Source of the DNA: Natronomonas pharaonis DSM 2160
Lineage (GTDB): Archaea; Halobacteriota; Halobacteria; Halobacteriales; Haloarculaceae
DNA length: 64,000 nucleotides
Direction of reading: 5' to 3'
NCBI RefSeq assembly: GCF_000026045.1
Contig: NC_007426.1
Location: forward strand, 310,001 to 374,000
A model generated the notes under the pieces. That model did not search any database. It was given only the letters and a program-made list of their open reading frames with translations, and was not told the origin of the DNA. This document shows positions 1 to 64,000 of the stretch, one piece after another (the first letter of the stretch is position 1; every line of letters starts with the position of its first letter). Both the position numbers and the translations under genes were made by a program.

Positions 1-814
1 TGTGGCGGTCCGGCGCGTCGTTGAACGCCTGTCTGGTGTGGACGTACTCATGCACCCACGCGCTGCGGGCCGTATCGAGCGGCTCGCGGTCCCGAACCCA
101 CATGTCGCCGGCCGGCCCGCGCTGTAGTCCCGCCGGCCCCCACTCGTGGAACTCGGTCGGCGCGGCGATGGCGAAGACGTTCTCGTTCCGGGAGCCGATA
201 TCGAGCCGCCCGGACGCGGCGGTCAGCGAGTCGAGGATGGCCTCCGGCGATTCTCGGAGGTCGGCGGCCGCCGGAACGACGAGGCTGAACTGCTGGCCGG
301 CAGCGGTCCGGGTATGCTGTTCATACGGGCCGAGATACGCCATGTGGCTGCTCGCGACGCCGGGGCCGTCGACCCGGCTTTCTCTGACAACTTCAGCGTC
401 GGGGCCACGCCAAGAGAGGCCGATAAGCGGCGTTCTGACGATGGCCCACTCATCAGCATCGACATAAAAGAGCCCCTCGTGGCCGCCGCGCTGCTCTCTG
501 ACGGTCGCCTCGTAGGCATACTCGACGGTTGGCTCTGTCGTCTCGCCCGTCCACTCGAAGGTCCGGTCGTCAGTCTGGCTGAAGCCGACAGCCCGCTCCG
601 GAACGGCCCCTTCCGGTAGCGTCACTTCGAGTTCGGCGGTGTTTTCAGGAACCGACACCGCTGTCTCGACCGCGATATAATCGTCGCGGTCGTCCTGTGC
701 GAGCGTGTTCTCAACGTCGATACTCGCGGCTGCGGCGGGTGTGGTGAACGCTGCGAGGACGAACAGCAATACCACGGCCGAAAGCAGCGGCACGACGACG
801 TGCCGACGTTCCAT
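1..814 (-). CDS. Secreted HEXXH zinc-peptidase-like protein (5' part, runs off window)
   Basis: The reverse strand is open without a stop from an ATG at 814 to the window edge, giving about 271 residues and missing the C-terminus. The N-terminus is a signal peptide or membrane anchor: basic MERRH, a hydrophobic stretch, then an Ala-rich cleavage-like region near residue 30. Beta-rich extracellular-looking sequence follows. Near the window edge the protein reads WVHEYVHTRQ, an HEXXH zinc-binding motif, so I infer a secreted or surface metallopeptidase of the gluzincin/M1-M61 type. The downstream Glu ligand lies outside the window. The ATG shares its A with the ileS stop codon (TAATG), so it is probably translated by coupling to ileS. 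The exact family is not certain. Confidence 0.72.
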   Translation of the reverse strand, partial: MERRHVVVPLLSAVVLLFVLAAFTTPAAAASIDVENTLAQDDRDDYIAVETAVSVPENTAELEVTLPEGAVPERAVGFSQTDDRTFEWTGETTEPTVEYAYEATVREQRGGHEGLFYVDADEWAIVRTPLIGLSWRGPDAEVVRESRVDGPGVASSHMAYLGPYEQHTRTAAGQQFSLVVPAAADLRESPEAILDSLTAASGRLDIGSRNENVFAIAAPTEFHEWGPAGLQRGPAGDMWVRDREPLDTARSAWVHEYVHTRQAFNDAPDRH

Positions 815-3800
815 TACCGCTCGGATACTGGGTCGATGGTAATGGTTATGTCGGTCGACTCAACGTCCCATACGCGTTCGTGGCCGGCGTTGAGGTCGGC
901 GAACTCGGCCGCCCGGACCTCGTCGGCGATGAGGCCCTCGTGTTCGTCGACGAGGGTAGCCACCCGCTCGTCGGCGATGTCGAGGTCGACGCGGATTTCG
1001 GCCTCGATGTCCAAATCGAGGTCTTTGCGCATCTCTTGGACCCGCCGGATAACCTCGCGGGCGTAGCCCTCGCTTTCGATGTCTTCGGTCAGTGCCGTGT
1101 CGACGTAGACGACACCGCGGTCGTCGCCGTCGACGGTGAAGGCTGTCCCCTCGACGCCCTCCGGCGTCTCGGTGTTAAACGAGACCATCTCGTCTGTCAG
1201 CTCGATATCCCGGCCCAGCTCCGTCTCGACGGCGGCTTCGAGCGCTTCGACGGCGGTGTCGGTCACCGAGACGGCGTTGATGGCGTTCATCACCTCACCG
1301 GCTTCGTCGCCGAACGTCGGCCCGAGTACCGACATGTCTGCGCGGGCGGTGTAGGACAGTTCCTCCCAGTCGGAGCCGGGCTCGACGAGTTCGATTTCGC
1401 GGGCGTTGAGCCGGTCCCGGAGGAGGTCCCGATGCCGGTCGACGGCCTCGGCGGCCCGGTCGTCGTCGGCGGCGACGACGACGCGGGTAACCGGCCAGCG
1501 GAGCTTTCGCTCGGCCTGCTGGCGAGCGTTGGAGCCGGCTTCCTCGACCGCGGCGACGATGTCGACGTCGGTTTCGAGCTGTGGGTCGCGGAACCGCTCG
1601 TCGGGGTCGGGCCAATCGGCCATGTGGACCGTCTCGTGGCCGCCGTCGCCGGTCAGCGTGCCGTATATCTCCTCGGCGACGAAGGGCGCATACGGCGCGA
1701 GCAGCTTCGTCGTCTCGACGAGCACGTGATGCAGCGTCGCGTAGGCCGCCAGCTTGCTCTCGGAGGTCTCTTCTTCCCACATCCGCTCGCGGACGACTTG
1801 GATGTAGAACCGCGAGACATCCTCAACGATGAACGCGAGCAGTTCATCGAGGGCCTTGTCCTGTCGGAAGTTCTCCCAGTGGTCGGTCATCTCGGCGGTG
1901 ACCGTCGACAGCCGCGAGAGGACCCACTCGTCGACCGTCTCCAGCGCTGCCTCATCGAGGGCGACGGCGTCGGGGTCGAAGTCATCGAGCCGCATGTACG
2001 GCAGCGGGAACCGGAAGACGTTCCAGAGGATGTTGAGGTCCCGCTGGCGGTTCTCCATCTCGTCCCACGAAAAGCGCATGTCGTCGCCCTGCGGGTTCTG
2101 TGTCAGCAGGAACAGCCGCATCGGGTCCGCGCCGTGGCGGTCGATGGCCTCCTGTGGGGCGACGATATTGCCGATGGATTTCGACATCTTGCGGCCGTCC
2201 TCTGCGAGCGCCCAGCCATGCATCAACACCGTCTCATAGGGGGCTTCACCGAGGGCGGCACTTCCCATCCCGAGTTGCGACCAGAACCACCCACGGGTCT
2301 GGTCGTGGGCCTCCATGATGAGGTCGGCCGGCCACAGCTCCTCGAAGTCGTCTTCGTTTCCGGGGTAGCCGAGCGTCCCCCACGAGGCGACCGACGAATC
2401 GAGCCACACGTCGAAGACGTCCGGCACGCGGGTGTAGGTGGTGCCGTCTGCGGTGATGGTCAGGTCATCGACGGTGTCCTTGTGGAGGTCGACGCTCTCG
2501 GGGTCGATGTCCTGGTCGACGCGTTCTGCGAGTTCCTCGCGGGTCGAGACGACGATGGCCTCCTCGACGTCGCCGCTCCAGTCGTCGGGCGTCCAGATGG
2601 GGATGGGGATGCCCCAGTAGCGCTGCCGGGAGACGTTCCAGTCGGGCGATTCCTCGATGAACGACCGGAAGCGGTTGTCACGGGCTTCCTGTGGGAACCA
2701 CTCGCTTTCCTCCATGTTCGCGAGCAGTTCGTCTTTGATGTCGGTCACCGTGATGAACCACTGGTCTGTGACCATCTGGATGATGGGCGTGTCACAGCGC
2801 CAGCAGTGGCCGTAGTCGTGGTTGACGGTGCCGCGCGACAGGAGCAGCCCCTTCGCTTCGAGGTCATCCATGATGGCCGCGTCGGCGTCCTTGACGAACT
2901 GACCGGCGTAGTCGCCGGCTGCGTCCTCGTAGACGCCGTCAGGACCGACCGGACAGAAGACTGAAAGTCCGAGTTCCTGTCCGCGCTCGAAGTCGACCTC
3001 ACCGTGGCCGGGCGCGGAGTGGACCAGCCCGGTGCGGTCGGCTTCGACGTAGTCGGCCCCGTAGACTTCGAGTGCGCCCTCGAAGGCGGGCGCTTCGGGA
3101 ACCTCCTCTCGGAGCGGGTGTTCGTAGCGCCAGCCGACGAGGTCGCTACCCTCGTGCTCGCCGACGACTTCGTAGTCCTCGTAGCCGCCGTGGTCGACGA
3201 CATCCTCGACACAGGGCTCGCCGACGTAGAGCGTCTCGGTTCCGTCGCCGGTGTCGACCTCGATGGCCTGATAGGTCATCTCCTCGTCGACGGCGACGAA
3301 GGTGTTGGCCGGGACTGTCCACGGCGTGGTGGTCCAGATGACGAGGTGCCCCTCGCGCTCTGCCAGCGGGAACTTCACGTAAATCGAGGGGTCCTCGACG
3401 TGGTCGTACTCGACTTCGTTGTTGGCGATAGCCGTCTCACACCGGGGACACTGACTGATCGAGCGCTGTCCCTGCTCGACGAGGTCCCGGTCGTGTGCCT
3501 TGGAGAATCCCCACCACGCCGCTTCCATGTATTCGGGGTCGACCGTCTTGTAGGGGTCGTCCCAGTCCATCCAGACACCGAAGGATTTGAAATCCTCTTG
3601 GAGGCCTTCGAGCTGCTCTTCGGCGAAGGATTTGCATTCGTCGATGAAGTTCTGCTCGCCGAACTCCTCGATGTCCTTTTTGTTGTCGAAGCCAAGCCGT
3701 TCTTCGACCTTCGTCTCGATGGGTAGCCCGTGCATGTCGTAGCCGGGCCGGTCGGTAACGTTGTAGCCACGCATCCGGTGATAGCGGATGTAGGCGTCCT

Positions 3801-3999
3801 TTAGCGTCTTGTTCCACGTCGTCCCCATGTGGGCCGACCCGGAGGTGTAGGGCGGGCCGTCGACGAAGAAAAAGTCCTCGCCGTCGGCGCGGTGCTCGAC
3901 CGTCCTCTCGTAGGCGTCGACCTCGTCCCAGTAGTCGAAGACGCGGTCCTCGACCGCGTCGGGGTCGTACTGGTCGTCGACCTCGGCGAACCTGCTCAT
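814..3999 (-). CDS. ileS: Isoleucyl-tRNA synthetase
   Basis: Cytoplasmic class Ia synthetase of 1061 residues, charging tRNA-Ile with isoleucine. The N-terminal catalytic core has the HIGH-type motif as HMGT (about residues 57-60) after the PPYTSG signature. The KMSKS loop is intact ([11 protein letters not shown], near residue 607). A CP1 editing insertion lies between them, with CPRC and CWRC zinc-like cysteine pairs, and an anticodon-binding C-terminal half follows. Length and motif order match archaeal/eukaryotic-type IleRS. The start at 3999 gives the typical [14 protein letters not shown]-terminus. Its stop overlaps the start of the secreted peptidase-like gene. It is divergent from pfdB across about 200 nt that contain a tandem repeat. 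Confidence 0.98.
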
Positions 4000-4058
4000 A
4001 CGGAGTACATCCGGCCCCGCCGTTAAATGGGAATCGGTACCGCGCGCGGGAACGGCAA

Positions 4059-4102
4059 GACGGACACACCGGTATCAACAGACGGACACACCGGTATCGA
4101 CA
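4059..4102. repeat. 22-bp direct tandem repeat, two copies
   Basis: Two head-to-tail copies (4059-4080 and 4081-4102) of a 22-mer beginning GACGGACACACCGGTATC differ at one position. They sit in the divergent intergenic region between ileS and pfdB, 60-100 nt upstream of the ileS start codon. They could be a recent replication-slippage duplication or a doubled operator; nothing in the sequence decides this. Confidence 0.85.
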
Positions 4103-4205
4103 GGCGGACGTACCGTCGTCGACAGCACGAACGGCCGACGAGGACCAAACCCGCGGTCGCGGCGAAAGTGCGGGGTTTTTCCGTCCCGAAACCGAGGATG
4201 GAGGT

Positions 4206-4601
4206 ATGCAGGGTAACCTTCCGCCTGAAGCCCAAGAGAAAATCGAGGAGCTTCAGGACCTTCAGGAGACCGCACAGCAGGTCGCACAGCAGAAACAGCA
4301 GGCCGAAACCCAACTGCGGGAGTCCGAGACGGCACTGGAGACCCTCGACGACATCGAGGGTGACACCCAGATGTATCAGGAAGTCGGCGAGCTGCTCATC
4401 GAGACCGACTACGACGAGGCCTACGAGAACCTCGAAGAGAAGGTCGACAGCCTCGAAGTCCGCGTCGAGACGCTCACAAAGCAAGAAGAGCGTGTCCAAG
4501 ACCAGTTCGAGGGTCTCCAGGAAGAGCTCCAGGAGATGCTGCAGGGCGGCGCAGGCGGCGGCCCGATGGGTCCCGGCGGCCCCGGCGCAGGCGGCGCGTA
4601 A
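4206..4601 (+). CDS. pfdB: Prefoldin subunit beta
   Basis: Prefoldin beta, 131 residues, forms the alpha2-beta4 jellyfish-shaped holdase that captures nascent proteins and passes them to the thermosome. The sequence starts [20 protein letters not shown] and shows two long coiled-coil helices (about 1-45 and 70-115) around a central beta-hairpin segment with the conserved [13 protein letters not shown] region. It ends in a Gly/Pro-rich tail ([14 protein letters not shown]) common in haloarchaeal orthologues. The next gene begins 6 nt after its stop, so the two are co-transcribed; the pfdB-DUF3194 pairing is widespread in haloarchaea. Confidence 0.96.
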
Positions 4602-4607
4602 TCGGCC

Positions 4608-4859
4608 GTGACTGCCGACGACAGCGACGAACCGACGGCCGACGAGATAGTCGAAGTCGCCTCGGACGCCGCCGAGGGGCTCATCCTCTCGCGGTACAAG
4701 CAGTCCGAAGTGACTGACATGGACGTGACGGTGCGATTCGAGGACGGCACCCTCGATGTCGATATCTACCTGAACGCGCCCGACGACCCCGACCCCGGGG
4801 CGGTCGCACAGGAAGCCGTCGAAGCGGCCGAGTCGGCCGTCGACGAACTCTTCGAGTAA
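4608..4859 (+). CDS. DUF3194 family protein, pfdB partner
   Basis: A small acidic protein of 83 residues with a GTG start 6 nt after pfdB. The pattern of an N-terminal helix, a strand region (VRFEDGTLDVDIYLN) and a C-terminal helix fits the archaeal DUF3194 family, normally encoded next to prefoldin beta. The function is unknown. Co-translation suggests a role near nascent-chain handling, which is inference. Confidence 0.82.
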   Translation: MTADDSDEPTADEIVEVASDAAEGLILSRYKQSEVTDMDVTVRFEDGTLDVDIYLNAPDDPDPGAVAQEAVEAAESAVDELFE

Positions 4860-4977
4860 CGGCCGCTTGTCGGCCGGCTACTGCCTCTCTGTAGCAACGC
4901 GACAGCCTCGGCGCTTCTGGCTGTATCTCCCCTGAAGATAATTTATCCTACACATATATTTGCAATAATGTATATGT

Positions 4978-5247
4978 ATGAGCTACGCGAAGCAGGACAC
5001 AGCACCGCCGACTACGAGATACGCGAAGTCGACGACAGCGGTGGTCGTCGGCTGGTTGGCCGCCTACGCCGCCTACCGCCTCGCACCGACGTGGTCGCGG
5101 CTCGATATCGACGAACTCGTTCCCGCGTTTTTGACGTTCGGCCTCGTCATCGGCTTCGGATTCGCGCTTGGCGTCTACGGGCTTTTCCGCGGCATCGAGA
5201 CGGCAGTCGCCGCCGGTCGCGTCCGGACGGCTGACGATGTCGATTGA
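4978..5247 (+). CDS. Small two-helix membrane protein, unknown function
   Basis: 89 residues with two hydrophobic segments (about 20-39 and 48-70) joined by a short acidic loop, and a hydrophilic tail. The ATG at 4978 is preceded by an AT-rich promoter-like stretch (4940-4977, including CATATATTT), consistent with a leaderless or nearly leaderless transcript. No family recognised. Its end lies 32 nt from the convergent DUF2070 gene. Confidence 0.7.
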   Translation: MSYAKQDTAPPTTRYAKSTTAVVVGWLAAYAAYRLAPTWSRLDIDELVPAFLTFGLVIGFGFALGVYGLFRGIETAVAAGRVRTADDVD

Positions 5248-5279
5248 CCGACGACGACTTCGCCAGTGTCGACTGCGAG

Positions 5280-7127
5280 TCACCCGGCAAGAAGAACGAC
5301 GAGCAGGCTCACGGTGAGCACAGCACCAACGACCACCAAGAGCAGTACGCCGCCGAGCTGGACCATCGCGTTCGCCGTCGACGCGAGCGTCTCGGTTCGG
5401 TCGGTCCCGAAGACGGTCGTCTCGGCCTCGGCGCTTCCGACCCCTGCGACGACCGGTTCGAGGTCGGCCGTGGCGTCGGCTTCGAGCGACTGCACGAGCG
5501 CGACCAGTTCGTCGCCGTCGAGGGCGTCGCCCACCCGGTTTGTCGCTTCGACGGTGTTGACGACGTGGGTGTCGGTCGTCGCGACTTCGACGGTGTCGGC
5601 CGCAAGCGCGTCCTGTATTCGCTCGCGGAGTCCGGGAACCATGTTGTTTCCGTCGACCAGCACGTAGGCGGTCCGGTCGCCGTCGGTATCGAAGACGGCC
5701 ACGCGGACCCCCAGCGGGCCGATGCCGTCGGTCGGCTTCCAGTCGGTCTCGCTGGCAGCGACACCGACCGAGAGCGGCCCACTGTCGGCCGCCGATAGCG
5801 CTGCGCCGAGTTCCCCGGCAGCACTCTGGATGTCGCCCGCCCGCCGGGAGCCGGGGGTAACCTGCCCCGGGCCGTCCCCGACCTGCCCGTTGCAGTTGTG
5901 TGCGTCGGCAACAAGCGCCGTCTCGAACCCTGCCGCCCGGAGTTCACCGGTCGCCGCCAGCCCGACCCCGAAGGCGATATCGTCGGCCGGCTCGGGGGCG
6001 TGCGTAATGACGGCGAACGCCCCGTCGCCGACGGCCTGTCCCACGAGCGTCGAGTCGCCCACAGTAGTCCGTCGGGCTCCCGTCGCCGCTTCGTGTTCGC
6101 CGGCGGCTTCGACTGCGTCATCGACAGCGTCGACAACCGGCTCAACCGCCCGCTCCGTGACGAGGTTGAAATCGTGGCCGGCAGTGCCGTGCAGCGGAAA
6201 CGAAAGCCCCGACGCGCGCTCGTCGAGACGAGCGGGGAGATTCCCACCGCCGATGTCGCCCATCGGTCCCGGGTGGACCATCGGCGCGACGAACCGTGCC
6301 TTCTCTGTGCCATCCGGTTGCCGGACGACCAGCGCCGACACCGGGACGACAGCGGTCTCGCCGAGTTCCTCGAAGAACGACTCTAGCTCCGTCGAGCCGT
6401 CGGCGATGTGGCCGATGAACCCCCGCACGAAATCCAGCACGGAGACGCCGAGGCTCCGCCGCCACGGCCGGTCGATAGCGATGAGAAACCCATAGACAGC
6501 AACCGCATAGACGGCACAAAGCGCGAGCAAAAGCGCGAAATCGACGGGGCGGACCGCATCGAGAACGGGTGCGGCGAAGGTCCCGACAAACGGGATGTCG
6601 GCGGCGGGGGCAAAGCCCAGATGCCGCGCGGCGTCGCTGTGGAGGAACACCAGCACGGCCGCGGCGACCGGCTGGATACTCGCCGGGATTGCGGCGACCG
6701 GCAGCGACTGCCGAGAGACCGCGAGGACGACAAACAGCCGAACGGCGAACATCGACGCCAGCGAGACGACGAGCGCGCCGACGATTGCGCCCGCGCCGAG
6801 ACCGGTGACGGCGACAGCAGCGGCGGCAACGACGATGGCGACGACGACGAGCAGTTCACAGAGAAAGGCGAGCAACGCCGAGCGGTTGTACGTGAGCCGC
6901 CCACCGAGCGGGCGGTCGACCCACGGCGTGAGAAACGCGGCGATGACCGTCGGAACGCCGACATAGACCATCCCGAGATAGGCGTCGTCGAGGACAAAGC
7001 CCGAATCGAAGGCGGCGACACCGGCGACAGCCGCCACCAGAAGCGTCAGAAAGAGGCTTGCCGACCAGTCCGGGGCGCGAAAGACGAACCGGGAGAGGGC
7101 GGCCAAGTCACGCTGGCTGTTGCTCAT
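5280..7127 (-). CDS. DUF2070 family integral membrane protein
   Basis: A 615-residue protein: an N-terminal block of about seven membrane helices (to about residue 225), a large soluble domain, and one C-terminal hydrophobic helix (about 590-613). The soluble domain has the DUF2070 hallmarks MVHPGPMGDIGGGNLP and DAHNC, rich in His, Asp and Cys and likely a metal or nucleotide site. This family is archaeal and uncharacterised; a membrane-anchored hydrolase is one possibility. The guaAa gene starts upstream on the same strand 30 nt away, so the two could be one transcript. Confidence 0.88.
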   Translation of the reverse strand: MSNSQRDLAALSRFVFRAPDWSASLFLTLLVAAVAGVAAFDSGFVLDDAYLGMVYVGVPTVIAAFLTPWVDRPLGGRLTYNRSALLAFLCELLVVVAIVVAAAAVAVTGLGAGAIVGALVVSLASMFAVRLFVVLAVSRQSLPVAAIPASIQPVAAAVLVFLHSDAARHLGFAPAADIPFVGTFAAPVLDAVRPVDFALLLALCAVYAVAVYGFLIAIDRPWRRSLGVSVLDFVRGFIGHIADGSTELESFFEELGETAVVPVSALVVRQPDGTEKARFVAPMVHPGPMGDIGGGNLPARLDERASGLSFPLHGTAGHDFNLVTERAVEPVVDAVDDAVEAAGEHEAATGARRTTVGDSTLVGQAVGDGAFAVITHAPEPADDIAFGVGLAATGELRAAGFETALVADAHNCNGQVGDGPGQVTPGSRRAGDIQSAAGELGAALSAADSGPLSVGVAASETDWKPTDGIGPLGVRVAVFDTDGDRTAYVLVDGNNMVPGLRERIQDALAADTVEVATTDTHVVNTVEATNRVGDALDGDELVALVQSLEADATADLEPVVAGVGSAEAETTVFGTDRTETLASTANAMVQLGGVLLLVVVGAVLTVSLLVVLLAG

Positions 7128-7157
7128 CGGCGGGCGGCTGACGGGCTGGTACAGCCG

Positions 7158-7712
7158 TCAATCGCCGGCACAGATGTCCCGGAAGTTCTCGAAGACCTCC
7201 TCGCCGGCTTCGGTGTGGGCGACTTCAGGGTGCCACTGGACACCGTAGCGGTTCCGGTCGGTGTCGCTCATGGCTTCGATGTTACAGACCTCGCTGGTGG
7301 CGGTCCGCTCGAAGCCGTCGGGGAGTTCCTTGACCTCGTCGGCGTGGCTGGCCCACACGCGGGTTTCAGGGGCCAGCGAGCCGATGAGCGGGTCGGATTC
7401 GTCTTCGATGGAGACTGTCACGTCCGCGTAGCCGCCGTAGTCGCCAGCACCGACGCGGCCGCCGAGTTCGGCCGCCATCAGCTGCATCCCGAGGCAGATG
7501 CCCAGTACGGGTATGTCGAGGTCGAGGTATGCCGGCGAGTGGCCGATACGGTCCATGTCGGGACCACCGGAGAGGACGATGCCGTCGGCGTCGATTTCCT
7601 CCGGCGGCGTGTCGTTGTCGATGAGTTCGGTGTCGACTCCGAGGTCACGAAGCGCGCGATGTTCCAGATGCGTAAACTGCCCGTGGTTGTCCACCACGAC
7701 GATTCGGGTCAT
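7158..7712 (-). CDS. guaAa: GMP synthase glutamine amidotransferase subunit (subunit A)
   Basis: Class I glutamine amidotransferase of 184 residues that releases ammonia from glutamine for the separate ATP-pyrophosphatase subunit GuaAb, which aminates XMP to GMP. The nucleophile Cys73 is in GICLGMQ and the His-Glu pair is in VQWHPEVAHTE near residue 166. The N-terminal VVVDNHGQFTHLEHRALRDLG is typical of archaeal split GMP synthases. The ATPase subunit is not in this window. The upstream region (7713-7800) is shared with the end of the next kinase gene. Confidence 0.95.
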   Translation of the reverse strand: MTRIVVVDNHGQFTHLEHRALRDLGVDTELIDNDTPPEEIDADGIVLSGGPDMDRIGHSPAYLDLDIPVLGICLGMQLMAAELGGRVGAGDYGGYADVTVSIEDESDPLIGSLAPETRVWASHADEVKELPDGFERTATSEVCNIEAMSDTDRNRYGVQWHPEVAHTEAGEEVFENFRDICAGD

Positions 7713-7800
7713 TTGGTGTCTGTACCGTCCCGACGATTAAAAAGCGTCTGAAACGGCCACGCGTGCGGTTCCGGGGCCGTCGCTGGCAACTGCCGGCGTC

Positions 7801-9597
7801 TCAGGTTCGTATCTCGAAGCGTGCGCCGCCGTCGTCGCTCTCGGTGAGCCGAAGCTCCCAGCCGTGGGCATCGATAATCTCGCGGACGATAGTCAGCCCG
7901 AAGCCGGTCCCCTCGTCGCTCGTCGAGTAGCCGGTCTCGAAAACCTGCTCGCGGTCCTCACGGTCGATGCCGGGACCGTCGTCTTCGATATAGAACCCGT
8001 CGTCGTTGAGGTCGCCAACGGTGACAGCCACACCGTCGCCACCGTGTTCGACGGCGTTGTGAAAGAGATTCTCGACGAGTTGGCGGAGCCGCGATTCGTC
8101 GGCGACGATATCCGTGTCTGACTCGATTTCGATGGTCGCACCGTTCGTCTCAACGGTCTCGCGGGCGGCTTTCGCGACCGTCTGCAGCGACAGCTGTTCG
8201 GTCTCTGTCGCTGGCTCTCCCTGTCGCGCCAGACTGAGTAGGTCGTCGATGAGCCGCTCCATGCGGTCGTGGGCGTTCTCGATATCATCGATGTGGTCGC
8301 TGTCGCAATCCTCGGCGAGTAGCTCCAGCCGCCCCGCAGCAACCCGCAACGGATTCCGGAGGTCGTGGCTCACGACGCTGGCGAACTCTTCGAGCCGCTC
8401 GTTTTTCCGTTCGAGCCGTTGCTGGCGTGTCTTGTGGTCAGTGATGTCGGCCGCGACGGCACAGACAGCCTGCGGCGTGCCGTCATCGCCGGCAATCGGC
8501 ACTTTGTGCGTCAAAAAGACTCGAGGACCATCCTCGGTCGGCACCTGTTCTTCGAGTTGAACCGGTTCGTCTGTCTCCAGAACCTGCCGGTCGTCGCCCC
8601 GAAGTTCGGTCGCCACTTCGGCCGGGAAGATATCGTAATCTGTCAGCCCGACAACCGACTCAGCATCGACATCGAACGTCTCTCTGAAATACTGATTCAT
8701 CAGCAGATATCGGCCATCCGCGTCCTTCAAGAAGAGTGCGACCGGAACGTTCTCGATAACAGACTGGAGCCGGTTGTTTTCGCCCGCAAGGCGGACTTCA
8801 CGGCGCTTTTGACTCGTGATGTCCCGGACCGTGCCGTGAATTCTGACGACACCGCTTTCGCCCCATTGTGGCTCACCGCGGGCGCGTAGCCAGACGGTCC
8901 CGCCGTCGTCGGACTCTCCGGTGAGCCGCAGCTCGATATCGTACGGTCGCCCCTCGTCGATGGCCGACCGCATGACGTCCCGGAGCTTCGCCCGGTCGTC
9001 GGGATGGTACAGCTCGATAGCATCGGACAGCGTCGGGTCGTATTCGGGAGAGACACCGTGTAGGACCGCTGTCTGGTCTGTCCAGTACAACACGTCACGC
9101 CGAACGTCGTACTCCCATGCGCCAATGCCGGCTATCTCCTGTGTCTTCTGCAGCAGGTCGTCACGGCGGCGGGTGTGGCCTTCGCGTTGTGGCTCATGCT
9201 CGTCGTCAGGCTGGTACTCTCGTGCCGCCTTGAGCACGCGGTTTGCCAGCAGCTCGTAGCGGTCTGCACTCTCACGTTTCGGAATGTATTCTGTGACCCC
9301 GGCCGCGACGGCACGGCTCGCGATGTCCTCGCTTCCCTCTCCGGTAAACAGCACGAACGGCAGGTCCGGATAGCGGTTTCGGACAGCGCGGAGAAGTTCG
9401 ATGCCGTCCCATCCGCCCATCGCATAATCCGCGATGACGCAGTCGAACGTCGATTCGGCGAGTCGGTCGAGAGCGACGGCGGGGTCGGTTGTCGTCTCGG
9501 CCTCGATAGCAGCGTGTTCCCGTTCGAGAAACTCGGCCGTAAGCGGCGCGAACCCGGGCTCGTCGTCGACGTGCAGCACGCGAACCGGGTCGGTCAT
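7801..9597 (-). CDS. Receiver-PAS-PAS hybrid histidine kinase
   Basis: 598 residues. The N-terminal receiver domain has phosphoacceptor Asp57 (FDCVIADYAMGGWDG) and an acidic pair at residues 11-12. Two PAS/PAC sensor domains follow (about 150-270 and 280-395), then a HisKA dimerisation helix with VVSHDLRNPL and a HATPase domain ending in GTGFGLTIV. No HTH output or transmembrane segment is seen, so this is a cytosolic sensor. An N-terminal receiver before the kinase is common in haloarchaea. The signal sensed is not deducible; neither PAS domain has a LOV cysteine. Confidence 0.92.
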   Translation of the reverse strand: MTDPVRVLHVDDEPGFAPLTAEFLEREHAAIEAETTTDPAVALDRLAESTFDCVIADYAMGGWDGIELLRAVRNRYPDLPFVLFTGEGSEDIASRAVAAGVTEYIPKRESADRYELLANRVLKAAREYQPDDEHEPQREGHTRRRDDLLQKTQEIAGIGAWEYDVRRDVLYWTDQTAVLHGVSPEYDPTLSDAIELYHPDDRAKLRDVMRSAIDEGRPYDIELRLTGESDDGGTVWLRARGEPQWGESGVVRIHGTVRDITSQKRREVRLAGENNRLQSVIENVPVALFLKDADGRYLLMNQYFRETFDVDAESVVGLTDYDIFPAEVATELRGDDRQVLETDEPVQLEEQVPTEDGPRVFLTHKVPIAGDDGTPQAVCAVAADITDHKTRQQRLERKNERLEEFASVVSHDLRNPLRVAAGRLELLAEDCDSDHIDDIENAHDRMERLIDDLLSLARQGEPATETEQLSLQTVAKAARETVETNGATIEIESDTDIVADESRLRQLVENLFHNAVEHGGDGVAVTVGDLNDDGFYIEDDGPGIDREDREQVFETGYSTSDEGTGFGLTIVREIIDAHGWELRLTESDDGGARFEIRT

Positions 9598-9697
9598 TTA
9601 CCAGATGTAACATTGACCGACCAATAATTCCGCTGGCCGTTTCTAGAGGCGATTCGAGCGGTGAGCCGCTCCGATGCGTTGTGAAAGACGACAACAG

Positions 9698-11233
9698 TTA
9701 GTCGTCGGCCAAGACCGGTTCGCTCTCGTCGGCGAGTAGCCGGTCGAGGGCGTCGACCATCGCCCGAACGGACGCCGTCGTGATGTCGGAGTCGGAGGCC
9801 GCAACGGTGACCGTCCGGTCGTTGCGGGACATCTCGACTTCGACGGTGACGACGGCGTCGGTGCCGCCGGTGATGGCGTCGACGTGGTAGGACTCAAGCT
9901 GTGCGTCGGCGGCGGAGCCAAGCGCCGACCGAACGGCGGCGATGGCGGCGTCGACGGGGCCGCTGCCGGTTCCGGATGCGACGCGTTCGGTGCCGTCGAC
10001 TTCCAGTCGTACCGACGCAGTCGGTGTTCCACTGCCGGAGGCAGCGGTCAGGTCGACGAGTTCGACCCGGCGGTCGTGCTCGCGGCCCTGTACTTCCTCG
10101 GCAATGGTGAGAAGGTCGGCGTCGGTGACGCGCTTGCCGCGGTCGCCGAGCCGCTTGACGCGGTCGACGACTTCGCTGAGTTCATCGTCGGTAACTTCGA
10201 TGTCGTGTTCGGCCAGCGCCGCTTCGACGCCCGCGCGACCGGCGTGCTTGCCGAGGACGAGCCGGCGCTCTCGGCCGACCTTCTCCGGCGGGTACGGCTC
10301 GTACATCGCATCGTCTTTGAGTGTTCCATCGGTGTGAATGCCAGATTCGTGGGTGAACGCGTTTTCACCGACGACGGCCTTGTTCGGGGCCAGCGGGACG
10401 CCGGTCTTGGTCGAAACCAGCTGGCCGAGGTCGTACAGCCGCTCGGTCTCCAGCGTTTCGACGCCGTAGCCGTGGTCCAACGCGATAGCGACCTCCTCGA
10501 TGGCGACGTTGCCGGCCCGTTCGCCGATGCCGTTGATGGTGCCGTGGACGAGGTCGGCACCGGCGGCGACGCCGACGAGGGCGTTTGTGACCGCCAATCC
10601 GAGGTCATCGTGGGTGTGCGTCGAGGTCGGCCCGAGCTCCGAGAGCCGTGCGTAGATATCGAGCATCCGGTCCGGCGTAGCGTGGCCGACGGTATCGGGC
10701 GCACAGATGCGGTCCGCGCCGGCATCGATAGCCGCGCCCATCAGCTCCTCGAGGAAGTCGAGGTCAGCGCGGGAGCCATCCTCGCCGAGTACTTCGACCC
10801 ACAGGCCGTGGTCCGTGGCGTACTCGACGAGTTCCACCGTCTTCTCGACGACGGCGTCGTGGGTCGTATCGACCTTCTGTTCGACGTGGCGGTCGCTGGC
10901 TGGTACCACGAGATTGACACCGTCGACACCGCAGTCGACCGCGAGGTCGATGTCGTTTTTGACACCGCGGGCGAAGCTCGTTACCCGTGCGTCAAGCCCG
11001 AGGTCGGCCACGCGGGCAATCGTCTCCCGTTCGCCGGGGCCCGTACAGGCGCTGCCGGCCTCGATGACGGAGACGTTCGCCGCGTCGAGCTCACGGGCAA
11101 TGTCGGCCTTCTCCTCCGGTGTCAGAGAAATACCGGGTGCCTGCTCGCCGTCACGGAGCGTCGTATCTAGGAACTGTACGTCTTGGTCTTCGAGGGGAGC
11201 AGTCGCTGGGTGGTCCCCGAATAGTGTCGTCAC
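9698..11233 (-). CDS. leuA: 2-isopropylmalate synthase / (R)-citramalate synthase family
   Basis: 511-residue Claisen-condensing enzyme. The N-terminal HMGL-like TIM barrel carries LDTTLRDGEQAPG, the metal-ligand motif HTHDDLGLAVTN and the GIGERAGN signature. The C-terminal allosteric LeuA dimer domain (about 390-505) is present, so feedback control by leucine or isoleucine is expected. Sequence alone does not decide whether it condenses 2-oxoisovalerate (leucine) or pyruvate (citramalate route to isoleucine). The GTG start at 11233 is supported by AGGAG eight nt upstream. A 25-codon ORF and strong hairpins precede it, suggesting leader-based control. Confidence 0.9.
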   Translation of the reverse strand: MTTLFGDHPATAPLEDQDVQFLDTTLRDGEQAPGISLTPEEKADIARELDAANVSVIEAGSACTGPGERETIARVADLGLDARVTSFARGVKNDIDLAVDCGVDGVNLVVPASDRHVEQKVDTTHDAVVEKTVELVEYATDHGLWVEVLGEDGSRADLDFLEELMGAAIDAGADRICAPDTVGHATPDRMLDIYARLSELGPTSTHTHDDLGLAVTNALVGVAAGADLVHGTINGIGERAGNVAIEEVAIALDHGYGVETLETERLYDLGQLVSTKTGVPLAPNKAVVGENAFTHESGIHTDGTLKDDAMYEPYPPEKVGRERRLVLGKHAGRAGVEAALAEHDIEVTDDELSEVVDRVKRLGDRGKRVTDADLLTIAEEVQGREHDRRVELVDLTAASGSGTPTASVRLEVDGTERVASGTGSGPVDAAIAAVRSALGSAADAQLESYHVDAITGGTDAVVTVEVEMSRNDRTVTVAASDSDITTASVRAMVDALDRLLADESEPVLADD

Positions 11234-11249
11234 GGTAGAAACTCCTGTA

Positions 11250-11327
11250 TTAGACGAGCGGTCGAATTTCTCGACCAGCCGCCTTGCGGCGACTTACTCT
11301 ATCCTCTGCCGTGTTGGGGTTCGGCAT
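11250..11327 (-). CDS. Possible 25-residue leader ORF upstream of leuA
   Basis: ATG at 11327 opens a 25-codon frame (MPNPNTAEDRVSRR...) that stops 16 nt before the leuA GTG, with the leuA Shine-Dalgarno AGGAG in that gap. A TATA-like AGTTAATCA (11357-11366) lies about 33 nt upstream of this ATG rather than of leuA. That fits a transcript whose first start codon is the leader. The peptide is rich in Arg and is not a run of Leu/Ile/Val codons, so classical attenuation is doubtful. Confidence 0.35.
   Translation of the reverse strand: MPNPNTAEDRVSRRKAAGREIRPLV
11260..11299 (-). promoter_or_regulatory. Two hairpins in the leuA leader
   Basis: The leader strand contains two adjacent inverted repeats: CGCCGCAAGGCGGC, and GGTCGA-GAAAT-TCGACC closer to the gene. 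The second ends about 35 nt before the leuA GTG. They lie inside the 25-codon ORF, so ribosome position could decide whether the hairpins form and whether leuA is reinitiated. This is inference from structure only. Confidence 0.45.
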
Positions 11328-11487
11328 GGCTGTACATTGGTAATTGGTGTCCCCCTTGATTAACTTGCTGGTTGCGTGCCTGCTGAGGGTGTGCGCCAAC
11401 TCGCGGTCTCCAAAGTAGGTGGTGATTGGGACGCGTGTGCGGGTTTTTTACAGCCGGAGCGTGGTACTGAAACACAACGCAGGAGCG

Positions 11488-14400
11488 ATGGATGGAACTG
11501 GCCCGCCGACCGAGATAGCGTGTCTCTACGTCGACGACGACGCCGCACTCGCCGAACTGACACAGGAGTTCTTGGAGCGAGAACGAGAGACGATTACTGT
11601 CGAAACGGTATCGAGTGCGTCCGAGGCGCTCGATAGGATAGACGACACCGAGTACGATGTCGTCGTCTCCGACTATCAGATGCCCGAAATGGACGGGCTG
11701 GAGTTTCTCGAAACATTGCGGGAGGACCGTGGCAACGACGTCCCGTTTATCATTTTTACCGGACAGGGACGTGAGGAAGTCGCCATGGAGGCGCTGAACC
11801 TCGGTGCCGACCGCTATCTCCAGAAGGGTGGCGACCCGACAGCCCAGTACGGCGTTCTCGCACGGGCAATCGAACAGGCCGTTGCCCACCGACAGGCCAG
11901 CGAGCGCCTCGAAGAGCAGAACCGCCGACTCGACATCACGCTCGAATCGATAGGCGATGCGGTCATCGCAACTGACGCCGACGGTCGCGTTGAGCGGCTC
12001 AACGACGTTGCGGAATCGCTGACCGGCTGGGACCGCGCGGATGCCGCCGGTCGGCCCCTGGAGGAAGTCTTCGATATTATCTCCGAGGAGACCCGACAGC
12101 CCGCCGAAAATCCCGTCGAGCAGGTCCTCGACAGCGGTGAGTCTGTCGACCTAGCTAACGGCACGGTGCTCATCTCGAAGACGGGCGAGGAACGCTATAT
12201 CGCCGACAGCGCTGCGCCGATAACCGACAACGGCGACGAGATACGCGGCGTCGTTCTCGTCTTTCGCGACGTAACAGACGAGTATGAGGCCCAACGGCGA
12301 AAAGAGCGACAGCGGGAGACGGTTGTCGACCTTTCGACGGCCCCATCGGTCGTCGACGGGGAGTTCGAGGCCGCCTGTCGACAAATCACCGAACGGGCGG
12401 CTGCCGTCCTCGGTGTTGAGCGGGCGAGCGTCTGGTTGCTGGACGGCGACGAACTCGTCTGCCGGGACTGTTATCGTCGGCCTGACGATGCGCATACGAG
12501 CGGTCGGCGGCTGGACGCTGATTGCCACGGGGCGTACGTCGAGGCCATCGAGGCGAGACGGTCGCTGGCAATCGAGGATGTCGACGCCGACGAACGGCTA
12601 TCGAGTCTTCGTGACCAGTATCTACAGCCGAACGGCGTCGAATCGCTGCTCGATGGGACTATCCGCTCCCGCGGAGAGGTCGTCGGCATCGTCAGCTGTG
12701 AGTCGACCACAGAGCAGCGCGACTGGCGTGACGACGAGGTGCGGTTCGTCGCCGAACTCGCAGACCGGGTGCGGCAGGCGCTGTTGAACGATGCGGAAAG
12801 CGGAGACGAACTGACGCGGAAAGACGAGCGGCTCCGCCACCTCTTCGAGCAGTCCCCGCTGGCGGTCATCGAGTGGACACGCGATTTCTGTGTCGACCGC
12901 TGGAACAGCCGCGCCGAGGAGCTTTTCGGCTACACGACCGCCGAAGCGGTCGGCCGGCACGCCTCGTTCATTATTCCGGGCGGCATCGAGCCGGAGGTGC
13001 AGGCCCACTGGGAGACGCTACTCGACGAAGGTGAAAACCGTTCCCGAGTCAACGAAAACAGCAGGAAAGACGGTGGGACGGTCGTCTGCGAGTGGCACAA
13101 CCGCCCGATAACGGATGACGGCGAAGTCGTTGGTGTGCTCTCGTTGGTCCGGGACGTGACCGAAGAGCGCGAACAGAGCCGGCAGTTCCGGGCGCTGGTC
13201 GAGAACACGAACGAGGCTGTCTTCATCAAAGACACTGAGGGCCGCTATGAGTTCATCAACGAGGCGGGGGCGGACTACTTCGACGCCGACCCCTCGGATA
13301 TCGTCGGCACGCACGACGGCGACCTCTTCGACCTCGACGACGACCGGCGGCTCTTGGAGGCCGACCGTGAGGTATTGTCGAGCGAAGAGCCGGTTGCGGA
13401 AGAACAGACCTATCGTATCGACGGCGAGGAATACGTCTTCCTCAGTGAGCGGCGGCCGCATTACGACGAGTACGGTAACCTTCGGGGACTGGTCGGCATC
13501 AGCCGCGATGTCACAGACAGAAAGCGGACCGAAACGGTCCTTGCGGCTGTCCATGCCGTAGCCACCGACACCGACCGCCCGTTCGACGAACGCGCAACCG
13601 AGCTTATCGACACACTCCGGGAGGCGCTTGGACTTTCCGGCGGTCGACTTATACGCGTCCAAGAAAACGAGCCGTGCAACGAGGCTGTGGTCGCGGCCGG
13701 AACGGCTGCTACGGTGGTCCATGCTGACGTGCCGTTCGAGGAGACACTCTGTGGCCGCGTCGTCGCTGACGAGGAGCCGCTGGCGACTGATGACCTCGCC
13801 GGAGCGGGGGGCAAAGCGGAGACGGCCGGCTGCCATCTCGGCACGCCGGTTTACGCCGACGGCTCGCTGTGGGGCGTCCTCTGCTTGACCGCCCCGGAGC
13901 CGCGGCCGACGCCGTTTTCAAGCACCGAACGGCGGCTCGTCGAACTCGTCGCGGAGTGGCTCGGCCAGGAACTGAGCGAACGGGAAAAGCGCCGGGAGCT
14001 CCGACGGCGGAACGAGGCGCTCGAAGACATCATCGATGTCCTCTCACACGACATCCAGTCGCCGCTGTCTGCCGCCCGCGGCCGCCTCGACCTCGCGGGT
14101 GACAGCGAGCACGTCGACCGCGCCGCGAGGTTGCTCGAAGACATCGACGTGCTCGTCGAGGACGCGCTAACGCTTGCCCAGCAAGGCTGGGAGATATCGG
14201 CGACGGAACCGCAGAACCTCGCCGCCGTCACCCGGCGCGTCTGGCAGCGACTCGACGCGGACGAGGCGACGCTTGTCGTTGCCGACGACGAACCGCTGGA
14301 GGTGGCCGCTGATGAGAGTGCGCTCGAACTCCTGCTGCAGAACCTGCTGGGAAACGCCACCGAGCACGGCGGCGAGGGCGTGACCGTTACCGTCGGCTGT

Positions 14401-14631
14401 GTGAACGACTGCGATACCTTCTACGTTGAAGACGATGGCCCCGGTATCGACCGTGCGGACCGCGAGCAGGTCTTCGAACACGGCTATACGACCGCCGGCG
14501 ACGGCACGGGGCTCGGGCTGACGATTGTACAGCGAATCGCTGACGCCCATGGCTGGTCTGTGACGGTGACAGAAAGCGATGCGGGCGGCGCACGCTTCGA
14601 AATCAGCGGTTGTGACTCGCTCAGCCTGTGA
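11488..14631 (+). CDS. Large multi-sensor hybrid histidine kinase (Rec-PAS-GAF-PAS-PAS-GAF-HisKA-HATPase)
   Basis: 1047 residues from the ATG at 11488, chosen over an upstream in-frame start because AGGAG sits just before it and the protein then begins directly at the receiver. Domains: receiver with Asp62 (VVVSDYQMPEMDG); PAS (about 150-265); GAF (about 290-440); PAS (455-570); PAS (580-695); GAF (700-850); HisKA with VLSHDIQSPLS; HATPase with GTGLGLTIV. No membrane helix is visible, so it senses cytoplasmic cues. GAF1 and GAF2 are Cys-containing (CRDC, AGC), so redox sensing is possible but unproven. Its 3' end overlaps the convergent DUF192 gene by 11 nt. Confidence 0.92.
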   Translation: MDGTGPPTEIACLYVDDDAALAELTQEFLERERETITVETVSSASEALDRIDDTEYDVVVSDYQMPEMDGLEFLETLREDRGNDVPFIIFTGQGREEVAMEALNLGADRYLQKGGDPTAQYGVLARAIEQAVAHRQASERLEEQNRRLDITLESIGDAVIATDADGRVERLNDVAESLTGWDRADAAGRPLEEVFDIISEETRQPAENPVEQVLDSGESVDLANGTVLISKTGEERYIADSAAPITDNGDEIRGVVLVFRDVTDEYEAQRRKERQRETVVDLSTAPSVVDGEFEAACRQITERAAAVLGVERASVWLLDGDELVCRDCYRRPDDAHTSGRRLDADCHGAYVEAIEARRSLAIEDVDADERLSSLRDQYLQPNGVESLLDGTIRSRGEVVGIVSCESTTEQRDWRDDEVRFVAELADRVRQALLNDAESGDELTRKDERLRHLFEQSPLAVIEWTRDFCVDRWNSRAEELFGYTTAEAVGRHASFIIPGGIEPEVQAHWETLLDEGENRSRVNENSRKDGGTVVCEWHNRPITDDGEVVGVLSLVRDVTEEREQSRQFRALVENTNEAVFIKDTEGRYEFINEAGADYFDADPSDIVGTHDGDLFDLDDDRRLLEADREVLSSEEPVAEEQTYRIDGEEYVFLSERRPHYDEYGNLRGLVGISRDVTDRKRTETVLAAVHAVATDTDRPFDERATELIDTLREALGLSGGRLIRVQENEPCNEAVVAAGTAATVVHADVPFEETLCGRVVADEEPLATDDLAGAGGKAETAGCHLGTPVYADGSLWGVLCLTAPEPRPTPFSSTERRLVELVAEWLGQELSEREKRRELRRRNEALEDIIDVLSHDIQSPLSAARGRLDLAGDSEHVDRAARLLEDIDVLVEDALTLAQQGWEISATEPQNLAAVTRRVWQRLDADEATLVVADDEPLEVAADESALELLLQNLLGNATEHGGEGVTVTVGCVNDCDTFYVEDDGPGIDRADREQVFEHGYTTAGDGTGLGLTIVQRIADAHGWSVTVTESDAGGARFEISGCDSLSL

Positions 14632-14977
14632 GTCCGTCGATGCGGACGCGGTCACCGACCGAAACCGCATCGGCCGCCCCCGCCGGCAGCTCGATGACCG
14701 TGTCTGCGACGGCACGGCCGTAGCCGGTCCAGCCCCCGAGCCGCTCGACAGCCCGCACGTCGCCGGCTTCGAGCCAGATGGCGTCGATGTCGAATGGCAC
14801 AAAGACCATATGTAGCGTTCGTGGGGCCGCCTCATCGAACGGAAACACGAGCGCGTAATCGTCGGGTATCGACCGCCGAAACATCAGGCCGAGGCCCTGA
14901 CTGACGAGACTGTCAGCGACATCGACCTTAGTCGCCAGCGGCCGCCCCCCGCCGTCGGTTTCGTGAACAACGCGCAC
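14621..14977 (-). CDS. DUF192 family protein
   Basis: 118 residues from a GTG at 14977. The core GLMFRRSIPDDYALVF and LHMVFVPFDIDAIWL is the DUF192 signature, a small beta fold with no settled function, often exported in other archaea. The frame could be extended to an ATG at 15085, but that start overlaps the start codon of the divergent gene at 15084 and adds 36 residues not typical of the family. The VRVVHETDG start matches the usual haloarchaeal N-terminus as I recall it. Confidence 0.85.
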   Translation of the reverse strand: MRVVHETDGGGRPLATKVDVADSLVSQGLGLMFRRSIPDDYALVFPFDEAAPRTLHMVFVPFDIDAIWLEAGDVRAVERLGGWTGYGRAVADTVIELPAGAADAVSVGDRVRIDGLTG

Positions 14978-15083
14978 GGTCCCGTGTGGGCTGCCGGCCG
15001 GTAAAAACCTCCCGGCGTTGTCTGCCAATACACTCCAGCATCGCTCCGGAACGCTGACGTATTGCGGCCGTATCAGTGTCGAC

Positions 15084-15608
15084 ATGGAGGAGACGCCGCA
15101 GGGGACACCGGTCGGCGTTGAGGACCCCTACGCCGTCGTCGAGCGGTGTGATTTTCTGACCGACGACGGCCGTTGCCGTGCTGCCGTCGACGGTGATGCG
15201 GCCGCGGCGGCGTTCGTCGGCGGCGAGCGCGATGACGGGCGGTGTCCGGCCGCCGACCCGGAGGGTGGTCACTCGTGGAGCGACTGCCCGTCCTTTCGGG
15301 CCAGACAGCGGTCCCGAACCTGCCGACGCTGTGGGCTGGCCGAGCGGCGGCTCGCTCACGACGACGAGCGGCCGCTGCTGGAGGAACATCATCTCCGATA
15401 CCCCGACGACAAACGCCGCGAACACAGCCACGAAATAACGGTCTATCTCTGCCGGTGGTGTCACTCGAAGGTCCATGCCGGGAGCCGTATTGACGACGAC
15501 GCCGACCCGGACCCCGAAGCGCTCGCCGAAGCGGCGCGCAGGCGCAAGCGAGAGCAGACTGAACTGGGATTCGAGTCGGCCGCGGACCGCTACGGGGAGG
15601 ACGGCTGA
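15084..15608 (+). CDS. HNH-like zinc protein of haloarchaeal type (DUF7097-like)
   Basis: 174 residues. Cysteines form several pairs: CDFL/CRAA, CPAA/CPSF, CRRC and CRWCHSKVH. The second half, LLEEHHLRYPDD...HEITVYLCRWCHSKVH, has the spacing of an HNH nuclease core (His-His then CxxC/CxxCHxxxH), so DNA binding or cleavage is plausible. I recall a conserved haloarchaeal family with this N-terminus (TPQGTPVGVEDPY), tentatively DUF7097. The start at 15084 removes a poorly coding extension. The function is unknown. Confidence 0.75.
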   Translation: MEETPQGTPVGVEDPYAVVERCDFLTDDGRCRAAVDGDAAAAAFVGGERDDGRCPAADPEGGHSWSDCPSFRARQRSRTCRRCGLAERRLAHDDERPLLEEHHLRYPDDKRREHSHEITVYLCRWCHSKVHAGSRIDDDADPDPEALAEAARRRKREQTELGFESAADRYGEDG

Positions 15609-15650
15609 CCGCACGCTGTACACCATCTGCCGGTGAACGCGTGGATTGTT

Positions 15651-15691
15651 ATATCGGATTGAAGATTCAATATAGACAGTAATACCGATAT
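15651..15691. promoter_or_regulatory. Nested inverted repeats upstream of the 15774 gene
   Basis: An outer perfect 7-bp inverted repeat, ATATCGG (15651-15657) with CCGATAT (15685-15691), encloses an inner one, ATTGAA-GA-TTCAAT (15658-15671). The stretch is AT-rich against the surrounding coding DNA and lies 83-123 nt before the small gene at 15774. It could be an operator or a transcript hairpin; no known motif is recognised. Confidence 0.5.
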
Positions 15692-15773
15692 TAGCAGCAA
15701 TTTGTCGATGGAAGACCGTGGGGTAGACAACGGATTCGTAACGCTATTAACCCTCCTGCCGGTCGGTTCTGGT

Positions 15774-15941
15774 ATGCGGGACATCCACGATGTCGCGGCG
15801 GTGGGCCGGACCGAGAGCATCCAGGAGTCCTACGACTACTGCGAGGGGGAGTCGGCCTTCATCATTGCCGATACCGCGACCGACGACGCATGGGTGGCGA
15901 TTTCGCGCGGCGACGAGGCTGCCGTCGAGGAGTGGCGGTAG
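15774..15941 (+). CDS. Small acidic haloarchaeal protein, unknown
   Basis: 55 residues (MRDIHDVAAVGRTESIQESY...), strongly acidic, with a central hydrophobic strand SAFIIADTATDDAWVAI. The ATG at 15774 is preferred over an upstream in-frame ATG because coding character starts here. It ends directly against the stop of the convergent DUF151 gene. It resembles small conserved haloarchaeal proteins, but I cannot name a family with confidence. Confidence 0.68.
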   Translation: MRDIHDVAAVGRTESIQESYDYCEGESAFIIADTATDDAWVAISRGDEAAVEEWR

Positions 15942-16385
15942 CTATCGGACCTCAAACGTATCCTGTGGCTGTCCGGCCTCGTCGAGGACCTCATCGCCGA
16001 TAAGAATCGGACAGTCGACCCGGAGGGCGACGGCGATAGCATCGCTTGGCCGGGCGTCGAAGGTCACCGTCGTACGCTCGCCGTCCGAATACCGTTCGCC
16101 GTCGATTTTCGCGAGGAATGTACTGTCCGCGAGGTCGTCGATGCGGACGCGGTCGATTGCGCCGCCGAACTCGGTGAGCATCTCGATGAACAGGTCGTGT
16201 GTGAGCGGCCGCTGGAACGGTTCGTCATCGAGTGCGTGCGATATCGATTTCGCTTGGTCTTCGCTGATGAAGATGGGAAGCGCCTCGTCTCTGGCATGTA
16301 GGACGACGACCGGTGGCCCCTCCTCGCTGTCGTCGTCTTCGTCGACGCTGACGCCGAGCCCGTGAACGGTCGCTTTGTGTGCCAT
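15942..16385 (-). CDS. Bifunctional nuclease domain (DUF151) protein
   Basis: 147 residues with the DUF151/BFN fold: VVVLHARDEALPIFISEDQAKSI, a central TFLAKIDGERY strand and the signature ARPSDAIAVALRV. Family members in plants show RNase and DNase activity; archaeal roles are untested. The ATG at 16385 gives a clean N-terminus (MAHKATVHGLGV). It is divergent from the gene at 16446, with 60 nt in between for two leaderless promoters. Confidence 0.9.
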   Translation of the reverse strand: MAHKATVHGLGVSVDEDDDSEEGPPVVVLHARDEALPIFISEDQAKSISHALDDEPFQRPLTHDLFIEMLTEFGGAIDRVRIDDLADSTFLAKIDGERYSDGERTTVTFDARPSDAIAVALRVDCPILIGDEVLDEAGQPQDTFEVR

Positions 16386-16445
16386 CACCAAGCAGTGTGT
16401 CGACCGCGACCAAAGGTTTTCGCATCGTGGCCCCCCACGACCGGT

Positions 16446-16742
16446 ATGGAAGACGGCTACGTCGTCGTTATCAAGCCGTCGGCACGGCGGGTGAGCCGAG
16501 CGGTCGGCGAGTGGGTCGCCGAGTCCGGCCGCTCCCGCGAGTTCGATTCGAAGGCGCTGGCGCGCCGGTGGGCGAAGGCGGCCGCTCCGCAAGGGAAGAC
16601 GCTGTGGGTGCAGGATGCCCATCCGCTTGACCCGTCGCCGGCTGACGGATATCTGTTGGCCCGTCGTAGTCGGCTTCGGGGCAACGAACCGGAACGCCCC
16701 GGCGAACAGGCCCCGTTGTCGACGGCGGCCGAGGACGCCTGA
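16446..16742 (+). CDS. Conserved haloarchaeal protein, unknown
   Basis: 98 residues, unusually basic for this genome in its first half (KPSARRVSRAVGEWVAESGRSREFDSKALARRWAKAAA). A strand-like segment (TLWVQDAHPLDPSPADGYLLARR) and a polar tail follow. No membrane helix or known motif is seen. The basic helical face could bind nucleic acid, which is speculation. It is followed by a T-run that may terminate it. Confidence 0.65.
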   Translation: MEDGYVVVIKPSARRVSRAVGEWVAESGRSREFDSKALARRWAKAAAPQGKTLWVQDAHPLDPSPADGYLLARRSRLRGNEPERPGEQAPLSTAAEDA

Positions 16743-16759
16743 CTGGCGAACCGGCGGCC

Positions 16760-16765
16760 TTTTTT
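16760..16765 (+). terminator. T6 run after the 16446 gene
   Basis: A T6 tract directly after a GC-rich stretch, 18 nt past the stop at 16742. This matches the oligo-T type of archaeal terminator. It could equally be part of the promoter of the gene at 16788, since it sits about 25 nt before that ATG. Confidence 0.35.
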
Positions 16766-16787
16766 GCCTCTCACTCCAATCCGGTGC

Positions 16788-17006
16788 ATGACCGAGGCTG
16801 CCGATGCCGCCGACGAGAGTCCGAGCCGGGCGAAGACGGCGACGGTGGTTATACTGCCGTTTCTGCTTCTCGGGCTCGGCAACGTCGTCCTAATCCTGCA
16901 GTGGGGGCTCAATCTCGTCTGGGGGCTGTTGCTGGTGCCGCCGGTGCTTTTTGTCAGCGCGCTCGGCTGGCTCGCGGTCCGTGGCGGCATCGGCGAGGAG
17001 CACTAG
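16788..17006 (+). CDS. Two-helix membrane protein, unknown
   Basis: 72 residues with a charged N-terminus (to about residue 17) and two hydrophobic segments (about 18-38 and 42-63) separated by a short turn. The ATG at 16788 is chosen because upstream codons are not coding-like. The stop overlaps the stop of the convergent FMN-binding protein gene by 3 bp. No family recognised. Confidence 0.65.
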   Translation: MTEAADAADESPSRAKTATVVILPFLLLGLGNVVLILQWGLNLVWGLLLVPPVLFVSALGWLAVRGGIGEEH

Positions 17007-17464
17007 CCGACCGGGGCTGGCGCATACGACTGGTCGCGGGCGACCACCGTTTCTGGCTCTACCCGGACCAAAAGCGCCGTCTCTGTCGGGTCGGCGATGT
17101 AGTCCGCAAAGCGGCGGTCCCAGCCGCTCCGGTCGGCACCGAGATACCGCGCCAGCAGCCGCTCGGCCCGGTCTCGGTTGAAGGCTTCGACGGAGCCGCG
17201 GCCGCGGATGCCGACGTGCTGGACGAGCCCGCGCTCGGCGTCGAAGTCGACGACGCCGAGCGCGCAGGCAGGCTCCTGCTCGATGCGCGCTGGGAACGTA
17301 TCAGTCGCGCTGTCGCCGAGCACCCAGGCAGTGTCGTCCTCCCAGAGATACCAGACAGGAGACTCACGGGGACCGTCGGGGTGGTGGGTAGCGAGGTGGC
17401 CGAACAGCGGCCGCGAAAGAAAGGCGTCGATGCTCGCACCGAGCGTGTTCTCGACGACATCCAT
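17003..17464 (-). CDS. Pyridoxamine 5'-phosphate oxidase-like FMN-binding protein
   Basis: 153 residues of the split-barrel flavin fold: an N-terminal helix, then FGHLATHHPDGPRESPVWYLWEDD, the typical first hairpin of this family, and a C-terminal GADRSGWDRRFADYIADP segment. It probably binds FMN or F420; the substrate is unknown. The start at 17464 (MDVVENTLG) excludes a basic extension that reads toward the tRNA gene. It lies between a small membrane protein (convergent) and tRNA-Ser. Confidence 0.85.
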   Translation of the reverse strand: MDVVENTLGASIDAFLSRPLFGHLATHHPDGPRESPVWYLWEDDTAWVLGDSATDTFPARIEQEPACALGVVDFDAERGLVQHVGIRGRGSVEAFNRDRAERLLARYLGADRSGWDRRFADYIADPTETALLVRVEPETVVARDQSYAPAPVG

Positions 17465-17511
17465 ACGGAAACGGCGACGGCAGCGCGCAAAAAGACGACG
17501 AAAGCAGCGAG

Positions 17512-17596
17512 CGCCGAGGGTGAGATTTGAACTCACGAGTCCTCTCGGACAGTTGCTCTCGAAGCAACCGCCTTGGCCGGGCTAGGCTACCTCGGC
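17512..17596 (-). tRNA. tRNA-Ser (anticodon CGA)
   Basis: 85 nt on the reverse strand. The 7-bp acceptor stem is GCCGAGG/CCTCGGC with discriminator G. The anticodon stem GTTGC/GCAAC encloses the loop TTCGAGA, giving anticodon CGA. A long class II variable arm (about GTCCGAGAGGAC) and a T arm GTGAG-TTCAAAT-CTCAC follow. The long variable arm and anticodon both indicate serine. CCA is not encoded. No intron is visible. Confidence 0.95.
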
Positions 17597-17621
17597 TCAC
17601 GAGTACGTCGGTGGCTGTCGA

Positions 17622-17629
17622 CTTTATGG
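17622..17629 (-). promoter_or_regulatory. TATA box of tRNA-Ser
   Basis: CCATAAAG on the reverse strand is centred 30 nt upstream of the tRNA 5' end, the expected archaeal TATA spacing. Confidence 0.55.
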
Positions 17630-17686
17630 GTTTCGGTCCGTGTCGGCACGCGACCGGCAAGAAAGGAAAACGGCGGAGCGGACGGG

Positions 17687-18562
17687 TCAGTCGTCAGCGG
17701 GAGCGCCCGACGCGGACGGCACGTCGAGTATCGAGCCGGAGACGACGCCCTCGTTCGACGTGAGGTAGTTGAGCAGCAGGAACGCGAAGATGTACTTCGC
17801 GACGATGTCGAGTGCGCTGTAGGCCCACGAGGTGTAGCCGACCGGAAGGACAGCAACGCCTTCGACACCCAGCGCCCACACGATGGGGTAGCCGAGCCAC
17901 ATGACGACAGTCAGCAGCTTCAGCGTGCTGAAGATATCCGCAGTACCGGCAGCCTTGGCGTCCTGTGCCCACTCAACGAGCAGGATGTAGAGGACGACGA
18001 TGAAACACGCACAGCTGATAGCGTACCAGAACCACCGCATCAGGTGCGAAGAGGTCGTCAGCGCGGCTGCGAGGCCGGTGACACACATCGCGATGTCGAA
18101 GGTGATGGCGGTAAAGAGCTTCGTGGCGTTAGAGCCAGCGAGCAGCCCAAGCGCCAGCAGTATCATCGGTGTCGACAGGGCCCACGTCAGATAGCGGCCC
18201 CACATCGTCACGACGCCGTCTACCTCTTCGCCGCCGAGCATCACCGAGGACCCCTCGGCGAAGTGGCCGGCTGGCATCTCAAGGACGCTGATGGTGAGCC
18301 CCGATGCAAGGCCGGTGTAACTCGCGATAGAGACCACCGGCACCAAAATCGTCGAAACGGCGATGAGCTTCGCCCGTGGGTCGTCGAGTCCGCGCGTCAT
18401 GAACACGAAAAGCAGTATCGACAGCCCTGCCAGTGCGATATTAATATACAGCGAACTGGCGAGGAGGGGGTCGTTGAGAACGAACTCGAACAGCTCCCTC
18501 TGGGTCACCTCCGCCTGTAGCGCAACAGCCGATTCCGTTACCGGTGGCAATGTCTCAGTCAT
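17687..18562 (-). CDS. hop: Halorhodopsin (light-driven chloride pump)
   Basis: 291 residues, seven membrane helices; imports chloride on yellow light using retinal. Retinal Schiff-base Lys256 is in IVAKYIF. The pump-type motif Arg123/Thr126/Trp127/Ser130 (GRYLTWALS) has Thr in place of bacteriorhodopsin's proton acceptor Asp, the mark of a chloride pump. Asp252 is present. The sequence matches N. pharaonis halorhodopsin as I remember it apart from single residues (for example Ala near the C-terminus, GAPADD). The start MTETLPPVTES at 18562 is the known N-terminus; an in-frame ATG 12 codons upstream is not used. A perfect bop-type UAS lies 43 nt upstream. Confidence 0.98.
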   Translation of the reverse strand: MTETLPPVTESAVALQAEVTQRELFEFVLNDPLLASSLYINIALAGLSILLFVFMTRGLDDPRAKLIAVSTILVPVVSIASYTGLASGLTISVLEMPAGHFAEGSSVMLGGEEVDGVVTMWGRYLTWALSTPMILLALGLLAGSNATKLFTAITFDIAMCVTGLAAALTTSSHLMRWFWYAISCACFIVVLYILLVEWAQDAKAAGTADIFSTLKLLTVVMWLGYPIVWALGVEGVAVLPVGYTSWAYSALDIVAKYIFAFLLLNYLTSNEGVVSGSILDVPSASGAPADD

Positions 18563-18604
18563 GGCTCCATCATATACTACGTAGAGGAATGAAATCAAAC
18601 GGAT

Positions 18605-18619
18605 ACCCGACTAGTTCGG
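18605..18619 (-). promoter_or_regulatory. bop-type UAS (Bat-response element) of hop
   Basis: The + strand reads ACCCGACTAGTTCGG, a full match to the Halobacterium bop UAS consensus ACCcnactagTTnGG. Its core ACTAGT is centred about 50 nt upstream of the hop ATG. The interval contains no strong TATA box, as in the bop promoter. Bat is encoded 5 kb away. That it acts on hop here is inference. Confidence 0.75.
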
Positions 18620-18955
18620 CATTGCCGGCCAACCGGGCGCAGTATGGCGGGTCGAACCCCTCAGCCAGCCCGAAAAGCGGCATACGGTCCGCAGCAAAGT
18701 GACATGCTCCTCAATATTCCGATACGTAAAGAAATAAAATATGTATATAACGCTTTTCACCCGGAAGGTGTGTACGAGTACCAAACTTGTTTGGTCGTAC
18801 GGTTATGCTTGTGACGGCCTAACGCAAAACCGTGAAGAATATCCTGCGGCTGCCATCCTCCGACGCGTTGAGCCGTCGATGCGGTCAACCGCAGCCGTTG
18901 ACATCGGCGCGGTACGGCCGGACAAACAGCCCCGTACCGACGTCTACCGTCTGAT
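18620..18955. other. hop/permease intergenic region, rest of the 393-nt gap
   Basis: No gene is seen in 18563-18955. Besides the UAS, it holds an AT-rich segment (18712-18752) with a TATA-like TATATAAC (18743-18750) on the + strand, and then an inverted repeat at 18772-18800. If that TATA box drives the permease, its mRNA has a leader of about 185 nt. Confidence 0.5.
18772..18800 (+). promoter_or_regulatory. 29-nt inverted repeat, possible operator or 5'UTR hairpin
   Basis: ACCAAAC-TT-GTTTGGT (18780-18795) is perfect and is flanked by GTACGA and TCGTAC as an outer pair. It lies 20-50 nt downstream of a TATA-like box and about 155 nt before the permease start. It may be a repressor site overlapping the transcription start, or a hairpin in the mRNA leader. 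Confidence 0.5.
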
Positions 18956-21331
18956 ATGCCGACGGATTTGAAACGTGACCTCGGACTGCCGGAGACGACC
19001 GCCATCGCTATCGGCGCGATGGTCGGCAGCGGCATCTTCATCCTCCCCGGCATCGCATATCTCGAAGCCGGCGGCCCGTCCGTCGTCGCCGCGTTTCTGG
19101 TTGCCGCCGTTCTCATCGTTCCGGCGGCGCTTTCGGCCTCGGAGATGGCGACGGCGATGCCCGAAGACGGCGGCTCGTACGTCTACGTCGAGCGCGGGAT
19201 GGGGCCGCTCTTGGGCACTATCGCCGGCCTCGGAAACTGGTTCATGCTGTCGTTCAAGGGCGCACTCGCGCTCGTTGGCGGGGTGCCGTATCTCGTCTAT
19301 GTCGCTCCCGCGATAGCCGACGCAACGGTCCCGATTGTTGGCGACCCGGTAATCGCACTCGCGCTGGCGATTGCGACCGGGTTCATCGTGCTGAATCTCG
19401 TCAGCACGTCGAGTACCGGACGGCTGCAGTTCTTCATCGTCGGCGTGATGGTCGTGGTGATGGGTGCGTTCGTTCTTCTCGGCGGTCGCCACGTCGACCC
19501 GGCACAGACGGACGGACTGACGGCAGTCGGTGAAGGGAACTTCCTCGCGGCGACAGCGCTCGTCTTCATCTCGTATGCTGGCGTTATCAAGATAGCCGCC
19601 GTCGCCGAGGAAGTCAAAGACCCCGGCCGAGTCATCCCGCAGGCGATGCTCGGGTCGCTGCTTGTTACTACCCTTCTCTATGTGCTGGTGGTCTACGTCG
19701 CTATCGGTATCGTCGATGTCGATGCCGCCATCGGACAGGGACTGCTCGCAGCCGACGGGGAAGGCGCTATCATGGCCATCGCCGCCGACCAGGCAATCGG
19801 GACCGTCGGCGTCATCGCCGTCACCGTGGCTGCGCTTTTGGCGTTGGCCTCGACGGCGAACGCCGGCCTGCTTTCGGCCTCGCGGTTTCCCTTCGCGATG
19901 GCTCGCGATGACCTCGCCCCCTCGGCGTTTGCGACGGTTAGCGAACGGTTCGGGACACCGGTGTTGGCCGTTGCGACGACCGGCGCGGTGATGCTGGTTA
20001 TGATTGCGTATCTCCCAATCGACCAGGTGGCGAAGCTGGGCAGTGCCTTCCAGATTCTCGTCTTCATACTCGTCAATCTCGCCTTAGTCGGGTTTCGCGA
20101 AGGCGCTCTCGAAGAGTACAACCCGGAGTTCGTCTCCCCGTTGTACCCGTGGATGCAGCTTTTCGGCATGGCCAGCGGCTTCGTCGTGCTCACACAGATC
20201 GGATTGTTTCCCTTCGCCGCCGCGGTGGCTGTGACTGGCGTTTCGGTCGTCTACTACTACGCCTATGCCCGGCACCGAGTCGACCGTGAGGGGGCCGCCC
20301 GGACCGGCGTCCGAAAGGAGGTCGGCGACCGCGCCATCGAGCGGACCGAGGAACTCTTCGCCGACGACCGAACATACGACGCGCTCGTGGCTATCACCGA
20401 CGAAACAAGCGAGCCCGGTGCGCGTGATATGCTCCGGGTCGCGGCCGACCTCTCCCGGCTCGGCTCGACGCACGTTTCGGCGGTCCGGTTCAGCGAAACC
20501 CCACAGCACGTTTTCGGCGGTCACGCCCCCGATGTCGCACAAGCCGACGACCCTGACTGGCTCCCCTTCGATGAGCGCCCCGAATGGCTCGCCGCGGCGA
20601 CTCGGGCCGGCGGCGGCCCCGAACAGAGCAGTATCACGGCCGGGAGCCTCCCACAGACTGACACGGCTACCGAAGCAACGCTCGAAGCGGCGGCCGGCAC
20701 GGCGGTCGACTACCGTGAGGTGACCGCTGAGAATGTCAGGCAGGCAGTCGTCGATTTCGCCACGTTCGAGGGCTACGACCTGCTGCTCTTGGAACGACGC
20801 CGCGAGGATTTCCACCGGCGGCTGTTCGGCGTCGGCGACACCGAGTGGTTCCTCAGAAACGCACCCTGTGGGGTGTTGCTCGTCGAGGACCGTGGCTTCG
20901 ACGGCGCAGATGAAATTGCCGTCGTCGCTTCCCGTGGGGCGTACGACCCGCTGAAGCTGCTCGTCGCCGACGCCATCGCTGAGGAAACCGGCGCGCGGAT
21001 AACGCTGCTGCAGGCCGTACCCGAAGCCGCCCCCGAACAGCGGCGGGAGGCAATCGAGGATTACCACGCCGCGCTCATCTCGATACTGACAGTGCCAGCC
21101 CAGTCCCGAGTTATCGAGGCCGACGACCGGGTTGCGGGGCTGGCACGGTTCGCCGAGCCGGCTGACCTGCTCGTGACGGGGACGGAGGCCCGCGGCTTTG
21201 GTGGGGAGCTACTCGGCCGACCGGACGACCGGTTGGTCGATAGCGTCGACTGTACGGCCGTGATGGTTCAGCCGGAAAGCGAGCGACGGGTCGGGTTCCT
21301 CAAGCGGGCGGTGCTCGACAGGCTGTTTTAA
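18956..21331 (+). CDS. APC-family amino-acid permease with C-terminal universal-stress domains
   Basis: 791 residues. Residues 1-435 are an APC/CAT-type transporter of about 12 helices; IGAMVGSGIFILPG in helix 1 is the substrate-binding signature and GVIKIAAVAEEVKDPGRVIP is the conserved central loop. Two UspA-like domains follow (about 465-630 and 645-775: YDALVAITDE... and DEIAVVASRG...ADLLVTGTEARGFGGELLG), probably cytoplasmic nucleotide-binding regulators of transport. A cationic or other amino acid is the likely substrate. It is divergent from hop, and its stop overlaps the stop of the SRPBCC gene. Confidence 0.92.
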   Translation: MPTDLKRDLGLPETTAIAIGAMVGSGIFILPGIAYLEAGGPSVVAAFLVAAVLIVPAALSASEMATAMPEDGGSYVYVERGMGPLLGTIAGLGNWFMLSFKGALALVGGVPYLVYVAPAIADATVPIVGDPVIALALAIATGFIVLNLVSTSSTGRLQFFIVGVMVVVMGAFVLLGGRHVDPAQTDGLTAVGEGNFLAATALVFISYAGVIKIAAVAEEVKDPGRVIPQAMLGSLLVTTLLYVLVVYVAIGIVDVDAAIGQGLLAADGEGAIMAIAADQAIGTVGVIAVTVAALLALASTANAGLLSASRFPFAMARDDLAPSAFATVSERFGTPVLAVATTGAVMLVMIAYLPIDQVAKLGSAFQILVFILVNLALVGFREGALEEYNPEFVSPLYPWMQLFGMASGFVVLTQIGLFPFAAAVAVTGVSVVYYYAYARHRVDREGAARTGVRKEVGDRAIERTEELFADDRTYDALVAITDETSEPGARDMLRVAADLSRLGSTHVSAVRFSETPQHVFGGHAPDVAQADDPDWLPFDERPEWLAAATRAGGGPEQSSITAGSLPQTDTATEATLEAAAGTAVDYREVTAENVRQAVVDFATFEGYDLLLLERRREDFHRRLFGVGDTEWFLRNAPCGVLLVEDRGFDGADEIAVVASRGAYDPLKLLVADAIAEETGARITLLQAVPEAAPEQRREAIEDYHAALISILTVPAQSRVIEADDRVAGLARFAEPADLLVTGTEARGFGGELLGRPDDRLVDSVDCTAVMVQPESERRVGFLKRAVLDRLF

Positions 21332-21753
21332 ACCTGTTTGCGGAGCGAATCGAGCGTCGCCTCGACCTCGCGCTGGTTGAAGCGCCGCACGAGCGGCGAA
21401 CAGAGCGCTTCAACGACGGCTGGCAACCCGAGGTCGTACTCCGCGCTGTAGGTGACGCGCGTGCCGTCCTCGGCCGGCTCGAAGGTCCATTCGATAGTGC
21501 CTTCGATGTCACCGCGCATCTCGAATCGGATGCGTTCGGGCGGTTCGTGGACGACGCCACGAACCTCGCCGGTGAATCGGCTCCCGAAGAGCCGGTAGGT
21601 GTAGCTCGCGCGCTTGCCGCCGTTGTCCAGCGTCCCCAGCGTCTCGACGCGTGTCAGCCGCGGCGAGATGCGTGCTTGGTTCTCCGGCACGTCCATAAAC
21701 TCGAAAACGGCCGGGCGCGGGCGGTCGACGATGGTGGTCGCTTCCGCCTTCAT
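21328..21753 (-). CDS. SRPBCC / START-like ligand-binding protein
   Basis: 141 residues from the ATG at 21753, or 150 from an ATG at 21780 only 3 nt after brp. The START-like grip is visible: VDRPRPAVFEFMDVPENQARISP at the N-terminus, mid strands around GEVRGVVHEPPERIRFEMRGD, and a long C-terminal helix ending in VEATLDSLRKQV. These proteins bind lipids or hydrophobic ligands. As last gene of the crtY-brp transcript it might carry or protect a carotenoid or retinal; that is inference from context only. Confidence 0.85.
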   Translation of the reverse strand: MKAEATTIVDRPRPAVFEFMDVPENQARISPRLTRVETLGTLDNGGKRASYTYRLFGSRFTGEVRGVVHEPPERIRFEMRGDIEGTIEWTFEPAEDGTRVTYSAEYDLGLPAVVEALCSPLVRRFNQREVEATLDSLRKQV

Positions 21754-21782
21754 ATGGTATCGTTCGTCACGGAGCGACATAA

Positions 21783-22850
21783 CTATGCTCCGGGTCGCCA
21801 GAGCCGCTGTTCGTGGTCCATCCACGCCACGACGACCACGTGCGGGAGCGTGAGCACGGCTATCAACACGAGGTAGGTCCCGACAAGCGAAAGCGGCGAG
21901 TCGACGCTGCCGGGCACGGCTAGATACAACAGCCCGAGCAACACGAGCGACGCCGCTGACAGCGGGGCTGCATCCCGAGCAAAGCGCGCAAGCGCCGCGC
22001 CGTATCGGCGACCATCGAGCGCCGGTGCTGCCCGGTTATCGACAGCGAGCAACCGGACGATGTGGCGAAGCGAGTGCCAGAAACAAAAGTAGAGGCCGAT
22101 GGCGAAAATCGGCGGCACCGCCGCAAAGAACAGAATCAGAAGCCCTGTTTCGCCGGCATCAAGCAGCCACGGCCCCCAGCCGGTCTCGCTGGCAGCGACA
22201 GCTCCAATACCGAGGGTGACCGCCACCAACCCCCCGACGGTGACCGCGACTGCGAGCCGTGCGGTCGGCGTGAACGCGGCCGCCGCCGTCGCCGCTGCAT
22301 CGGCGTCGAAGAGCCCGACGAGGGTTGTCACGACGAGCTCGTACTGGTCGGGAAAGGCGACAAACGGGACGAGCATCGGCAATGCGCCGCGGATGGCGGC
22401 TGTCAGTCCGCGTTCGAGCCGCCCATCGAGGTGGTCGGCGTCAGCGAGCGCAACAAGCGGATAGATTTCTCCTTGGCCCCAGTGAACCCACGTCATAAAA
22501 ATGAACGCGGCGACGGCACCGACGGGCGCGAGAAACCAGACTGCCGCATAGAGCCCGCCGACAACGGCATAGAGGACACCGATGGCCGCAAGCCATCGAA
22601 CCGTGACCCGCTCGTTTCGGGTCCGCGGGAGCGCCAAATGGTCGACAGCGCCGTGTGGGAGCCCGAGCAGGACCACGCTAGCGGCGAGCGGGATGAGTTG
22701 GTAGGTAAGGGGTAGTGAGGCTCCCACGAGGAACGCACCCGTCGTCGCCGCGATGACAGCCCAGCCCGGGAGGAACGCCAGCCGGAACAGTGTCGCACTG
22801 GCCGTCCCGGAGGGCCGGAGCGACGCGTTACTCACACTCGGCGGCGACAT
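21783..22850 (-). CDS. brp: Brp/Blh beta-carotene 15,15'-dioxygenase
   Basis: 355 residues, multi-pass membrane enzyme cleaving beta-carotene to two retinals. Iron-ligand histidine motifs are present: LPHGAVDHLALP (near residue 65), MTWVHWGQGE (near 120), FWHSLRHIVRLL (near 260) and LPHVVVVAWMDHEQRLW at the C-terminus. It overlaps the end of crtY by 23 nt, so the two are translationally coupled: cyclase first, cleavage next. It supplies the chromophore for halorhodopsin and for any sensory rhodopsin encoded elsewhere. Confidence 0.95.
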   Translation of the reverse strand: MSPPSVSNASLRPSGTASATLFRLAFLPGWAVIAATTGAFLVGASLPLTYQLIPLAASVVLLGLPHGAVDHLALPRTRNERVTVRWLAAIGVLYAVVGGLYAAVWFLAPVGAVAAFIFMTWVHWGQGEIYPLVALADADHLDGRLERGLTAAIRGALPMLVPFVAFPDQYELVVTTLVGLFDADAAATAAAAFTPTARLAVAVTVGGLVAVTLGIGAVAASETGWGPWLLDAGETGLLILFFAAVPPIFAIGLYFCFWHSLRHIVRLLAVDNRAAPALDGRRYGAALARFARDAAPLSAASLVLLGLLYLAVPGSVDSPLSLVGTYLVLIAVLTLPHVVVVAWMDHEQRLWRPGA

Positions 22851-23667
22851 CGCGGTCGTCGGTCCCCGAGAGTGCCGGGTCGTTGGGCATCAGCTCAGCA
22901 AGCGCTGGCGGTAGTGCCGCCCGGACATCGGCTGCGACCGTCGGCCACTGGTCGACGAGCCAGAGATACAACACGAGCCCCTGGACGACGAAGACGTTCG
23001 TCACGAGGAAGAAGACAGCTTCCTCAAGCGGCAGTCCGAACGGGGCGATACCGGTGGTATACGTCTCGGAGATAATCCAGAGCCCGTGGGAGATGGCATA
23101 CCAGTCGGCGACCCACAGATAGAGCGTCGGGACGCTGATACCCACGACGACGGCCTTCCACGCCCGTACGAGATGGGTCCAGCCGAACCCCCATTGGATG
23201 GCGAGTATCGGGCCGGCCCAGGCGAGTATCGCACCGAGATACAGCATCGACGGGCCGGCCGCCAGCATGGCGATACCGACGGCAGAGACCGCGACTCCGG
23301 CCGCGACACCGGCGAGCCGAGCCCGCGCTGACAGTCGAAGGTCGCCGTGCGTTGGGATGTCGAGATTAAAAAGCCACAGCGCCGTCAGTATCGGCTGTAG
23401 GACAAAGAACAGATACTCGCCGATGGGGGCGGCCCAGATATGTGCGAACGTGACGCCGTCGCCGTACCCCCAGACGCCGACCTCGATGAGCAGGTTGTCC
23501 CACGGGGTCGTGTAGACGACCGCCAAGGCGAGAATAATGCCCAGCCCGATGGCAGGCGTTCGTCCCCACTGGGTGTCCGGCCGAAGATACGTGACGACGG
23601 CGAGGACAGCTATCGGCGGAAGGATAGCCAGCACGTGGAATCCGAGATACGTCTCCGGTGGTATCAT
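22828..23667 (-). CDS. crtY: Lycopene beta-cyclase (fused CrtYc-CrtYd type)
   Basis: 279 residues with about seven membrane helices in two similar halves. The first has TPWDNLL and PIGEYLFFVLQP, the second LPLEEAVFFLVTNV; these are the paired PxE(E/x)FF motifs of the fused archaeal cyclase. It converts lycopene to beta-carotene, the substrate of Brp encoded by the next overlapping gene. A bop-type UAS lies about 110 nt upstream, and a 25-codon ORF overlaps its start codon. Confidence 0.95.
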   Translation of the reverse strand: MIPPETYLGFHVLAILPPIAVLAVVTYLRPDTQWGRTPAIGLGIILALAVVYTTPWDNLLIEVGVWGYGDGVTFAHIWAAPIGEYLFFVLQPILTALWLFNLDIPTHGDLRLSARARLAGVAAGVAVSAVGIAMLAAGPSMLYLGAILAWAGPILAIQWGFGWTHLVRAWKAVVVGISVPTLYLWVADWYAISHGLWIISETYTTGIAPFGLPLEEAVFFLVTNVFVVQGLVLYLWLVDQWPTVAADVRAALPPALAELMPNDPALSGTDDRDVAAECE

Positions 23668-23741
23668 CGGCTCAGGGTGTGCTCAGGCGCCGTCGGTTGC
23701 GGTGTCGGCCGTGGTGTCCGGACCCGCTGTAGAACGTGCAT
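23664..23741 (-). CDS. Possible 25-residue upstream ORF of crtY
   Basis: ATG at 23741 opens 25 codons (MHVLQRVRTPRPTPQPT...), and the TGA stop overlaps the crtY ATG as ATGA. The UAS core is 44 nt upstream of this ATG, close to the 50-nt UAS-to-ATG spacing at hop. The mRNA may therefore begin here and crtY may be read by termination-reinitiation. No conservation can be checked here. Confidence 0.3.
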   Translation of the reverse strand: MHVLQRVRTPRPTPQPTAPEHTLSR

Positions 23742-23777
23742 GGTTGGTATTTCTCGCCGAGCACCTAAAGCGGTCGC

Positions 23778-23792
23778 ACCAAACTAGTTGGG
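23778..23792 (-). promoter_or_regulatory. bop-type UAS (Bat-response element) of crtY-brp
   Basis: The + strand reads ACCAAACTAGTTGGG, matching ACCnnactagTTnGG, in the same orientation to its gene as the copy upstream of hop. The ACTAGT core contains the TAG stop codon of bat, so the site overlaps the 3' end of bat and is the only promoter-proximal element before crtY. Confidence 0.72.
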
Positions 23793-25829
23793 GCCACGGT
23801 CTTGGTCACCGACATCGTCCAGCTCTGTCAGCAGCGCACCGACGAGCTTCGACTCCGCCGCCCGCAGGTGCTGGTGAAGCGTCGAGCGCGAGATATCCAT
23901 CGATTCAGCGATATCGTCCCCGGAAACAGGGCGTGGCCACTCGAAGTAGTCGCTGAGGTACGCCCGGCGGAGCGTCTCAAGCTGTCTGTCGGTGAGCGAC
24001 TCACGGAGCGACCCGATGAGGCCATCGCCGTGGGCGTCCGTCTGGGTGTGTCGCTGTGACCGCAGCGAAAGCCCGCTACATCGCTCCTGCAGTGACTCGA
24101 CGAGCGGGTTGGGCGCGGCATCGGGGGGTAGCTCCACGCGGAGTTCGAGCCGGTCGCTGTTGGCCGTGTACGCCTGCACAGCCCCGTTGTGGTCGAGTAC
24201 CAGTCGAACCAACGAGTCGTCACAGAGCAGTGCCTCGACGAGACAGCCGTCGTCGTGGCTGGCGATTTCGCGAACCTGCTCGACGCCGTCGACGCTGTCG
24301 GCCGCTGCCGAGAGCGCTTCCGCATCGCTGTCGCCGATCAGCGCCGAGACGACGAGTTCACCGTCGTTGGCGATTATTCCCCGGTAGGTGATGTCGGCTT
24401 CCGCCTCGGCAGCCAGTTCGGCCAATCCCGGCCCGGGTGGCTCGCCGGCGAACGCAAGCTCAAGCCGCTCGTCGGTCGTCAGAAGCCGGTGGTTCTGGAG
24501 CGCGTTGAGTCCCGTAGCGGCGACGCGGCCGAGCGCCTCCAAAACTGCCTGCTCGTGTTCGTCGACGGTCTGTGACTCCGCGGCATAAACGACCAACACA
24601 CCGTAGTTCGCTTCGCGGTACTGGAGCGGGACCGCTGCTACGGCCCCGTTTGGACCCACGAACCGCCGATGTACTGATGTCGACTCCAGCGACGTCGCTT
24701 CGGCGACGGCGACGCCCCCGGAGTCGAGCGCCGTCGCCGCCGGCCCCTCTTGAGCGAGGTCAACGGCGACCGCATCGGCCGCGCCACATCCGGCTCGGCA
24801 GTCGGCGACAAGCCGGCCGCTTGTCGCTTCCTTGGACCCAATCCATGCGGCGTCGTAGTCGCCGGTATCGACGACGGCCTGGCACACTCGCTGCCGCAGT
24901 GCCGTGGCGTCGGTGCTCTCGACTGTCGCCTCCGTGACTCGACGGACGAGTCCGTCGATGCGGGCGAGCAAGCGCTGTCGCTTTCGTCTGTCGGCCCGAA
25001 GCTGCTCGGCCTGCCGTTGGGCCCGAAGTTCGACCTCTTTGCGCTCTGTAATATCTGTTTGGAACCCCACGAGATGGGTGACGCGTCCGTCGTCGTCCCG
25101 TATCGGTGCGATGTTGAGCTGATTCCAGAACGGCTCGCCGTCCTTCCGGTAGTTGAGCAACTCGACCGAGACCGGCCGACGGTCGTCGACGGCTTGCCGG
25201 ATAGTAGCGACCGCCTCGGGGTTGGTGTCTTCGCCCTGCAGGAACCGACAGTTCCGCCCCAGCACCTCGTGTCTCTCGTAGCCGGTCAGTCGCTCGAACG
25301 CCTCATTGATGTAGACGAGCGGCTCGTCTTCTTCGTGTGGGTCGGCGACGACGACGCCGACCGGCGCTTCATCGAGCGTTCGCTTCGAGAGCTGCAGGTC
25401 AGCGGCCATCGGGTCGTCGGTATCCATCGTCGCCGCGACGTGGTTCCGTCGCGCCTCCTCGACGACCCGTTCTGCGAGCCGTTCCGTGTCGTCACCGGTT
25501 CGAGGGATGTACGCCGCCGCACCAGCGTCGATGGCGGCGCTGGCGACTGCCTCGTCGCCGGCCGCCGTGTAGACGATGCCCGGCGGCCGGTCAGTCCGCT
25601 CACCGAGTTGTTCGAGCAGTTCGATTGCGTCACCGTCGGGCAGGTCGTGGTCGGTGACAACACAATCAATGCCGCCCTCCGCAACGCGTGACAGTGCTGC
25701 CGCCATCCCGCTAACGGCCGTCGGCTCGACGAGCGGTTCGGGAAGCGCCGCCCGCACGTCCCCAGCGGCTGGCGCGTCCCCGACGAGCAGCACGTCGAAC
25801 GAGAGCGTTACGTCGCTTTCGCGGGTCAT
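23784..25829 (-). CDS. bat: Bat-type transcription activator: receiver-LOV-GAF-HTH_10
   Basis: 681 residues. Order: receiver (1-125, phosphoacceptor Asp60 in VVTDHDLPDG), LOV-type PAS (150-262), GAF (285-445), bacterio-opsin-activator domain (450-600), and HTH_10 (about 612-668, LTDRQLETLRRAYLSDYFEWPRP...ISRSTLHQHLRAAESKL). The PAS carries the LOV flavin set: GRNCRFLQ with Cys194, Asn226 and Asn236 in LLNYRKDGEPFWN, and Gln257 in GFQTDIT, so blue-light sensing through FMN is likely. Halobacterium Bat activates bop, brp and crtB1. The start overlaps the usp stop as ATGA. Confidence 0.94.
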   Translation of the reverse strand: MTRESDVTLSFDVLLVGDAPAAGDVRAALPEPLVEPTAVSGMAAALSRVAEGGIDCVVTDHDLPDGDAIELLEQLGERTDRPPGIVYTAAGDEAVASAAIDAGAAAYIPRTGDDTERLAERVVEEARRNHVAATMDTDDPMAADLQLSKRTLDEAPVGVVVADPHEEDEPLVYINEAFERLTGYERHEVLGRNCRFLQGEDTNPEAVATIRQAVDDRRPVSVELLNYRKDGEPFWNQLNIAPIRDDDGRVTHLVGFQTDITERKEVELRAQRQAEQLRADRRKRQRLLARIDGLVRRVTEATVESTDATALRQRVCQAVVDTGDYDAAWIGSKEATSGRLVADCRAGCGAADAVAVDLAQEGPAATALDSGGVAVAEATSLESTSVHRRFVGPNGAVAAVPLQYREANYGVLVVYAAESQTVDEHEQAVLEALGRVAATGLNALQNHRLLTTDERLELAFAGEPPGPGLAELAAEAEADITYRGIIANDGELVVSALIGDSDAEALSAAADSVDGVEQVREIASHDDGCLVEALLCDDSLVRLVLDHNGAVQAYTANSDRLELRVELPPDAAPNPLVESLQERCSGLSLRSQRHTQTDAHGDGLIGSLRESLTDRQLETLRRAYLSDYFEWPRPVSGDDIAESMDISRSTLHQHLRAAESKLVGALLTELDDVGDQDRGPN

Positions 25830-26257
25830 TCGTCTGCGACGACGACGACCGGAGCCGTCCCGGACGACTCGAGCAACTGCTCTGCGGTACTGCCGAGAAC
25901 GAGCCGCTTGAATCCCGAGCGGCCGGTCGCGCCGACGACGACAAGGTCGGCTCCGACGCGCTCGGCAACCTCCAGAACCTGCTCCGGCGGCACCCCCTCC
26001 TCGACGGTTGTCTCACAGGAGACGTCCTCGGCCGCGGCGACCGCTGCCGCCGCCTCGACGGCCTCGACGGCGTCGGCACGGAGGTTTTCCTTGACCTCCT
26101 CGGGGTCGATAATCGCGTTGTCGTATGCCGTTCGGGTTTCGACGACGGAGACCACGTGGAGGCTTGCACCGGTCGCCGCGGCCACCTCGACGGCGTGGTC
26201 GAGCGCGGCTCGTGAGTCCTCGCTGCCGTCGGTCGCGAGGAGGATAGTGCTATACAT
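25826..26257 (-). CDS. Universal stress protein (UspA family), co-transcribed with bat
   Basis: 143 residues with the ATP-binding UspA pattern: ILLATDGSEDSRAALDHAV at the N-terminus, and ADLVVVGATGRSGFKRLVLGSTAEQLL (G-2x-G-9x-G) near residues 105-135. Its TGA overlaps the bat ATG, so the pair is translationally coupled. That links an ATP-sensing stress protein with the light/redox regulator. A TATA box lies 28 nt before its ATG. Confidence 0.93.
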   Translation of the reverse strand: MYSTILLATDGSEDSRAALDHAVEVAAATGASLHVVSVVETRTAYDNAIIDPEEVKENLRADAVEAVEAAAAVAAAEDVSCETTVEEGVPPEQVLEVAERVGADLVVVGATGRSGFKRLVLGSTAEQLLESSGTAPVVVVADE

Positions 26258-26280
26258 GTACTCGCCGTACGCACGGCGGG

Positions 26281-26289
26281 AAAATAAAG
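26281..26289 (-). promoter_or_regulatory. TATA box of the usp-bat transcript
   Basis: CTTTATTTT on the reverse strand is centred 28 nt upstream of the usp ATG at 26257, which implies a leaderless usp-bat mRNA. Confidence 0.6.
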
Positions 26290-26328
26290 GCGGGCGTCGG
26301 TTCAGCCGTCCCGCCGACTCCGGGACGG

Positions 26329-26748
26329 TCAGCCGCTGCGGGCGACCGTCACCGGTACCGGCGAGCGACGGACGACTGTCTCGGCGACGCTACCAAGCAG
26401 CATCCGTGAGACGCCGCTTCGGCCGTGACTACCGACAACGATGTGGTCGATATCGTTGTCTTCGGCGTAATCAACAATAGCCCGGGCCGGCCGACCGACG
26501 ACCGACGCCGTCGTCACCGCCGTATCGGCAGCCGTGGCCTGCTCTCGGGCGGATTCCAGTACCTCCTCGGCGCGACTTTCGGCCGCCGAGAGCCAGTCAT
26601 CGCCGCTTCCCGGCCCCCACGTCGTGGCCCCATCGACCGGGTCCATCACGTAGACGGCGGTGATTTCGGCGCTACCGAACTGGTCGAGCGCATACGCCAG
26701 CGCGTCGTCGGACGGACCGGACCCGTCGACGGGAACGAGAACGTGCAT
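26329..26748 (-). CDS. Universal stress protein (UspA family)
   Basis: 139 residues from the ATG at 26748 (MHVLVPVDGSGPSDDAL). The G-2x-G-9x-G ATP-binding motif is present as VVGSHGRSGVSRMLLGSVAETVV near residues 105-130. An ATG seven codons upstream is less likely, because the TATA box sits 28 nt before 26748. It stands as a separate transcript upstream of usp-bat. Role in stress adaptation is by family only. Confidence 0.93.
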   Translation of the reverse strand: MHVLVPVDGSGPSDDALAYALDQFGSAEITAVYVMDPVDGATTWGPGSGDDWLSAAESRAEEVLESAREQATAADTAVTTASVVGRPARAIVDYAEDNDIDHIVVGSHGRSGVSRMLLGSVAETVVRRSPVPVTVARSG

Positions 26749-26771
26749 ATGTCGAACGTTCACATGCAACG

Positions 26772-26780
26772 GTATAAAAG
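26772..26780 (-). promoter_or_regulatory. TATA box of the 26329 usp gene
   Basis: CTTTTATAC on the reverse strand is centred 28 nt before the ATG at 26748, giving a leaderless transcript. This spacing decides the start codon. Confidence 0.65.
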
Positions 26781-26944
26781 ATGCCCGACAAGCGTCGGGT
26801 CACGTCCGGAACAGAAACGACGGCCGGGGGAGACCGTCAGAACGGGGGATGGTGGGGAATGGCTTTCCAGCCGGTTCGGCGTACTCCCCGATGGGTATTA
26901 AAATACCGTCGCCTTTCAGACGGGTAAAACCAGAGAAAACTTGT

Positions 26945-27997
26945 TTACGGTTCTGGTCGGGACCCGATCGGCACGTCGATAGTCTGTCGCTCCCCGTCGC
27001 GGATGACAGTCGCCGTTGTTCTATCGCCGGGCGACAGTTCCAGCGCGAGGATAGTCCCGAGGTCGGCGTTCGAGTCGACCTGGGAGCCGGCCAGCCCAAC
27101 AATGACATCGCCGCCCGTCGGGACGAGTTGGTCGCCGACGACAGTTTCGCCATCGGCCCCCCGAAGCGTCTGGTCCGGTGGTCCGTCGGGTGCCGTCTCG
27201 ACGACGAGCACGCCGCGGGCCTCATCGAGGTCGTTGGCCTCGGCAACCGTCGGCGTGACCTCGATGAGCTGAATACCGAGGTAGGGGTGCTCGTAGTTTC
27301 CGGTCTGGATGAGTTCCGTCAGTACCCGGCGAGCCAAGAGTGGTGAAATGGCGAAGCCGACGTTCGCGCCCGCCCCCGCGACGGCAATGCCGGTCACATC
27401 CCCGTCCATCGTGACGACCGGCCCACCGCTGTTTCCCGGTTCTAGGCCTGCGTCGGTCTGTACGGTGTTCGGAATCGAGAAATCGGTAACCGGGTGGTTC
27501 GGCGACCGGTTTTTGCCGCTGATGATGCCCGCCGACACCGATGACTCCAGTCCGAAGGGACTCCCGAGCGCGAGCACCTCGGTCCCGACCGGTGGAACGG
27601 TCTCGACGAGCGGCAGCGACATCGCGTAATCGGGGATATCCGTCGACAGCACCGCAAGGTCGGCGTAGACGTCGGTAGCGATGACGCCCGCATCCCGCCA
27701 CTCCCCCCGCCTGAAGCGGACGTTCACGTCTTCGAGGTCCGCGATGACGTGCTGGTTCGTGACGACGAAGCCGTCATAGACGAACCCGGAACCGCCCCCG
27801 CCCTGCTCGTCGCCGACAAACGCGACCGACTCGATAGTTGCCTCGTAGACATCGGTGTATCGCGACTGGCTCTCCGGATTCGGGTCGGCCGGTGTCGCCG
27901 GCGGCGGCGACTCACGTGACCCCGCGGCACACCCTGCGAGTCCGGCAATCCCCCCGGCGGCCGCCGCTAGCAACCGACGGCGCGTGAGTTCTGGCAT
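26945..27997 (-). CDS. HtrA/DegP-type serine protease, Tat lipoprotein
   Basis: 350 residues. The N-terminus LTRRRLLAAAAGGIAGLAGC is a twin-arginine signal with a lipobox at Cys23, so the enzyme is exported folded and lipid-anchored outside the cell. The trypsin-like domain has His83 (VVTNQHVIAD), Asp113 (DVYADLAVL) and Ser190 (LEPGNSGGPVV). One PDZ domain follows (about 245-345, YLGIQLIEVTP...VPTGGDVIVGLAGSQV). It degrades or refolds damaged exported proteins. It neighbours the usp genes, consistent with an envelope and energy stress group. Confidence 0.95.
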   Translation of the reverse strand: MPELTRRRLLAAAAGGIAGLAGCAAGSRESPPPATPADPNPESQSRYTDVYEATIESVAFVGDEQGGGGSGFVYDGFVVTNQHVIADLEDVNVRFRRGEWRDAGVIATDVYADLAVLSTDIPDYAMSLPLVETVPPVGTEVLALGSPFGLESSVSAGIISGKNRSPNHPVTDFSIPNTVQTDAGLEPGNSGGPVVTMDGDVTGIAVAGAGANVGFAISPLLARRVLTELIQTGNYEHPYLGIQLIEVTPTVAEANDLDEARGVLVVETAPDGPPDQTLRGADGETVVGDQLVPTGGDVIVGLAGSQVDSNADLGTILALELSPGDRTTATVIRDGERQTIDVPIGSRPEP

Positions 27998-28048
27998 ACC
28001 CCGACTACGGTCGCGGGCAGAAAAGTGGCTTGGGATGCGGCAGCGTGC

Positions 28049-28852
28049 CTACTCGTCGATGTCCTGCTGTCGCCAGGTCGTCCGGTCGTACATCCGCTCG
28101 ACTTCGCCTTCCTGCTGACGGATGGCGACGGCAGTGTTGAACAGGAACGCCGCGACCAACACCGTGCCGACGAGCCAGACAGCCTCGACGGCTGACTGGT
28201 CGACGGCTGCGACCGTCGTTGCGAGGTCGGTCATCGTCACGGCGACGATACAGAGGATGGCGGGCAGGAGATGCCGCGTTAGCGCCGAGAACGTCGTGCC
28301 CTCGTGGGCCTGTGTGGTCCGGACGCTGTAGAAAACTGCCCAGATAGAGGCACCGATCCAGCCGACCGCAACGACCGGCCGCGTCCACTCGCCGCCGGCG
28401 AGGTAGCCGACCCACCACGCCGCGATGAAGCCGACGATGACGAGCGCGTCGACCCACTTCGGAAGCAGCCGACTGGACCCCGTCGGATGGTCGGCGTGGT
28501 ACATCGCCCGAATGCCGAGAGCGATAAAGAGGATGAAAAACAGCACGGCCCCCTCGGCGAAGACAGCCAGCCATGCGGAGCCGGTGAGGTCCGCCGCCAG
28601 CCCCGCGATTCCGTAGACGATGGCCGCGGCAATGCCGACGGCGAGAAAGCCCCACTCGTATTCGAAGCCCTCGGCGAGCACTCGGCGGACGTAGACGCCG
28701 AGAAACACCAGCAGTATCGCGGCGGCGACAGCGATAGAGGCGTGGGCGAGCACCCGCGCGGCGAAAACCGTACTCGCGGGGTCGCCACCGCCGACGAGCG
28801 GCGAGTTCGCGTTCATATCTGCCCTTGGCTCGGGGGCTTGATAGGTGTTCAT
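28049..28852 (-). CDS. Multi-pass membrane protein, unknown
   Basis: 267 residues with about seven hydrophobic helices spread over residues 30-235, and a polar C-terminal tail (EVERMYDRTTWRQQDIDE). The ATG at 28852 follows a GGGGGA purine stretch; an internal ATG at 28816 is the alternative. The seven-helix outline recalls archaeal rhodopsin-like or sugar-transport folds, but the last helices lack a retinal lysine motif (HLLPAILCIVAVTMTD...), so it is not a rhodopsin. Family not recognised. Confidence 0.78.
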   Translation of the reverse strand: MNTYQAPEPRADMNANSPLVGGGDPASTVFAARVLAHASIAVAAAILLVFLGVYVRRVLAEGFEYEWGFLAVGIAAAIVYGIAGLAADLTGSAWLAVFAEGAVLFFILFIALGIRAMYHADHPTGSSRLLPKWVDALVIVGFIAAWWVGYLAGGEWTRPVVAVGWIGASIWAVFYSVRTTQAHEGTTFSALTRHLLPAILCIVAVTMTDLATTVAAVDQSAVEAVWLVGTVLVAAFLFNTAVAIRQQEGEVERMYDRTTWRQQDIDE

Positions 28853-28903
28853 CTTTTTCCCCCGCGCCACGCATCGGCCGACGAGCGTCCGGTGACGACG
28901 ATG

Positions 28904-29362
28904 TTAGCTTCTGAACAACCGGTATGCGCCCTGTCCGACGACGACTGGCTTTTCTTCACCGTCGGGGGTTTCGCTGACCACCTCGATGGTCGAGACGCCG
29001 ACGCTACCGCCGGCCCGGACGACCTCCGCGGTCGCCGTCAGGTCGCCGGCGGCCGGTCGGAGGTAGTTGACGTTGAGATTGATTGTCGAGAGGTCGTCGT
29101 TTATGGGGTCGGTCAGATAGGGCCGCAAGACGATGCCTCCAACCACGTCGACAAGCGTTGACGCGACGCCGCCCTGTATCGTCGGCGGGTCGGTCGGGTT
29201 GGTCAGCTTCTCGTCGAACGGTATCGTCGCAACCATTCGCCCCGTCTCAAGCGCGTCGACGGTAAAGCCAAGCCACGAGAGAAACTCGTGTTCGGCTTCG
29301 AGATACTCCTGTAGCAGCGCGGCCGCCTCATCGGGGATGTCGCTCGGCTCGGCATCAGCCAT
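28904..29362 (-). CDS. PaaI-like hotdog thioesterase
   Basis: 152 residues with the hotdog layout: an N-terminal helical lead, a central helix beginning IQGGVASTLVDVVGG (the PaaI catalytic-loop region, with Gln-Gly-Gly in place of HGG), then STINLNVNYLRPAAGDLTATAEVVR strands. It probably hydrolyses acyl- or aryl-CoA; the substrate is not indicated. It has its own short intergenic space on both sides. Confidence 0.88.
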   Translation of the reverse strand: MADAEPSDIPDEAAALLQEYLEAEHEFLSWLGFTVDALETGRMVATIPFDEKLTNPTDPPTIQGGVASTLVDVVGGIVLRPYLTDPINDDLSTINLNVNYLRPAAGDLTATAEVVRAGGSVGVSTIEVVSETPDGEEKPVVVGQGAYRLFRS

Positions 29363-29471
29363 ACCCGCCGTTGTGGGCGACGGGGTTTTGTAGCCTCGGG
29401 TACCGGCCGTACGCCGACGCTGTCCCGCTGGCCGCCCCGAGCCTCAAGGCCCTCGACGGCGTAGTGCCGGC

Positions 29472-29765
29472 GTGGCGTACGAACACGACTACTTCGATAC
29501 GGCGGCGCTTGTCGCCGGACTGGAGACGTTCGGTGGCAGCGAAACAGAGCGCCGGGCCGTCGCCCGCCACGCCCGCGACCTCGCCGACAGCGGCCAGTAC
29601 GCCGCCGACGCCGATGTCAAACTGACGCCCGAACACGTCGTCGTCCAGTTGGCTGACGCCCCCGACGGCGGGCCGGCCGACCGGTGGAACTGGTGGGTCG
29701 GGTCGTTGGCGGTCGCCTACGGCGACACGTATGCGACGTTCCAGATACGGCAGTTCGGCGACTGA
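29472..29765 (+). CDS. Small acidic haloarchaeal protein, unknown
   Basis: 97 residues with a GTG start at 29472. The first half is helical and Ala-rich (AALVAGLETFGGSETERRAVARHARDLAD), the second predicted strands with several Trp (DRWNWWVGSLAVAYGDTYATFQIRQFGD). No known motif. Short isolated gene between the thioesterase and the DUF5786 gene. Confidence 0.62.
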   Translation: MAYEHDYFDTAALVAGLETFGGSETERRAVARHARDLADSGQYAADADVKLTPEHVVVQLADAPDGGPADRWNWWVGSLAVAYGDTYATFQIRQFGD

Positions 29766-29934
29766 TGGCGCTTTCTGTTTGCTGCACCGCTGGGCAATCG
29801 GTCTGAACCGACGTTGTGTATGCGCCTTCGGCACAGCGGACAGCAGGCGGCCCAACCACGTGCCGTGTTCCCGCAGATACGGCGACTCCGAACATCCCGG
29901 GATTTTTCCCTCGGGCTGGCCTTTACCAGTGTGT

Positions 29935-30120
29935 ATGGGCTTCGGCAGCTACGATGAATCCGAACAGCAGGACCAGAACGTCGAAACCGACGAGGACGCC
30001 GCAGTTAACGTCCACGAAAACGACCACGAGGGAGAGGTCGAATTCGAATTCGACGAAAACGAGGACGCGCTCATCGACCGGCTGCAGGACATGAAGGACG
30101 ACGACGACGACGGCGACTGA
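29935..30120 (+). CDS. DUF5786 family protein, paralogue 1
   Basis: 61 residues, extremely acidic. N-terminal MGFGSYDESEQQDQ, centre NDHEGEVEFEFDE, and a C-terminal helix (DALIDRLQDMKDD) define the haloarchaeal DUF5786 pattern. A GATTTTTCCC element about 29 nt upstream may be its TATA box. The second paralogue is at 43419. The function is unknown. Confidence 0.8.
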   Translation: MGFGSYDESEQQDQNVETDEDAAVNVHENDHEGEVEFEFDENEDALIDRLQDMKDDDDDGD

Positions 30121-30180
30121 CCGGGGCAAACCGACGGCGGCAAGACGGCGACTGACCGGGGCAAACCGACGGCGGCAAGA
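30111..30180. repeat. 35-bp perfect tandem duplication
   Basis: Two identical 35-nt units beginning CGGCGACTGACCGGGGCAAA occupy 30111-30145 and 30146-30180, with 7 further matching bases (30181-30187). The first copy includes the last codons and stop of the DUF5786 gene; the second separates it from the beta-CASP nuclease. Identity is complete, so the duplication is recent or maintained. Confidence 0.92.
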
Positions 30181-30203
30181 CGGCGACGACGAACAGACTG
30201 ATA

Positions 30204-31442
30204 ATGGAGCTTCAGTTTCTCGGCGGCGCGGGCGAAATCGGCCGTAGTGCCGTCCTTGTCAACGGCTCGCTGCTGCTCGACTACGGCATCCAGACAGCGA
30301 CCCCGCCGCAGTACCCGGTGGGCGATGTCGAGCCCGATGCCGTCGTCGTCTCCCACGGCCACCTCGACCATGCCGGAGCCGTTCCCTCGCTGCTGTCGGG
30401 CGACCGGCGGCCGCCGATTCACTGGACGCCCCCGACGCGGGAACTGGCGCTGACGCTGGCCCGCGATACGCTGAAACTACACGGCGGCAGCTACCGCTGT
30501 CCGTTCACCGAGACAGCGGTCAAGCGGGTCACCCAGGTCTCCGAGTCCCACGGGTATCGGGAGTCATTCGAAGCGGCCGGCCACGAGGTAACGCTGTTCG
30601 ACGCCGGCCACATTCCCGGCAGCGCCCACGTTCTCGTCGACGATGGCGAGACGCGCCTGCTGTACACTGGCGACTTCCACACCGACGACCAGCGGCTGGT
30701 CGCGGGCACCTCAGCCCGGCCCGACGCCGATGTCGTGGTCTGTGAGAGCACCTACGCGGACGTCGACCACGACCCCCGTGCCGACGTAGAAGACCGGTTC
30801 GCCCAAAGCGTCAAAACCACGCTGTGGGAGGGTGGTACGGTCGTCGTCCCGGCCTTTGCCATCGGCCGGACCCAGGAGATGCTACTCGTCTGTGAGGCAC
30901 ACGACATCCCATGCTACGTCGACGGAATGGGCAAGCAGGTCACCGAGATGCTTCGTGGATATCCCGGGTTCGTCCGCGACGACGAGGCGTTTCGGCGGGC
31001 GAAGTCCCACGCGCGCTTTGTCACCGGCCGCGATGGCCAGCGGAAACGCATCGCCGAGGAGAACGCCGCCATCGTCACCACGAGCGGGATGCTCTCCGGC
31101 GGCCCGGCGATGACGTATATCCCCGAAATCCGGGCACACCCCACGAACATGGTTGCCCTGACCGGCTATCAGGTCGAGGGAACGCCGGGACGGCGGCTCG
31201 TCGAGACCGGCCGCGCTGAAATCGACGGGCGCGTGATGCCGGTCAGCGCACAGATCGAACAGTACGATTTCTCGGCGCACGCCGACCGCGAGGGGCTGGT
31301 GTCGTTTTTGGACCCCTATCGCGGCGGCGACACCGAGGCGCTTGTGGTCCACGGCGACCGCTGTGCCGACTTTGCGGCGACGCTTTCGGAACGCGGGCTG
31401 CCGGCGTCGGCCCCCGAAGTCGGCGAGACGGTCCACATCTAG
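30204..31442 (+). CDS. Beta-CASP metallo-beta-lactamase ribonuclease (aCPSF/RNase J-like)
   Basis: 412 residues. Metal motifs are HGHLDHAG (motif 2), GHIPGSAHVLV (motif 3), LLYTGDFHTDDQRL (motif 4) and the beta-CASP motifs CESTYAD, SGMLSGGP and SAHADREGL. It lacks the N-terminal KH domains of aCPSF1, so it resembles the shorter aCPSF2-type enzymes, 5'-3' exonuclease or endonuclease in RNA processing. It sits alone downstream of the tandem repeat. Confidence 0.92.
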   Translation: MELQFLGGAGEIGRSAVLVNGSLLLDYGIQTATPPQYPVGDVEPDAVVVSHGHLDHAGAVPSLLSGDRRPPIHWTPPTRELALTLARDTLKLHGGSYRCPFTETAVKRVTQVSESHGYRESFEAAGHEVTLFDAGHIPGSAHVLVDDGETRLLYTGDFHTDDQRLVAGTSARPDADVVVCESTYADVDHDPRADVEDRFAQSVKTTLWEGGTVVVPAFAIGRTQEMLLVCEAHDIPCYVDGMGKQVTEMLRGYPGFVRDDEAFRRAKSHARFVTGRDGQRKRIAEENAAIVTTSGMLSGGPAMTYIPEIRAHPTNMVALTGYQVEGTPGRRLVETGRAEIDGRVMPVSAQIEQYDFSAHADREGLVSFLDPYRGGDTEALVVHGDRCADFAATLSERGLPASAPEVGETVHI

Positions 31443-31615
31443 CGCCGTGAACGCGTAGGTTCTTGTCGCTGCGGCTCCAACCGCCAGCCGGTGGCGGTGA
31501 CGACAGTTACCCCCTCCGAGCCCCTTGTGACGAGGCACTCATTCCGAGCCACCGTTTCTCCGAACCGCGAGTGCCGACGGCGGCTTTGATATCCCGAGCG
31601 TCCGTAGCCGTCGGC

Positions 31616-32251
31616 ATGGTCGACTGGGACGAGCGGTTCGAGAGCGGGTCGTATCCACAGCACCCGGACCCGGCACCGGTACTGAAACGATACGTCGACG
31701 GGTCCGGCGACGGCCGCGCGCTCGATGTAGCGACCGGCACCGGCCGAAACGCGGTGTTTCTGGCCGAACACGGCTATGCGGTCGACGCGCTCGACAAATC
31801 GCGGGCGGGGCTGGAGACGACCCGGCGGAACGCTGCCGAGCGTGGCGTTGCGGGGAACCTCAACTGCATCCAAACGGACATACCGAGCCACACCTTCCCC
31901 GAGGGGACCTACGACATCGTGACCGTGAGCTTCTACCGGGCGGTCGACCGTTTTCCGGACCTCAAGGCGGCACTGGCTCCCGGTGGACTATTCTTCGTCG
32001 AACACCACCTCCGGACGGCCGACCCGGTCGAAGGCGGGCCGAGCGGCGACCGCTACCGGTTCGCTGCCAACGAGCTCTTGAACAGTTGTCTGGATTTGAC
32101 GGTGCTTTCCTACGAGGAAGGTATCGAAGTACGCGATGATGGGCGCGAAAGCGCCATCGCCAGAATCGTCGCCCGGAACGCTTCGGGGCGACAGTCGTAT
32201 CCGCGGATACGGGAGTGGCAGCGACAGGAAAGCGGCGGCGGGCGGCCTTAG
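31616..32251 (+). CDS. SAM-dependent methyltransferase
   Basis: 211 residues from the ATG at 31616 (MVDWDERFESGSYP). Class I Rossmann methyltransferase: motif I ALDVATGTGRNAVFLAEHGY, an acidic Asp ending the second strand (VDALDKS), and the late strand APGGLFFVEHHL. The N-terminal WDERF and TehB-like pattern suggest a small-molecule target. It is convergent with the wHTH gene; the ends overlap by 4 nt. Confidence 0.88.
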   Translation: MVDWDERFESGSYPQHPDPAPVLKRYVDGSGDGRALDVATGTGRNAVFLAEHGYAVDALDKSRAGLETTRRNAAERGVAGNLNCIQTDIPSHTFPEGTYDIVTVSFYRAVDRFPDLKAALAPGGLFFVEHHLRTADPVEGGPSGDRYRFAANELLNSCLDLTVLSYEEGIEVRDDGRESAIARIVARNASGRQSYPRIREWQRQESGGGRP

Positions 32252-32529
32252 TCGTCGCAGGCGGCGGGGTCGGCTGCGCCGTCGGTTACGGCCTCGGCCT
32301 CGTCGGTGAGTTCATAGAGGTTCTGGCGCGCGTCGGCGAAGTAGACGTCTTCGGAGACGATGTCGATGTCTTCGAGCCGTTCGAGCGCGTACCGGACGGT
32401 ACGGGCCGACAGCATCGACTCCTCGACGATATCCTTCTGGGTCATCGCGCCGTTGTATTCGAGCACTTTGTAAACGAGCTTCGCGCTGGGCGGAAGGTCA
32501 GCCAAGGCTTCCCCGTCAGAATCAGCCAT
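32248..32529 (-). CDS. Winged helix-turn-helix DNA-binding protein
   Basis: 93 residues. A single MarR/TrmB-like wHTH: helix 1 LPPSAKLVYKVLEYNG, recognition pair MTQKDIVEESMLSARTVRYALERLEDIDIV, and a wing VYFADARQNLYELT. The acidic tail is haloarchaeal. Probably a small repressor or basal regulator; targets unknown. It has its own leaderless promoter and is divergent from the EMC6-like/ABCE1 pair. Confidence 0.88.
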   Translation of the reverse strand: MADSDGEALADLPPSAKLVYKVLEYNGAMTQKDIVEESMLSARTVRYALERLEDIDIVSEDVYFADARQNLYELTDEAEAVTDGAADPAACDD

Positions 32530-32556
32530 TTCTACCTAAACAGAGGGTTGCCATCC

Positions 32557-32564
32557 GTATAAAG
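32557..32564 (-). promoter_or_regulatory. TATA box of the wHTH gene
   Basis: CTTTATAC on the reverse strand is centred about 31 nt before the ATG at 32529. Confidence 0.5.
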
Positions 32565-32671
32565 ATTGAGGCAAATATGGAAGGTACAGTTACGAAACGC
32601 CGTGCTGAGCGTCGACCGGCGGCCGAAACAGGAACGAACGGCTTTTGACGGCGGACGCTCCAATCCCAGAC

Positions 32672-32989
32672 ATGGCAACCGACACGGCCGAGCGTCGCAT
32701 CGCCCACGTCCGGGGCGTGACGGTCACGGCCATCGCGTGTCTCGCCGGCGTTGCGGCCGCTGTCGTCTCGGCGGCCGTCGCCGACGGCGCTGGCGACACG
32801 CTCGGGCTCTACGTCCTCGTGGGCGGTATCATCGTCCAGTTCCCGCTGTTGCGGGTCCTGGAGATGGCGGGGCTACAACTCGATGTTGACGACTTCGGCG
32901 CGAAGGATTACCTGTACATCGCCTTCATGACCTTCGCGATGTGGTTCGTCTGCTGGACAGTGCTTCTGACAACCGGAGCGAGCGTCTGA
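32672..32989 (+). CDS. EMC6-like membrane protein
   Basis: 105 residues, three hydrophobic helices (about 15-38, 46-64, 80-102) with a conserved acidic loop DDFGAKDYLYIAFMTFAMWF. This pattern matches archaeal EMC6-like proteins, which are related to the small subunit of the membrane protein insertase EMC (Get2/EMC6 type); the assignment is from memory of the family. Its TGA overlaps the ABCE1 ATG by one base, so the two are coupled. Confidence 0.7.
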   Translation: MATDTAERRIAHVRGVTVTAIACLAGVAAAVVSAAVADGAGDTLGLYVLVGGIIVQFPLLRVLEMAGLQLDVDDFGAKDYLYIAFMTFAMWFVCWTVLLTTGASV

Positions 32990-34827
32990 TGTCCGACGAC
33001 AGCATCGCCGTCGTCGACCTTGACCGCTGCCAGCCCGACCGGTGCAACTACGAGTGTGTGAACTTCTGTCCCCCCAACCGGACGGGCGAGGAGTGTATCA
33101 TCACGCGCGAGGAGCGCTACGAGGACGACGACCACTACGCCGGCGGCGCCGACCAGGTCTCTATCTCCGAGGAACTGTGTCTCGGCGAGAGCTGTGGCAT
33201 CTGCGTCGAAAAGTGTCCGTTCGACGCCATCGAGATTATCAACCTGCCACAGGAACTCGACGAGAACCCGACCCACCGCTACGGCGCAAACAGCTTCGCC
33301 CTCTACGGGCTGCCGGCCCCACAGGAAGGGCGGGTCACCGGAATTCTCGGGCCGAACGGCATCGGGAAGACGACCGCCGTCCACATCCTCGCCGACGAAA
33401 TCACGCCGAACCTCGGCCGCTTCGACGACGAACCCGACTGGGAGGCGGTCCTGGAGGCGTATCGCGGAACCGCCCTTCAGGGGTATCTGGATGACCTCGT
33501 CGACGGCGACATGACCGTCGCGCGCAAGCCACAGTACGTCGACCGTATCCCCGAAAGCTTCGACGGGAAGACCCGAGAGCTTCTTGACGGCGTCGACGAG
33601 CGCGGTGTCGCCGACGAACTCGTCGAGCGGCTCGAAATCGAGGCCGTCATCGACCAGCCCATCGACACCCTCTCGGGCGGTGAACTCCAACGGGTCGCGC
33701 TGGCGGCGACGTTGGTCCGGGATGCGGATTTTTACTTCCTCGACGAGATTACACCGTATCTCGACATCGGCCAGCGGGTGACCGCCGCCAGGCTGATTCA
33801 GGAACTCTCCGAGGACGACCGCTCGATGCTCGTCGTCGAACACGACCTCGCGGTGCTCGATTTGCTTGCCGACGCCCTGCACGTCGCGTACGGTGAACCG
33901 GGGGTTTTCGGCGTCGTGACGCCGCCCAAATCCACGAAGTCGGGTATCAACGAGTATCTCAAAGGCTACCTCGAAAACGAGAATATGCGTATCCGCCCGG
34001 AGGCCATCGAGTTCGAGGAACACGCACCCCGAACCGAGTCCTTCGGCGAGACGCTCGTCGAGTACCCCGACCTGACGAAATCCTACGGCGACGGCGAGTT
34101 TACCCTCGATGTCGAGGGGGGCCAAATCCAGAACAACGAGGTGCTCGGTATCGTCGGCCCCAACGGCATCGGTAAATCGACGTTCGCGAAACTGCTCGCC
34201 GGTCGCCTCGACCCCGACAGCGGGAGTTTCGATGCCGACCTCGACATCTCGTATAAGCCACAGTACGTCGAAATCGACCAGCCGATGCGGGTCGATGCCT
34301 TCCTGCGGTCGATTACTGACGACTTCGGCAGCTCCTACTGGAACACCGAAATCGCCCAGCCGCTCCAGCTCGACCGCATCATGGAGCAGGACCTCACCGA
34401 CCTCTCCGGCGGCGAGCGCCAGCGGGTTGCTATCGCGGCCTGTCTCTCCAAGGAGGCCGACATCTATCTGCTCGATGAGCCGTCGGCCCACCTCGACGTC
34501 GAACAGCGGGTGCTGGCGACGCGGGCCATCCGCCGCTACACCGAGACACACGACAAGACGGCGATGGTCATCGACCACGACATCTACATGATTGACCTGC
34601 TCGCCGACCGACTGCAGGTCTTCGAGGGCACGCCCGCCGAGCACGGCCGTGCCGGCTCGCCGGTCGGCATGCGCGAGGGAATGAACACGTTCCTCTCGAA
34701 TCTCGATGTCACCTTCCGCCGCGACGAACGAACCGGGCGGCCCCGCATCAACAAGCCCGGCTCGCAGAAGGACCGCGAGCAAAAAAAGCAGGGCGAATAC
34801 TACTACGCGCCGGCCGAAAACCAGTAG
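32989..34827 (+). CDS. ABCE1/Rli1 ribosome-recycling ATPase
   Basis: 612 residues. An N-terminal pair of [4Fe-4S] clusters (CQPDRCNYECVNFCP, then CLGESCGICVEKCPF) precedes two ABC ATPase domains. Walker A motifs are GPNGIGKTT and GPNGIGKST, signatures LSGGELQRVA and LSGGERQRVA, Walker B FLDEITPYLD and LLDEPSAHLD. It splits post-termination 70S ribosomes. The ATG at 32989 is preferred over an upstream in-frame start because it overlaps the stop of the EMC6-like gene. Confidence 0.97.
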   Translation: MSDDSIAVVDLDRCQPDRCNYECVNFCPPNRTGEECIITREERYEDDDHYAGGADQVSISEELCLGESCGICVEKCPFDAIEIINLPQELDENPTHRYGANSFALYGLPAPQEGRVTGILGPNGIGKTTAVHILADEITPNLGRFDDEPDWEAVLEAYRGTALQGYLDDLVDGDMTVARKPQYVDRIPESFDGKTRELLDGVDERGVADELVERLEIEAVIDQPIDTLSGGELQRVALAATLVRDADFYFLDEITPYLDIGQRVTAARLIQELSEDDRSMLVVEHDLAVLDLLADALHVAYGEPGVFGVVTPPKSTKSGINEYLKGYLENENMRIRPEAIEFEEHAPRTESFGETLVEYPDLTKSYGDGEFTLDVEGGQIQNNEVLGIVGPNGIGKSTFAKLLAGRLDPDSGSFDADLDISYKPQYVEIDQPMRVDAFLRSITDDFGSSYWNTEIAQPLQLDRIMEQDLTDLSGGERQRVAIAACLSKEADIYLLDEPSAHLDVEQRVLATRAIRRYTETHDKTAMVIDHDIYMIDLLADRLQVFEGTPAEHGRAGSPVGMREGMNTFLSNLDVTFRRDERTGRPRINKPGSQKDREQKKQGEYYYAPAENQ

Positions 34828-34887
34828 CGCCGACGTTCGGTCCACCAGTCGGACTGTTTAACTCGATTGCTCCCCGACCGTACGACG

Positions 34888-35406
34888 ATGGCGAACTCCA
34901 ACGCCAAGGGCGACCGCAGAGAGCGGGAACTCGTCACGAAACTCGACGAGGCCGGGTTCGCGGTCATGCGAGCGCCCGCTTCCGGCAGCGCGACCGACCG
35001 CGAACTGCCGGACGTGCTCGCCGGCGACGGCGAGACGTTCTACGCTGTCGAGGCGAAATCCTCCGCCGGCGACCCGATTTATCTCTCCGGCGAAGAAATC
35101 GAGGCGCTGGTGTACTTCGCCCGGAACTTCGGAGCGAAACCCCGTGTCGGCGTCCGATTCGACCGCGAGGACTGGTACTTCTTCCATCCTGGCGACCTCT
35201 ATGAGACCGACGGCGGTAACTACCGGGTCAAAAAAGAGACGGCGCTGGCGGATGGCACTGATTTCGCGGAGTTCACCGGCCAGTCGGAGAAGGTGACGCT
35301 CGACGAAATCGCCGTCGGCTCCGATGTCGACGAGACGACCCGCGAGGTGCTCGGTGCGGTCGAGCGAGGAGACCTGTCGGCTGACGACGCCGCTGAAATG
35401 CTGTAG
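34888..35406 (+). CDS. hjc: Holliday junction resolvase Hjc
   Basis: 172 residues, archaeal four-way-junction endonuclease of the PD-(D/E)XK fold. Active-site residues: Glu near 12-14 (RRERELV), Asp42 (LPDVLA), Glu55 and Lys57 (VEAKSS). The first 110 residues make the nuclease; the rest is a haloarchaeal acidic extension. A TATA-like GTTTAAC lies about 29 nt before the ATG at 34888, indicating a leaderless transcript. Confidence 0.93.
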
Positions 35407-35492
35407 CGCGGCACTGTGGCGCGCGCTGTGTGTCCGTTTCGAGCGGTGAGTTACTGATACCCACCAAGACAGCGGCCGTCGTCAGCACCGGT

Positions 35493-35897
35493 ATGAGCGG
35501 GCCAGCGGTACTCCTCGTCGAGGACAGCGGCTTCATGGCGAGCCACGTCTCGGGGACGCTCGAAGCCGCCCACGGCATGGATGTTCGTGTCGCCGAGACG
35601 GCGGCGGAGGCGCGTCAACGACTCCGGGACAACGATATCGACTGCCTCGTCGTCAACACACAGTTGCCCGACGAGAACGGCGTCGAATTCGTCAGGTCGA
35701 TACAGCAAAGCGCCGACCTCCCGTCGATGCCATCGTTGCTCTTTACCGGCGAGTTTCTCGAAGACGTCGCGGCGGAGGCGTTCGACGCCGGCGTCGTCGA
35801 TGTCGTCAGCAAAGAACACCATGCCGGCGACTCGATGGTCGTCTTTGCGAACCGAATCAAGGTTGCAATCGACGCCTTCGAACAGCGGCTGGAATGA
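35493..35897 (+). CDS. Receiver-domain protein lacking the phosphoacceptor Asp
   Basis: 134 residues, a single receiver fold: acidic pair Glu10-Asp11 (LLVEDSG), beta-3 with CLVVNTQLPDENG, FTGEF and VSKEHH with the conserved Lys. The phosphoacceptor position, normally Asp, is Asn55. It therefore cannot be phosphorylated in the usual way and may act as a constitutive or partner-binding module. No output domain is fused. ATG at 35493 chosen for the domain start. Confidence 0.82.
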   Translation: MSGPAVLLVEDSGFMASHVSGTLEAAHGMDVRVAETAAEARQRLRDNDIDCLVVNTQLPDENGVEFVRSIQQSADLPSMPSLLFTGEFLEDVAAEAFDAGVVDVVSKEHHAGDSMVVFANRIKVAIDAFEQRLE

Positions 35898-35953
35898 GCT
35901 CCTGACGGCGCGCCTTCGAAGCGCTTTTGGCCGCCACCGACACATCCCACGGT

Positions 35954-36151
35954 ATGGACCGTGATGCCGTCGCCGAAGCCATCGTCGCGTTCGTCGGTGC
36001 CGGAACGCTTGCCGGTCTCATCATCTGGGTCGGCACCGCCTACACTGACGGGGTGCTCACGGAGGACGGCGGCCTCGCGCTTGTCGGCGCTATCGCGTTC
36101 TTCATCGTCTTCATGTCGCTCCTCGGCGTTGGGCTCTCCCGGCGCTACTGA
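35954..36151 (+). CDS. Small two-helix membrane protein
   Basis: 65 residues, MDRDAVAEAI start at 35954, two hydrophobic helices (about 9-28 and 38-60) and an Arg-rich C-terminus (GLSRRY) that should stay cytoplasmic. It looks like a conserved haloarchaeal family of unknown function. The stop overlaps the convergent priL end by 7 nt. Confidence 0.7.
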   Translation: MDRDAVAEAIVAFVGAGTLAGLIIWVGTAYTDGVLTEDGGLALVGAIAFFIVFMSLLGVGLSRRY

Positions 36152-37203
36152 GCCCGCCAGTCGGTGAGCTCCTCGGCCGGCTGCTGGTCGAGTTGCCGTT
36201 CATAATACGATAGCGGGTGCTGAATCCGATTGCAGGTCTCATCGGGGTCGACGCAGTCGCCGTACTCGTCTATGACCGTACACGACGGCGGCGTGGCGAC
36301 GACCCCATCGTCGGTTTCGAGCCGCTGTATCCGGTCTCGGACGCGTGCTGCCCGCTCGCCGTCGAAGCTACAGAGCTCGATGACGGCATCCCTGTCGAGG
36401 CCGACGCCGAGCAAAAACGACACGAGTGAAAACGCCGACTCGTCGGGCAGCGACTCGCCGTCGCGCGCCCGCGACAGCAGCGCCCGCATGCACGGTGGGA
36501 ATAGGCCGGGCGTCACCGTCTCGAAGCCGGTCGGCGGGTCGAGGTCCTCGATTTGTCGCCGTATCGCCGCCAGTTCACCGTCCAGCGGCTCGGCGATAAC
36601 ATCCGGCACCGAAAGCGGGAGCCCTTCGGCGACACGCCGGGCGACCGCTTCCCGGAGTAGCGTGTATAGCTCGGGCCGCGAGACGGGGAGCGTTCCCGCC
36701 GAAAGCGGCCGCGTCGCGAGCCGCCACTGCGGGTCATCGAGTCCGGCGGCGAGTTCGAGGTATGCGGTGGCAGCCACGGAAAAACGGCCATCGCCCAGCG
36801 GCTCGACGCGCCCGGCCATATCGAAATCAGCCAGTAGGCGGTCAAGCGTGAGCCGCTGGTCGGCGCTGCTTTTCAGTTCGAGGTCGGCCTCGAAGTCGTC
36901 GACGAACCGCTCTCTGGCGGTCGCGGCCTCGGCGGCGGCGTATTTTTCGACCGCGCCGGGGACATCGAGCAGCGACACGAGCACGCGAGCGACCGGATAG
37001 GAGAGCAGTTCGGCGCGGTCGCTCCAGATACGCGGCTCCTCGGCGGCGACTGTGCCGGAAAGCAGCGCCCGCTCGACGCGCTCGCGACCCCGCTCGACGG
37101 CCGGCCCGCCGTCTGCGACAAGCGCTGCGAGGTCGACATCGGCTGCCTCGACGGCGTCGCGCGCGGCGTCGAGAAACGGATACCGGGCGTGGAGCCGCTC
37201 CAT
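36145..37203 (-). CDS. priL: DNA primase large subunit
   Basis: 352 residues. Regulatory subunit of the archaeal-eukaryotic primase. Four cysteines expected to bind the [4Fe-4S] cluster are present: FPPCMRALLS, then SCTVIDEYGDCVDPDETCNRIQHP. The N-terminus MERLHARYPFLDAARDAVE is typical. The start at 37203 was chosen by that N-terminus; the frame stays open far upstream but reads antisense to the next gene. The catalytic PriS is not in the window. Confidence 0.94.
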   Translation of the reverse strand: MERLHARYPFLDAARDAVEAADVDLAALVADGGPAVERGRERVERALLSGTVAAEEPRIWSDRAELLSYPVARVLVSLLDVPGAVEKYAAAEAATARERFVDDFEADLELKSSADQRLTLDRLLADFDMAGRVEPLGDGRFSVAATAYLELAAGLDDPQWRLATRPLSAGTLPVSRPELYTLLREAVARRVAEGLPLSVPDVIAEPLDGELAAIRRQIEDLDPPTGFETVTPGLFPPCMRALLSRARDGESLPDESAFSLVSFLLGVGLDRDAVIELCSFDGERAARVRDRIQRLETDDGVVATPPSCTVIDEYGDCVDPDETCNRIQHPLSYYERQLDQQPAEELTDWRAQ

Positions 37204-37320
37204 ACCCACCGGTATCGTGCCGCTGCCGATAAACGCACCGACCTGTCGGGTCCCCAGCGGGACGGATAGCGCCCGGGAGCGACACCCCTTTGAGCCGCGG
37301 CCCCGAGCCAACGAACAACC

Positions 37321-37917
37321 GTGCGTCTCAGGTACCGCTGTCCCGGTTGCCGAACCACGAGCAACCTCCATGACCCCAGCTGTGAGTTTGAGGGCACCGA
37401 CCGGACGCACATCGAACGGGCCTACACGGACCTGCTTGCGCCGCTTTCGGCCCGAACCTACGCCGACGAGGACGCGCTCCGCGACGACGTGCCGACCGAC
37501 CGCTGGAGTGGTCTCCACACTGCGGTGCTCCGTCGGCTCAAAAGCGACCAACGAATCGTCGAAGACGACGACGGACGGCTCCGGCTGCTGCCGCCCGACG
37601 AGTACAAGGACCGCGTCTCGCGGCCGACCTTCGAGCCGCTGCAGACCATCTACGAGCAGGGCAGCGTTCCCGGCGCACACGACCACTCCGTGTTTGCGAT
37701 AATCGCCTTCTACGAGATGGTCGGCCTCTCGTGGGAGGAAGCCCGCGAGCAGACCATCGAGTGGCTCCACGACTCGGGGACGTGGAACCGCGGCGGCTTC
37801 GAGGAGGACACCCCCGAGGAGCTCGTCGACTCGAAAAAACACGTCTACGAGGAAGGCTACGGCTGGAAACAAGCGGCTACGGAGGCCAAGGCGGTCATCG
37901 ACCGCCGGCTCCAGTAG
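37321..37917 (+). CDS. Zinc-finger-like conserved haloarchaeal protein
   Basis: 198 residues with a GTG start at 37321. The N-terminus CPGCRTTSNLHDPSCEFE resembles a short zinc knuckle (CxxC and a later Cys plus His). A helical body follows, with a winged-helix-like stretch (LHTAVLRRLKSDQRIVEDDDGRLRLLPPDEY) and a C-terminal helix bundle with WLHDSGTWNRGGFEEDTPEELVDSKKHVYEEGYGW. It may bind nucleic acid. It is divergent from priL by 117 nt. Confidence 0.75.
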   Translation: MRLRYRCPGCRTTSNLHDPSCEFEGTDRTHIERAYTDLLAPLSARTYADEDALRDDVPTDRWSGLHTAVLRRLKSDQRIVEDDDGRLRLLPPDEYKDRVSRPTFEPLQTIYEQGSVPGAHDHSVFAIIAFYEMVGLSWEEAREQTIEWLHDSGTWNRGGFEEDTPEELVDSKKHVYEEGYGWKQAATEAKAVIDRRLQ

Positions 37918-37947
37918 CGCAGCCGCCAAGAGGTGGGAACCGGAGGG

Positions 37948-37956
37948 AAATATTTG
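37948..37956 (+). promoter_or_regulatory. TATA box of the 37982 usp gene
   Basis: AAATATTTG is centred about 30 nt before the ATG at 37982, implying a leaderless mRNA. Confidence 0.6.
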
Positions 37957-37981
37957 TATCCGTCGGGAGTACCCCCGGGTG

Positions 37982-38437
37982 ATGTACGACCGAATCCTGC
38001 TGCCGACAGACATGAGCGCTGGTGTCGACCGTGCCATCGAACACGCCATCGACGCGGCACAGCGGTACGACGCCGAACTGCACGTCCTCTATGTCGTCGA
38101 CACCGATGCCTACAGTTCGTATCCCGGCGACGAGTACGTCCACGAGTTCGAGGGCCTCGAACAGGCGCTCGAACAGGCCGGCGGCGACGCTGTCGAGGAC
38201 ATCGCCGAGGCGGCCGCCGACGCGGACGTCGCCGCCGAGACGACCATCCAGCACGGCGTCCCCCACGAAGAGATTCTCGATTATATCGACGAGAAGGCCA
38301 TCGACCTGACCGTCGTCGGCTCGAAAAACCGTTCCGAGGAGTACCGACGGCTCCTCGGAAGCGTCGCCGAACGCGTCGTCCACATGAGCGAAAAGCCGGT
38401 CACCGTCGTGAAGACGCCTGTCGAGGCCGACGACTGA
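37982..38437 (+). CDS. Universal stress protein (UspA family)
   Basis: 151 residues, MYDRILLPTDMSAGVDRAIEHAID start. The C-terminal region LTVVGSKNRSEEYRRLLGSVAERVVHM keeps the G-spacing only partly (the usual second Gly is Asn-Arg), so ATP binding may be weaker than in the two usp genes near bat. GTG at 37979 is an alternative start one codon earlier. Confidence 0.92.
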   Translation: MYDRILLPTDMSAGVDRAIEHAIDAAQRYDAELHVLYVVDTDAYSSYPGDEYVHEFEGLEQALEQAGGDAVEDIAEAAADADVAAETTIQHGVPHEEILDYIDEKAIDLTVVGSKNRSEEYRRLLGSVAERVVHMSEKPVTVVKTPVEADD

Positions 38438-38506
38438 GACAGTCTGCCACATCGGCTCTGGTCGCCACGACCGCTCTGAGGACAGCAGTGTCGGTCACAA
38501 CACGAC

Positions 38507-38842
38507 TCATTCGCTGTTTTTGAGTCGCTGACGGCGTGTCTCGAACTCCTCGTCGGTCAGGTCACCACGCGCGTATGCTGTCCGAAGCTCCTGCATCGCG
38601 CTGTCGTCGCTGCCGTCAGCGACGAGCAGTCGGTAGCCGCCGTAGCCGAGCGCGATGAGGACGGCGAGGGGAAGAAGCGACCAGAGCCACCACAGCCCGC
38701 CCATACCGGTGCCGTTGCCCCACATACCGCCGTGCATCACTCCGGCCATCGGCATTGCGACCGTCATCATAACGAGTGGGACGGCCAGCACTGCGACGAT
38801 GACGACCAACACAGCGCGGAGCAAGGTATCATTTGTTGCCAT
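38507..38842 (-). CDS. SHOCT-domain membrane protein
   Basis: 111 residues. Two membrane helices (about 9-32 and 46-68) bracket a Met/Gly-rich linker (PMAGVMHGGMWGNGTGMGG). The C-terminal SHOCT motif is LRTAYARGDLTDEEFETRRQRL. SHOCT segments aid oligomerisation. The Met-rich outer loop might bind copper or silver, but this is speculation. A TTATTTAA TATA box lies 24 nt before the ATG at 38842. Confidence 0.88.
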   Translation of the reverse strand: MATNDTLLRAVLVVIVAVLAVPLVMMTVAMPMAGVMHGGMWGNGTGMGGLWWLWSLLPLAVLIALGYGGYRLLVADGSDDSAMQELRTAYARGDLTDEEFETRRQRLKNSE

Positions 38843-38861
38843 ACATAGCTGTTCGCGCGGG

Positions 38862-38869
38862 TTATTTAA
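38862..38869 (-). promoter_or_regulatory. TATA box of the SHOCT gene
   Basis: TTAAATAA on the reverse strand is centred about 24 nt upstream of the ATG at 38842. Confidence 0.5.
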
Positions 38870-38945
38870 CCATTTTTTCGCTTCGATACTGAAGTAAATC
38901 GAGCCGAAACACTCGGATTCGAAACTCCCCGGCTGGCGCTCCGCG

Positions 38946-40664
38946 TCAGTCAGCCAGCGCGTCCAGCCGGAACTCGAAGCCGGCGACAGGCACTTCGAGG
39001 TCGTGCTCGACGAGCACGCGGGGGTGGAGTTCGCCGATAACGCCGGCCGGTTCGCCGTCGATGACGACGGCGGCGGTCCGACCGTCAATAAATGACGGAT
39101 GGTCGGTCGGTGGCGTCTTGATGTCGACGCCGAACGCCGAACCGATAGCCTGTAGCCGCGCCTTCGCGTCTTCGTACGAGGCGTCGGTGCGCGCGACGAC
39201 GCCGGCTACCGAGCGGTGTTCGGCGACGTTGGTCGGTTTGGACTCGTCGACGCCCGCGACGAGACCGATTTCCGCGAGGTCCTGTGGATAGGCGCGGTGG
39301 GTGTTGTTCTCCAGTACCATCAGCAGCGACGGCAGCGCCCACGTCCTGACGACGGTGTAGTCCTCGCTGTACGGCTCGGTAATCGTCGGCGGCTCGCGTG
39401 CGCCGACGGCGTTGTCGTCGGGCGACAGCGACATCCGGTCGAACAGCTCCGTCTCGCTTGTCATATAGAAGTTCAGGAGGTCCTCGAAGCCCAGCCCGAC
39501 GAGCGTGTTCCGGACGGCGTCTTCGAGTCGCGAGCGGTCGTGGCGGCCGCCGACCGTCGACACATCTGGATACTGCGGTTCGAGTTCGTTGAATCCGAAC
39601 GCTCGGCCGACGTCATCCACGATGTCGGCCGGGTGGAGCACGTCCACGCGATAGGCGGGAATCTCCACTTCGTAGGTGAGTTCGCCCTCCGTGTCGGCTT
39701 CGGCATCAAGCCCCGACCGTTCGAGGAGGTCGACGACATCCGTGCCGGCGAGGTCGACACCGAGTGTCGTCTCGATTCGGTCGTGGCTCACCGTCTTCGT
39801 CGTCGTCGAGAGGTCCGGCCGCGTCAGTGTTCGGTCGCCGTAGTCGACCGCGACGGATTCGATGCGGCCACCACGGGCCGAGAGCGCATAGCAGATGATG
39901 GCGAGCATCCGGTCGATGGTCCACTGGTCGGTCCCGGTCAGTTCGATGAACAGGTCGCGGGTCCCGGTATCGACCTCGGTTCGGCTGCCGTTGATGACTG
40001 GCGGGAAGGAGAACAGGCCGATATCGTCGTAGATGGCCGGGAAGCGGTCGAGTCCGTCGACGAGGTGCCCATAGGTCTCGCCGGTCGGGTGGGCATCGAG
40101 CACCTCGGCGGGCGTCCGCTCCGCATCGTCGTCAAGCGGGACGAACCGGTCGCCGTCGGGGTCGACGCCGCGGTAGGTGATGGATTTGGACGGCTTGCCG
40201 TCGCTCCGAGCGCCGCCGCCTTTGAGCATCGTGAGGTCGTGGACGCCGATGGCACCCTTCGCCCGGTTGCGGCCCATCGTCGCGTGGAGCTTCTCCTGTA
40301 GCTGGATGAGCGAGTCCAACTGCGTGTCATCGAGGTCGAGTCCACGAACGACCGCACCGGTCACGTAGGGCCGCGCTTCCGGCACCGACTCGTCGACGGT
40401 GATTGTCCATTCGGCATCGTTGGTCTTCGGCACATCGATGCCCCGGTCGTGGCCGTACTGGTAGCGCAGCGAGCGGGCGATGCCCTCCACAGAGAGCCGG
40501 TCCAGCCGGTCGGGGGCGAACTCGAGTTCGAAGTCGCCGTCGTCGCTTTCGCCCTCGAACTCCAGGCCGAGCGCAAAGAGGTCGTCCTTTAGTTCGTCGT
40601 CGGACTTGTCCTCGATGGCCGCAAGCGAGCGCAGTTCGTCGGGGTCGACTTCGACGACGGGCAT
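38946..40664 (-). CDS. pheT: Phenylalanyl-tRNA synthetase beta subunit
   Basis: 572 residues, archaeal-type PheT. The N-terminal MPVVEVDPDELRSL, B3/B4 editing region (about 100-270) with NGSRTEVDTGTRDLFIELTGTD, and B5 plus class II-like core domain (from about 290, ADIVDDVGRAFGFNELEPQYP) are in order. It lacks the bacterial N-terminal EMAP domain, as expected. Its ATG shares one base with the pheS stop (TAATG). The start is fixed by that overlap. Confidence 0.97.
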   Translation of the reverse strand: MPVVEVDPDELRSLAAIEDKSDDELKDDLFALGLEFEGESDDGDFELEFAPDRLDRLSVEGIARSLRYQYGHDRGIDVPKTNDAEWTITVDESVPEARPYVTGAVVRGLDLDDTQLDSLIQLQEKLHATMGRNRAKGAIGVHDLTMLKGGGARSDGKPSKSITYRGVDPDGDRFVPLDDDAERTPAEVLDAHPTGETYGHLVDGLDRFPAIYDDIGLFSFPPVINGSRTEVDTGTRDLFIELTGTDQWTIDRMLAIICYALSARGGRIESVAVDYGDRTLTRPDLSTTTKTVSHDRIETTLGVDLAGTDVVDLLERSGLDAEADTEGELTYEVEIPAYRVDVLHPADIVDDVGRAFGFNELEPQYPDVSTVGGRHDRSRLEDAVRNTLVGLGFEDLLNFYMTSETELFDRMSLSPDDNAVGAREPPTITEPYSEDYTVVRTWALPSLLMVLENNTHRAYPQDLAEIGLVAGVDESKPTNVAEHRSVAGVVARTDASYEDAKARLQAIGSAFGVDIKTPPTDHPSFIDGRTAAVVIDGEPAGVIGELHPRVLVEHDLEVPVAGFEFRLDALAD

Positions 40665-42178
40665 TATTGGACCACCTCCACGTCCCGCAGCAGCTCAAGG
40701 TCACAGAGCGTCCCGTGTACGTCTCTGATATCCTCGAAGCCGTACATAAGCATCAGGAGTCGCTCCAGTGCCAGCCCCCACGCCATCACGTCACAGTCGA
40801 CGCCGAGCGGCGACAGCACCTCCTCGCGGAAGATACCGGAGTTCCCGATTTCGATGAGCTCGCCGGTCTCGGGGTGTTCGCCGAACAGCTCGAAGCTCGG
40901 CTCGGTGTAGGGGTTGTAGTGCGGCTTGAACTGCAGGTCGGTGATGCCGAACTGCTCGTAGAACTCGGTGAACGTCCCCATCAGGTCCCGGACCGAGAGG
41001 TCTTCGGCCATTACCCACCCTTCAATCTGGTAGAACTCCAGCAGGTGCGTCGGGTCGAGCGTGTCGTTGCGGTAGACCTTCTCGACGCTGAAATACCGCT
41101 GTGGAGGCTCGAGGTCGCCGACGGCGTGGCCCGAGAGATACCGCATCGAGAGCGAGGTGGTGTGGCCCCGGAGCGCGACCGCGCGGGCGAAGTCCTCGTC
41201 CCACGGCGAGTGATAGCCGTCGCCTTCGGAGCCGACGCCGTTTCGGTGGGCGTCCTCGACCCGCTCGACGAGGTCCGCTGGTAGTTCGTCCATCCCCGGC
41301 ACGTCCAGCGCAAAGCGGTCCCAGTGGGTCCGGGCCGGATGGTCCTGCGGCATGAAGAGACAGTCGTTAATCCAGAAGTCGGCGTCGGCGTGGGGGCCTT
41401 CCATCTCCTGAAAGCCCATCCCCACCAACACGTCCTTGACGCGGTTTGCCGTCTGGCGCAGGATATGCTCCTTGCCGCCGTTGACCGGCTCGGCGTCGGC
41501 CTCGACGTTGTATTCTGCGAACTCCACGTCTTCCCACTCCCCGGAGGCGAGCAACTCCGGCGTGACCGCGCCGACCGTCTCGGCGGTTTCGATGCCTTCC
41601 ATCAGTGCCGTCACGCCGTCGTCGGTGAGCGTAACGCTGCGGACGGTCGTCTCTGTCCGCTCGATGAGGCCGCGGGATTCGAGCCGGTCGAGCACCTCGG
41701 CGTCGAGGTAGCCGGCGTTGTCGTTGGCGATGGCGTCCAGCGCCTCGGCCTCGGGGTCGGCGTTCGGGTCGTGGGTCGGGTCAGGGGCGGCGTCGACCTT
41801 GCCGGAGTCGATGTGTCCGTACCCCTTGCGCGCGAAGTTGGAGAGGGCGATATCAACCTCGGGACCATCGAGGGCGGCCGACCCGAGCAGCCGGCCGAGC
41901 TCAACCGGTTCTTCGTCCGCACCGGCGTCGACGGCCGCCCGGTAGAGGCGGACCTCGGGCAGCCCGTCATCGCGGTAGCGGTCGCCCTCTTCGGTGACCG
42001 CCACCTCTTCGGCGACGTGTTCCTCGACGGCGACGAGGCCCTCCGTTTCGAGTTCGAAGGCGGCCCGCGTCACCGCCGCCGGGTCCTCGCCGAGCGCCTC
42101 GGCGAGCTGTGCGACCGTCTTCGTCTCCGTCGCGCTGGCGGCTTCAAGCAGCGCGAGTTGTGTCTCGGGCAGTCTCAT
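40664..42178 (-). CDS. pheS: Phenylalanyl-tRNA synthetase alpha subunit
   Basis: 504 residues from the ATG at 42178, MRLPETQLALLEAASA. N-terminal wHTH DNA-like domains bind tRNA; the catalytic class II core has motif 2 VYRNDTLDPTHLLEFYQIEGW and motif 3 GLALERLLMLMYG. It forms an (alpha-beta)2 enzyme with PheT, which follows in the same operon. A longer reading frame upstream of 42178 does not look like coding sequence. Confidence 0.97.
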   Translation of the reverse strand: MRLPETQLALLEAASATETKTVAQLAEALGEDPAAVTRAAFELETEGLVAVEEHVAEEVAVTEEGDRYRDDGLPEVRLYRAAVDAGADEEPVELGRLLGSAALDGPEVDIALSNFARKGYGHIDSGKVDAAPDPTHDPNADPEAEALDAIANDNAGYLDAEVLDRLESRGLIERTETTVRSVTLTDDGVTALMEGIETAETVGAVTPELLASGEWEDVEFAEYNVEADAEPVNGGKEHILRQTANRVKDVLVGMGFQEMEGPHADADFWINDCLFMPQDHPARTHWDRFALDVPGMDELPADLVERVEDAHRNGVGSEGDGYHSPWDEDFARAVALRGHTTSLSMRYLSGHAVGDLEPPQRYFSVEKVYRNDTLDPTHLLEFYQIEGWVMAEDLSVRDLMGTFTEFYEQFGITDLQFKPHYNPYTEPSFELFGEHPETGELIEIGNSGIFREEVLSPLGVDCDVMAWGLALERLLMLMYGFEDIRDVHGTLCDLELLRDVEVVQ

Positions 42179-42251
42179 TGTGTCGGTGTGTGTAACCGTG
42201 GCTGTTAGCGGTTCCGACTCGGCGGCGCACGGATGCGGCAAATATTGATTC

Positions 42252-43247
42252 TCAGGCGGTCGACAGCGCACCGTCGAGGTCGAACGGGAGGGTCCCGTGC
42301 CGATAGCCTTCGATGTGACCGCTCGGCCGAGCGCGGAACACAACAGTCGGCTCGTGGCCGACGGTCGGGCGCTCGGCGGCGACGGCCGACCATTCAGCAT
42401 CGGTAAACGAGGTACAGTCGACGAAAAGCGCCGCCTCGGGGTGTGCCGCAAGCTGCTCAGAGCGCTTTGCACGCCCTGTCTCTTCGACAGCGGCGACCGG
42501 ATGGTCGGCGTGCGTCCGACGGGCCGGCGGCTCGGGGCGAGTGACCTCCACGAGTCGGCCGTCGACGGCGAAATCGAGGGCGTGACCGCTCTCCTGTTCG
42601 ACCTCGGGGTCGAAATCGAGGCCGGCGTCGACAAACAGCTTTGCGACGGTGAACTCACTCATCGTCGCGCGCATCCGGGTCACATCGTAGCCGGCTGAGG
42701 TGCCGAGTTTCGCGGCCATCGTGTAGCGGTCGTCGTCGAGGCGGCCGCTTTCGAGCAGTGATTCGTAGAACGACAGCCCCGCATCGGCGTCCGCATCGGG
42801 GAAGCCGGCGGCGTCCTCGGCGAAGAACCGTCGGGTTGTCTCCCGGCCGTCCTTCGAACAAAAGACCGGGAGGAAAAACCACGTGAGATGCTCGTAGTCG
42901 GCCAGCCACGGGTCCGTGACTTCGATGCGGGCGGTAAGCTCGCGCTGTGCCCATCGTGAGACGGGGTCCGGGGCCTCGCTGAACGTTTCCTTGTTCGTTC
43001 GCCACAGCGGCTCGGGTGTCTCGGTGTTCCCGAGCCAGTAGGCCCGTCCCGGTCGAAAGCAAAACAGCGCGATGTCGCCGTTGTCCATCTCTAACCGGAC
43101 GGCGTCGTACCGGTCGTCGCCGACGGCGAACCACGGCTCCGAGAGGCGTGCGCCGAAGCGGTCCTCCAGCGGTGCGAGTAGCGCCTCTCGGACGCGGTTG
43201 CGCGTCCAGTCGGCGTTCGAGCGGCGAAAGCGGAGGGGACCTGCCAC
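42252..43247 (-). CDS. DUF5784-like haloarchaeal protein with nuclease-like core
   Basis: 331 residues, MAGPLRFRRSNADWTRNRVREALL N-terminus. A long N-terminal domain with YWLGNTETPEPLWRTNKETF and FFLPVFCSKDGRETTRRFF precedes a C-terminal part (about 200-330). There FTVAKLFVDAGLDFDPEVEQESGHALDFAVDGRLVEVTRPEPP resembles a PD-(D/E)XK strand-turn-strand, but Thr replaces the catalytic Lys. The family is, from memory, haloarchaeal DUF5784. The function is unknown. It lies 73 nt upstream of pheS on the same strand. Confidence 0.78.
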   Translation of the reverse strand: MAGPLRFRRSNADWTRNRVREALLAPLEDRFGARLSEPWFAVGDDRYDAVRLEMDNGDIALFCFRPGRAYWLGNTETPEPLWRTNKETFSEAPDPVSRWAQRELTARIEVTDPWLADYEHLTWFFLPVFCSKDGRETTRRFFAEDAAGFPDADADAGLSFYESLLESGRLDDDRYTMAAKLGTSAGYDVTRMRATMSEFTVAKLFVDAGLDFDPEVEQESGHALDFAVDGRLVEVTRPEPPARRTHADHPVAAVEETGRAKRSEQLAAHPEAALFVDCTSFTDAEWSAVAAERPTVGHEPTVVFRARPSGHIEGYRHGTLPFDLDGALSTA

Positions 43248-43418
43248 GTCTTCCCTTCGTCGTGTGTGCGTTTACCGATTTCGCTTCGGACGGTTTCGGT
43301 TTCAGCTGGGGCCGTTCCCCTCGGCCACCGGCTGCTCGACCGCCGTGTGGCCGGCAGCCGACGCCGGTGAGCCACCCGACACATTCATAGTCAACAACCC
43401 ACAAGGTTCTGGTACACT

Positions 43419-43586
43419 ATGTCAATGGGTGCCTATGACGAGGACGAACACGAGCGTCGCGAAAAGAAGGCGGCAACCGTCGACGCCGCGTTCGACGACG
43501 AGCGGACCAACTACGAAGGGGAAATCGAATACGAGGCTGGCGACTCCGCGGAGGAACTTCTCGACCAGTTCAAGCAGATGCAGTAA
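43419..43586 (+). CDS. DUF5786 family protein, paralogue 2
   Basis: 55 residues, MSMGAYDEDEHERREKKAATVDAAFDDE... with the family core NYEGEIEYEAGDSAEELLDQFKQM. Same layout as the paralogue at 29935 (YDE.E, EGE-EF/EY acidic strand, C-terminal LLDQ/LIDR helix), but with a more basic N-terminal half. ATG at 43419 or two codons later. It overlaps the convergent membrane gene by 17 nt. Confidence 0.8.
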   Translation: MSMGAYDEDEHERREKKAATVDAAFDDERTNYEGEIEYEAGDSAEELLDQFKQMQ

Positions 43587-44268
43587 CGTGTTCTCGGCGC
43601 CACAACAGCAGTATCGAACTTCCTGAGACCACTGTCACTGCCAGCACGTGGCCGACGAGCGCAGCGACCAACAGCGGGTACTCGGTGACAAACGGAACCA
43701 GCAGTAGCTGTGCAAACCCAAAGAGGATGGTCTCGGCGTCGATACGCCGGAACTGCCCTGCAGCAGCCGGGCTGAAGCGATACCGTGCCGACCGCCACAG
43801 TCCGACGAGCGACGCCCACCAACCGGTCCCGATGCGGTAACAGAGGTCCCACAGCACGAGCAGCGTCAGATAGACGACCGGCAGCGGCGCTTCGGGACCG
43901 AAAACGGTCGCAAGCGACGACCCCGGCGATAGCCGGACCAGATACGTGACAAGCGCAACGAAGGCGAGCACCGAAAGCACGACCTCGATGCTGGTGCCGA
44001 ACAGGAGCCGTCGGTAGGCGGCCGGCGGGTCGGTCCGGCGCACGGCAGCGCCGATTCGGAGCATCTCAGCGCTGCCGAGAGCGGCGACCGCGACCGCAAC
44101 GGTACCGGCGACGGCGGCGCTCCAGAGGCCGTAGTACCACGCGAGCAGCAGCACCGCCCCCTCGAAGACGGCGATTTGAATGGCTATCGCTGCTCGGGGC
44201 GGCACATCGATGCCGGGAACCGCGCCGACGATGCTCTCGTAGGTCCATGTTTCGCCGTACTCGGGCAT
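43570..44268 (-). CDS. Multi-pass membrane protein, unknown
   Basis: 232 residues from the ATG at 44266-44268 (MPEYGETWTYESIVG). About six helices: 28-47, 52-72, 92-115, 130-150, and two near 185-222, with a charged loop GLWRSARYRFSPAAAGQFRRIDAE between helices 4 and 5. It is coupled to the epimerase gene upstream (TGATG overlap). I recognise a conserved haloarchaeal membrane family but cannot assign a function. Confidence 0.75.
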   Translation of the reverse strand: MPEYGETWTYESIVGAVPGIDVPPRAAIAIQIAVFEGAVLLLAWYYGLWSAAVAGTVAVAVAALGSAEMLRIGAAVRRTDPPAAYRRLLFGTSIEVVLSVLAFVALVTYLVRLSPGSSLATVFGPEAPLPVVYLTLLVLWDLCYRIGTGWWASLVGLWRSARYRFSPAAAGQFRRIDAETILFGFAQLLLVPFVTEYPLLVAALVGHVLAVTVVSGSSILLLWRREHVTASA

Positions 44269-45158
44269 CAGGCGCCCCCGGACTCGCCGTCGGCCAGCGC
44301 CCGCTGTACGGCTTCGTCGAACGGCGTCAACTCTACCTCGACGTGCTCGTCGATACGACGCTCCGAGACTGTCACCGCGTTGCGGAGTCCAGCCACGAGC
44401 GGCCGGGCAACCCCGGCCGGCACGTCGGTAAAGAGTCTGAGCCAGTGGGCCGACAGCCACGGCGACAGAACCGGTACTGGGACGATTCTGAGCCGGTGGC
44501 CCTGCTGTGCGGCGACCGTCCGAAGCATATCCTCGTAGGTCAACACCTTCGGTCCGCCGATTTCGAACGTCTCGCCGGCCGTCGCTGGCGCTTCGAGTAC
44601 GCCGACCAGATAGGCGACGACATCGTCGATGTATATCGGCTGACAGTCGGTTCGCACCCACCGCGGTGTCACCATCACCGGGAGCCGGTCGGCCAACTGG
44701 CGGATGAGTTCAAAGCTTGCCGACCCGCTGCCCACGATGACTGCCGCCCGGAGCGTCGTCAGCTCGAACGCCCGTTCGCCGAGCACCTGCTCTACCTCGC
44801 GGCGAGAGCGGAGATGCTCCGAGAGGTCGTCCCCCTCGTCACCCAACCCCCCGAGATATATTACCCGGCCGATACCCGCTTGTTCGGCCGCCTCGGCGAA
44901 GCTTGTGGCCGCCCGACGGTCGCGGGCCGCGAAATCACCGCCGGCACCCATCGAGTGAACGAGGTAGTAGGCGGCATCGGCCGAGGGGAGCTCCAGCGGC
45001 GGGTCCAGCAGGTCCCCCTCGACAACGTCGACACCTTCCGGTTTGTCGTAGCGTTCGGCATCGCGGGTCAACGCAACGACATCGTGGCCGTGGTCGACAA
45101 GCGACGCAACCAGCCGGCTGCCGACGAACCCGGTCGCTCCCGCAACGAGCACGCGCAT
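44268..45158 (-). CDS. Atypical SDR NAD(P)-dependent epimerase/reductase
   Basis: 296 residues with the Rossmann motif VAGATGFVGSRLVASL at the N-terminus, VVEGDLLDP, YYLVHSMGAG and IYLGGLGDEG. The absence of the YxxxK catalytic pair and the presence of YLVHSMG place it with atypical SDRs such as DUF2867/ylbE-like proteins or the NDUFA9-type. Likely roles include lipid or quinone-related redox or NAD(P) sensing. It is co-translated with the membrane protein that follows. Confidence 0.87.
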   Translation of the reverse strand: MRVLVAGATGFVGSRLVASLVDHGHDVVALTRDAERYDKPEGVDVVEGDLLDPPLELPSADAAYYLVHSMGAGGDFAARDRRAATSFAEAAEQAGIGRVIYLGGLGDEGDDLSEHLRSRREVEQVLGERAFELTTLRAAVIVGSGSASFELIRQLADRLPVMVTPRWVRTDCQPIYIDDVVAYLVGVLEAPATAGETFEIGGPKVLTYEDMLRTVAAQQGHRLRIVPVPVLSPWLSAHWLRLFTDVPAGVARPLVAGLRNAVTVSERRIDEHVEVELTPFDEAVQRALADGESGGA

Positions 45159-45404
45159 ACCCTACGCTACGTCCCCTAGCCTCAAGTACGTACCCCGAAA
45201 CCTCGCCCTGCTTTGGCCCCCCGGATTGCGACGGTGTCGCTGACAAACCCTCACTAACGTCACACTAACGCTTTCATTTACCATTGAATATCCAACGCAT
45301 AAGTTACAAATATAATTAAAATACCTAACGACGAAAAATTTTAGTCGCACTCAACCGTTTGTTTCGACTGGAGGTGGTGAATCGTGTCGGAGCGACAGCC
45401 CAGC
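45159..45404. other. Gene-poor stretch left of the tnpB element
   Basis: 45159-45350 is AT-rich at its right end (45280-45345) and holds no gene I can support. On the + strand a GGAGGTG Shine-Dalgarno (45370-45376) precedes a GTG at 45384 by 7 nt. It starts a short frame, MSERQPSS, that runs into the element's terminal palindrome. This may be the 5' end of the gene whose 3' part lies on the right of the element. Confidence 0.45.
45384..45404 (+). pseudogene. Candidate 5' fragment of the gene interrupted by tnpB
   Basis: GTG at 45384 with SD GGAGGTG begins seven codons (MSERQPS) before the element boundary near 45405-45411. The matching 3' piece would be 46899-47153, same strand. The link rests on strand, SD and the missing start on the right, not on homology. 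Confidence 0.35.
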
Positions 45405-45620
45405 AGTAAACCACCCTACCCTACTTCGCTCGGGGGCTATGGCCCCGCTCGCTCGTTGAGGGTGGGGCTTTCGCGTGGACTCCCGTTCTACGCCTCGGAA
45501 GAGGCGGGAAGATCGTACTCTCCACTCACGTTCAGTGTCCCGCGATTCAAGCGCACGTCTACGGGTGCGCCTCCGTCGTCTGCGTTTTGCCGACGCCGGA
45601 GATACTGCAAGCCGATGTTC
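45405..45620 (-). ncRNA. Predicted omega/re-RNA (sotRNA) of TnpB
   Basis: TnpB guide RNAs span the 3' part of tnpB and its downstream hairpin region; haloarchaeal tnpB genes are known to give such sense-overlapping RNAs. Here the hairpin region (45411-45465) follows a second small hairpin after the stop codon (CGCCTCTTCCGAGGCG near 45496). The RNA's guide would be the flank beyond about 45405. Extent is inferred, not measured. Confidence 0.55.
45411..45465. repeat. Terminal imperfect palindrome at the 3' side of tnpB
   Basis: CCACCCT (45411-45417) pairs with AGGGTGG (45459-45465), enclosing a GGGGC-TATG-GCCCC type hairpin at about 45432-45446. On the tnpB strand it lies directly after the gene, where IS200/IS605 elements have their right-end hairpin and where the guide RNA ends. 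Confidence 0.75.
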
Positions 45621-46696
45621 TTGGAAGCGTTGTAGTCGGCGTGGTTCTGGTAGCCACAATCCTGACATTCGAAGTCTTCGCCGTGGCGGTTATCATCGTG
45701 GGTAAACCCACAGGTCGAACACCGTTTTGACGTGTTCCGTGGGTCCACTTGCACGACTTTGACGCCCTGCTCTCTGGCTTTGTATTCGACGTACTCGTAG
45801 AGGCGACGGAACGCCCACAGATGGTGCCACGATGCTTCTGGGACGTTCTCACGAATGTCGGTCAGATCCTCGAACACGATATGCGAACAGTCGTGTTCGA
45901 CTGCTTCTGCGACGATCTCGTTGGCAACACGATGCAGGAATATCTCGAAGCGTCCGTCCTCCTTGCGCTCGACGCCTGCTATCGCGTCGTGTGCCGCTCG
46001 CGTTCCGCACTGTTGGAGGTCGCCACGCCGTTTCTCGTACTCTCGCTTCCAGTGGTTGAACTCGTCTGCCGACCAGAACCGTCCGGTCGAAGCCACCGCG
46101 AGTTGGTTCACACCGAGGTCCACACCGAGGACTGTGCTGTGCCCGGTAGTGGGTTCGGTGTCGTCGTCCTCTTTGAGCATCGACGCATGGAGATACCAGT
46201 CGCTGTCACGCCGATGGAGTGTCGCCCGCCGAAACTCGTAGTCTTCGTCTGTGACGTACTTTGTCGGCGGTGTATCGGCATCGTCAGGTAGAATGTAGTC
46301 GCACTCAATCCGTCCGTCCGGTGTTGAGAGCGAAGCGTGGTCACGATGGAACGTTGCGCTTCGCTTGTCGTAGACGGCAGTATCCGCCGTGAACGTCGGA
46401 CGAGACGTATCTGGGTCGTTTTTGAGACGTTCGACGCCGCTTTTGACGGATTCGACGGCTTGGCGAATCCCCTTCTGGACAAGATTTGCGGTCAGCTCCG
46501 TGTCCTCACGTAGCTGGTCGTAGAGGGCGCGTTCGGCCTTCGCTTTCGAAGTGACGTGGTAGCCGTCATCGCCGTGCCAGCACCACTCACTCGCGGTGTT
46601 GGCGCAGTATTTGAATTGCTCGACAGTCTCTCGAAGGTGCGTATCTGCGCCTTCGGGTGTGTCGAGCTTGATAACGGCGGTACGACGGTATTCCAC
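45488..46696 (-). CDS. tnpB: TnpB RNA-guided endonuclease (OrfB, IS200/IS605 group)
   Basis: 402 residues from the GTG at 46696 (VEYRRTAVIKLD). An in-frame start 19 codons upstream exists, but the family N-terminus fits the GTG. The RuvC triad is complete: Asp193 (GVDLGVNQLAV), Glu276 (IVFEDLTDIRE) and Asp354 (HADYNASKN). The zinc finger has CSTC (326, 329) and CQDC (344, 347). The protein is thus probably active as an RNA-guided nuclease that promotes retention of the element at its donor site. No tnpA is nearby. Confidence 0.94.
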   Translation of the reverse strand: MEYRRTAVIKLDTPEGADTHLRETVEQFKYCANTASEWCWHGDDGYHVTSKAKAERALYDQLREDTELTANLVQKGIRQAVESVKSGVERLKNDPDTSRPTFTADTAVYDKRSATFHRDHASLSTPDGRIECDYILPDDADTPPTKYVTDEDYEFRRATLHRRDSDWYLHASMLKEDDDTEPTTGHSTVLGVDLGVNQLAVASTGRFWSADEFNHWKREYEKRRGDLQQCGTRAAHDAIAGVERKEDGRFEIFLHRVANEIVAEAVEHDCSHIVFEDLTDIRENVPEASWHHLWAFRRLYEYVEYKAREQGVKVVQVDPRNTSKRCSTCGFTHDDNRHGEDFECQDCGYQNHADYNASKNIGLQYLRRRQNADDGGAPVDVRLNRGTLNVSGEYDLPASSEA

Positions 46697-46754
46697 TGTC
46701 TTTTCACATATGCGCTTGTAGTTACTTAATGATTGGGAGTTGGCAGGCGACAAT

Positions 46755-46904
46755 CTGGTGGCTGGTCAGTACCGTGTCGGCTTCTGCTCACGGGCCTGCG
46801 GCCCGTTCGCACGGCCCGAGGGATCTTCGATCCCTCGCTGTCCTCCCCACCCTACTCGCTTGTGCTTCCGCCGAGGCCGGAAGCCCGGCGCTCCTTGAGG
46901 GTGG
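46755..46904. repeat. Hairpin cluster and terminal palindrome at the 5' side of tnpB
   Basis: Three inverted repeats lie in a row on the right: ACGGGCC-TGC-GGCCCGT near 46789, CGAGGGATC-TTC-GATCCCTCG near 46817-46837, and the terminal CCACCCT...AGGGTGG (46847-46904) with GCTTCCG-CCGAGG-CCGGAAGC inside. The last has the same outer arms as the left-end palindrome. Confidence 0.75.
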
Positions 46905-47153
46905 AGCCTCCACCTCGTATTCGGTGACATCCCTCGCATCGCCCGTCCGAAACATCCGGACGAACTGCGGCTAATCGACCCGGCGGAGCTCTCACGGTAT
47001 GACCTCCTGCTTGCGACGATTCCGCTGGTCCTGCTTGCGGCGTGGGCTGTCGGCCAGTACGCCGACGCTCCCGCCTGGCTTGCGCTCGGGGCTGGTTCGC
47101 TCGCGGCGCTGCTTGCCGTCGCGGATGGGCTGGCGGTGAACCCGCCCGTCTAG
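46899..47153 (+). pseudogene. N-terminally truncated membrane protein gene next to tnpB element
   Basis: A coding frame opens just after the right-end palindrome, past a TGA at 46896-46898, and runs 84 codons to TAG at 47151. It has no ATG, GTG or TTG start in its first 60 codons. It reads ...VFGDIPRIARPKHPDELRLIDPAELSRYDLLLATIPLVLLA..., then hydrophobic helices and ends VNPPV. The SRYDLLLA helix resembles a small haloarchaeal membrane protein family as I recall it. The element has removed its start region. Confidence 0.6.
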
Positions 47154-47192
47154 TCCGGCGGCTTTTGTCCGTGCGGTCTGTACTATCGCCGC

Positions 47193-47402
47193 ATGGCAAG
47201 CGACCCCTGTGAAGCCTGCGGCGAGGATGTCCAGATAGGCGGCGGTATTTCCGGTATCTGGTCGTCCGACCCATCCGGGACCGGCGGGATGACGCTGGAG
47301 TTCGCCGACGGGTCGGCGTTCTTCCTGTGTTTCGACTGCATCGAGTCGCTCCCTGAGGAGCCGACAGTCGACGATGTCCGTGACCTGACCGACGACGGGT
47401 AG
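47193..47402 (+). CDS. Small zinc-binding haloarchaeal protein
   Basis: 69 residues with two CxxC pairs, CEAC (6-9) and CFDC (46-49), likely one zinc site, and a Gly-rich acidic middle ([22 protein letters not shown]). The pattern fits small haloarchaeal zinc-ribbon proteins of unknown function. It starts at 47193, about 110 nt before alaS on the same strand. Confidence 0.75.
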
Positions 47403-47505
47403 CCGAACCTGTCTCCTATGGCCCGCAGAGCGCTGCTCTGTGCTGTCTCTCGGAATTCGGGCCACTCGAAAACCCTTTAGCCAGTCACGGGCCAAACGGG
47501 GTGTA

Positions 47506-50304
47506 ATGAGCGACCTCGACGAGGAGTACCAGCTCGACTATTTCCACGAGGAGGGATTCGAACGGAAAGAGTGTCCCTCCTGTGGGGCGCACTTCTGGAC
47601 GCGCGACAGCGAGCGGGACATCTGTGGGGAGCCGCCGTGTGCCGACTACGATTTCATCGGCGACCCGGGCTTCGACACCGAGTACAGCCTCGAAGAGATG
47701 CGAGAGGCGTTTCTCTCGTTTTTCGAAGACCACGACCACGAGCGCATCGAGCCGTATCCGGTCGCGGCCAACCGCTGGCGTGACGATGTCCTGCTGACGC
47801 AGGCGTCGATTTATGACTTCCAGCCGCTTGTCACCTCCGGGGAGACGCCGCCGCCGGCCAACCCGCTGACGATCTCTCAGCCCTGCATCCGGATGCAGGA
47901 CATCGACAACGTGGGCAAGACCGGCCGACACACGATGGCCTTCGAGATGATGGCCCACCACGCGTTCAACGCCCGTGAGGACATCGACGACCCGGACCAG
48001 TATGCCTACGAGGGCGAGGTCTACTGGAAGAGCGAGACGGTCGCCTACTGCGACCAACTGCTCGATGAACTCGGCGCCGACATCGAGGACGTCACCTACA
48101 TTGAGGACCCGTGGGTCGGCGGCGGCAACGCCGGCCCGGCAATCGAGGTCATCTACCGGGGGCTGGAGCTGGCGACGCTGGTCTTCATGTGCATGGAGCA
48201 AGACCCCGACGGCGACTACGAACTCAAGGACGGCAACCGGTATTCGTATATGGATACCTACGTCGTCGACACCGGCTACGGGCTCGAACGCTGGACGTGG
48301 ATGTCACAGGGGACACCGACCGTCTACGAGGCGGTCTACCCCGAGATGATATCCTTCCTGAAAGACAACGCCGGCCTCGACTACAGCGACCGCGAGGAGT
48401 CGCTTGTCAACCGGGCCGCGCGGCTCTCCGGCAAGCTCGACATCGACGATGTCGACGACGTGGAGGCCGCCCGCGACGACATCGCCGACGAACTCGGCGT
48501 CGAAACCGACGAACTCCGTGCGCTCGTCGAGCCGCTCGAAGACATCTACGCCATCGCGGACCACTGCCGAACGCTGGCGTACATGCTCGGCGACGGCATC
48601 GTCCCCTCCAACGTCGGCACTGGCTATCTCGCCCGGATGGTCCTGCGGCGGACCAAGCGGCTTGCCGACGGCGTCGGCGTCGATGCGCCGCTCGACGAAC
48701 TCGTCGACATGCAGGCCGAGCGGCTCGACTACGAGAACCGCGATACCGTCCGCGATATCGTCCGCACCGAGGTCGAAAAGTACCGCGAAACGCTCGAACG
48801 GGGCCGGCGACACGTCGAACGGCTCGCCGAGGAGTACGCCCAAAAGGGCGACCCGATTCCGCTTGATGAGGTCATCGAACTCTACGACAGCCGCGGCATC
48901 CAGCCCGAGACCGTCGAGGAAATCGCCGCCGACCACGGTGCCGATGTCGAGATTCCGGACGACTTCTACTCGCTTGTGGCCGAGCGGCACGGCGAGGCTG
49001 ACGCCGACGCCGACGACGGCACGCTCGCCGGCGACGACGACCGCATTGCCGACCTTCCGGAGACGGAGAAACTCTACTACGAGGAGCCGGAGCGGACCGA
49101 CTTCGAGGCGGTCGTCCTCGATGTCATCGAACGCGACGCCGACGGCGAGACGGTCTACGATGTCGCGCTCGACCAGACGATGTTTTACCCCGAGGGCGGC
49201 GGTCAGCCGGCCGACACCGGAACGCTATCGACCGACGACGTGGCCGCGGAGGTCACCGATGTCCAAGAGACCAACGGCGTCGTTCTCCACCGGACCGACG
49301 AGGCCCCCGGTAAAGGCGAGTTCGTCCGCGGCCAGATAGACGGCGTTCGCCGCCGCCGGCTGATGCAACACCACACCGCGACCCATATCGTTGGCCACGC
49401 CGCACGGCAGGTGCTCGGCGACCACGTCCGGCAGGCCGGCGCACAGAAAGGCGTCGAATCGGCGCGGTTCGACATCCGCCACTACGAGCGCATCTCCCGT
49501 GAGGAGGTAAAACGCATTGAACGGGTCGCGAACAACATCGTAACCGACAACCTGCCGGTCAAACAGGAGTGGCCAAAGCGAAATGAAGCCGAAGCCGACT
49601 ACGGCTTCGATATCTATCAGGGCGGTATCCCGCCGGGGGAGACACTCCGGCTGATTCAGGTCGGCGAGGACGTACAAGCCTGTGCCGGCACACACGTCCT
49701 GCAGACGGGAGATATCGGTACCATCAAGATTCTCTCGACAGAGCGCGTCCAAGACGGCGTCGAGCGCTTGGTGTTTGCGGCCGGCGACGCCGCCATTGAG
49801 GCGACCCAGCGGACCGAGGATGCCCTCTATGACACCGCTGAGGTACTCGATGTCTCACCACAGGAGGTCCCCGCCACGGCCGAGCGGTTCTTCGAGGAGT
49901 GGAAGGACCGTGGCAAGCGCATCGAGGAGCTGAAAGAACAGCTTGCGGAGGCCAGAGCCCACGGCGGCGACGGCGGCGAGGAGGTCGACCTCGGCGGGAC
50001 GACAGCGGTCGTCCAGCGGGTCGACGGCGACATGGACGACCTGCGGGCGACTGCGAACGCGCTCGTCGAAGACGGCACTGTCGCCGTCCTCGGCAGTGGC
50101 GACGACAGCGCGACGTTCGTTGTCGCTGTTCCGGACAATGTCGATATCAACGCCGGCGCAGTCGTCGGCGAACTCGCAGACCGCGTCGGCGGCGGTGGCG
50201 GCGGCCCGCCGGACTTCGCACAGGGCGGTGGCCCCGATGTCGACAGCCTCGACGAGGCGCTCGATGCGGCTCCCGAGATACTCCGCTCGATGCTCGAAGC
50301 ATAG
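47506..50304 (+). CDS. alaS: Alanyl-tRNA synthetase
   Basis: 932 residues from the ATG at 47506 ([18 protein letters not shown]), after a [10 protein letters not shown] zinc motif typical of archaeal AlaRS. The class II core (motif 1-3 region near 60-290: [31 protein letters not shown]) is followed by the tRNA-recognition helices. The editing domain has [14 protein letters not shown] and [13 protein letters not shown], whose His and Cys bind the editing zinc. A coiled-coil and Gly-rich C-Ala domain ends the protein. Confidence 0.97.
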
Positions 50305-50345
50305 CGGCCGACGGATATAGGTTGCTCACGGGCGAACGCCATCGC

Positions 50346-50693
50346 ATGGGTATCATTGGCTCGCTCGTCGCGTTCGTTGTCGCGCTGCTTGTCGGCGGGC
50401 TGGCGATTTTCGTCAGCGCCAGCCTCACCGTCGACGTACAGGACTACAGCCACGCCGTCGTGACGGCGTTTATCGGCGCAGTCGGGTGGGCGCTTTTCGC
50501 GTGGATACCGCTCATCGGGACGCTCTTGGCGCTCATCGTGTGGGTCGGCGTCATCAACTGGCGCTATCCGGGCGGCTGGAAAGCCGCCGCGCTCATCGGT
50601 ATCGTCGCGTGGCTTTCGGCGCTCGTCATCCTTGCCGTGCTGAACGGCGTGTTGAACCTCGGCATCGGTGCGTTCGGCGTGCCCGGGGCCTGA
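50346..50693 (+). CDS. Small multi-pass membrane protein, unknown
   Basis: 115 residues with three to four hydrophobic helices (about 3-27, 38-70, 80-103) and a short acidic loop TVDVQDYSHAVV. The ATG is at 50346, 42 nt after alaS on the same strand, so it may share that transcript. No motif recognised. Confidence 0.72.
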   Translation: MGIIGSLVAFVVALLVGGLAIFVSASLTVDVQDYSHAVVTAFIGAVGWALFAWIPLIGTLLALIVWVGVINWRYPGGWKAAALIGIVAWLSALVILAVLNGVLNLGIGAFGVPGA

Positions 50694-50759
50694 CGGAGGC
50701 GACGCCGTCTTCGTAACATAGCAATCCGGGTCGATTAACCACCAAGTAGAGAGCGCGGC

Positions 50760-51422
50760 CTACTCTTCGTCGTCGTCTTCGAGACTGACATCCTCGATTC
50801 TATCCTCCAGCTCCTCGAAGCGCTCGGCTTGCGCCTCGAACTGGTCGGCGAGCCCGTCGAGCTGGGCTTCGAGTTGGTCGAGGGCGGCCTCGGTGCTCTC
50901 CGAGAGCTGCTCGCGTGCCTCCTCGGCGCTGGCGTCGAACTGTGATTGGAGTTCGTCGACCTGGTCGAGCAGCTCGTCGAGCGTTTCGCCGAGCTGGTCT
51001 TCGACGCCCTCGTTGAGCTCGACGAGCGTATCCAGCTGCGCCGAAAGGTTCTCGATGGCCTCCTCGCTGAATTCGTCGTAGCTTTCGCCGAATTCGTCGT
51101 ATTCCTCGTCGACGGCGTCGAGCGCCTCCGCCTGCTGTTCTTTGAGGGTGTCGAACGTCTCGTCGACGGCGTCCCGAAGGTCGGCAACCGGGTCGGTGTT
51201 GCCGGTGACTGATTCTGCGGCGTCAAGGGAGGTGTGGACCGACTGACGAACGGCGTCGAGCGCCCGCTCGTTGACCTTCCGCTGAACGTCCGTGCCGCTT
51301 TTGAGCGCGTCGCCGACATCCCGGGGAATCGACGCCGCTTCTTCTAGTGCCGCTTCGGTCTGCTGAATCGTTTCACGCTGCAGTTCGAAAACCGCCGTGA
51401 ACGGGGAGCTGTCGTCGCTCAT
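50760..51422 (-). CDS. Acidic coiled-coil protein, phasin-like
   Basis: 220 residues, almost entirely helical and very rich in Glu, Asp, Gln and Leu heptads from about residue 80 on. The N-terminus SPFTAVFELQRETIQQTEAALEEA resembles the amphipathic start of haloarchaeal PHA-granule phasins, and the rest is a long coiled coil. A granule or membrane-associated structural role is possible. A PhaB-like reductase is encoded 4.5 kb away but not adjacent, so this is only a hint. Confidence 0.6.
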   Translation of the reverse strand: MSDDSSPFTAVFELQRETIQQTEAALEEAASIPRDVGDALKSGTDVQRKVNERALDAVRQSVHTSLDAAESVTGNTDPVADLRDAVDETFDTLKEQQAEALDAVDEEYDEFGESYDEFSEEAIENLSAQLDTLVELNEGVEDQLGETLDELLDQVDELQSQFDASAEEAREQLSESTEAALDQLEAQLDGLADQFEAQAERFEELEDRIEDVSLEDDDEE

Positions 51423-51701
51423 ATGAGAACCATGAACGCCCGGTTATAAATAGCTTTCCGAGATAACCATAGAATGGGATAGAATGGTCCGAAATGTCTT
51501 TCTTATCTTTTGAATGGACTCAAATGACTACCGAGAGCGTCACCCGCTCGGTGCGTGCGGTCGGGGAGGAACGGAATTTATTACAACAGGCGAAGGAACA
51601 CGAACCGTGAGCGGAACGGCGACGGCCCCTATCGGCCCGACAGCCACGCGTTGTCGCTTTCTCCCGGCAGCGTGCGTCCCACGTCGGACGCGGGGGCGGC
51701 G
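51423..51701. other. 279-nt intergenic region upstream of DUF445
   Basis: No gene supported. It contains AT-rich sequence near 51440-51520 on the side of the coiled-coil gene, suggesting divergent promoters. The right half (51540-51700) is GC-rich and open in one frame, but I see no coding character in it. Confidence 0.4.
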
Positions 51702-53030
51702 ATGAGCCCGCTCGCCGATACCGCGGCGACAGCCGCCGACACCGTGGCGACGGCCGCCGATGCCTTCGAGTGGCGGCTCCTTCTCATCCCGCTTATCACG
51801 GGGCTTATCGGCTACGTGACCAACTGGGTCGCCATCCGGCTGCTGTTTCAGCCCGTCTCTTTCATCGGCGTTCGAGTGCCGGGCGTGAAATCTCTCGCGC
51901 CGATACTGCCGCGGAAGCTACGGCAGATTCCCGGCGTCGTCGAGGGGCGGCTCGGCTGGCAAGGAATTATCCCCTCGCGGTCGGCGCGGATGGGCAGCAT
52001 CGCCGCCGAGAAGGGCGTTGCCAAGATAGCGAGCGAACGCGAATTCTACGAGACGTTCGACCCCGAACGCATCACCAACCACATCGTCGCCCACTCCGAC
52101 GACGAGATTCGGCAGTTGACTGACGACATACTCCGAGAGGAGTACCCACAGCTGTGGGCCTCGGCCCCGCAACCGGCACGGGAACTGGTGTATGCTCGGG
52201 TCAGAGAGCGGCTCCCGGGCGTTGCCGACGAGATAACCGACCGCATCGGCGAGCATATCGACGAACTCCTCGACATCAATGCGATGATAACGAATCACCT
52301 CGAAGAGCGGCCGGAACTGCTAAACCGGCTGTTCTTAGAGGTCGGCGACCGGGAGCTGAAGTTCATCGTCAATTCGGGGTTTCTCATCGGGGGGTTCCTC
52401 GGGGTTTTTACCGTGCCGCTGTTTGTCTACATCGATAGATGGTGGGTGTTGCCGGCCTGTGGCGTCGCGGTGGGATATATGACGAACTGGATAGCGCTGA
52501 AAATCATCTTCCTGCCGAAGCGGGAGCGGCGACTCGGCCCGTTCAGCCTGCAAGGGCTGTTCATCAAGCGACAATCGGAGGTCGCCGAAACCTACGCCAG
52601 CATCGTCGCCGACGAAATCGTCACTATCGGCAATGTGGCCGAAAACCTCCTGCACGGCAGCCAGTCGGACCGCACCAGACAGATGATACGTGAGGCTATC
52701 CGCCCCGAGGTCGACCGAACGGTAAGCGTCGCCGCACCTATTATTCGGGTAACCTCCGAGAGCCAGCAGTACGAACGCCTCCGGGAGACGTTCGCCGATG
52801 CGGGCATCGACCGGACGATACAGCCGCTGCAGGACCCCCAATTCAACGAGGAACGGAGCGAGGCCATCCGCGAGCTGATGACAGCACGCATTCGCGAGCT
52901 GTCGCCGCCCGACTTCGTCGAGTTGCTTCGGCCGGCTTTTGTCGAAGACGAGTGGATGCTCATCCTGCTGGGGGCGGTTCTCGGGTTCGTCGCCGGCTGG
53001 CTGCAACTGATGGTGGTGACGGCCGTATGA
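51702..53030 (+). CDS. DUF445 family membrane protein
   Basis: 442 residues from the ATG at 51702 (MSPLADTAATA). DUF445 hallmarks: GLIGYVTNWVAIRLLFQP in the first membrane segment, a repeat of it as GYMTNWIALKIIFLPKRERRLGPF, and a C-terminal helix LGFVAGWLQLMVV. The family is linked by name only to membrane integrity and virus or stress response in bacteria. The stop overlaps the next gene's ATG (ATGA), so the two are coupled. Confidence 0.9.
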   Translation: MSPLADTAATAADTVATAADAFEWRLLLIPLITGLIGYVTNWVAIRLLFQPVSFIGVRVPGVKSLAPILPRKLRQIPGVVEGRLGWQGIIPSRSARMGSIAAEKGVAKIASEREFYETFDPERITNHIVAHSDDEIRQLTDDILREEYPQLWASAPQPARELVYARVRERLPGVADEITDRIGEHIDELLDINAMITNHLEERPELLNRLFLEVGDRELKFIVNSGFLIGGFLGVFTVPLFVYIDRWWVLPACGVAVGYMTNWIALKIIFLPKRERRLGPFSLQGLFIKRQSEVAETYASIVADEIVTIGNVAENLLHGSQSDRTRQMIREAIRPEVDRTVSVAAPIIRVTSESQQYERLRETFADAGIDRTIQPLQDPQFNEERSEAIRELMTARIRELSPPDFVELLRPAFVEDEWMLILLGAVLGFVAGWLQLMVVTAV

Positions 53031-54397
53031 CCGACGACCAGCCATCCGACGACGACCCGAGCAGTAGCCCGCCCCCTGACGACCACCCGAATAGCGGCCC
53101 GCCGGCCGACGACGGCCGAGATAGCGACCTGCCGTCCGGTGACGGCCCGAGCGCGACCCCAACTGCCTCGCCGTCGGACCTCGAACGCGCCCTTTCGGTG
53201 CTTGAGACGGCCGTCGAGAGCGAACGAGTCGGCGAGAGCCGGCTGGAGCGGCTGCTTGCCGCCCTCGAACGCGTCGTGGCAACGCCGGCTGGGGCGGACC
53301 CGGAAACCGTCGCGGAATTCCTTTCGCTGCTCGAAGGCGCACTCGCCGACGCTGGCCGGCTCAACGAGGTCGACTTCGATGGGTTGCTGTCGGTGTTAGA
53401 GACCGCTGCTGCGGCTGTCCCGTCAGTTGACGAAACCGCCGCCGAGGAGGTCCTCGGCGTGCTCGAACGCGGCCTTCGAGACCCGAACTCGCTGGAGCAG
53501 ACGGACATTGAGACGCTCAACGAACAGATAGAGCGACTCGTCGCCGGGGCCACAGACCCCACGACGGGCGGCATCGACCGGCTGTTTCCTGAATCGGGGC
53601 CGACTGAGGGGGTGACGAACGCCTTCCGTATCGCACACATCGTAACGGCGATGACACAGCGGGCGACCGGCCACGCGGTCGAGTCGGGGCTTCGGACCGG
53701 CACCCGAATGGGATATGCCGCCGCGACGGCAGAATCCCCGGCTGCGCTCCTCACTGAGGCCCGCGCCGTCGCTCTCGACGAGCTTCGCCGCTCTGGGGTC
53801 GATATCGGCGACGAGCGGCAGGCGTGGCTGGAAGCCCACGAAGACGCGCTCATCGCCGACCGGCCGGTGACCGAAGAACAGCTGCGCGCCCGCGGCGAAC
53901 GCCTGCTCTCGAAATCCGCGACGCTCGGCCGTCCGGAAGGCCCTCATCCGGCGTTCGGGGCCATCATCGACCAGCTTGCGGAAGACGAGGCGAGAATCCT
54001 CCGCCTGTTAGCAACCGACGGCGCACAGCCGACCGTCGATATCTACGAGCGCGGCTACATCCCGTTCAACGCGCGGCTCGTTGCCGCGGCGCTCACGAAA
54101 CTCGGGAGCGACGCCGGCTGCAGAACCCCCAAACGGGTGCCGCTGTACGTCCAGAACCTCGACCGGCTCGGCCTCGTGACGCTCTCGGAGGAGCCGGTGG
54201 AAAACCTCAAAATCTATCAGGTGCTCGAAGCGCAGCCACACGTCGAACAGGCGCGACAGGGGGTGACGCGGCCGAAAACCGACTACGGCAGCATCCGACT
54301 CACCGAACTCGGCGCTGCATTCTGTGAAGCGTGTTTCCCCGTCGACGTCGCCGACAGCCCGCCGGCGACCGAACTCCGGCGGGACGGAGCGGAGTAG
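53027..54397 (+). CDS. DUF4393 (Abi-alpha-like) protein coupled to DUF445
   Basis: 456 residues. A low-complexity Pro/Asp/Ser-rich N-terminus (1-50), a helical middle, and a C-terminal domain (about 310-440). The C-terminal part has DEARILRLLATDGAQPTVDI, RLVAAALTKLGSDAGCR, and LYVQNLDRLGLVTLSEEPVENLKIYQVLE, resembling the Abi-alpha/DUF4393 pattern. Some DUF4393 proteins belong to phage abortive-infection loci. The tie with a DUF445 membrane protein suggests a joint membrane-linked role, but the assignment is moderate. Confidence 0.72.
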   Translation: MTDDQPSDDDPSSSPPPDDHPNSGPPADDGRDSDLPSGDGPSATPTASPSDLERALSVLETAVESERVGESRLERLLAALERVVATPAGADPETVAEFLSLLEGALADAGRLNEVDFDGLLSVLETAAAAVPSVDETAAEEVLGVLERGLRDPNSLEQTDIETLNEQIERLVAGATDPTTGGIDRLFPESGPTEGVTNAFRIAHIVTAMTQRATGHAVESGLRTGTRMGYAAATAESPAALLTEARAVALDELRRSGVDIGDERQAWLEAHEDALIADRPVTEEQLRARGERLLSKSATLGRPEGPHPAFGAIIDQLAEDEARILRLLATDGAQPTVDIYERGYIPFNARLVAAALTKLGSDAGCRTPKRVPLYVQNLDRLGLVTLSEEPVENLKIYQVLEAQPHVEQARQGVTRPKTDYGSIRLTELGAAFCEACFPVDVADSPPATELRRDGAE

Positions 54398-54403
54398 CCG
54401 CGG

Positions 54404-54691
54404 TTAGAAGGAAACCTGTTCGGGGCCGTTCTCGCCGATGGATGGCGCGTCGCGGTCCGAGTAGTTCTGCCGTCCGATGGCGTTGCTCGAGACGGCCGAG
54501 TACGCCGCCAGCCGGGCGTCCTCGGCGTCCTCGAAGGTCGTCTCCCCGAGACGACCGAGCGCGTCCCCGAACGTCTCCTCGCCGTTCGGCAGTTCCAGCT
54601 CAAGGTCGCCGTACTCCTCGACGAGCTCCTCGGTCGTGGCTGGATACGAGTGGGCGTCAATCCGCTCTTCGACGTTCGCCAGTAGTCGCAT
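54404..54691 (-). CDS. DUF5789 family protein
   Basis: 95 residues, MRLLANVEERIDAHSYPATTEELVEEYGDLEL..., with ETFGDALGRLGETTFEDAEDARLAAYSAVSSNAIGRQNYSDRD. This matches the haloarchaeal DUF5789 layout, related to DUF2795, as I recall it. It is short, acidic and helical; the function is unknown. The start at 54691 was chosen over an earlier in-frame ATG because of this N-terminus. Confidence 0.83.
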   Translation of the reverse strand: MRLLANVEERIDAHSYPATTEELVEEYGDLELELPNGEETFGDALGRLGETTFEDAEDARLAAYSAVSSNAIGRQNYSDRDAPSIGENGPEQVSF

Positions 54692-54835
54692 ACCTACACG
54701 AATGTACAGTATCCTTAATGAACTTTTCGTATGATACATCCGATGTCAAACAGTGTGATACTATACCGTGACAACTGTTGTGACTCTCCGATAGCGACCC
54801 ACGGAGGCTTTGCGTGTCGGCCCCGTAGTCGTCGT

Positions 54836-55606
54836 ATGGTCGTTGCCGACCTGCACGTCCACACACAGAACTCCGATGGGAGCCTGACACTCGGTGCGAT
54901 TCCCGAGGCAGCGAAGGCTGCCGGCCTCTCGACGGTCGCTGTCACCGACCACGACCGGCTCCACCCAGAGATGCGGACACCGGTCGCAGAGCTAGACGGC
55001 ATCACGGTCGTCCACGGCATCGAACTCCGCGTCGAGGCCGACGACCAGCGGGTCGACCTGCTCGGCTACGGCGTTCGCCGAACCGAGGCGCTGTCTGCGC
55101 TCGTCGACCGGCTCCAGACCGACCGGAAGGAACGCGGCGCAGCCATTATCGACCGCGTCGAGGCGGAACTCGGCACCGAGCTGCCCGTCGAACCGCGGGC
55201 GGGACTCGGTCGTCCGCATATCGCCGCGGCAATCGAACAGGTTTCCGACTACAGCTACGGGGCGGCATTCGAGGAACTCATCGGCGATGGCCGCCCCTGT
55301 TATGTCGCGCGCGATGTCCCCGACTTCGAGACGGGGGTTTCGGTACTCGATGCAGCCTGTGGTGTCGTCTCGCTGGCTCATCCACACCGGTATGCGGACA
55401 CTGAAGCGGCGCTGTCGCTGTGTGCGGACCTCGATGCCGTCGAACGACACTACCCGTACGACCGCGCGGTCGACCATCGACCGGTCGAACGCGCCATCGA
55501 GCGATACGACCTGCTCGTGACGGGCGGCACCGACGCCCACGGTGAGACGCTGGGTGTGGCTGGCCTCGACGGCCGCGACTACCGAACATTCCGAACGGCG
55601 CTGTGA
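54836..55606 (+). CDS. PHP-domain phosphoesterase
   Basis: 256 residues from the ATG at 54836. PHP motifs: DLHVHT (residues 5-10), DHDRL near 41, VVHGIEL, AHPHRY near 182 and GTDAHG near 235, giving the metal site for hydrolysis of a phosphate ester. Closest known type is the RNase AM/YciV-like 3'-5' nucleotide phosphatase or similar PHP proteins; substrate unknown. The upstream 144 nt contain a perfect ACAAC-T-GTTGT palindrome (54771-54781). Confidence 0.9.
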   Translation: MVVADLHVHTQNSDGSLTLGAIPEAAKAAGLSTVAVTDHDRLHPEMRTPVAELDGITVVHGIELRVEADDQRVDLLGYGVRRTEALSALVDRLQTDRKERGAAIIDRVEAELGTELPVEPRAGLGRPHIAAAIEQVSDYSYGAAFEELIGDGRPCYVARDVPDFETGVSVLDAACGVVSLAHPHRYADTEAALSLCADLDAVERHYPYDRAVDHRPVERAIERYDLLVTGGTDAHGETLGVAGLDGRDYRTFRTAL

Positions 55607-55697
55607 GCGCCGACACCGCCGGCTCCGTTCGCCTGATGTCTGCCATTTGTCTGACGCAAACGCTGGGTTCAAACGGCTTGGGCACGTACACCGGAGT

Positions 55698-55859
55698 ATG
55701 CAGTGTCACTACTGTGACGAGGAGGCTGCGGTCGCCGTCGAGAAAGACCACGTCAAGGTCGGTCTCTGCAAGCCGCACCTCCGAGAGCGAATGGATGAAC
55801 TCTCCGACTCCGAGTGGGTCGAAGAGTTCCAGTCTCAGATAGACGACGCTCTTGAGTGA
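55698..55859 (+). CDS. DUF6757-like small zinc protein
   Basis: 53 residues, MQCHYCDEEAAVAVEKDHVKVGLCKPHLRERMDEL... CxxC (3 and 6) plus CxxH (residues 24-27) makes a four-ligand zinc site. The pattern matches the haloarchaeal DUF6757 family as I recall it. It stands alone between the PHP gene and the reductase gene. Confidence 0.82.
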   Translation: MQCHYCDEEAAVAVEKDHVKVGLCKPHLRERMDELSDSEWVEEFQSQIDDALE

Positions 55860-55903
55860 GTCCGGTCAGCAATTCTTTTGCCGCTCCCACCGACAGGGTG
55901 GAT

Positions 55904-56644
55904 ATGCTCGAAGACCAGACCTGCCTCGTCACCGGGGGTTCGCGGGGAATCGGCCGCGCCGTCGCCGAAGAGCTCGGCCGCAACGGGGCCGATGTCGCTA
56001 TCAACTATCGCTCCTCCGAGGCGGCCGCCGAGGCAACTGCTGAAGCGGTACGCGAGGAGGGCGGCAACGCGATTACCGTTCAGGCGGATATCTCCGACTA
56101 CGAGCAGGTCGAAGCGATGCGGGAGACGGTCACCGCGGAGTTCGGTCCGCTCGACGTGCTCGTCAACAACGCCGGCATCACCATCGACAAGAAGTTCGAG
56201 AACATGACGAAAAACGATTGGGACCGGGTTATCGATGTCAACCTCGGCGGGGCGTTCAACTGCACCCACTGCTTTTTCGAGGACATCAAATCCGCCGAGA
56301 ACGGCCGGCTCATCAACATCTCGTCGGTCGTCGGCCAGCAGGGCAACTACGGACAGGCCAACTACGCCACCACGAAGTCCGGGCTGTTCGGCTTCACCCG
56401 GACGCTGGCGCTGGAGCTGGCTTCCGAAGGGTCGACGGCCAACTGTATCGCGCCCGGATTCGTCGAAACCGATATGCTCGAAACCGTCCCCGAACGGGTT
56501 CAGGAAAAGATTCTCCGACGGATTCCGCTGAACCGCTTTGCGCGCCCGGAGGACGTTTCGGGCATCGTCCGCTTTGTTGCCAGCCCCGACTCCAGCTACA
56601 TGACCGGTCAGGTCATCGCCGTCAACGGCGGCATGGAGTGGTAA
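55904..56644 (+). CDS. 3-oxoacyl/acetoacetyl-CoA reductase (FabG/PhaB family SDR)
   Basis: 246 residues from the ATG at 55904. Rossmann GGSRGIG near residue 14, catalytic Ser near 140 and Tyr-x3-Lys (YATTK) in ISSVVGQQGNYGQANYATTKSG. The Gln-Gly-Asn-Tyr stretch before YATTK resembles acetoacetyl-CoA reductase PhaB more than FabG of fatty-acid synthesis, which haloarchaea lack as a pathway. It probably makes 3-hydroxyacyl-CoA with NADPH. Confidence 0.88.
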   Translation: MLEDQTCLVTGGSRGIGRAVAEELGRNGADVAINYRSSEAAAEATAEAVREEGGNAITVQADISDYEQVEAMRETVTAEFGPLDVLVNNAGITIDKKFENMTKNDWDRVIDVNLGGAFNCTHCFFEDIKSAENGRLINISSVVGQQGNYGQANYATTKSGLFGFTRTLALELASEGSTANCIAPGFVETDMLETVPERVQEKILRRIPLNRFARPEDVSGIVRFVASPDSSYMTGQVIAVNGGMEW

Positions 56645-56650
56645 TCGCCG

Positions 56651-57310
56651 CTAGCGGCCCTTTCGGAGACGCGTTCCAGTCCCCTCCGGGAGCCCGGCTT
56701 CCTCGACAGCTTCGATAACGGCCTCGATATCGTACTCGACCCGACGCCGCTCTGCGGTCATCGAATCGAGGTCGACAAGCGCGTAGGCCGCCCGCGGGTC
56801 GCCGTCACGCGGTTGGCCAACGCTGCCCGGGTTGAGAACGATACCCTCGTCGTACTGTTCGATAGCCTGCACGTGGGTGTGACCCATGACAAGGACGTCT
56901 TCATCGCCGAGTAGCTCCGGGGAAAAAAGCCCCGGATACGTATAGCGGTCGGGGTCGTCAGGGTGGCCGTGGACGAGTTTCAGTCGCCCGTCGAAACAGC
57001 GGCGCGTCTCCGGGAGCCCCCGAAGCCACTCGATGTGGCTATCGTCGAGCGCGCCGCGGGCATACTTGACCCCGGCGTCGGCCATCCCGTTGCCGCCGAA
57101 CCCCGTCCCGGTCACGACCGCGCGGTCGTGGTTTCCCTGCACCGTCGGCACCGACCGCTCGCGCAATCGGACGACACAGTCGGCCGGCCATGGATTGTAG
57201 CCGACGACATCGCCTGCACAGACGAGCCCGTCGACCGGCGGCATGTCGTCTAATACCGCCTCCAGCGCGATTCGGTTGGCGTGGATGTCCGAGACGACCC
57301 CGACAAGCAT
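56651..57310 (-). CDS. Metallophosphoesterase, YfcE/MJ0936 type
   Basis: 219 residues from the ATG at 57310. Motifs DIHAN, GDVVGYN, GNHD, HGHPDD and GHTHVQ supply the two-metal site. Closest to phosphodiesterases that cleave bis-pNPP or cyclic nucleotides in vitro. It lies between the convergent reductase and the upstream kinase. Confidence 0.93.
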   Translation of the reverse strand: MLVGVVSDIHANRIALEAVLDDMPPVDGLVCAGDVVGYNPWPADCVVRLRERSVPTVQGNHDRAVVTGTGFGGNGMADAGVKYARGALDDSHIEWLRGLPETRRCFDGRLKLVHGHPDDPDRYTYPGLFSPELLGDEDVLVMGHTHVQAIEQYDEGIVLNPGSVGQPRDGDPRAAYALVDLDSMTAERRRVEYDIEAVIEAVEEAGLPEGTGTRLRKGR

Positions 57311-57343
57311 AGCCGCGGGTAGGGCCGCCGCCGGCAAAACCGC

Positions 57344-58858
57344 CTAGGGTTCGTGGAAGTCGACGTCGGTGACCTCAAAGCGTGCGCCGCCGTCCTCGGC
57401 GTCGGTCGCCGTAACCGACCACCCATGGGCCTCGACGACTGTCCGAACGATAGAGAGGCCAAGCCCGGTTCCGTCCCCATCGGTGTGGCCCTCCTCGAAG
57501 ACGGCCTCGCGCTTGTCCGGGTGGATTCCCGGTCCGTCGTCCTCGACAGCGAATCCGCCGTTGATGGGCACGACGCGAACCGTGACGTCCGGTCCGGCGT
57601 GTTCGACGGCGTTTCGGAGGAGATTCTCGAAGGCCTGTCGGAGACGCCCGGGGTCAGCCTCAGCGACGCCGATTTCCTCGATGTCGACGGTGGCCTTGGG
57701 CATTGCGACCGACGAACGGGCGCGCTCGACCACTGTCGAAATGGCGACCGGCTCCGTCTCCCCGAGCGCTCGCGACTCTTGGACCAGCGTCTGTAGCTCC
57801 TCGAGAATCGTCTCCATCCGCTCTGCAGCGGTCGCTATCCGCTCGATATCGTCCGGGTCACGGGACTCCATCGCGAGGTCGGCGTATCCGAGGATGACGT
57901 TGAGCGGATTCTGGAGGTCGTGGCTGATGACCGAGGCAAACCGTTCGAGCCGTTCGTTTTTCCGCTCGATTTCGTTCCGGCGGCGGTGCCGTCGGAGGGT
58001 GTGACCGACCAACTCGCCTGCGGTCCGGAGTTGGCGCTGGACCGACGCCGGCCACGGCTCGGTTCCGGACCGGCAGGCAGCAAGGACGTATTCGAGCTCC
58101 CAGTCGATGACCACCGGCACAGCGACGAACGTACCGATGTCGTGGCGGCTTCGATACTCGGCAGCCGGCGGCTCCGATGGCGGCGCAGCCACAGAGACCG
58201 TAGAGAACTGTAGCAGGGTGTCCGCGTCCGGGAACTGTTCAACCGGCACCGCATCCGGCGGTGACGCGGCACCGGTGCGTTGCCAGCCCGAGACGCGGCT
58301 GAACCTATCGTCTTCGCCGTACGCATAGAGCACACACCGGTCGGCGTCGAGTGCCTCCCCGAGCGATTCAAGCCCCCATTCGATTCGGGTATCGACCTCG
58401 TCGGGGGCGGCGCTCATCAGCAGTCTGGCGACTTCCAGAACGGTATCACCGATATCCTCGGTAGACCCCTGAAACATCGTTTCGAGGCGCTCGTGGAGCC
58501 GGTCGACCTCCGTCCCGGGCGTCTCGACTGGCGCGGCGTCGCGATAGACGACATCCCACCCGGAGCGCCGGGCGGCAGCCTGTGACAGCCGCGGCGCGAC
58601 CGACCCGCTGAAAACGATGACGTGCCCCACGTGCTCGCTGATGGCCTCGATATTTGACAGCACATGCTCATCGGCGACTAAACAGTCGATATCGCCGCCA
58701 TCAAGCACATCAAGCACGTCGCTGTCCGGCCCCAGCGTTCGGACCCGAAACCCATCGTCGAGCGCCGAGGCAACGGGCTCTGCGCCGTCGGCGACCGCAC
58801 AGAGGACGGTCGCCGAAGCAGCCGACGACTGCATCCCCTGACCGTCTCGGGACTGCAT
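57344..58858 (-). CDS. Histidine kinase with degenerate receiver and GAF domain
   Basis: 504 residues. The N-terminal ~120 residues look like a receiver with Asp63 (DIDCLVADEHV) but no acidic pair in the first strand (VLCAVADG), so it is likely degenerate. A GAF domain follows (about 140-280), then HisKA with VISHDLQNPLN and HATPase ending GTGLGLSIV. An in-frame ATG eight codons downstream (58834) is an alternative start. Cytosolic; signal unknown. Confidence 0.9.
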   Translation of the reverse strand: MQSRDGQGMQSSAASATVLCAVADGAEPVASALDDGFRVRTLGPDSDVLDVLDGGDIDCLVADEHVLSNIEAISEHVGHVIVFSGSVAPRLSQAAARRSGWDVVYRDAAPVETPGTEVDRLHERLETMFQGSTEDIGDTVLEVARLLMSAAPDEVDTRIEWGLESLGEALDADRCVLYAYGEDDRFSRVSGWQRTGAASPPDAVPVEQFPDADTLLQFSTVSVAAPPSEPPAAEYRSRHDIGTFVAVPVVIDWELEYVLAACRSGTEPWPASVQRQLRTAGELVGHTLRRHRRRNEIERKNERLERFASVISHDLQNPLNVILGYADLAMESRDPDDIERIATAAERMETILEELQTLVQESRALGETEPVAISTVVERARSSVAMPKATVDIEEIGVAEADPGRLRQAFENLLRNAVEHAGPDVTVRVVPINGGFAVEDDGPGIHPDKREAVFEEGHTDGDGTGLGLSIVRTVVEAHGWSVTATDAEDGGARFEVTDVDFHEP

Positions 58859-58951
58859 CTACAGGCGGTTGGTACGGGGGACATATATACACCCCACTCC
58901 GCTCACGGTTCGAAGCGGCTGCCGTTTCCTCGACGACGACTTCGGCGGCCG

Positions 58952-59527
58952 CTACTCACCATTGTAGTAGCCGACCTCGAAGCTGTCACCATCCGCGACG
59001 ACCCCGGCGGCACAGACCGGGTGTTCGAGGTCACGGTCGTACAGCTCCGCCGCCAGCTCCGATGGGTCGTCCGCTCCAAGCGAGGTCGGCTCCGGCTCGC
59101 TCTTCTCGTAGGTCGCCACGAGCGTCGGCTCCTCGACGGCTTCGACGATGAGCGCATCCCGTCGGACCGTGCCGATGTAGCTTTCGTCGCCGACGACGCC
59201 CGCGATGCGGGGTGTGTCGTAGTCGTCCTTTTCGTAGTCGAGCGCCAGAAGCGACTCCGCGAGCGCGTCCCGCGGCGGGTAGCCCAGCGAGAGCTTTTCG
59301 GCTATCGGGTCGACCTGCGTGCCGTTGCCGACGACAGCGTAGTCGTCGCCGACGGTCCGCAGACAGTTATACGAGATGTAGGGGTTGTCCGTCTCGGGGG
59401 CGTCCTCGGTCGGGCCGACGGTGAGCGTCCCGTCGCGGTCGACGATGCGGCGGTTTGGGAACGACCGCGAGGAGACACGGTAGGCTGCCCGGTCCGGTGC
59501 GACGACGATGAACCGTCCGACGTACAT
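58952..59527 (-). CDS. purO: IMP cyclohydrolase, archaeal PurO type
   Basis: 191 residues, [26 protein letters not shown] start. PurO features: Arg-rich N-terminal strand, [10 protein letters not shown] and [23 protein letters not shown]. It closes the purine ring from FAICAR to IMP, the last step of IMP synthesis in archaea that lack PurH cyclohydrolase. A 214-nt upstream region holds repeat structures that may include its promoter. Confidence 0.93.
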
Positions 59528-59627
59528 ACGTAGGGGTCAGCCGCCGTCAAAAAAGCGGTGTCGGTTCCGCGCCGCAGCCGCCGACGGACCCGTTCTGACT
59601 GCTCGGGCTGGGTAGCAACCGCCGACG

Positions 59628-59746
59628 GTATCATAGCGATTATTGCGAGTCTTTACCGCCGTGGCTGAACAGGATGCTGGTTACGCGGCGTGATATCCTG
59701 ATACTTTGACGGTATCACGAAAATAACCGCAATAATCACTATCAGG
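59628..59746. repeat. Possible MITE-like unit with 10-bp perfect inverted ends
   Basis: GATTATTGCG (59638-59647) is repeated inverted as CGCAATAATC (59728-59737), and the match continues imperfectly outward as TNATAGNGATTATTGCG. GACGGTATCA occurs twice as a direct repeat on the outside and inside (about 59624 and 59708). The block is AT-rich against its surroundings and lies between purO and the CbiX-like gene. Confidence 0.45.
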
Positions 59747-60452
59747 GACCGCGGCCGTCGGTGGCGACCGGGCTGACCGCGGCGGTGCTGGAGCCGGCCG
59801 CCCGTGCGCGTTCGAACTCGGCTTCGATGGCGTCGGTAACCGCTTTGTGGTCCCCGAGGGGGTCCGCGTAGGCGAGCCCGCCGCGGTCGAGGTCGAGCTT
59901 CGCCGGCAGCGCCCGGTCGGTCTCCTCGCAGGCGGCGACGAAGAACGGGACCGCGACCCCACGCTCGCCGGTGAGGTTGTACCGAACGCATTCAGCGGCC
60001 GGGTTCTGCAACAGGTAGGCCGTCCGTACTTCGCCGTAGGCTGTCGCCGACCGGAGCCGTTCGGCGTGTGCCTCGGCCGTCTGCCGGGCGTCAGTCCCCG
60101 AGGCATCGCCAAACGCCACGAGCGCGACGGAGGCATCCGCACCGGGCGACAGTGCCTCCCGAGCGCGGTCGGCCAGCGCCCGCGTGACGGCCGGGTTCGT
60201 CCCGACCGGCGCGCAGTGACGGGCCGCCGGGAGCGCTCCCGGAATCGACTGCATCGTATCGCGTCCCGGGGCTGCCGCAAGCGGGACGACGTAGGGCGTT
60301 CCCTCGACTGCCGGCGCTAGCTCTGCAGGGTCCTCGTCGTACGTTGCGACCGCGACCGCGTCGGCGACACCCCGCTCGCGAAGCCGTGCCGCGTGTCGCT
60401 GTGCAACCGCAGAGACGTGTGCCCGCCCGACGAGCAGTAGTGTGTCCGTCAT
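59742..60452 (-). CDS. CbiX-like two-domain protein, metal-binding His not conserved
   Basis: 236 residues. The first half (MTDTLLLVGRAH...VVPLAAAPGRDTMQSIPGAL) and second half (VAPF/VPFFVAACEETDRALP...YADPLGDHKAVTDAI) follow the tandem CbiX/chelatase fold. The usual GHGS His is replaced by GRAH (His12 shifted by two), and the second-motif His is Asp/Thr. It is divergent from cobT by 124 nt, in a cobalamin group. Cobalt insertion is therefore not certain; a divergent or non-catalytic member is possible. Confidence 0.75.
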   Translation of the reverse strand: MTDTLLLVGRAHVSAVAQRHAARLRERGVADAVAVATYDEDPAELAPAVEGTPYVVPLAAAPGRDTMQSIPGALPAARHCAPVGTNPAVTRALADRAREALSPGADASVALVAFGDASGTDARQTAEAHAERLRSATAYGEVRTAYLLQNPAAECVRYNLTGERGVAVPFFVAACEETDRALPAKLDLDRGGLAYADPLGDHKAVTDAIEAEFERARAAGSSTAAVSPVATDGRGP

Positions 60453-60457
60453 GGATG

Positions 60458-60559
60458 TGTAATCAAGTATAGTTGTATTACAGCAATTCGGCTTGTACAG
60501 TCGTGTGGCGGCATCGAGTAAATAGGTTTCGGCGCGACCCGGGGGTTCAAGTACACTTG
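60458..60559. promoter_or_regulatory. Paired CAAGTA-type palindromes in the cbiX/cobT promoter region
   Basis: CAAGTATAGTTG (60464-60475) lies 12-23 nt upstream of the cbiX-like ATG within a TGTAAT...ATTACA inverted repeat (60458-60482). CAAGTACACTTG (60548-60559) lies 18-29 nt upstream of the cobT ATG and is followed by CTTGTC-CACGA-GACAAG (60556-60572). The two 12-mers match at 10 positions. One regulator could bind both divergent promoters. Confidence 0.45.
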
Positions 60560-60576
60560 TCCACGAGACAAGCACA

Positions 60577-61608
60577 ATGACGAGACTCGTCCTCTGTGCC
60601 GGAACATCACGGACGGCCGAAATCGACGGCATCAGCGCCGCCGGCGCAACCACTGACCTGATGGTACACACACCGAGCGCCGACGCGGAGATACTGACCT
60701 ACGGCCGCCCGGTCAGGGCACCGGTCGTGCCGGTCTCGCCGAGCGGCTGTCCGACGCCGGCCGCTGTCACCCGCGCTGTCGCCGCCGAGTTGGGCGTCGA
60801 GACAACGGTCGTTGATGCCGGTCTCGCCGAGCCGACCGGTGCGCCAACCGTGACCGTCGGCGCACGCCCCGGCGACGACATTCGTGAGCCGGACCCGGTA
60901 CCCTCAGCGCCGGGCGCGTTCGCCGCCGCCCGCCAGTTCGGTCGCTCACTGCCGGACGACGAGATTTTTCTTGCCGAGACGGTTCCGGGGGGAACGACGA
61001 CGGCACTGGGCGTGCTGACCGCCCTCGGTGAGGCGGATGTCCTCGGCGACCGAACCGTCTCCTCGTCGCTGCCGGAGAACCCGCTGTCGCTCAAGCGGGA
61101 GGTCGTCGCAGCCGGGCTCTCAGCGTCGTCGCTGTCGCCGGGCGCGGCCGCTGACGAACCGCAGGTCGCGCTCCGACGGATGGGCGACCCCGCGCTTGCG
61201 GTTGTTGCTGGCCTCGCTGCCGGCGCGCTTGAGACCGACACCGCGGTGACGCTGGCCGGCGGCACCCAACTGGTCGCGGCGGCGGCGTGCCTGCGCCACG
61301 ACGGGTACGAGGGGCCGCTTTCGCTTGCGACGACGGCGTTCATCGATGCCGACCCGACAGTCGACCTCGACAGAGCAGCCGGTGACCTCGACCTCGATGT
61401 CACCGTCACCGACCCCGGATTCTCAGATGACCATCCGGGCATGGCCGCCTACAATGCCGGCGAAGCAAAGGAGGGTGTCGGGATGGGCGGCGCGCTGGCG
61501 CTTGCCGACAGGGCCGAACTGCCGATGGAGACGGTTCGGTCGCGCTTCCGGACGGTCTACGACCGCCTGCTCGATGCGGCCCCCGAACAGGCCGTCCCTG
61601 AACAGTGA
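60577..61608 (+). CDS. cobT: Nicotinate-nucleotide:base phosphoribosyltransferase, archaeal CobT type (UPF0284)
   Basis: 343 residues. Archaeal CobT-like fold with [50 protein letters not shown] and the Gly-rich central [18 protein letters not shown]. Residues [28 protein letters not shown] near the C-terminus are typical. It activates the lower-ligand base for cobalamin assembly from NaMN. The stop overlaps the next gene's GTG (GTGA), so it is in one operon with cobB. Confidence 0.9.
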
Positions 61609-62900
61609 GGGGCGTCGTTCTCGCCGGCACTTCGTCAGGTGTCGGCAAAACCGTCGCAACGCTCGCCGTGCTGCAGGGGCTCAAAGAAGCGGGCTACGAG
61701 CCCCAGCCGGCCAAGGCCGGCCCGGACTTCATCGACCCGAGCCATCATACCGCCGTCTGTTCGCGGCCCTCGCGCAGCCTTGACCCGTGGCTCTCCGGCG
61801 AAGAGGGCTGCCGTCGCAACTACTGGCGCGGCACGGGCGATGTCTGCGTCGTCGAGGGCATGATGGGCCTCTACGACGGGACGAACTCGACGGCCGCCGT
61901 CGCCGAGACGCTCTCGCTGCCGGTCGTGCTCGTCGTCGACGCGAAAGCGGGGATGGAAAGCGTCGCCGCAACCGCGCTCGGATTCAGCGCCTACGCCGAC
62001 CGCGCCGGCCGCGACATCGAGGTCGCCGGCGTCCTCGCCCAGCGCGCCCATGGCGGCCGACACGAGGACGGCATCCGCGAGGCACTCCCCGACGAGTTGG
62101 CGTATCTCGGCCGCGTCCCCCCGCTTTCCGGGCTGGAAATTCCGGACCGACATCTCGGCCTTCAGATGGGCACTGAAGCGCCGATAGCCGACGAGACACT
62201 GGCCGACGCCGCCGCCCACATCGACATCGAGCGACTCGTCGATATCGCGGCCGAGCCGCCACGGCCGGAGCCGTCACCCGAGCGGCCGGCAACCGATGTG
62301 ACTGTCGCCGTCGCCGACGATAGCGCCTTCTGTTTCCGCTATCCGGCGACAATCGAGCGACTCCGCGAGCGCGCCGCGGTAACTACCTTCGCTCCGGTTG
62401 CCGGCGACCCGGTGCCCGATTGTGATGGCGTCTATCTCCCAGGCGGCTACCCCGAACTCCATGCCGAGGCGCTTGCCGACGGCGACACCCTCGACGAACT
62501 CGGCCGGCGGGCCGCTGACGGTCTGCCCGTCTTCGGCGAGTGCGGCGGGCTGATGGCGCTTTCGGAGACGCTGACAGACACGGACGACCGGACGTACGCG
62601 ATGGCCGGCGTTCTCCCCGCCGACGTGCGGATGTGCGAGCGGTATCAGGCCCTCGACCACGTTGAACTGCGGGCAACCGACGAATCAGCCATCGCTTCCA
62701 CGGACGAGCACCTGCGCGGCCACGAGTTCCACTACTCGACGGCCGACGTCGCCGCCGATGGGACCTTCGCCTTCGAACTTGAGCGCGGGGACGGTATCGC
62801 GGACGGCCGCGAGGGGCTGGTTGAACACCGGACGCTCGGCACGTACGCTCACTTCCACGCCGACTCGGGGGTCTTCGACCGGTTCGTCGAGTCGCTTTGA
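61605..62900 (+). CDS. cobB: Cobyrinic acid a,c-diamide synthase
   Basis: 431 residues with a GTG start overlapping cobT. P-loop GTSSGVGKT near residue 8, ATP-dependent amidase domain with [12 protein letters not shown] and [11 protein letters not shown], and a C-terminal class I glutamine amidotransferase-like domain with [20 protein letters not shown] (Cys about 313) and GHEFHYS. It amidates side chains a and c of the corrin ring (CbiA/CobB). Followed by a T-rich stretch ATTTTGTTTG. Confidence 0.93.
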
Positions 62901-62954
62901 ATTTTGTTTGAGTCTCCGCAAACGGTAATACGGACCCACGCGTGCCGTCTCAAG

Positions 62955-63866
62955 ATGGCAACAAACGTGTCAACGAACACGCGATTGGGCTTTTTTGACC
63001 GCCTGAAGACCGGCTGGACCCTGACGAAAGACAGCCTCGGCGTCATCTCCGACCACCCGAAACTGCTCGTCTTCCCGCTTTTGGCCGGCATCTCGGCGGT
63101 CGTCTTCTTCGTATTGCTCTTTTTCCCGCTCCTCTTTGCCGAGGTTCTCGGTGGTGGCACGGAGTTTGTCGTTCTCTTCGTCCTGTATTTCCTGACTACG
63201 TTTGTCTCGACGTACTTTTCGGCGGCGCTCGTCTACGCGTCGAACGAGGCTTTCCACGGCCGCGAGCCCGGCATCAAAAAGAGCATGCGCGCTATCAACG
63301 ACCGGCTCGGGCCGATTGCCGTCTGGGCGATTATCTCCGCGACGGTTAGTGTCGTTCTCCGTGCCCTGGAGGATTCTGACAACCCGCTCGCATCGATTCT
63401 CGGGGCGCTTTTCGCCCTCGGCTGGTCGATTATGACCTTCTTTATCGTTCCCGTCATCGTCTTCGAGGACGTGTCGACGACCTCGATGTTCAAAGAGAGC
63501 GGTCGGACGTTCAAGGAGACGTGGGGCGAGACGCTCGGTGCCGGCTTCGGTATCTCGGCTATCGTCCTCGCTATCGGCCTCGTGTTTGTCGCCGCCGCGG
63601 TTGCGCTGGCCGCACCGGTCGCGGCGGCGTTCCCCGGCGCTGGCATCGCTCTCGGTGTCGTCCTCGTCCTCCTTGCGGTCGTTTTTACCTATCTGCTCAG
63701 TCAGACCATCTGGGGCGTCGCAAAGACCGCCCTCTACGTTTACGCGAAGGAAGGCGTCGAGCCGTCGCAGTTCGACAACTTCGATTTCGAGACGCTCGGC
63801 GGCCGGACAGAACAGCAAGCCACACCCGGCAGCGGAACCGACACACCGACGACGGTTCGGGAGTAG
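62955..63866 (+). CDS. DUF6159-like multi-pass membrane protein
   Basis: 303 residues from the ATG at 62955 (MATNVSTNTRLGFFDRLKTGW). Six or so hydrophobic segments in three blocks (about 35-65, 70-95, 125-160, 195-260), with conserved KTGWTLTKDSLGVISDHPKLLVFP and TFKETWGETLGAGFGISAIV. The pattern matches archaeal DUF6159 proteins of unknown role; the assignment is from memory. It has its own promoter after the cob operon. Confidence 0.78.
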   Translation: MATNVSTNTRLGFFDRLKTGWTLTKDSLGVISDHPKLLVFPLLAGISAVVFFVLLFFPLLFAEVLGGGTEFVVLFVLYFLTTFVSTYFSAALVYASNEAFHGREPGIKKSMRAINDRLGPIAVWAIISATVSVVLRALEDSDNPLASILGALFALGWSIMTFFIVPVIVFEDVSTTSMFKESGRTFKETWGETLGAGFGISAIVLAIGLVFVAAAVALAAPVAAAFPGAGIALGVVLVLLAVVFTYLLSQTIWGVAKTALYVYAKEGVEPSQFDNFDFETLGGRTEQQATPGSGTDTPTTVRE

Positions 63867-63875
63867 TGCCGCGTT

Positions 63876-64000
63876 TCAGCCGACAAACCCGTCTTCGGTC
63901 GCCGCTTGCGCGTACGTCGATGCCCGCCATGCGGCGTCCAGCGCGGCGGTGACAACCGCGCCGACCACGGCCACAGCGAGCACTGCGCCGCCGACAAATT
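63876..64000 (-). CDS. C-terminal end of a membrane protein (runs off window)
   Basis: About 41 codons in frame end at a TGA (63876-63878). The end includes one hydrophobic helix (GGAVLAVAVVGAVVTAAL) and then a short polar tail (DAAWRASTYAQAATEDGFVG). The start lies beyond the window. Family not determinable. Confidence 0.55.
   Translation of the reverse strand, partial: FVGGAVLAVAVVGAVVTAALDAAWRASTYAQAATEDGFVG

Follow-up and report, generated by a model that had tools for sequence, protein, structure and literature searches.

A predicted Bat operator containing the bat stop codon, and a candidate leader ORF ahead of crtY, in Natronomonas pharaonis

The stop codon of bat in Natronomonas pharaonis lies within a palindrome that resembles a Bat operator (UAS) and precedes the genes for retinal synthesis, which raises the question of what this site controls and at which start codon translation of its putative transcript would begin. 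The stretch of DNA that we analyzed (the window; 64 kb, positions 310001-374000) belongs to the main replicon, the genome comprising three contigs with 2,749,696 bases in total (2.75 Mb), and all coordinates below refer to the window. Its minus strand carries, in this order, bat (25829-23784), crtY (23667-22828), brp (22850-21783), two other genes and hop (18565-17687); the linkage of hop to the bat, crtY and brp genes has been noted earlier (PMC1885257). Domain searches described the 681-aa bat product as a regulator with a receiver-like region followed by PAS/LOV, GAF, BAT and HTH_10 domains, crtY as the gene of a two-domain CarR-type lycopene beta-cyclase (TIGR03462), brp, whose start overlaps the crtY end, as that of a beta-carotene 15,15'-dioxygenase (Brp/Blh; PF15461, TIGR03753), and hop as that of halorhodopsin (PF01036). 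The start of bat itself (25826-25829) forms an ATGA overlap with an upstream universal-stress-protein gene (25826-26257, minus strand); the same junction in three relatives (L033, L051 and L052) is an A/T-rich gap with no ATGA overlap.

The 3' end of bat reads GGC CCC AAC TAG, and ACCAAACTAGTTGGG was confirmed at 23778-23792 with its ACTAGT core at 23783-23788, such that the TAG (23786-23784 in reading direction) falls inside the core; both the UAS match and the overlap had been pointed out in the initial annotation. In gene direction, the predicted operator of the retinal operon is the near-palindrome CCCAACTAGTTTGG (23779-23792, minus strand). The strict pattern CCNNACTAGTNNGG occurs at only two places in the whole 2.75-Mb genome, namely at the bat/crtY junction and upstream of hop, where CCGAACTAGTCGGG (18606-18619, minus strand, gene direction) precedes the hop ATG by 50 nt. 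The two sites are 5.2 kb apart, each at promoter distance, and they account for both ACTAGT hexamers in the window. With ten fixed bases, the naive genome-wide expectation is about 2-3 and becomes lower given the depletion of CTAG; the count of two is unsurprising on its own, and the weight is carried by the joint placement of the sites and their conservation. Matches to a loose consensus (up to three mismatches) were not above chance in the window (11 versus 7.7 expected). The predicted targets, an opsin gene (hop) and retinal genes (crtY-brp), are of the type expected for a Bat UAS. A scan of the genome revealed no further strict site and none upstream of bat. The site had been read as the activator's own target, but it is not a promoter site of bat: it lies at the bat 3' end and the genome has no other strict site, which speaks against bat autoregulation. 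A search of one literature library returned no report of a Natronomonas UAS. Between hop and a divergent amino-acid permease/Usp gene (18956-21331, plus strand), we also observed ACCAAACTTGTTTGGT (18780-18795), a perfect palindrome save for one central pair, with UAS-like arms and a different core; it was not found in three related loci.

Conservation was examined in the closest relatives that share the bat-crtY-brp-hop order, namely G003 (L033), N. aquatica (L051) and Natronomonas sp. LN261 (L052). All three retain ACTAGT at the end of bat, and two of them (L033 and L052) also have the AC-TAG-T stop. In N. aquatica, bat enters the site in another frame and reads PTSRV through it, the first base of its TGA stop lying 12 nt past that of ACTAGT. 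Pairwise identity anchored on ACTAGT was 0.87 for the 14-bp UAS and 0.32 for the preceding 56 nt of bat, compared with 0.26 expected by chance, which indicates that the DNA site is constrained rather than the peptide. The Bat tails beyond the HTH differ freely. The comparison of bat 3' ends that had been suggested thus supports a Bat-type UAS pointing at crtY-brp, and the double constraint proposed for the overlap falls mainly on the operator, since the protein end varies and N. aquatica reads through the operator. A separate site precedes hop in N. aquatica and LN261, and a one-base variant (CCAACCAGTGTGG) in G003. In LN261, brp (8878-9886 of L052) is seemingly split by a +1 frame change, which may be an assembly error or real.

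The consensus of 32 sites from related loci, CCnnACTAGTnnGG(T)(A), is nearly palindromic, and its symmetry is broken only by a weak gene-proximal TA after GG; the site at the bat stop shares its ACTAGT core with CC/GG arms. Because the consensus is a near-perfect palindrome, the identical orientation of the two UAS copies, which had also been remarked on, carries little meaning. From the first base of ACTAGT, it is typically 48-55 nt to an opsin ATG and 46-51 nt to an ATG in loci where crtY comes first, N. pharaonis having 47 nt. Across the 32 sites, A+T content rises at -34 to -26 before the ATG, which is where a TATA box would be expected if the transcript had no leader or almost none. TTT at positions +19 to +21 from ACTAGT is invariant in four Natronomonas, and in N. 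pharaonis a TATA-like TTTA (23766-23769, minus strand) lies just downstream of the UAS, 28-25 nt before the first start codon. A possible antisense promoter directed from the palindrome into bat was considered and dismissed, given that no TATA-like box was seen by eye on that side.

As a control, we used H. salinarum, in which brp is reported to carry a Bat UAS (PMC1447603); the site before this gene has an ACTAGC core and lies 47 nt from the ATG. Scanning the H. salinarum genome with the strict pattern gave zero sites, and a scan with two mismatches was swamped by noise. Two further observations concern opsin loci. In H. salinarum DSM 3754, the first part of the contig (L165, 1-120) is foreign-looking, non-bop sequence joined near the start of bop, which may represent an insertion element there, and the assembly does not contain the bop upstream region. 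In L079, L083, L086, L089, L090, L092 and L100, a common ACTAGT precedes the first aligned opsin residues by just 13 nt, compared with the usual distance of about 50 nt, and may be located within or beside the first opsin codons.

The ATG located 47 nt from ACTAGT in N. pharaonis is not that of crtY. It opens an unannotated ORF of 25 codons (23741-23664, minus strand; MHVLQRVRTPRPTPQPTAPEHTLSR), the TGA of which overlaps the crtY start as ATGA. The picture of a UAS upstream of crtY given in the initial annotation is thus correct as far as it goes and incomplete in that it lacks this ORF, and the retinal operon likely starts at 23741 rather than at crtY. ACTAGT precedes a first-position crtY in 12 loci; an ATG follows it at 46-51 nt in nine of them and is missing there in the other three. 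In seven of these nine (the window, L033, L051, L052, L041, L056 and L071), the first in-frame stop is the ATGA overlap with crtY, and one of the seven ORFs spans 58 codons; in L070 the leader ORF stops just before crtY, and in L035 the ATG is in frame with crtY and merely extends it as a fusion. Under a null of one in three frames, seven of nine corresponds to a binomial p of about 0.008, counting four related Natronomonas as independent. Several loci that lack an exact ACTAGT likewise have an ORF running from an ATG to an ATGA overlap in front of crtY. The arrangement, an ATGA overlap of genes in the same direction, is that expected of a termination-reinitiation pair, and in Haloferax such pairs are strictly coupled, with no de novo ribosome start at the second gene (PMC6728339). 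A conserved leader peptide was rejected on account of sequences that differ among relatives, which suggests that the peptide itself may have no function beyond being a translated leader. A remnant of a lost opsin gene was likewise rejected, as the ORF shows no likeness, judged by eye, to opsin N-termini.

The regulator that would act at this site belongs to the family expected, with HTH_10 and BAT domains, and its best H. salinarum match (36% identical) is encoded directly after brp, where bat also sits. The PAS region of the N. pharaonis Bat matches blue-light LOV families below the curated cut-offs, and its motif GRNCRFLQ is the adduct-forming LOV cysteine motif. In the H. salinarum homologue (GANHRFLQ), His takes the place of the cysteine, as does Pro in some other Bats; LOV-like domains in Bat proteins, in one case with a proline at this position, have been described (PMC4682037). 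The N. pharaonis Bat may plausibly sense light.

Based on these findings, we propose a model in which the Bat UAS follows bat so closely that the gene takes its stop codon from the ACTAGT core. Bat (PAS/LOV-GAF-HTH_10) would bind the palindrome and bring the basal machinery to the TTTA box, 13 nt downstream. The resulting transcript would begin at or beside the ATG 47 nt from the core and would be leaderless, with the 25-codon ORF as its first cistron. Ribosomes ending at the leader TGA would then reinitiate at the overlapping crtY ATG, and brp would follow. The promoter would demand a start codon at the transcription start, which the leader ORF would supply, while the hop operator would coordinate retinal synthesis with the opsin. 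We regard this model as probable. Against it stand the three of 12 loci without an ATG at the expected distance, the variable leader peptide and the possibility that bat transcripts continue into crtY, no terminator having been identified.

The leader ORF is open to another reading. It might be an accident in front of a genuine UAS, with crtY translated from its own start behind a 74-nt 5' UTR and the ORF kept open by GC-rich DNA; the differing peptides of the relatives fit this reading, and given an ATG at this place one in three frames would end at the crtY ATGA anyway. However, the ATG recurs in nine of 12 loci at the very distance seen for opsin start codons, and seven of nine ORFs, including that of 58 codons, end exactly in the overlap, which leaves an accident unlikely, at a minor but appreciable share of our expectation. 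Another reading would take the palindrome at the stop codon as chance and crtY-brp as the tail of a bat operon. The two genes are indeed close and co-directional, degenerate matches stand at chance level in the window, and some long open frames that are unrelated likewise terminate in ACTAGT (20 of 2449). Chance would nevertheless have to account for a site that is conserved in all relatives with the same gene order, in different frames and at a fixed distance from an ATG, and that is rare in the genome with its twin at hop; we consider this highly improbable.

A further alternative concerns the stop overlap, which might itself be regulatory: besides activating crtY-brp, Bat sitting on its own stop codon would exert negative feedback by blocking the elongation or read-through of bat mRNA. 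The overlap was surveyed in 80 named loci fetched together with a crtY alignment and in loci from a whole-genome search. Exact AC-TAG-T overlaps were found in eight loci (the window, L033, L052, L070, L108, L037, L041 and L042), followed by crtY in some and by an opsin gene in others; elsewhere ACTAGT lies 23-247 nt past the bat stop, or an exact site is lacking. On a tree of 36 Bat proteins, in which several branches were long, the overlap requires at least five state changes when N. aquatica is counted together with its relatives, and ancestral presence with repeated loss is indistinguishable from repeated gain. This recurrence ahead of crtY or opsin genes would speak for regulation, yet the many loci in which the UAS follows bat without overlap and the missing exact register in N. 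aquatica speak against it. Moreover, an ORF entering ACTAGT is stopped in one of three frames, so compaction alone can produce the AC-TAG-T register. We therefore hold a regulatory overlap to be improbable. Equally doubtful is the wider notion that the overlap was repeatedly selected as a Bat roadblock on the bat transcript and that the leader ORF sets the amount of lycopene cyclase per transcript; if it were true, one site would both activate the retinal operon and restrict read-through from bat. Two observations concern individual loci. L108 has two ACTAGT (7119 and 7160) 41 nt apart between bat and the opsin gene, one overlapping the bat stop and the other 52 nt from the opsin ATG, which is the usual distance. 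In the Natronomonas G005 (L047, around 5651), ACTAGT stands just upstream of bat as well as of the opsin gene, which suggests that bat is autoregulated there.

The preferred model, with its leaderless transcript and leader ORF, would mean that the Bat operator is not confined to bacteriorhodopsin but also serves a two-site halorhodopsin/retinal regulon, in which an operator repeatedly doubles as the stop codon of its activator. The core-to-start spacing of 46-55 nt can be used for finding Bat targets in other genomes. The predicted conserved leader ORF would place the enzyme gene second on a leaderless mRNA, a prediction easily tested with reporters in haloarchaea.

The closest known system is the bop regulon of H. 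salinarum (bop, brp and crtB1; PMC1447603, PMC1502140), with which the N. pharaonis locus shares a palindromic ACTAG-centered site before a TATA box, opsin and retinal gene targets, a linked Bat regulator and, compared with H. salinarum brp, an equal core-to-start distance of 47 nt. In contrast to the bop regulon, the predicted targets in N. pharaonis are hop and crtY-brp, one site overlaps the bat stop, a leader ORF lies between the site and the first enzyme gene, and bat has no strict site upstream and hence no evident positive feedback. The coupled gene pairs of Haloferax volcanii (PMC6728339), likewise from a haloarchaeon, resemble the leader ORF and crtY in their four-nucleotide stop/start overlap and common direction; while their upstream partner is a conserved protein gene, the ORF in this place in N. 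pharaonis is very short, varies in sequence and lies at a 5' end predicted to be leaderless. Finally, bat-opsin-crtY-brp clusters of other haloarchaea (L037, L042 and L108) show the same AC-TAG-T stop/operator overlap, and L037 and L042 also equal N. pharaonis in the spacing from the UAS to the next ATG, whereas L108 differs by its second UAS at the usual spacing. The first cistron of these clusters is the opsin gene, where N. pharaonis has the leader ORF, and, unlike in the clusters, the opsin gene of N. pharaonis (hop) has its own UAS 5 kb away.
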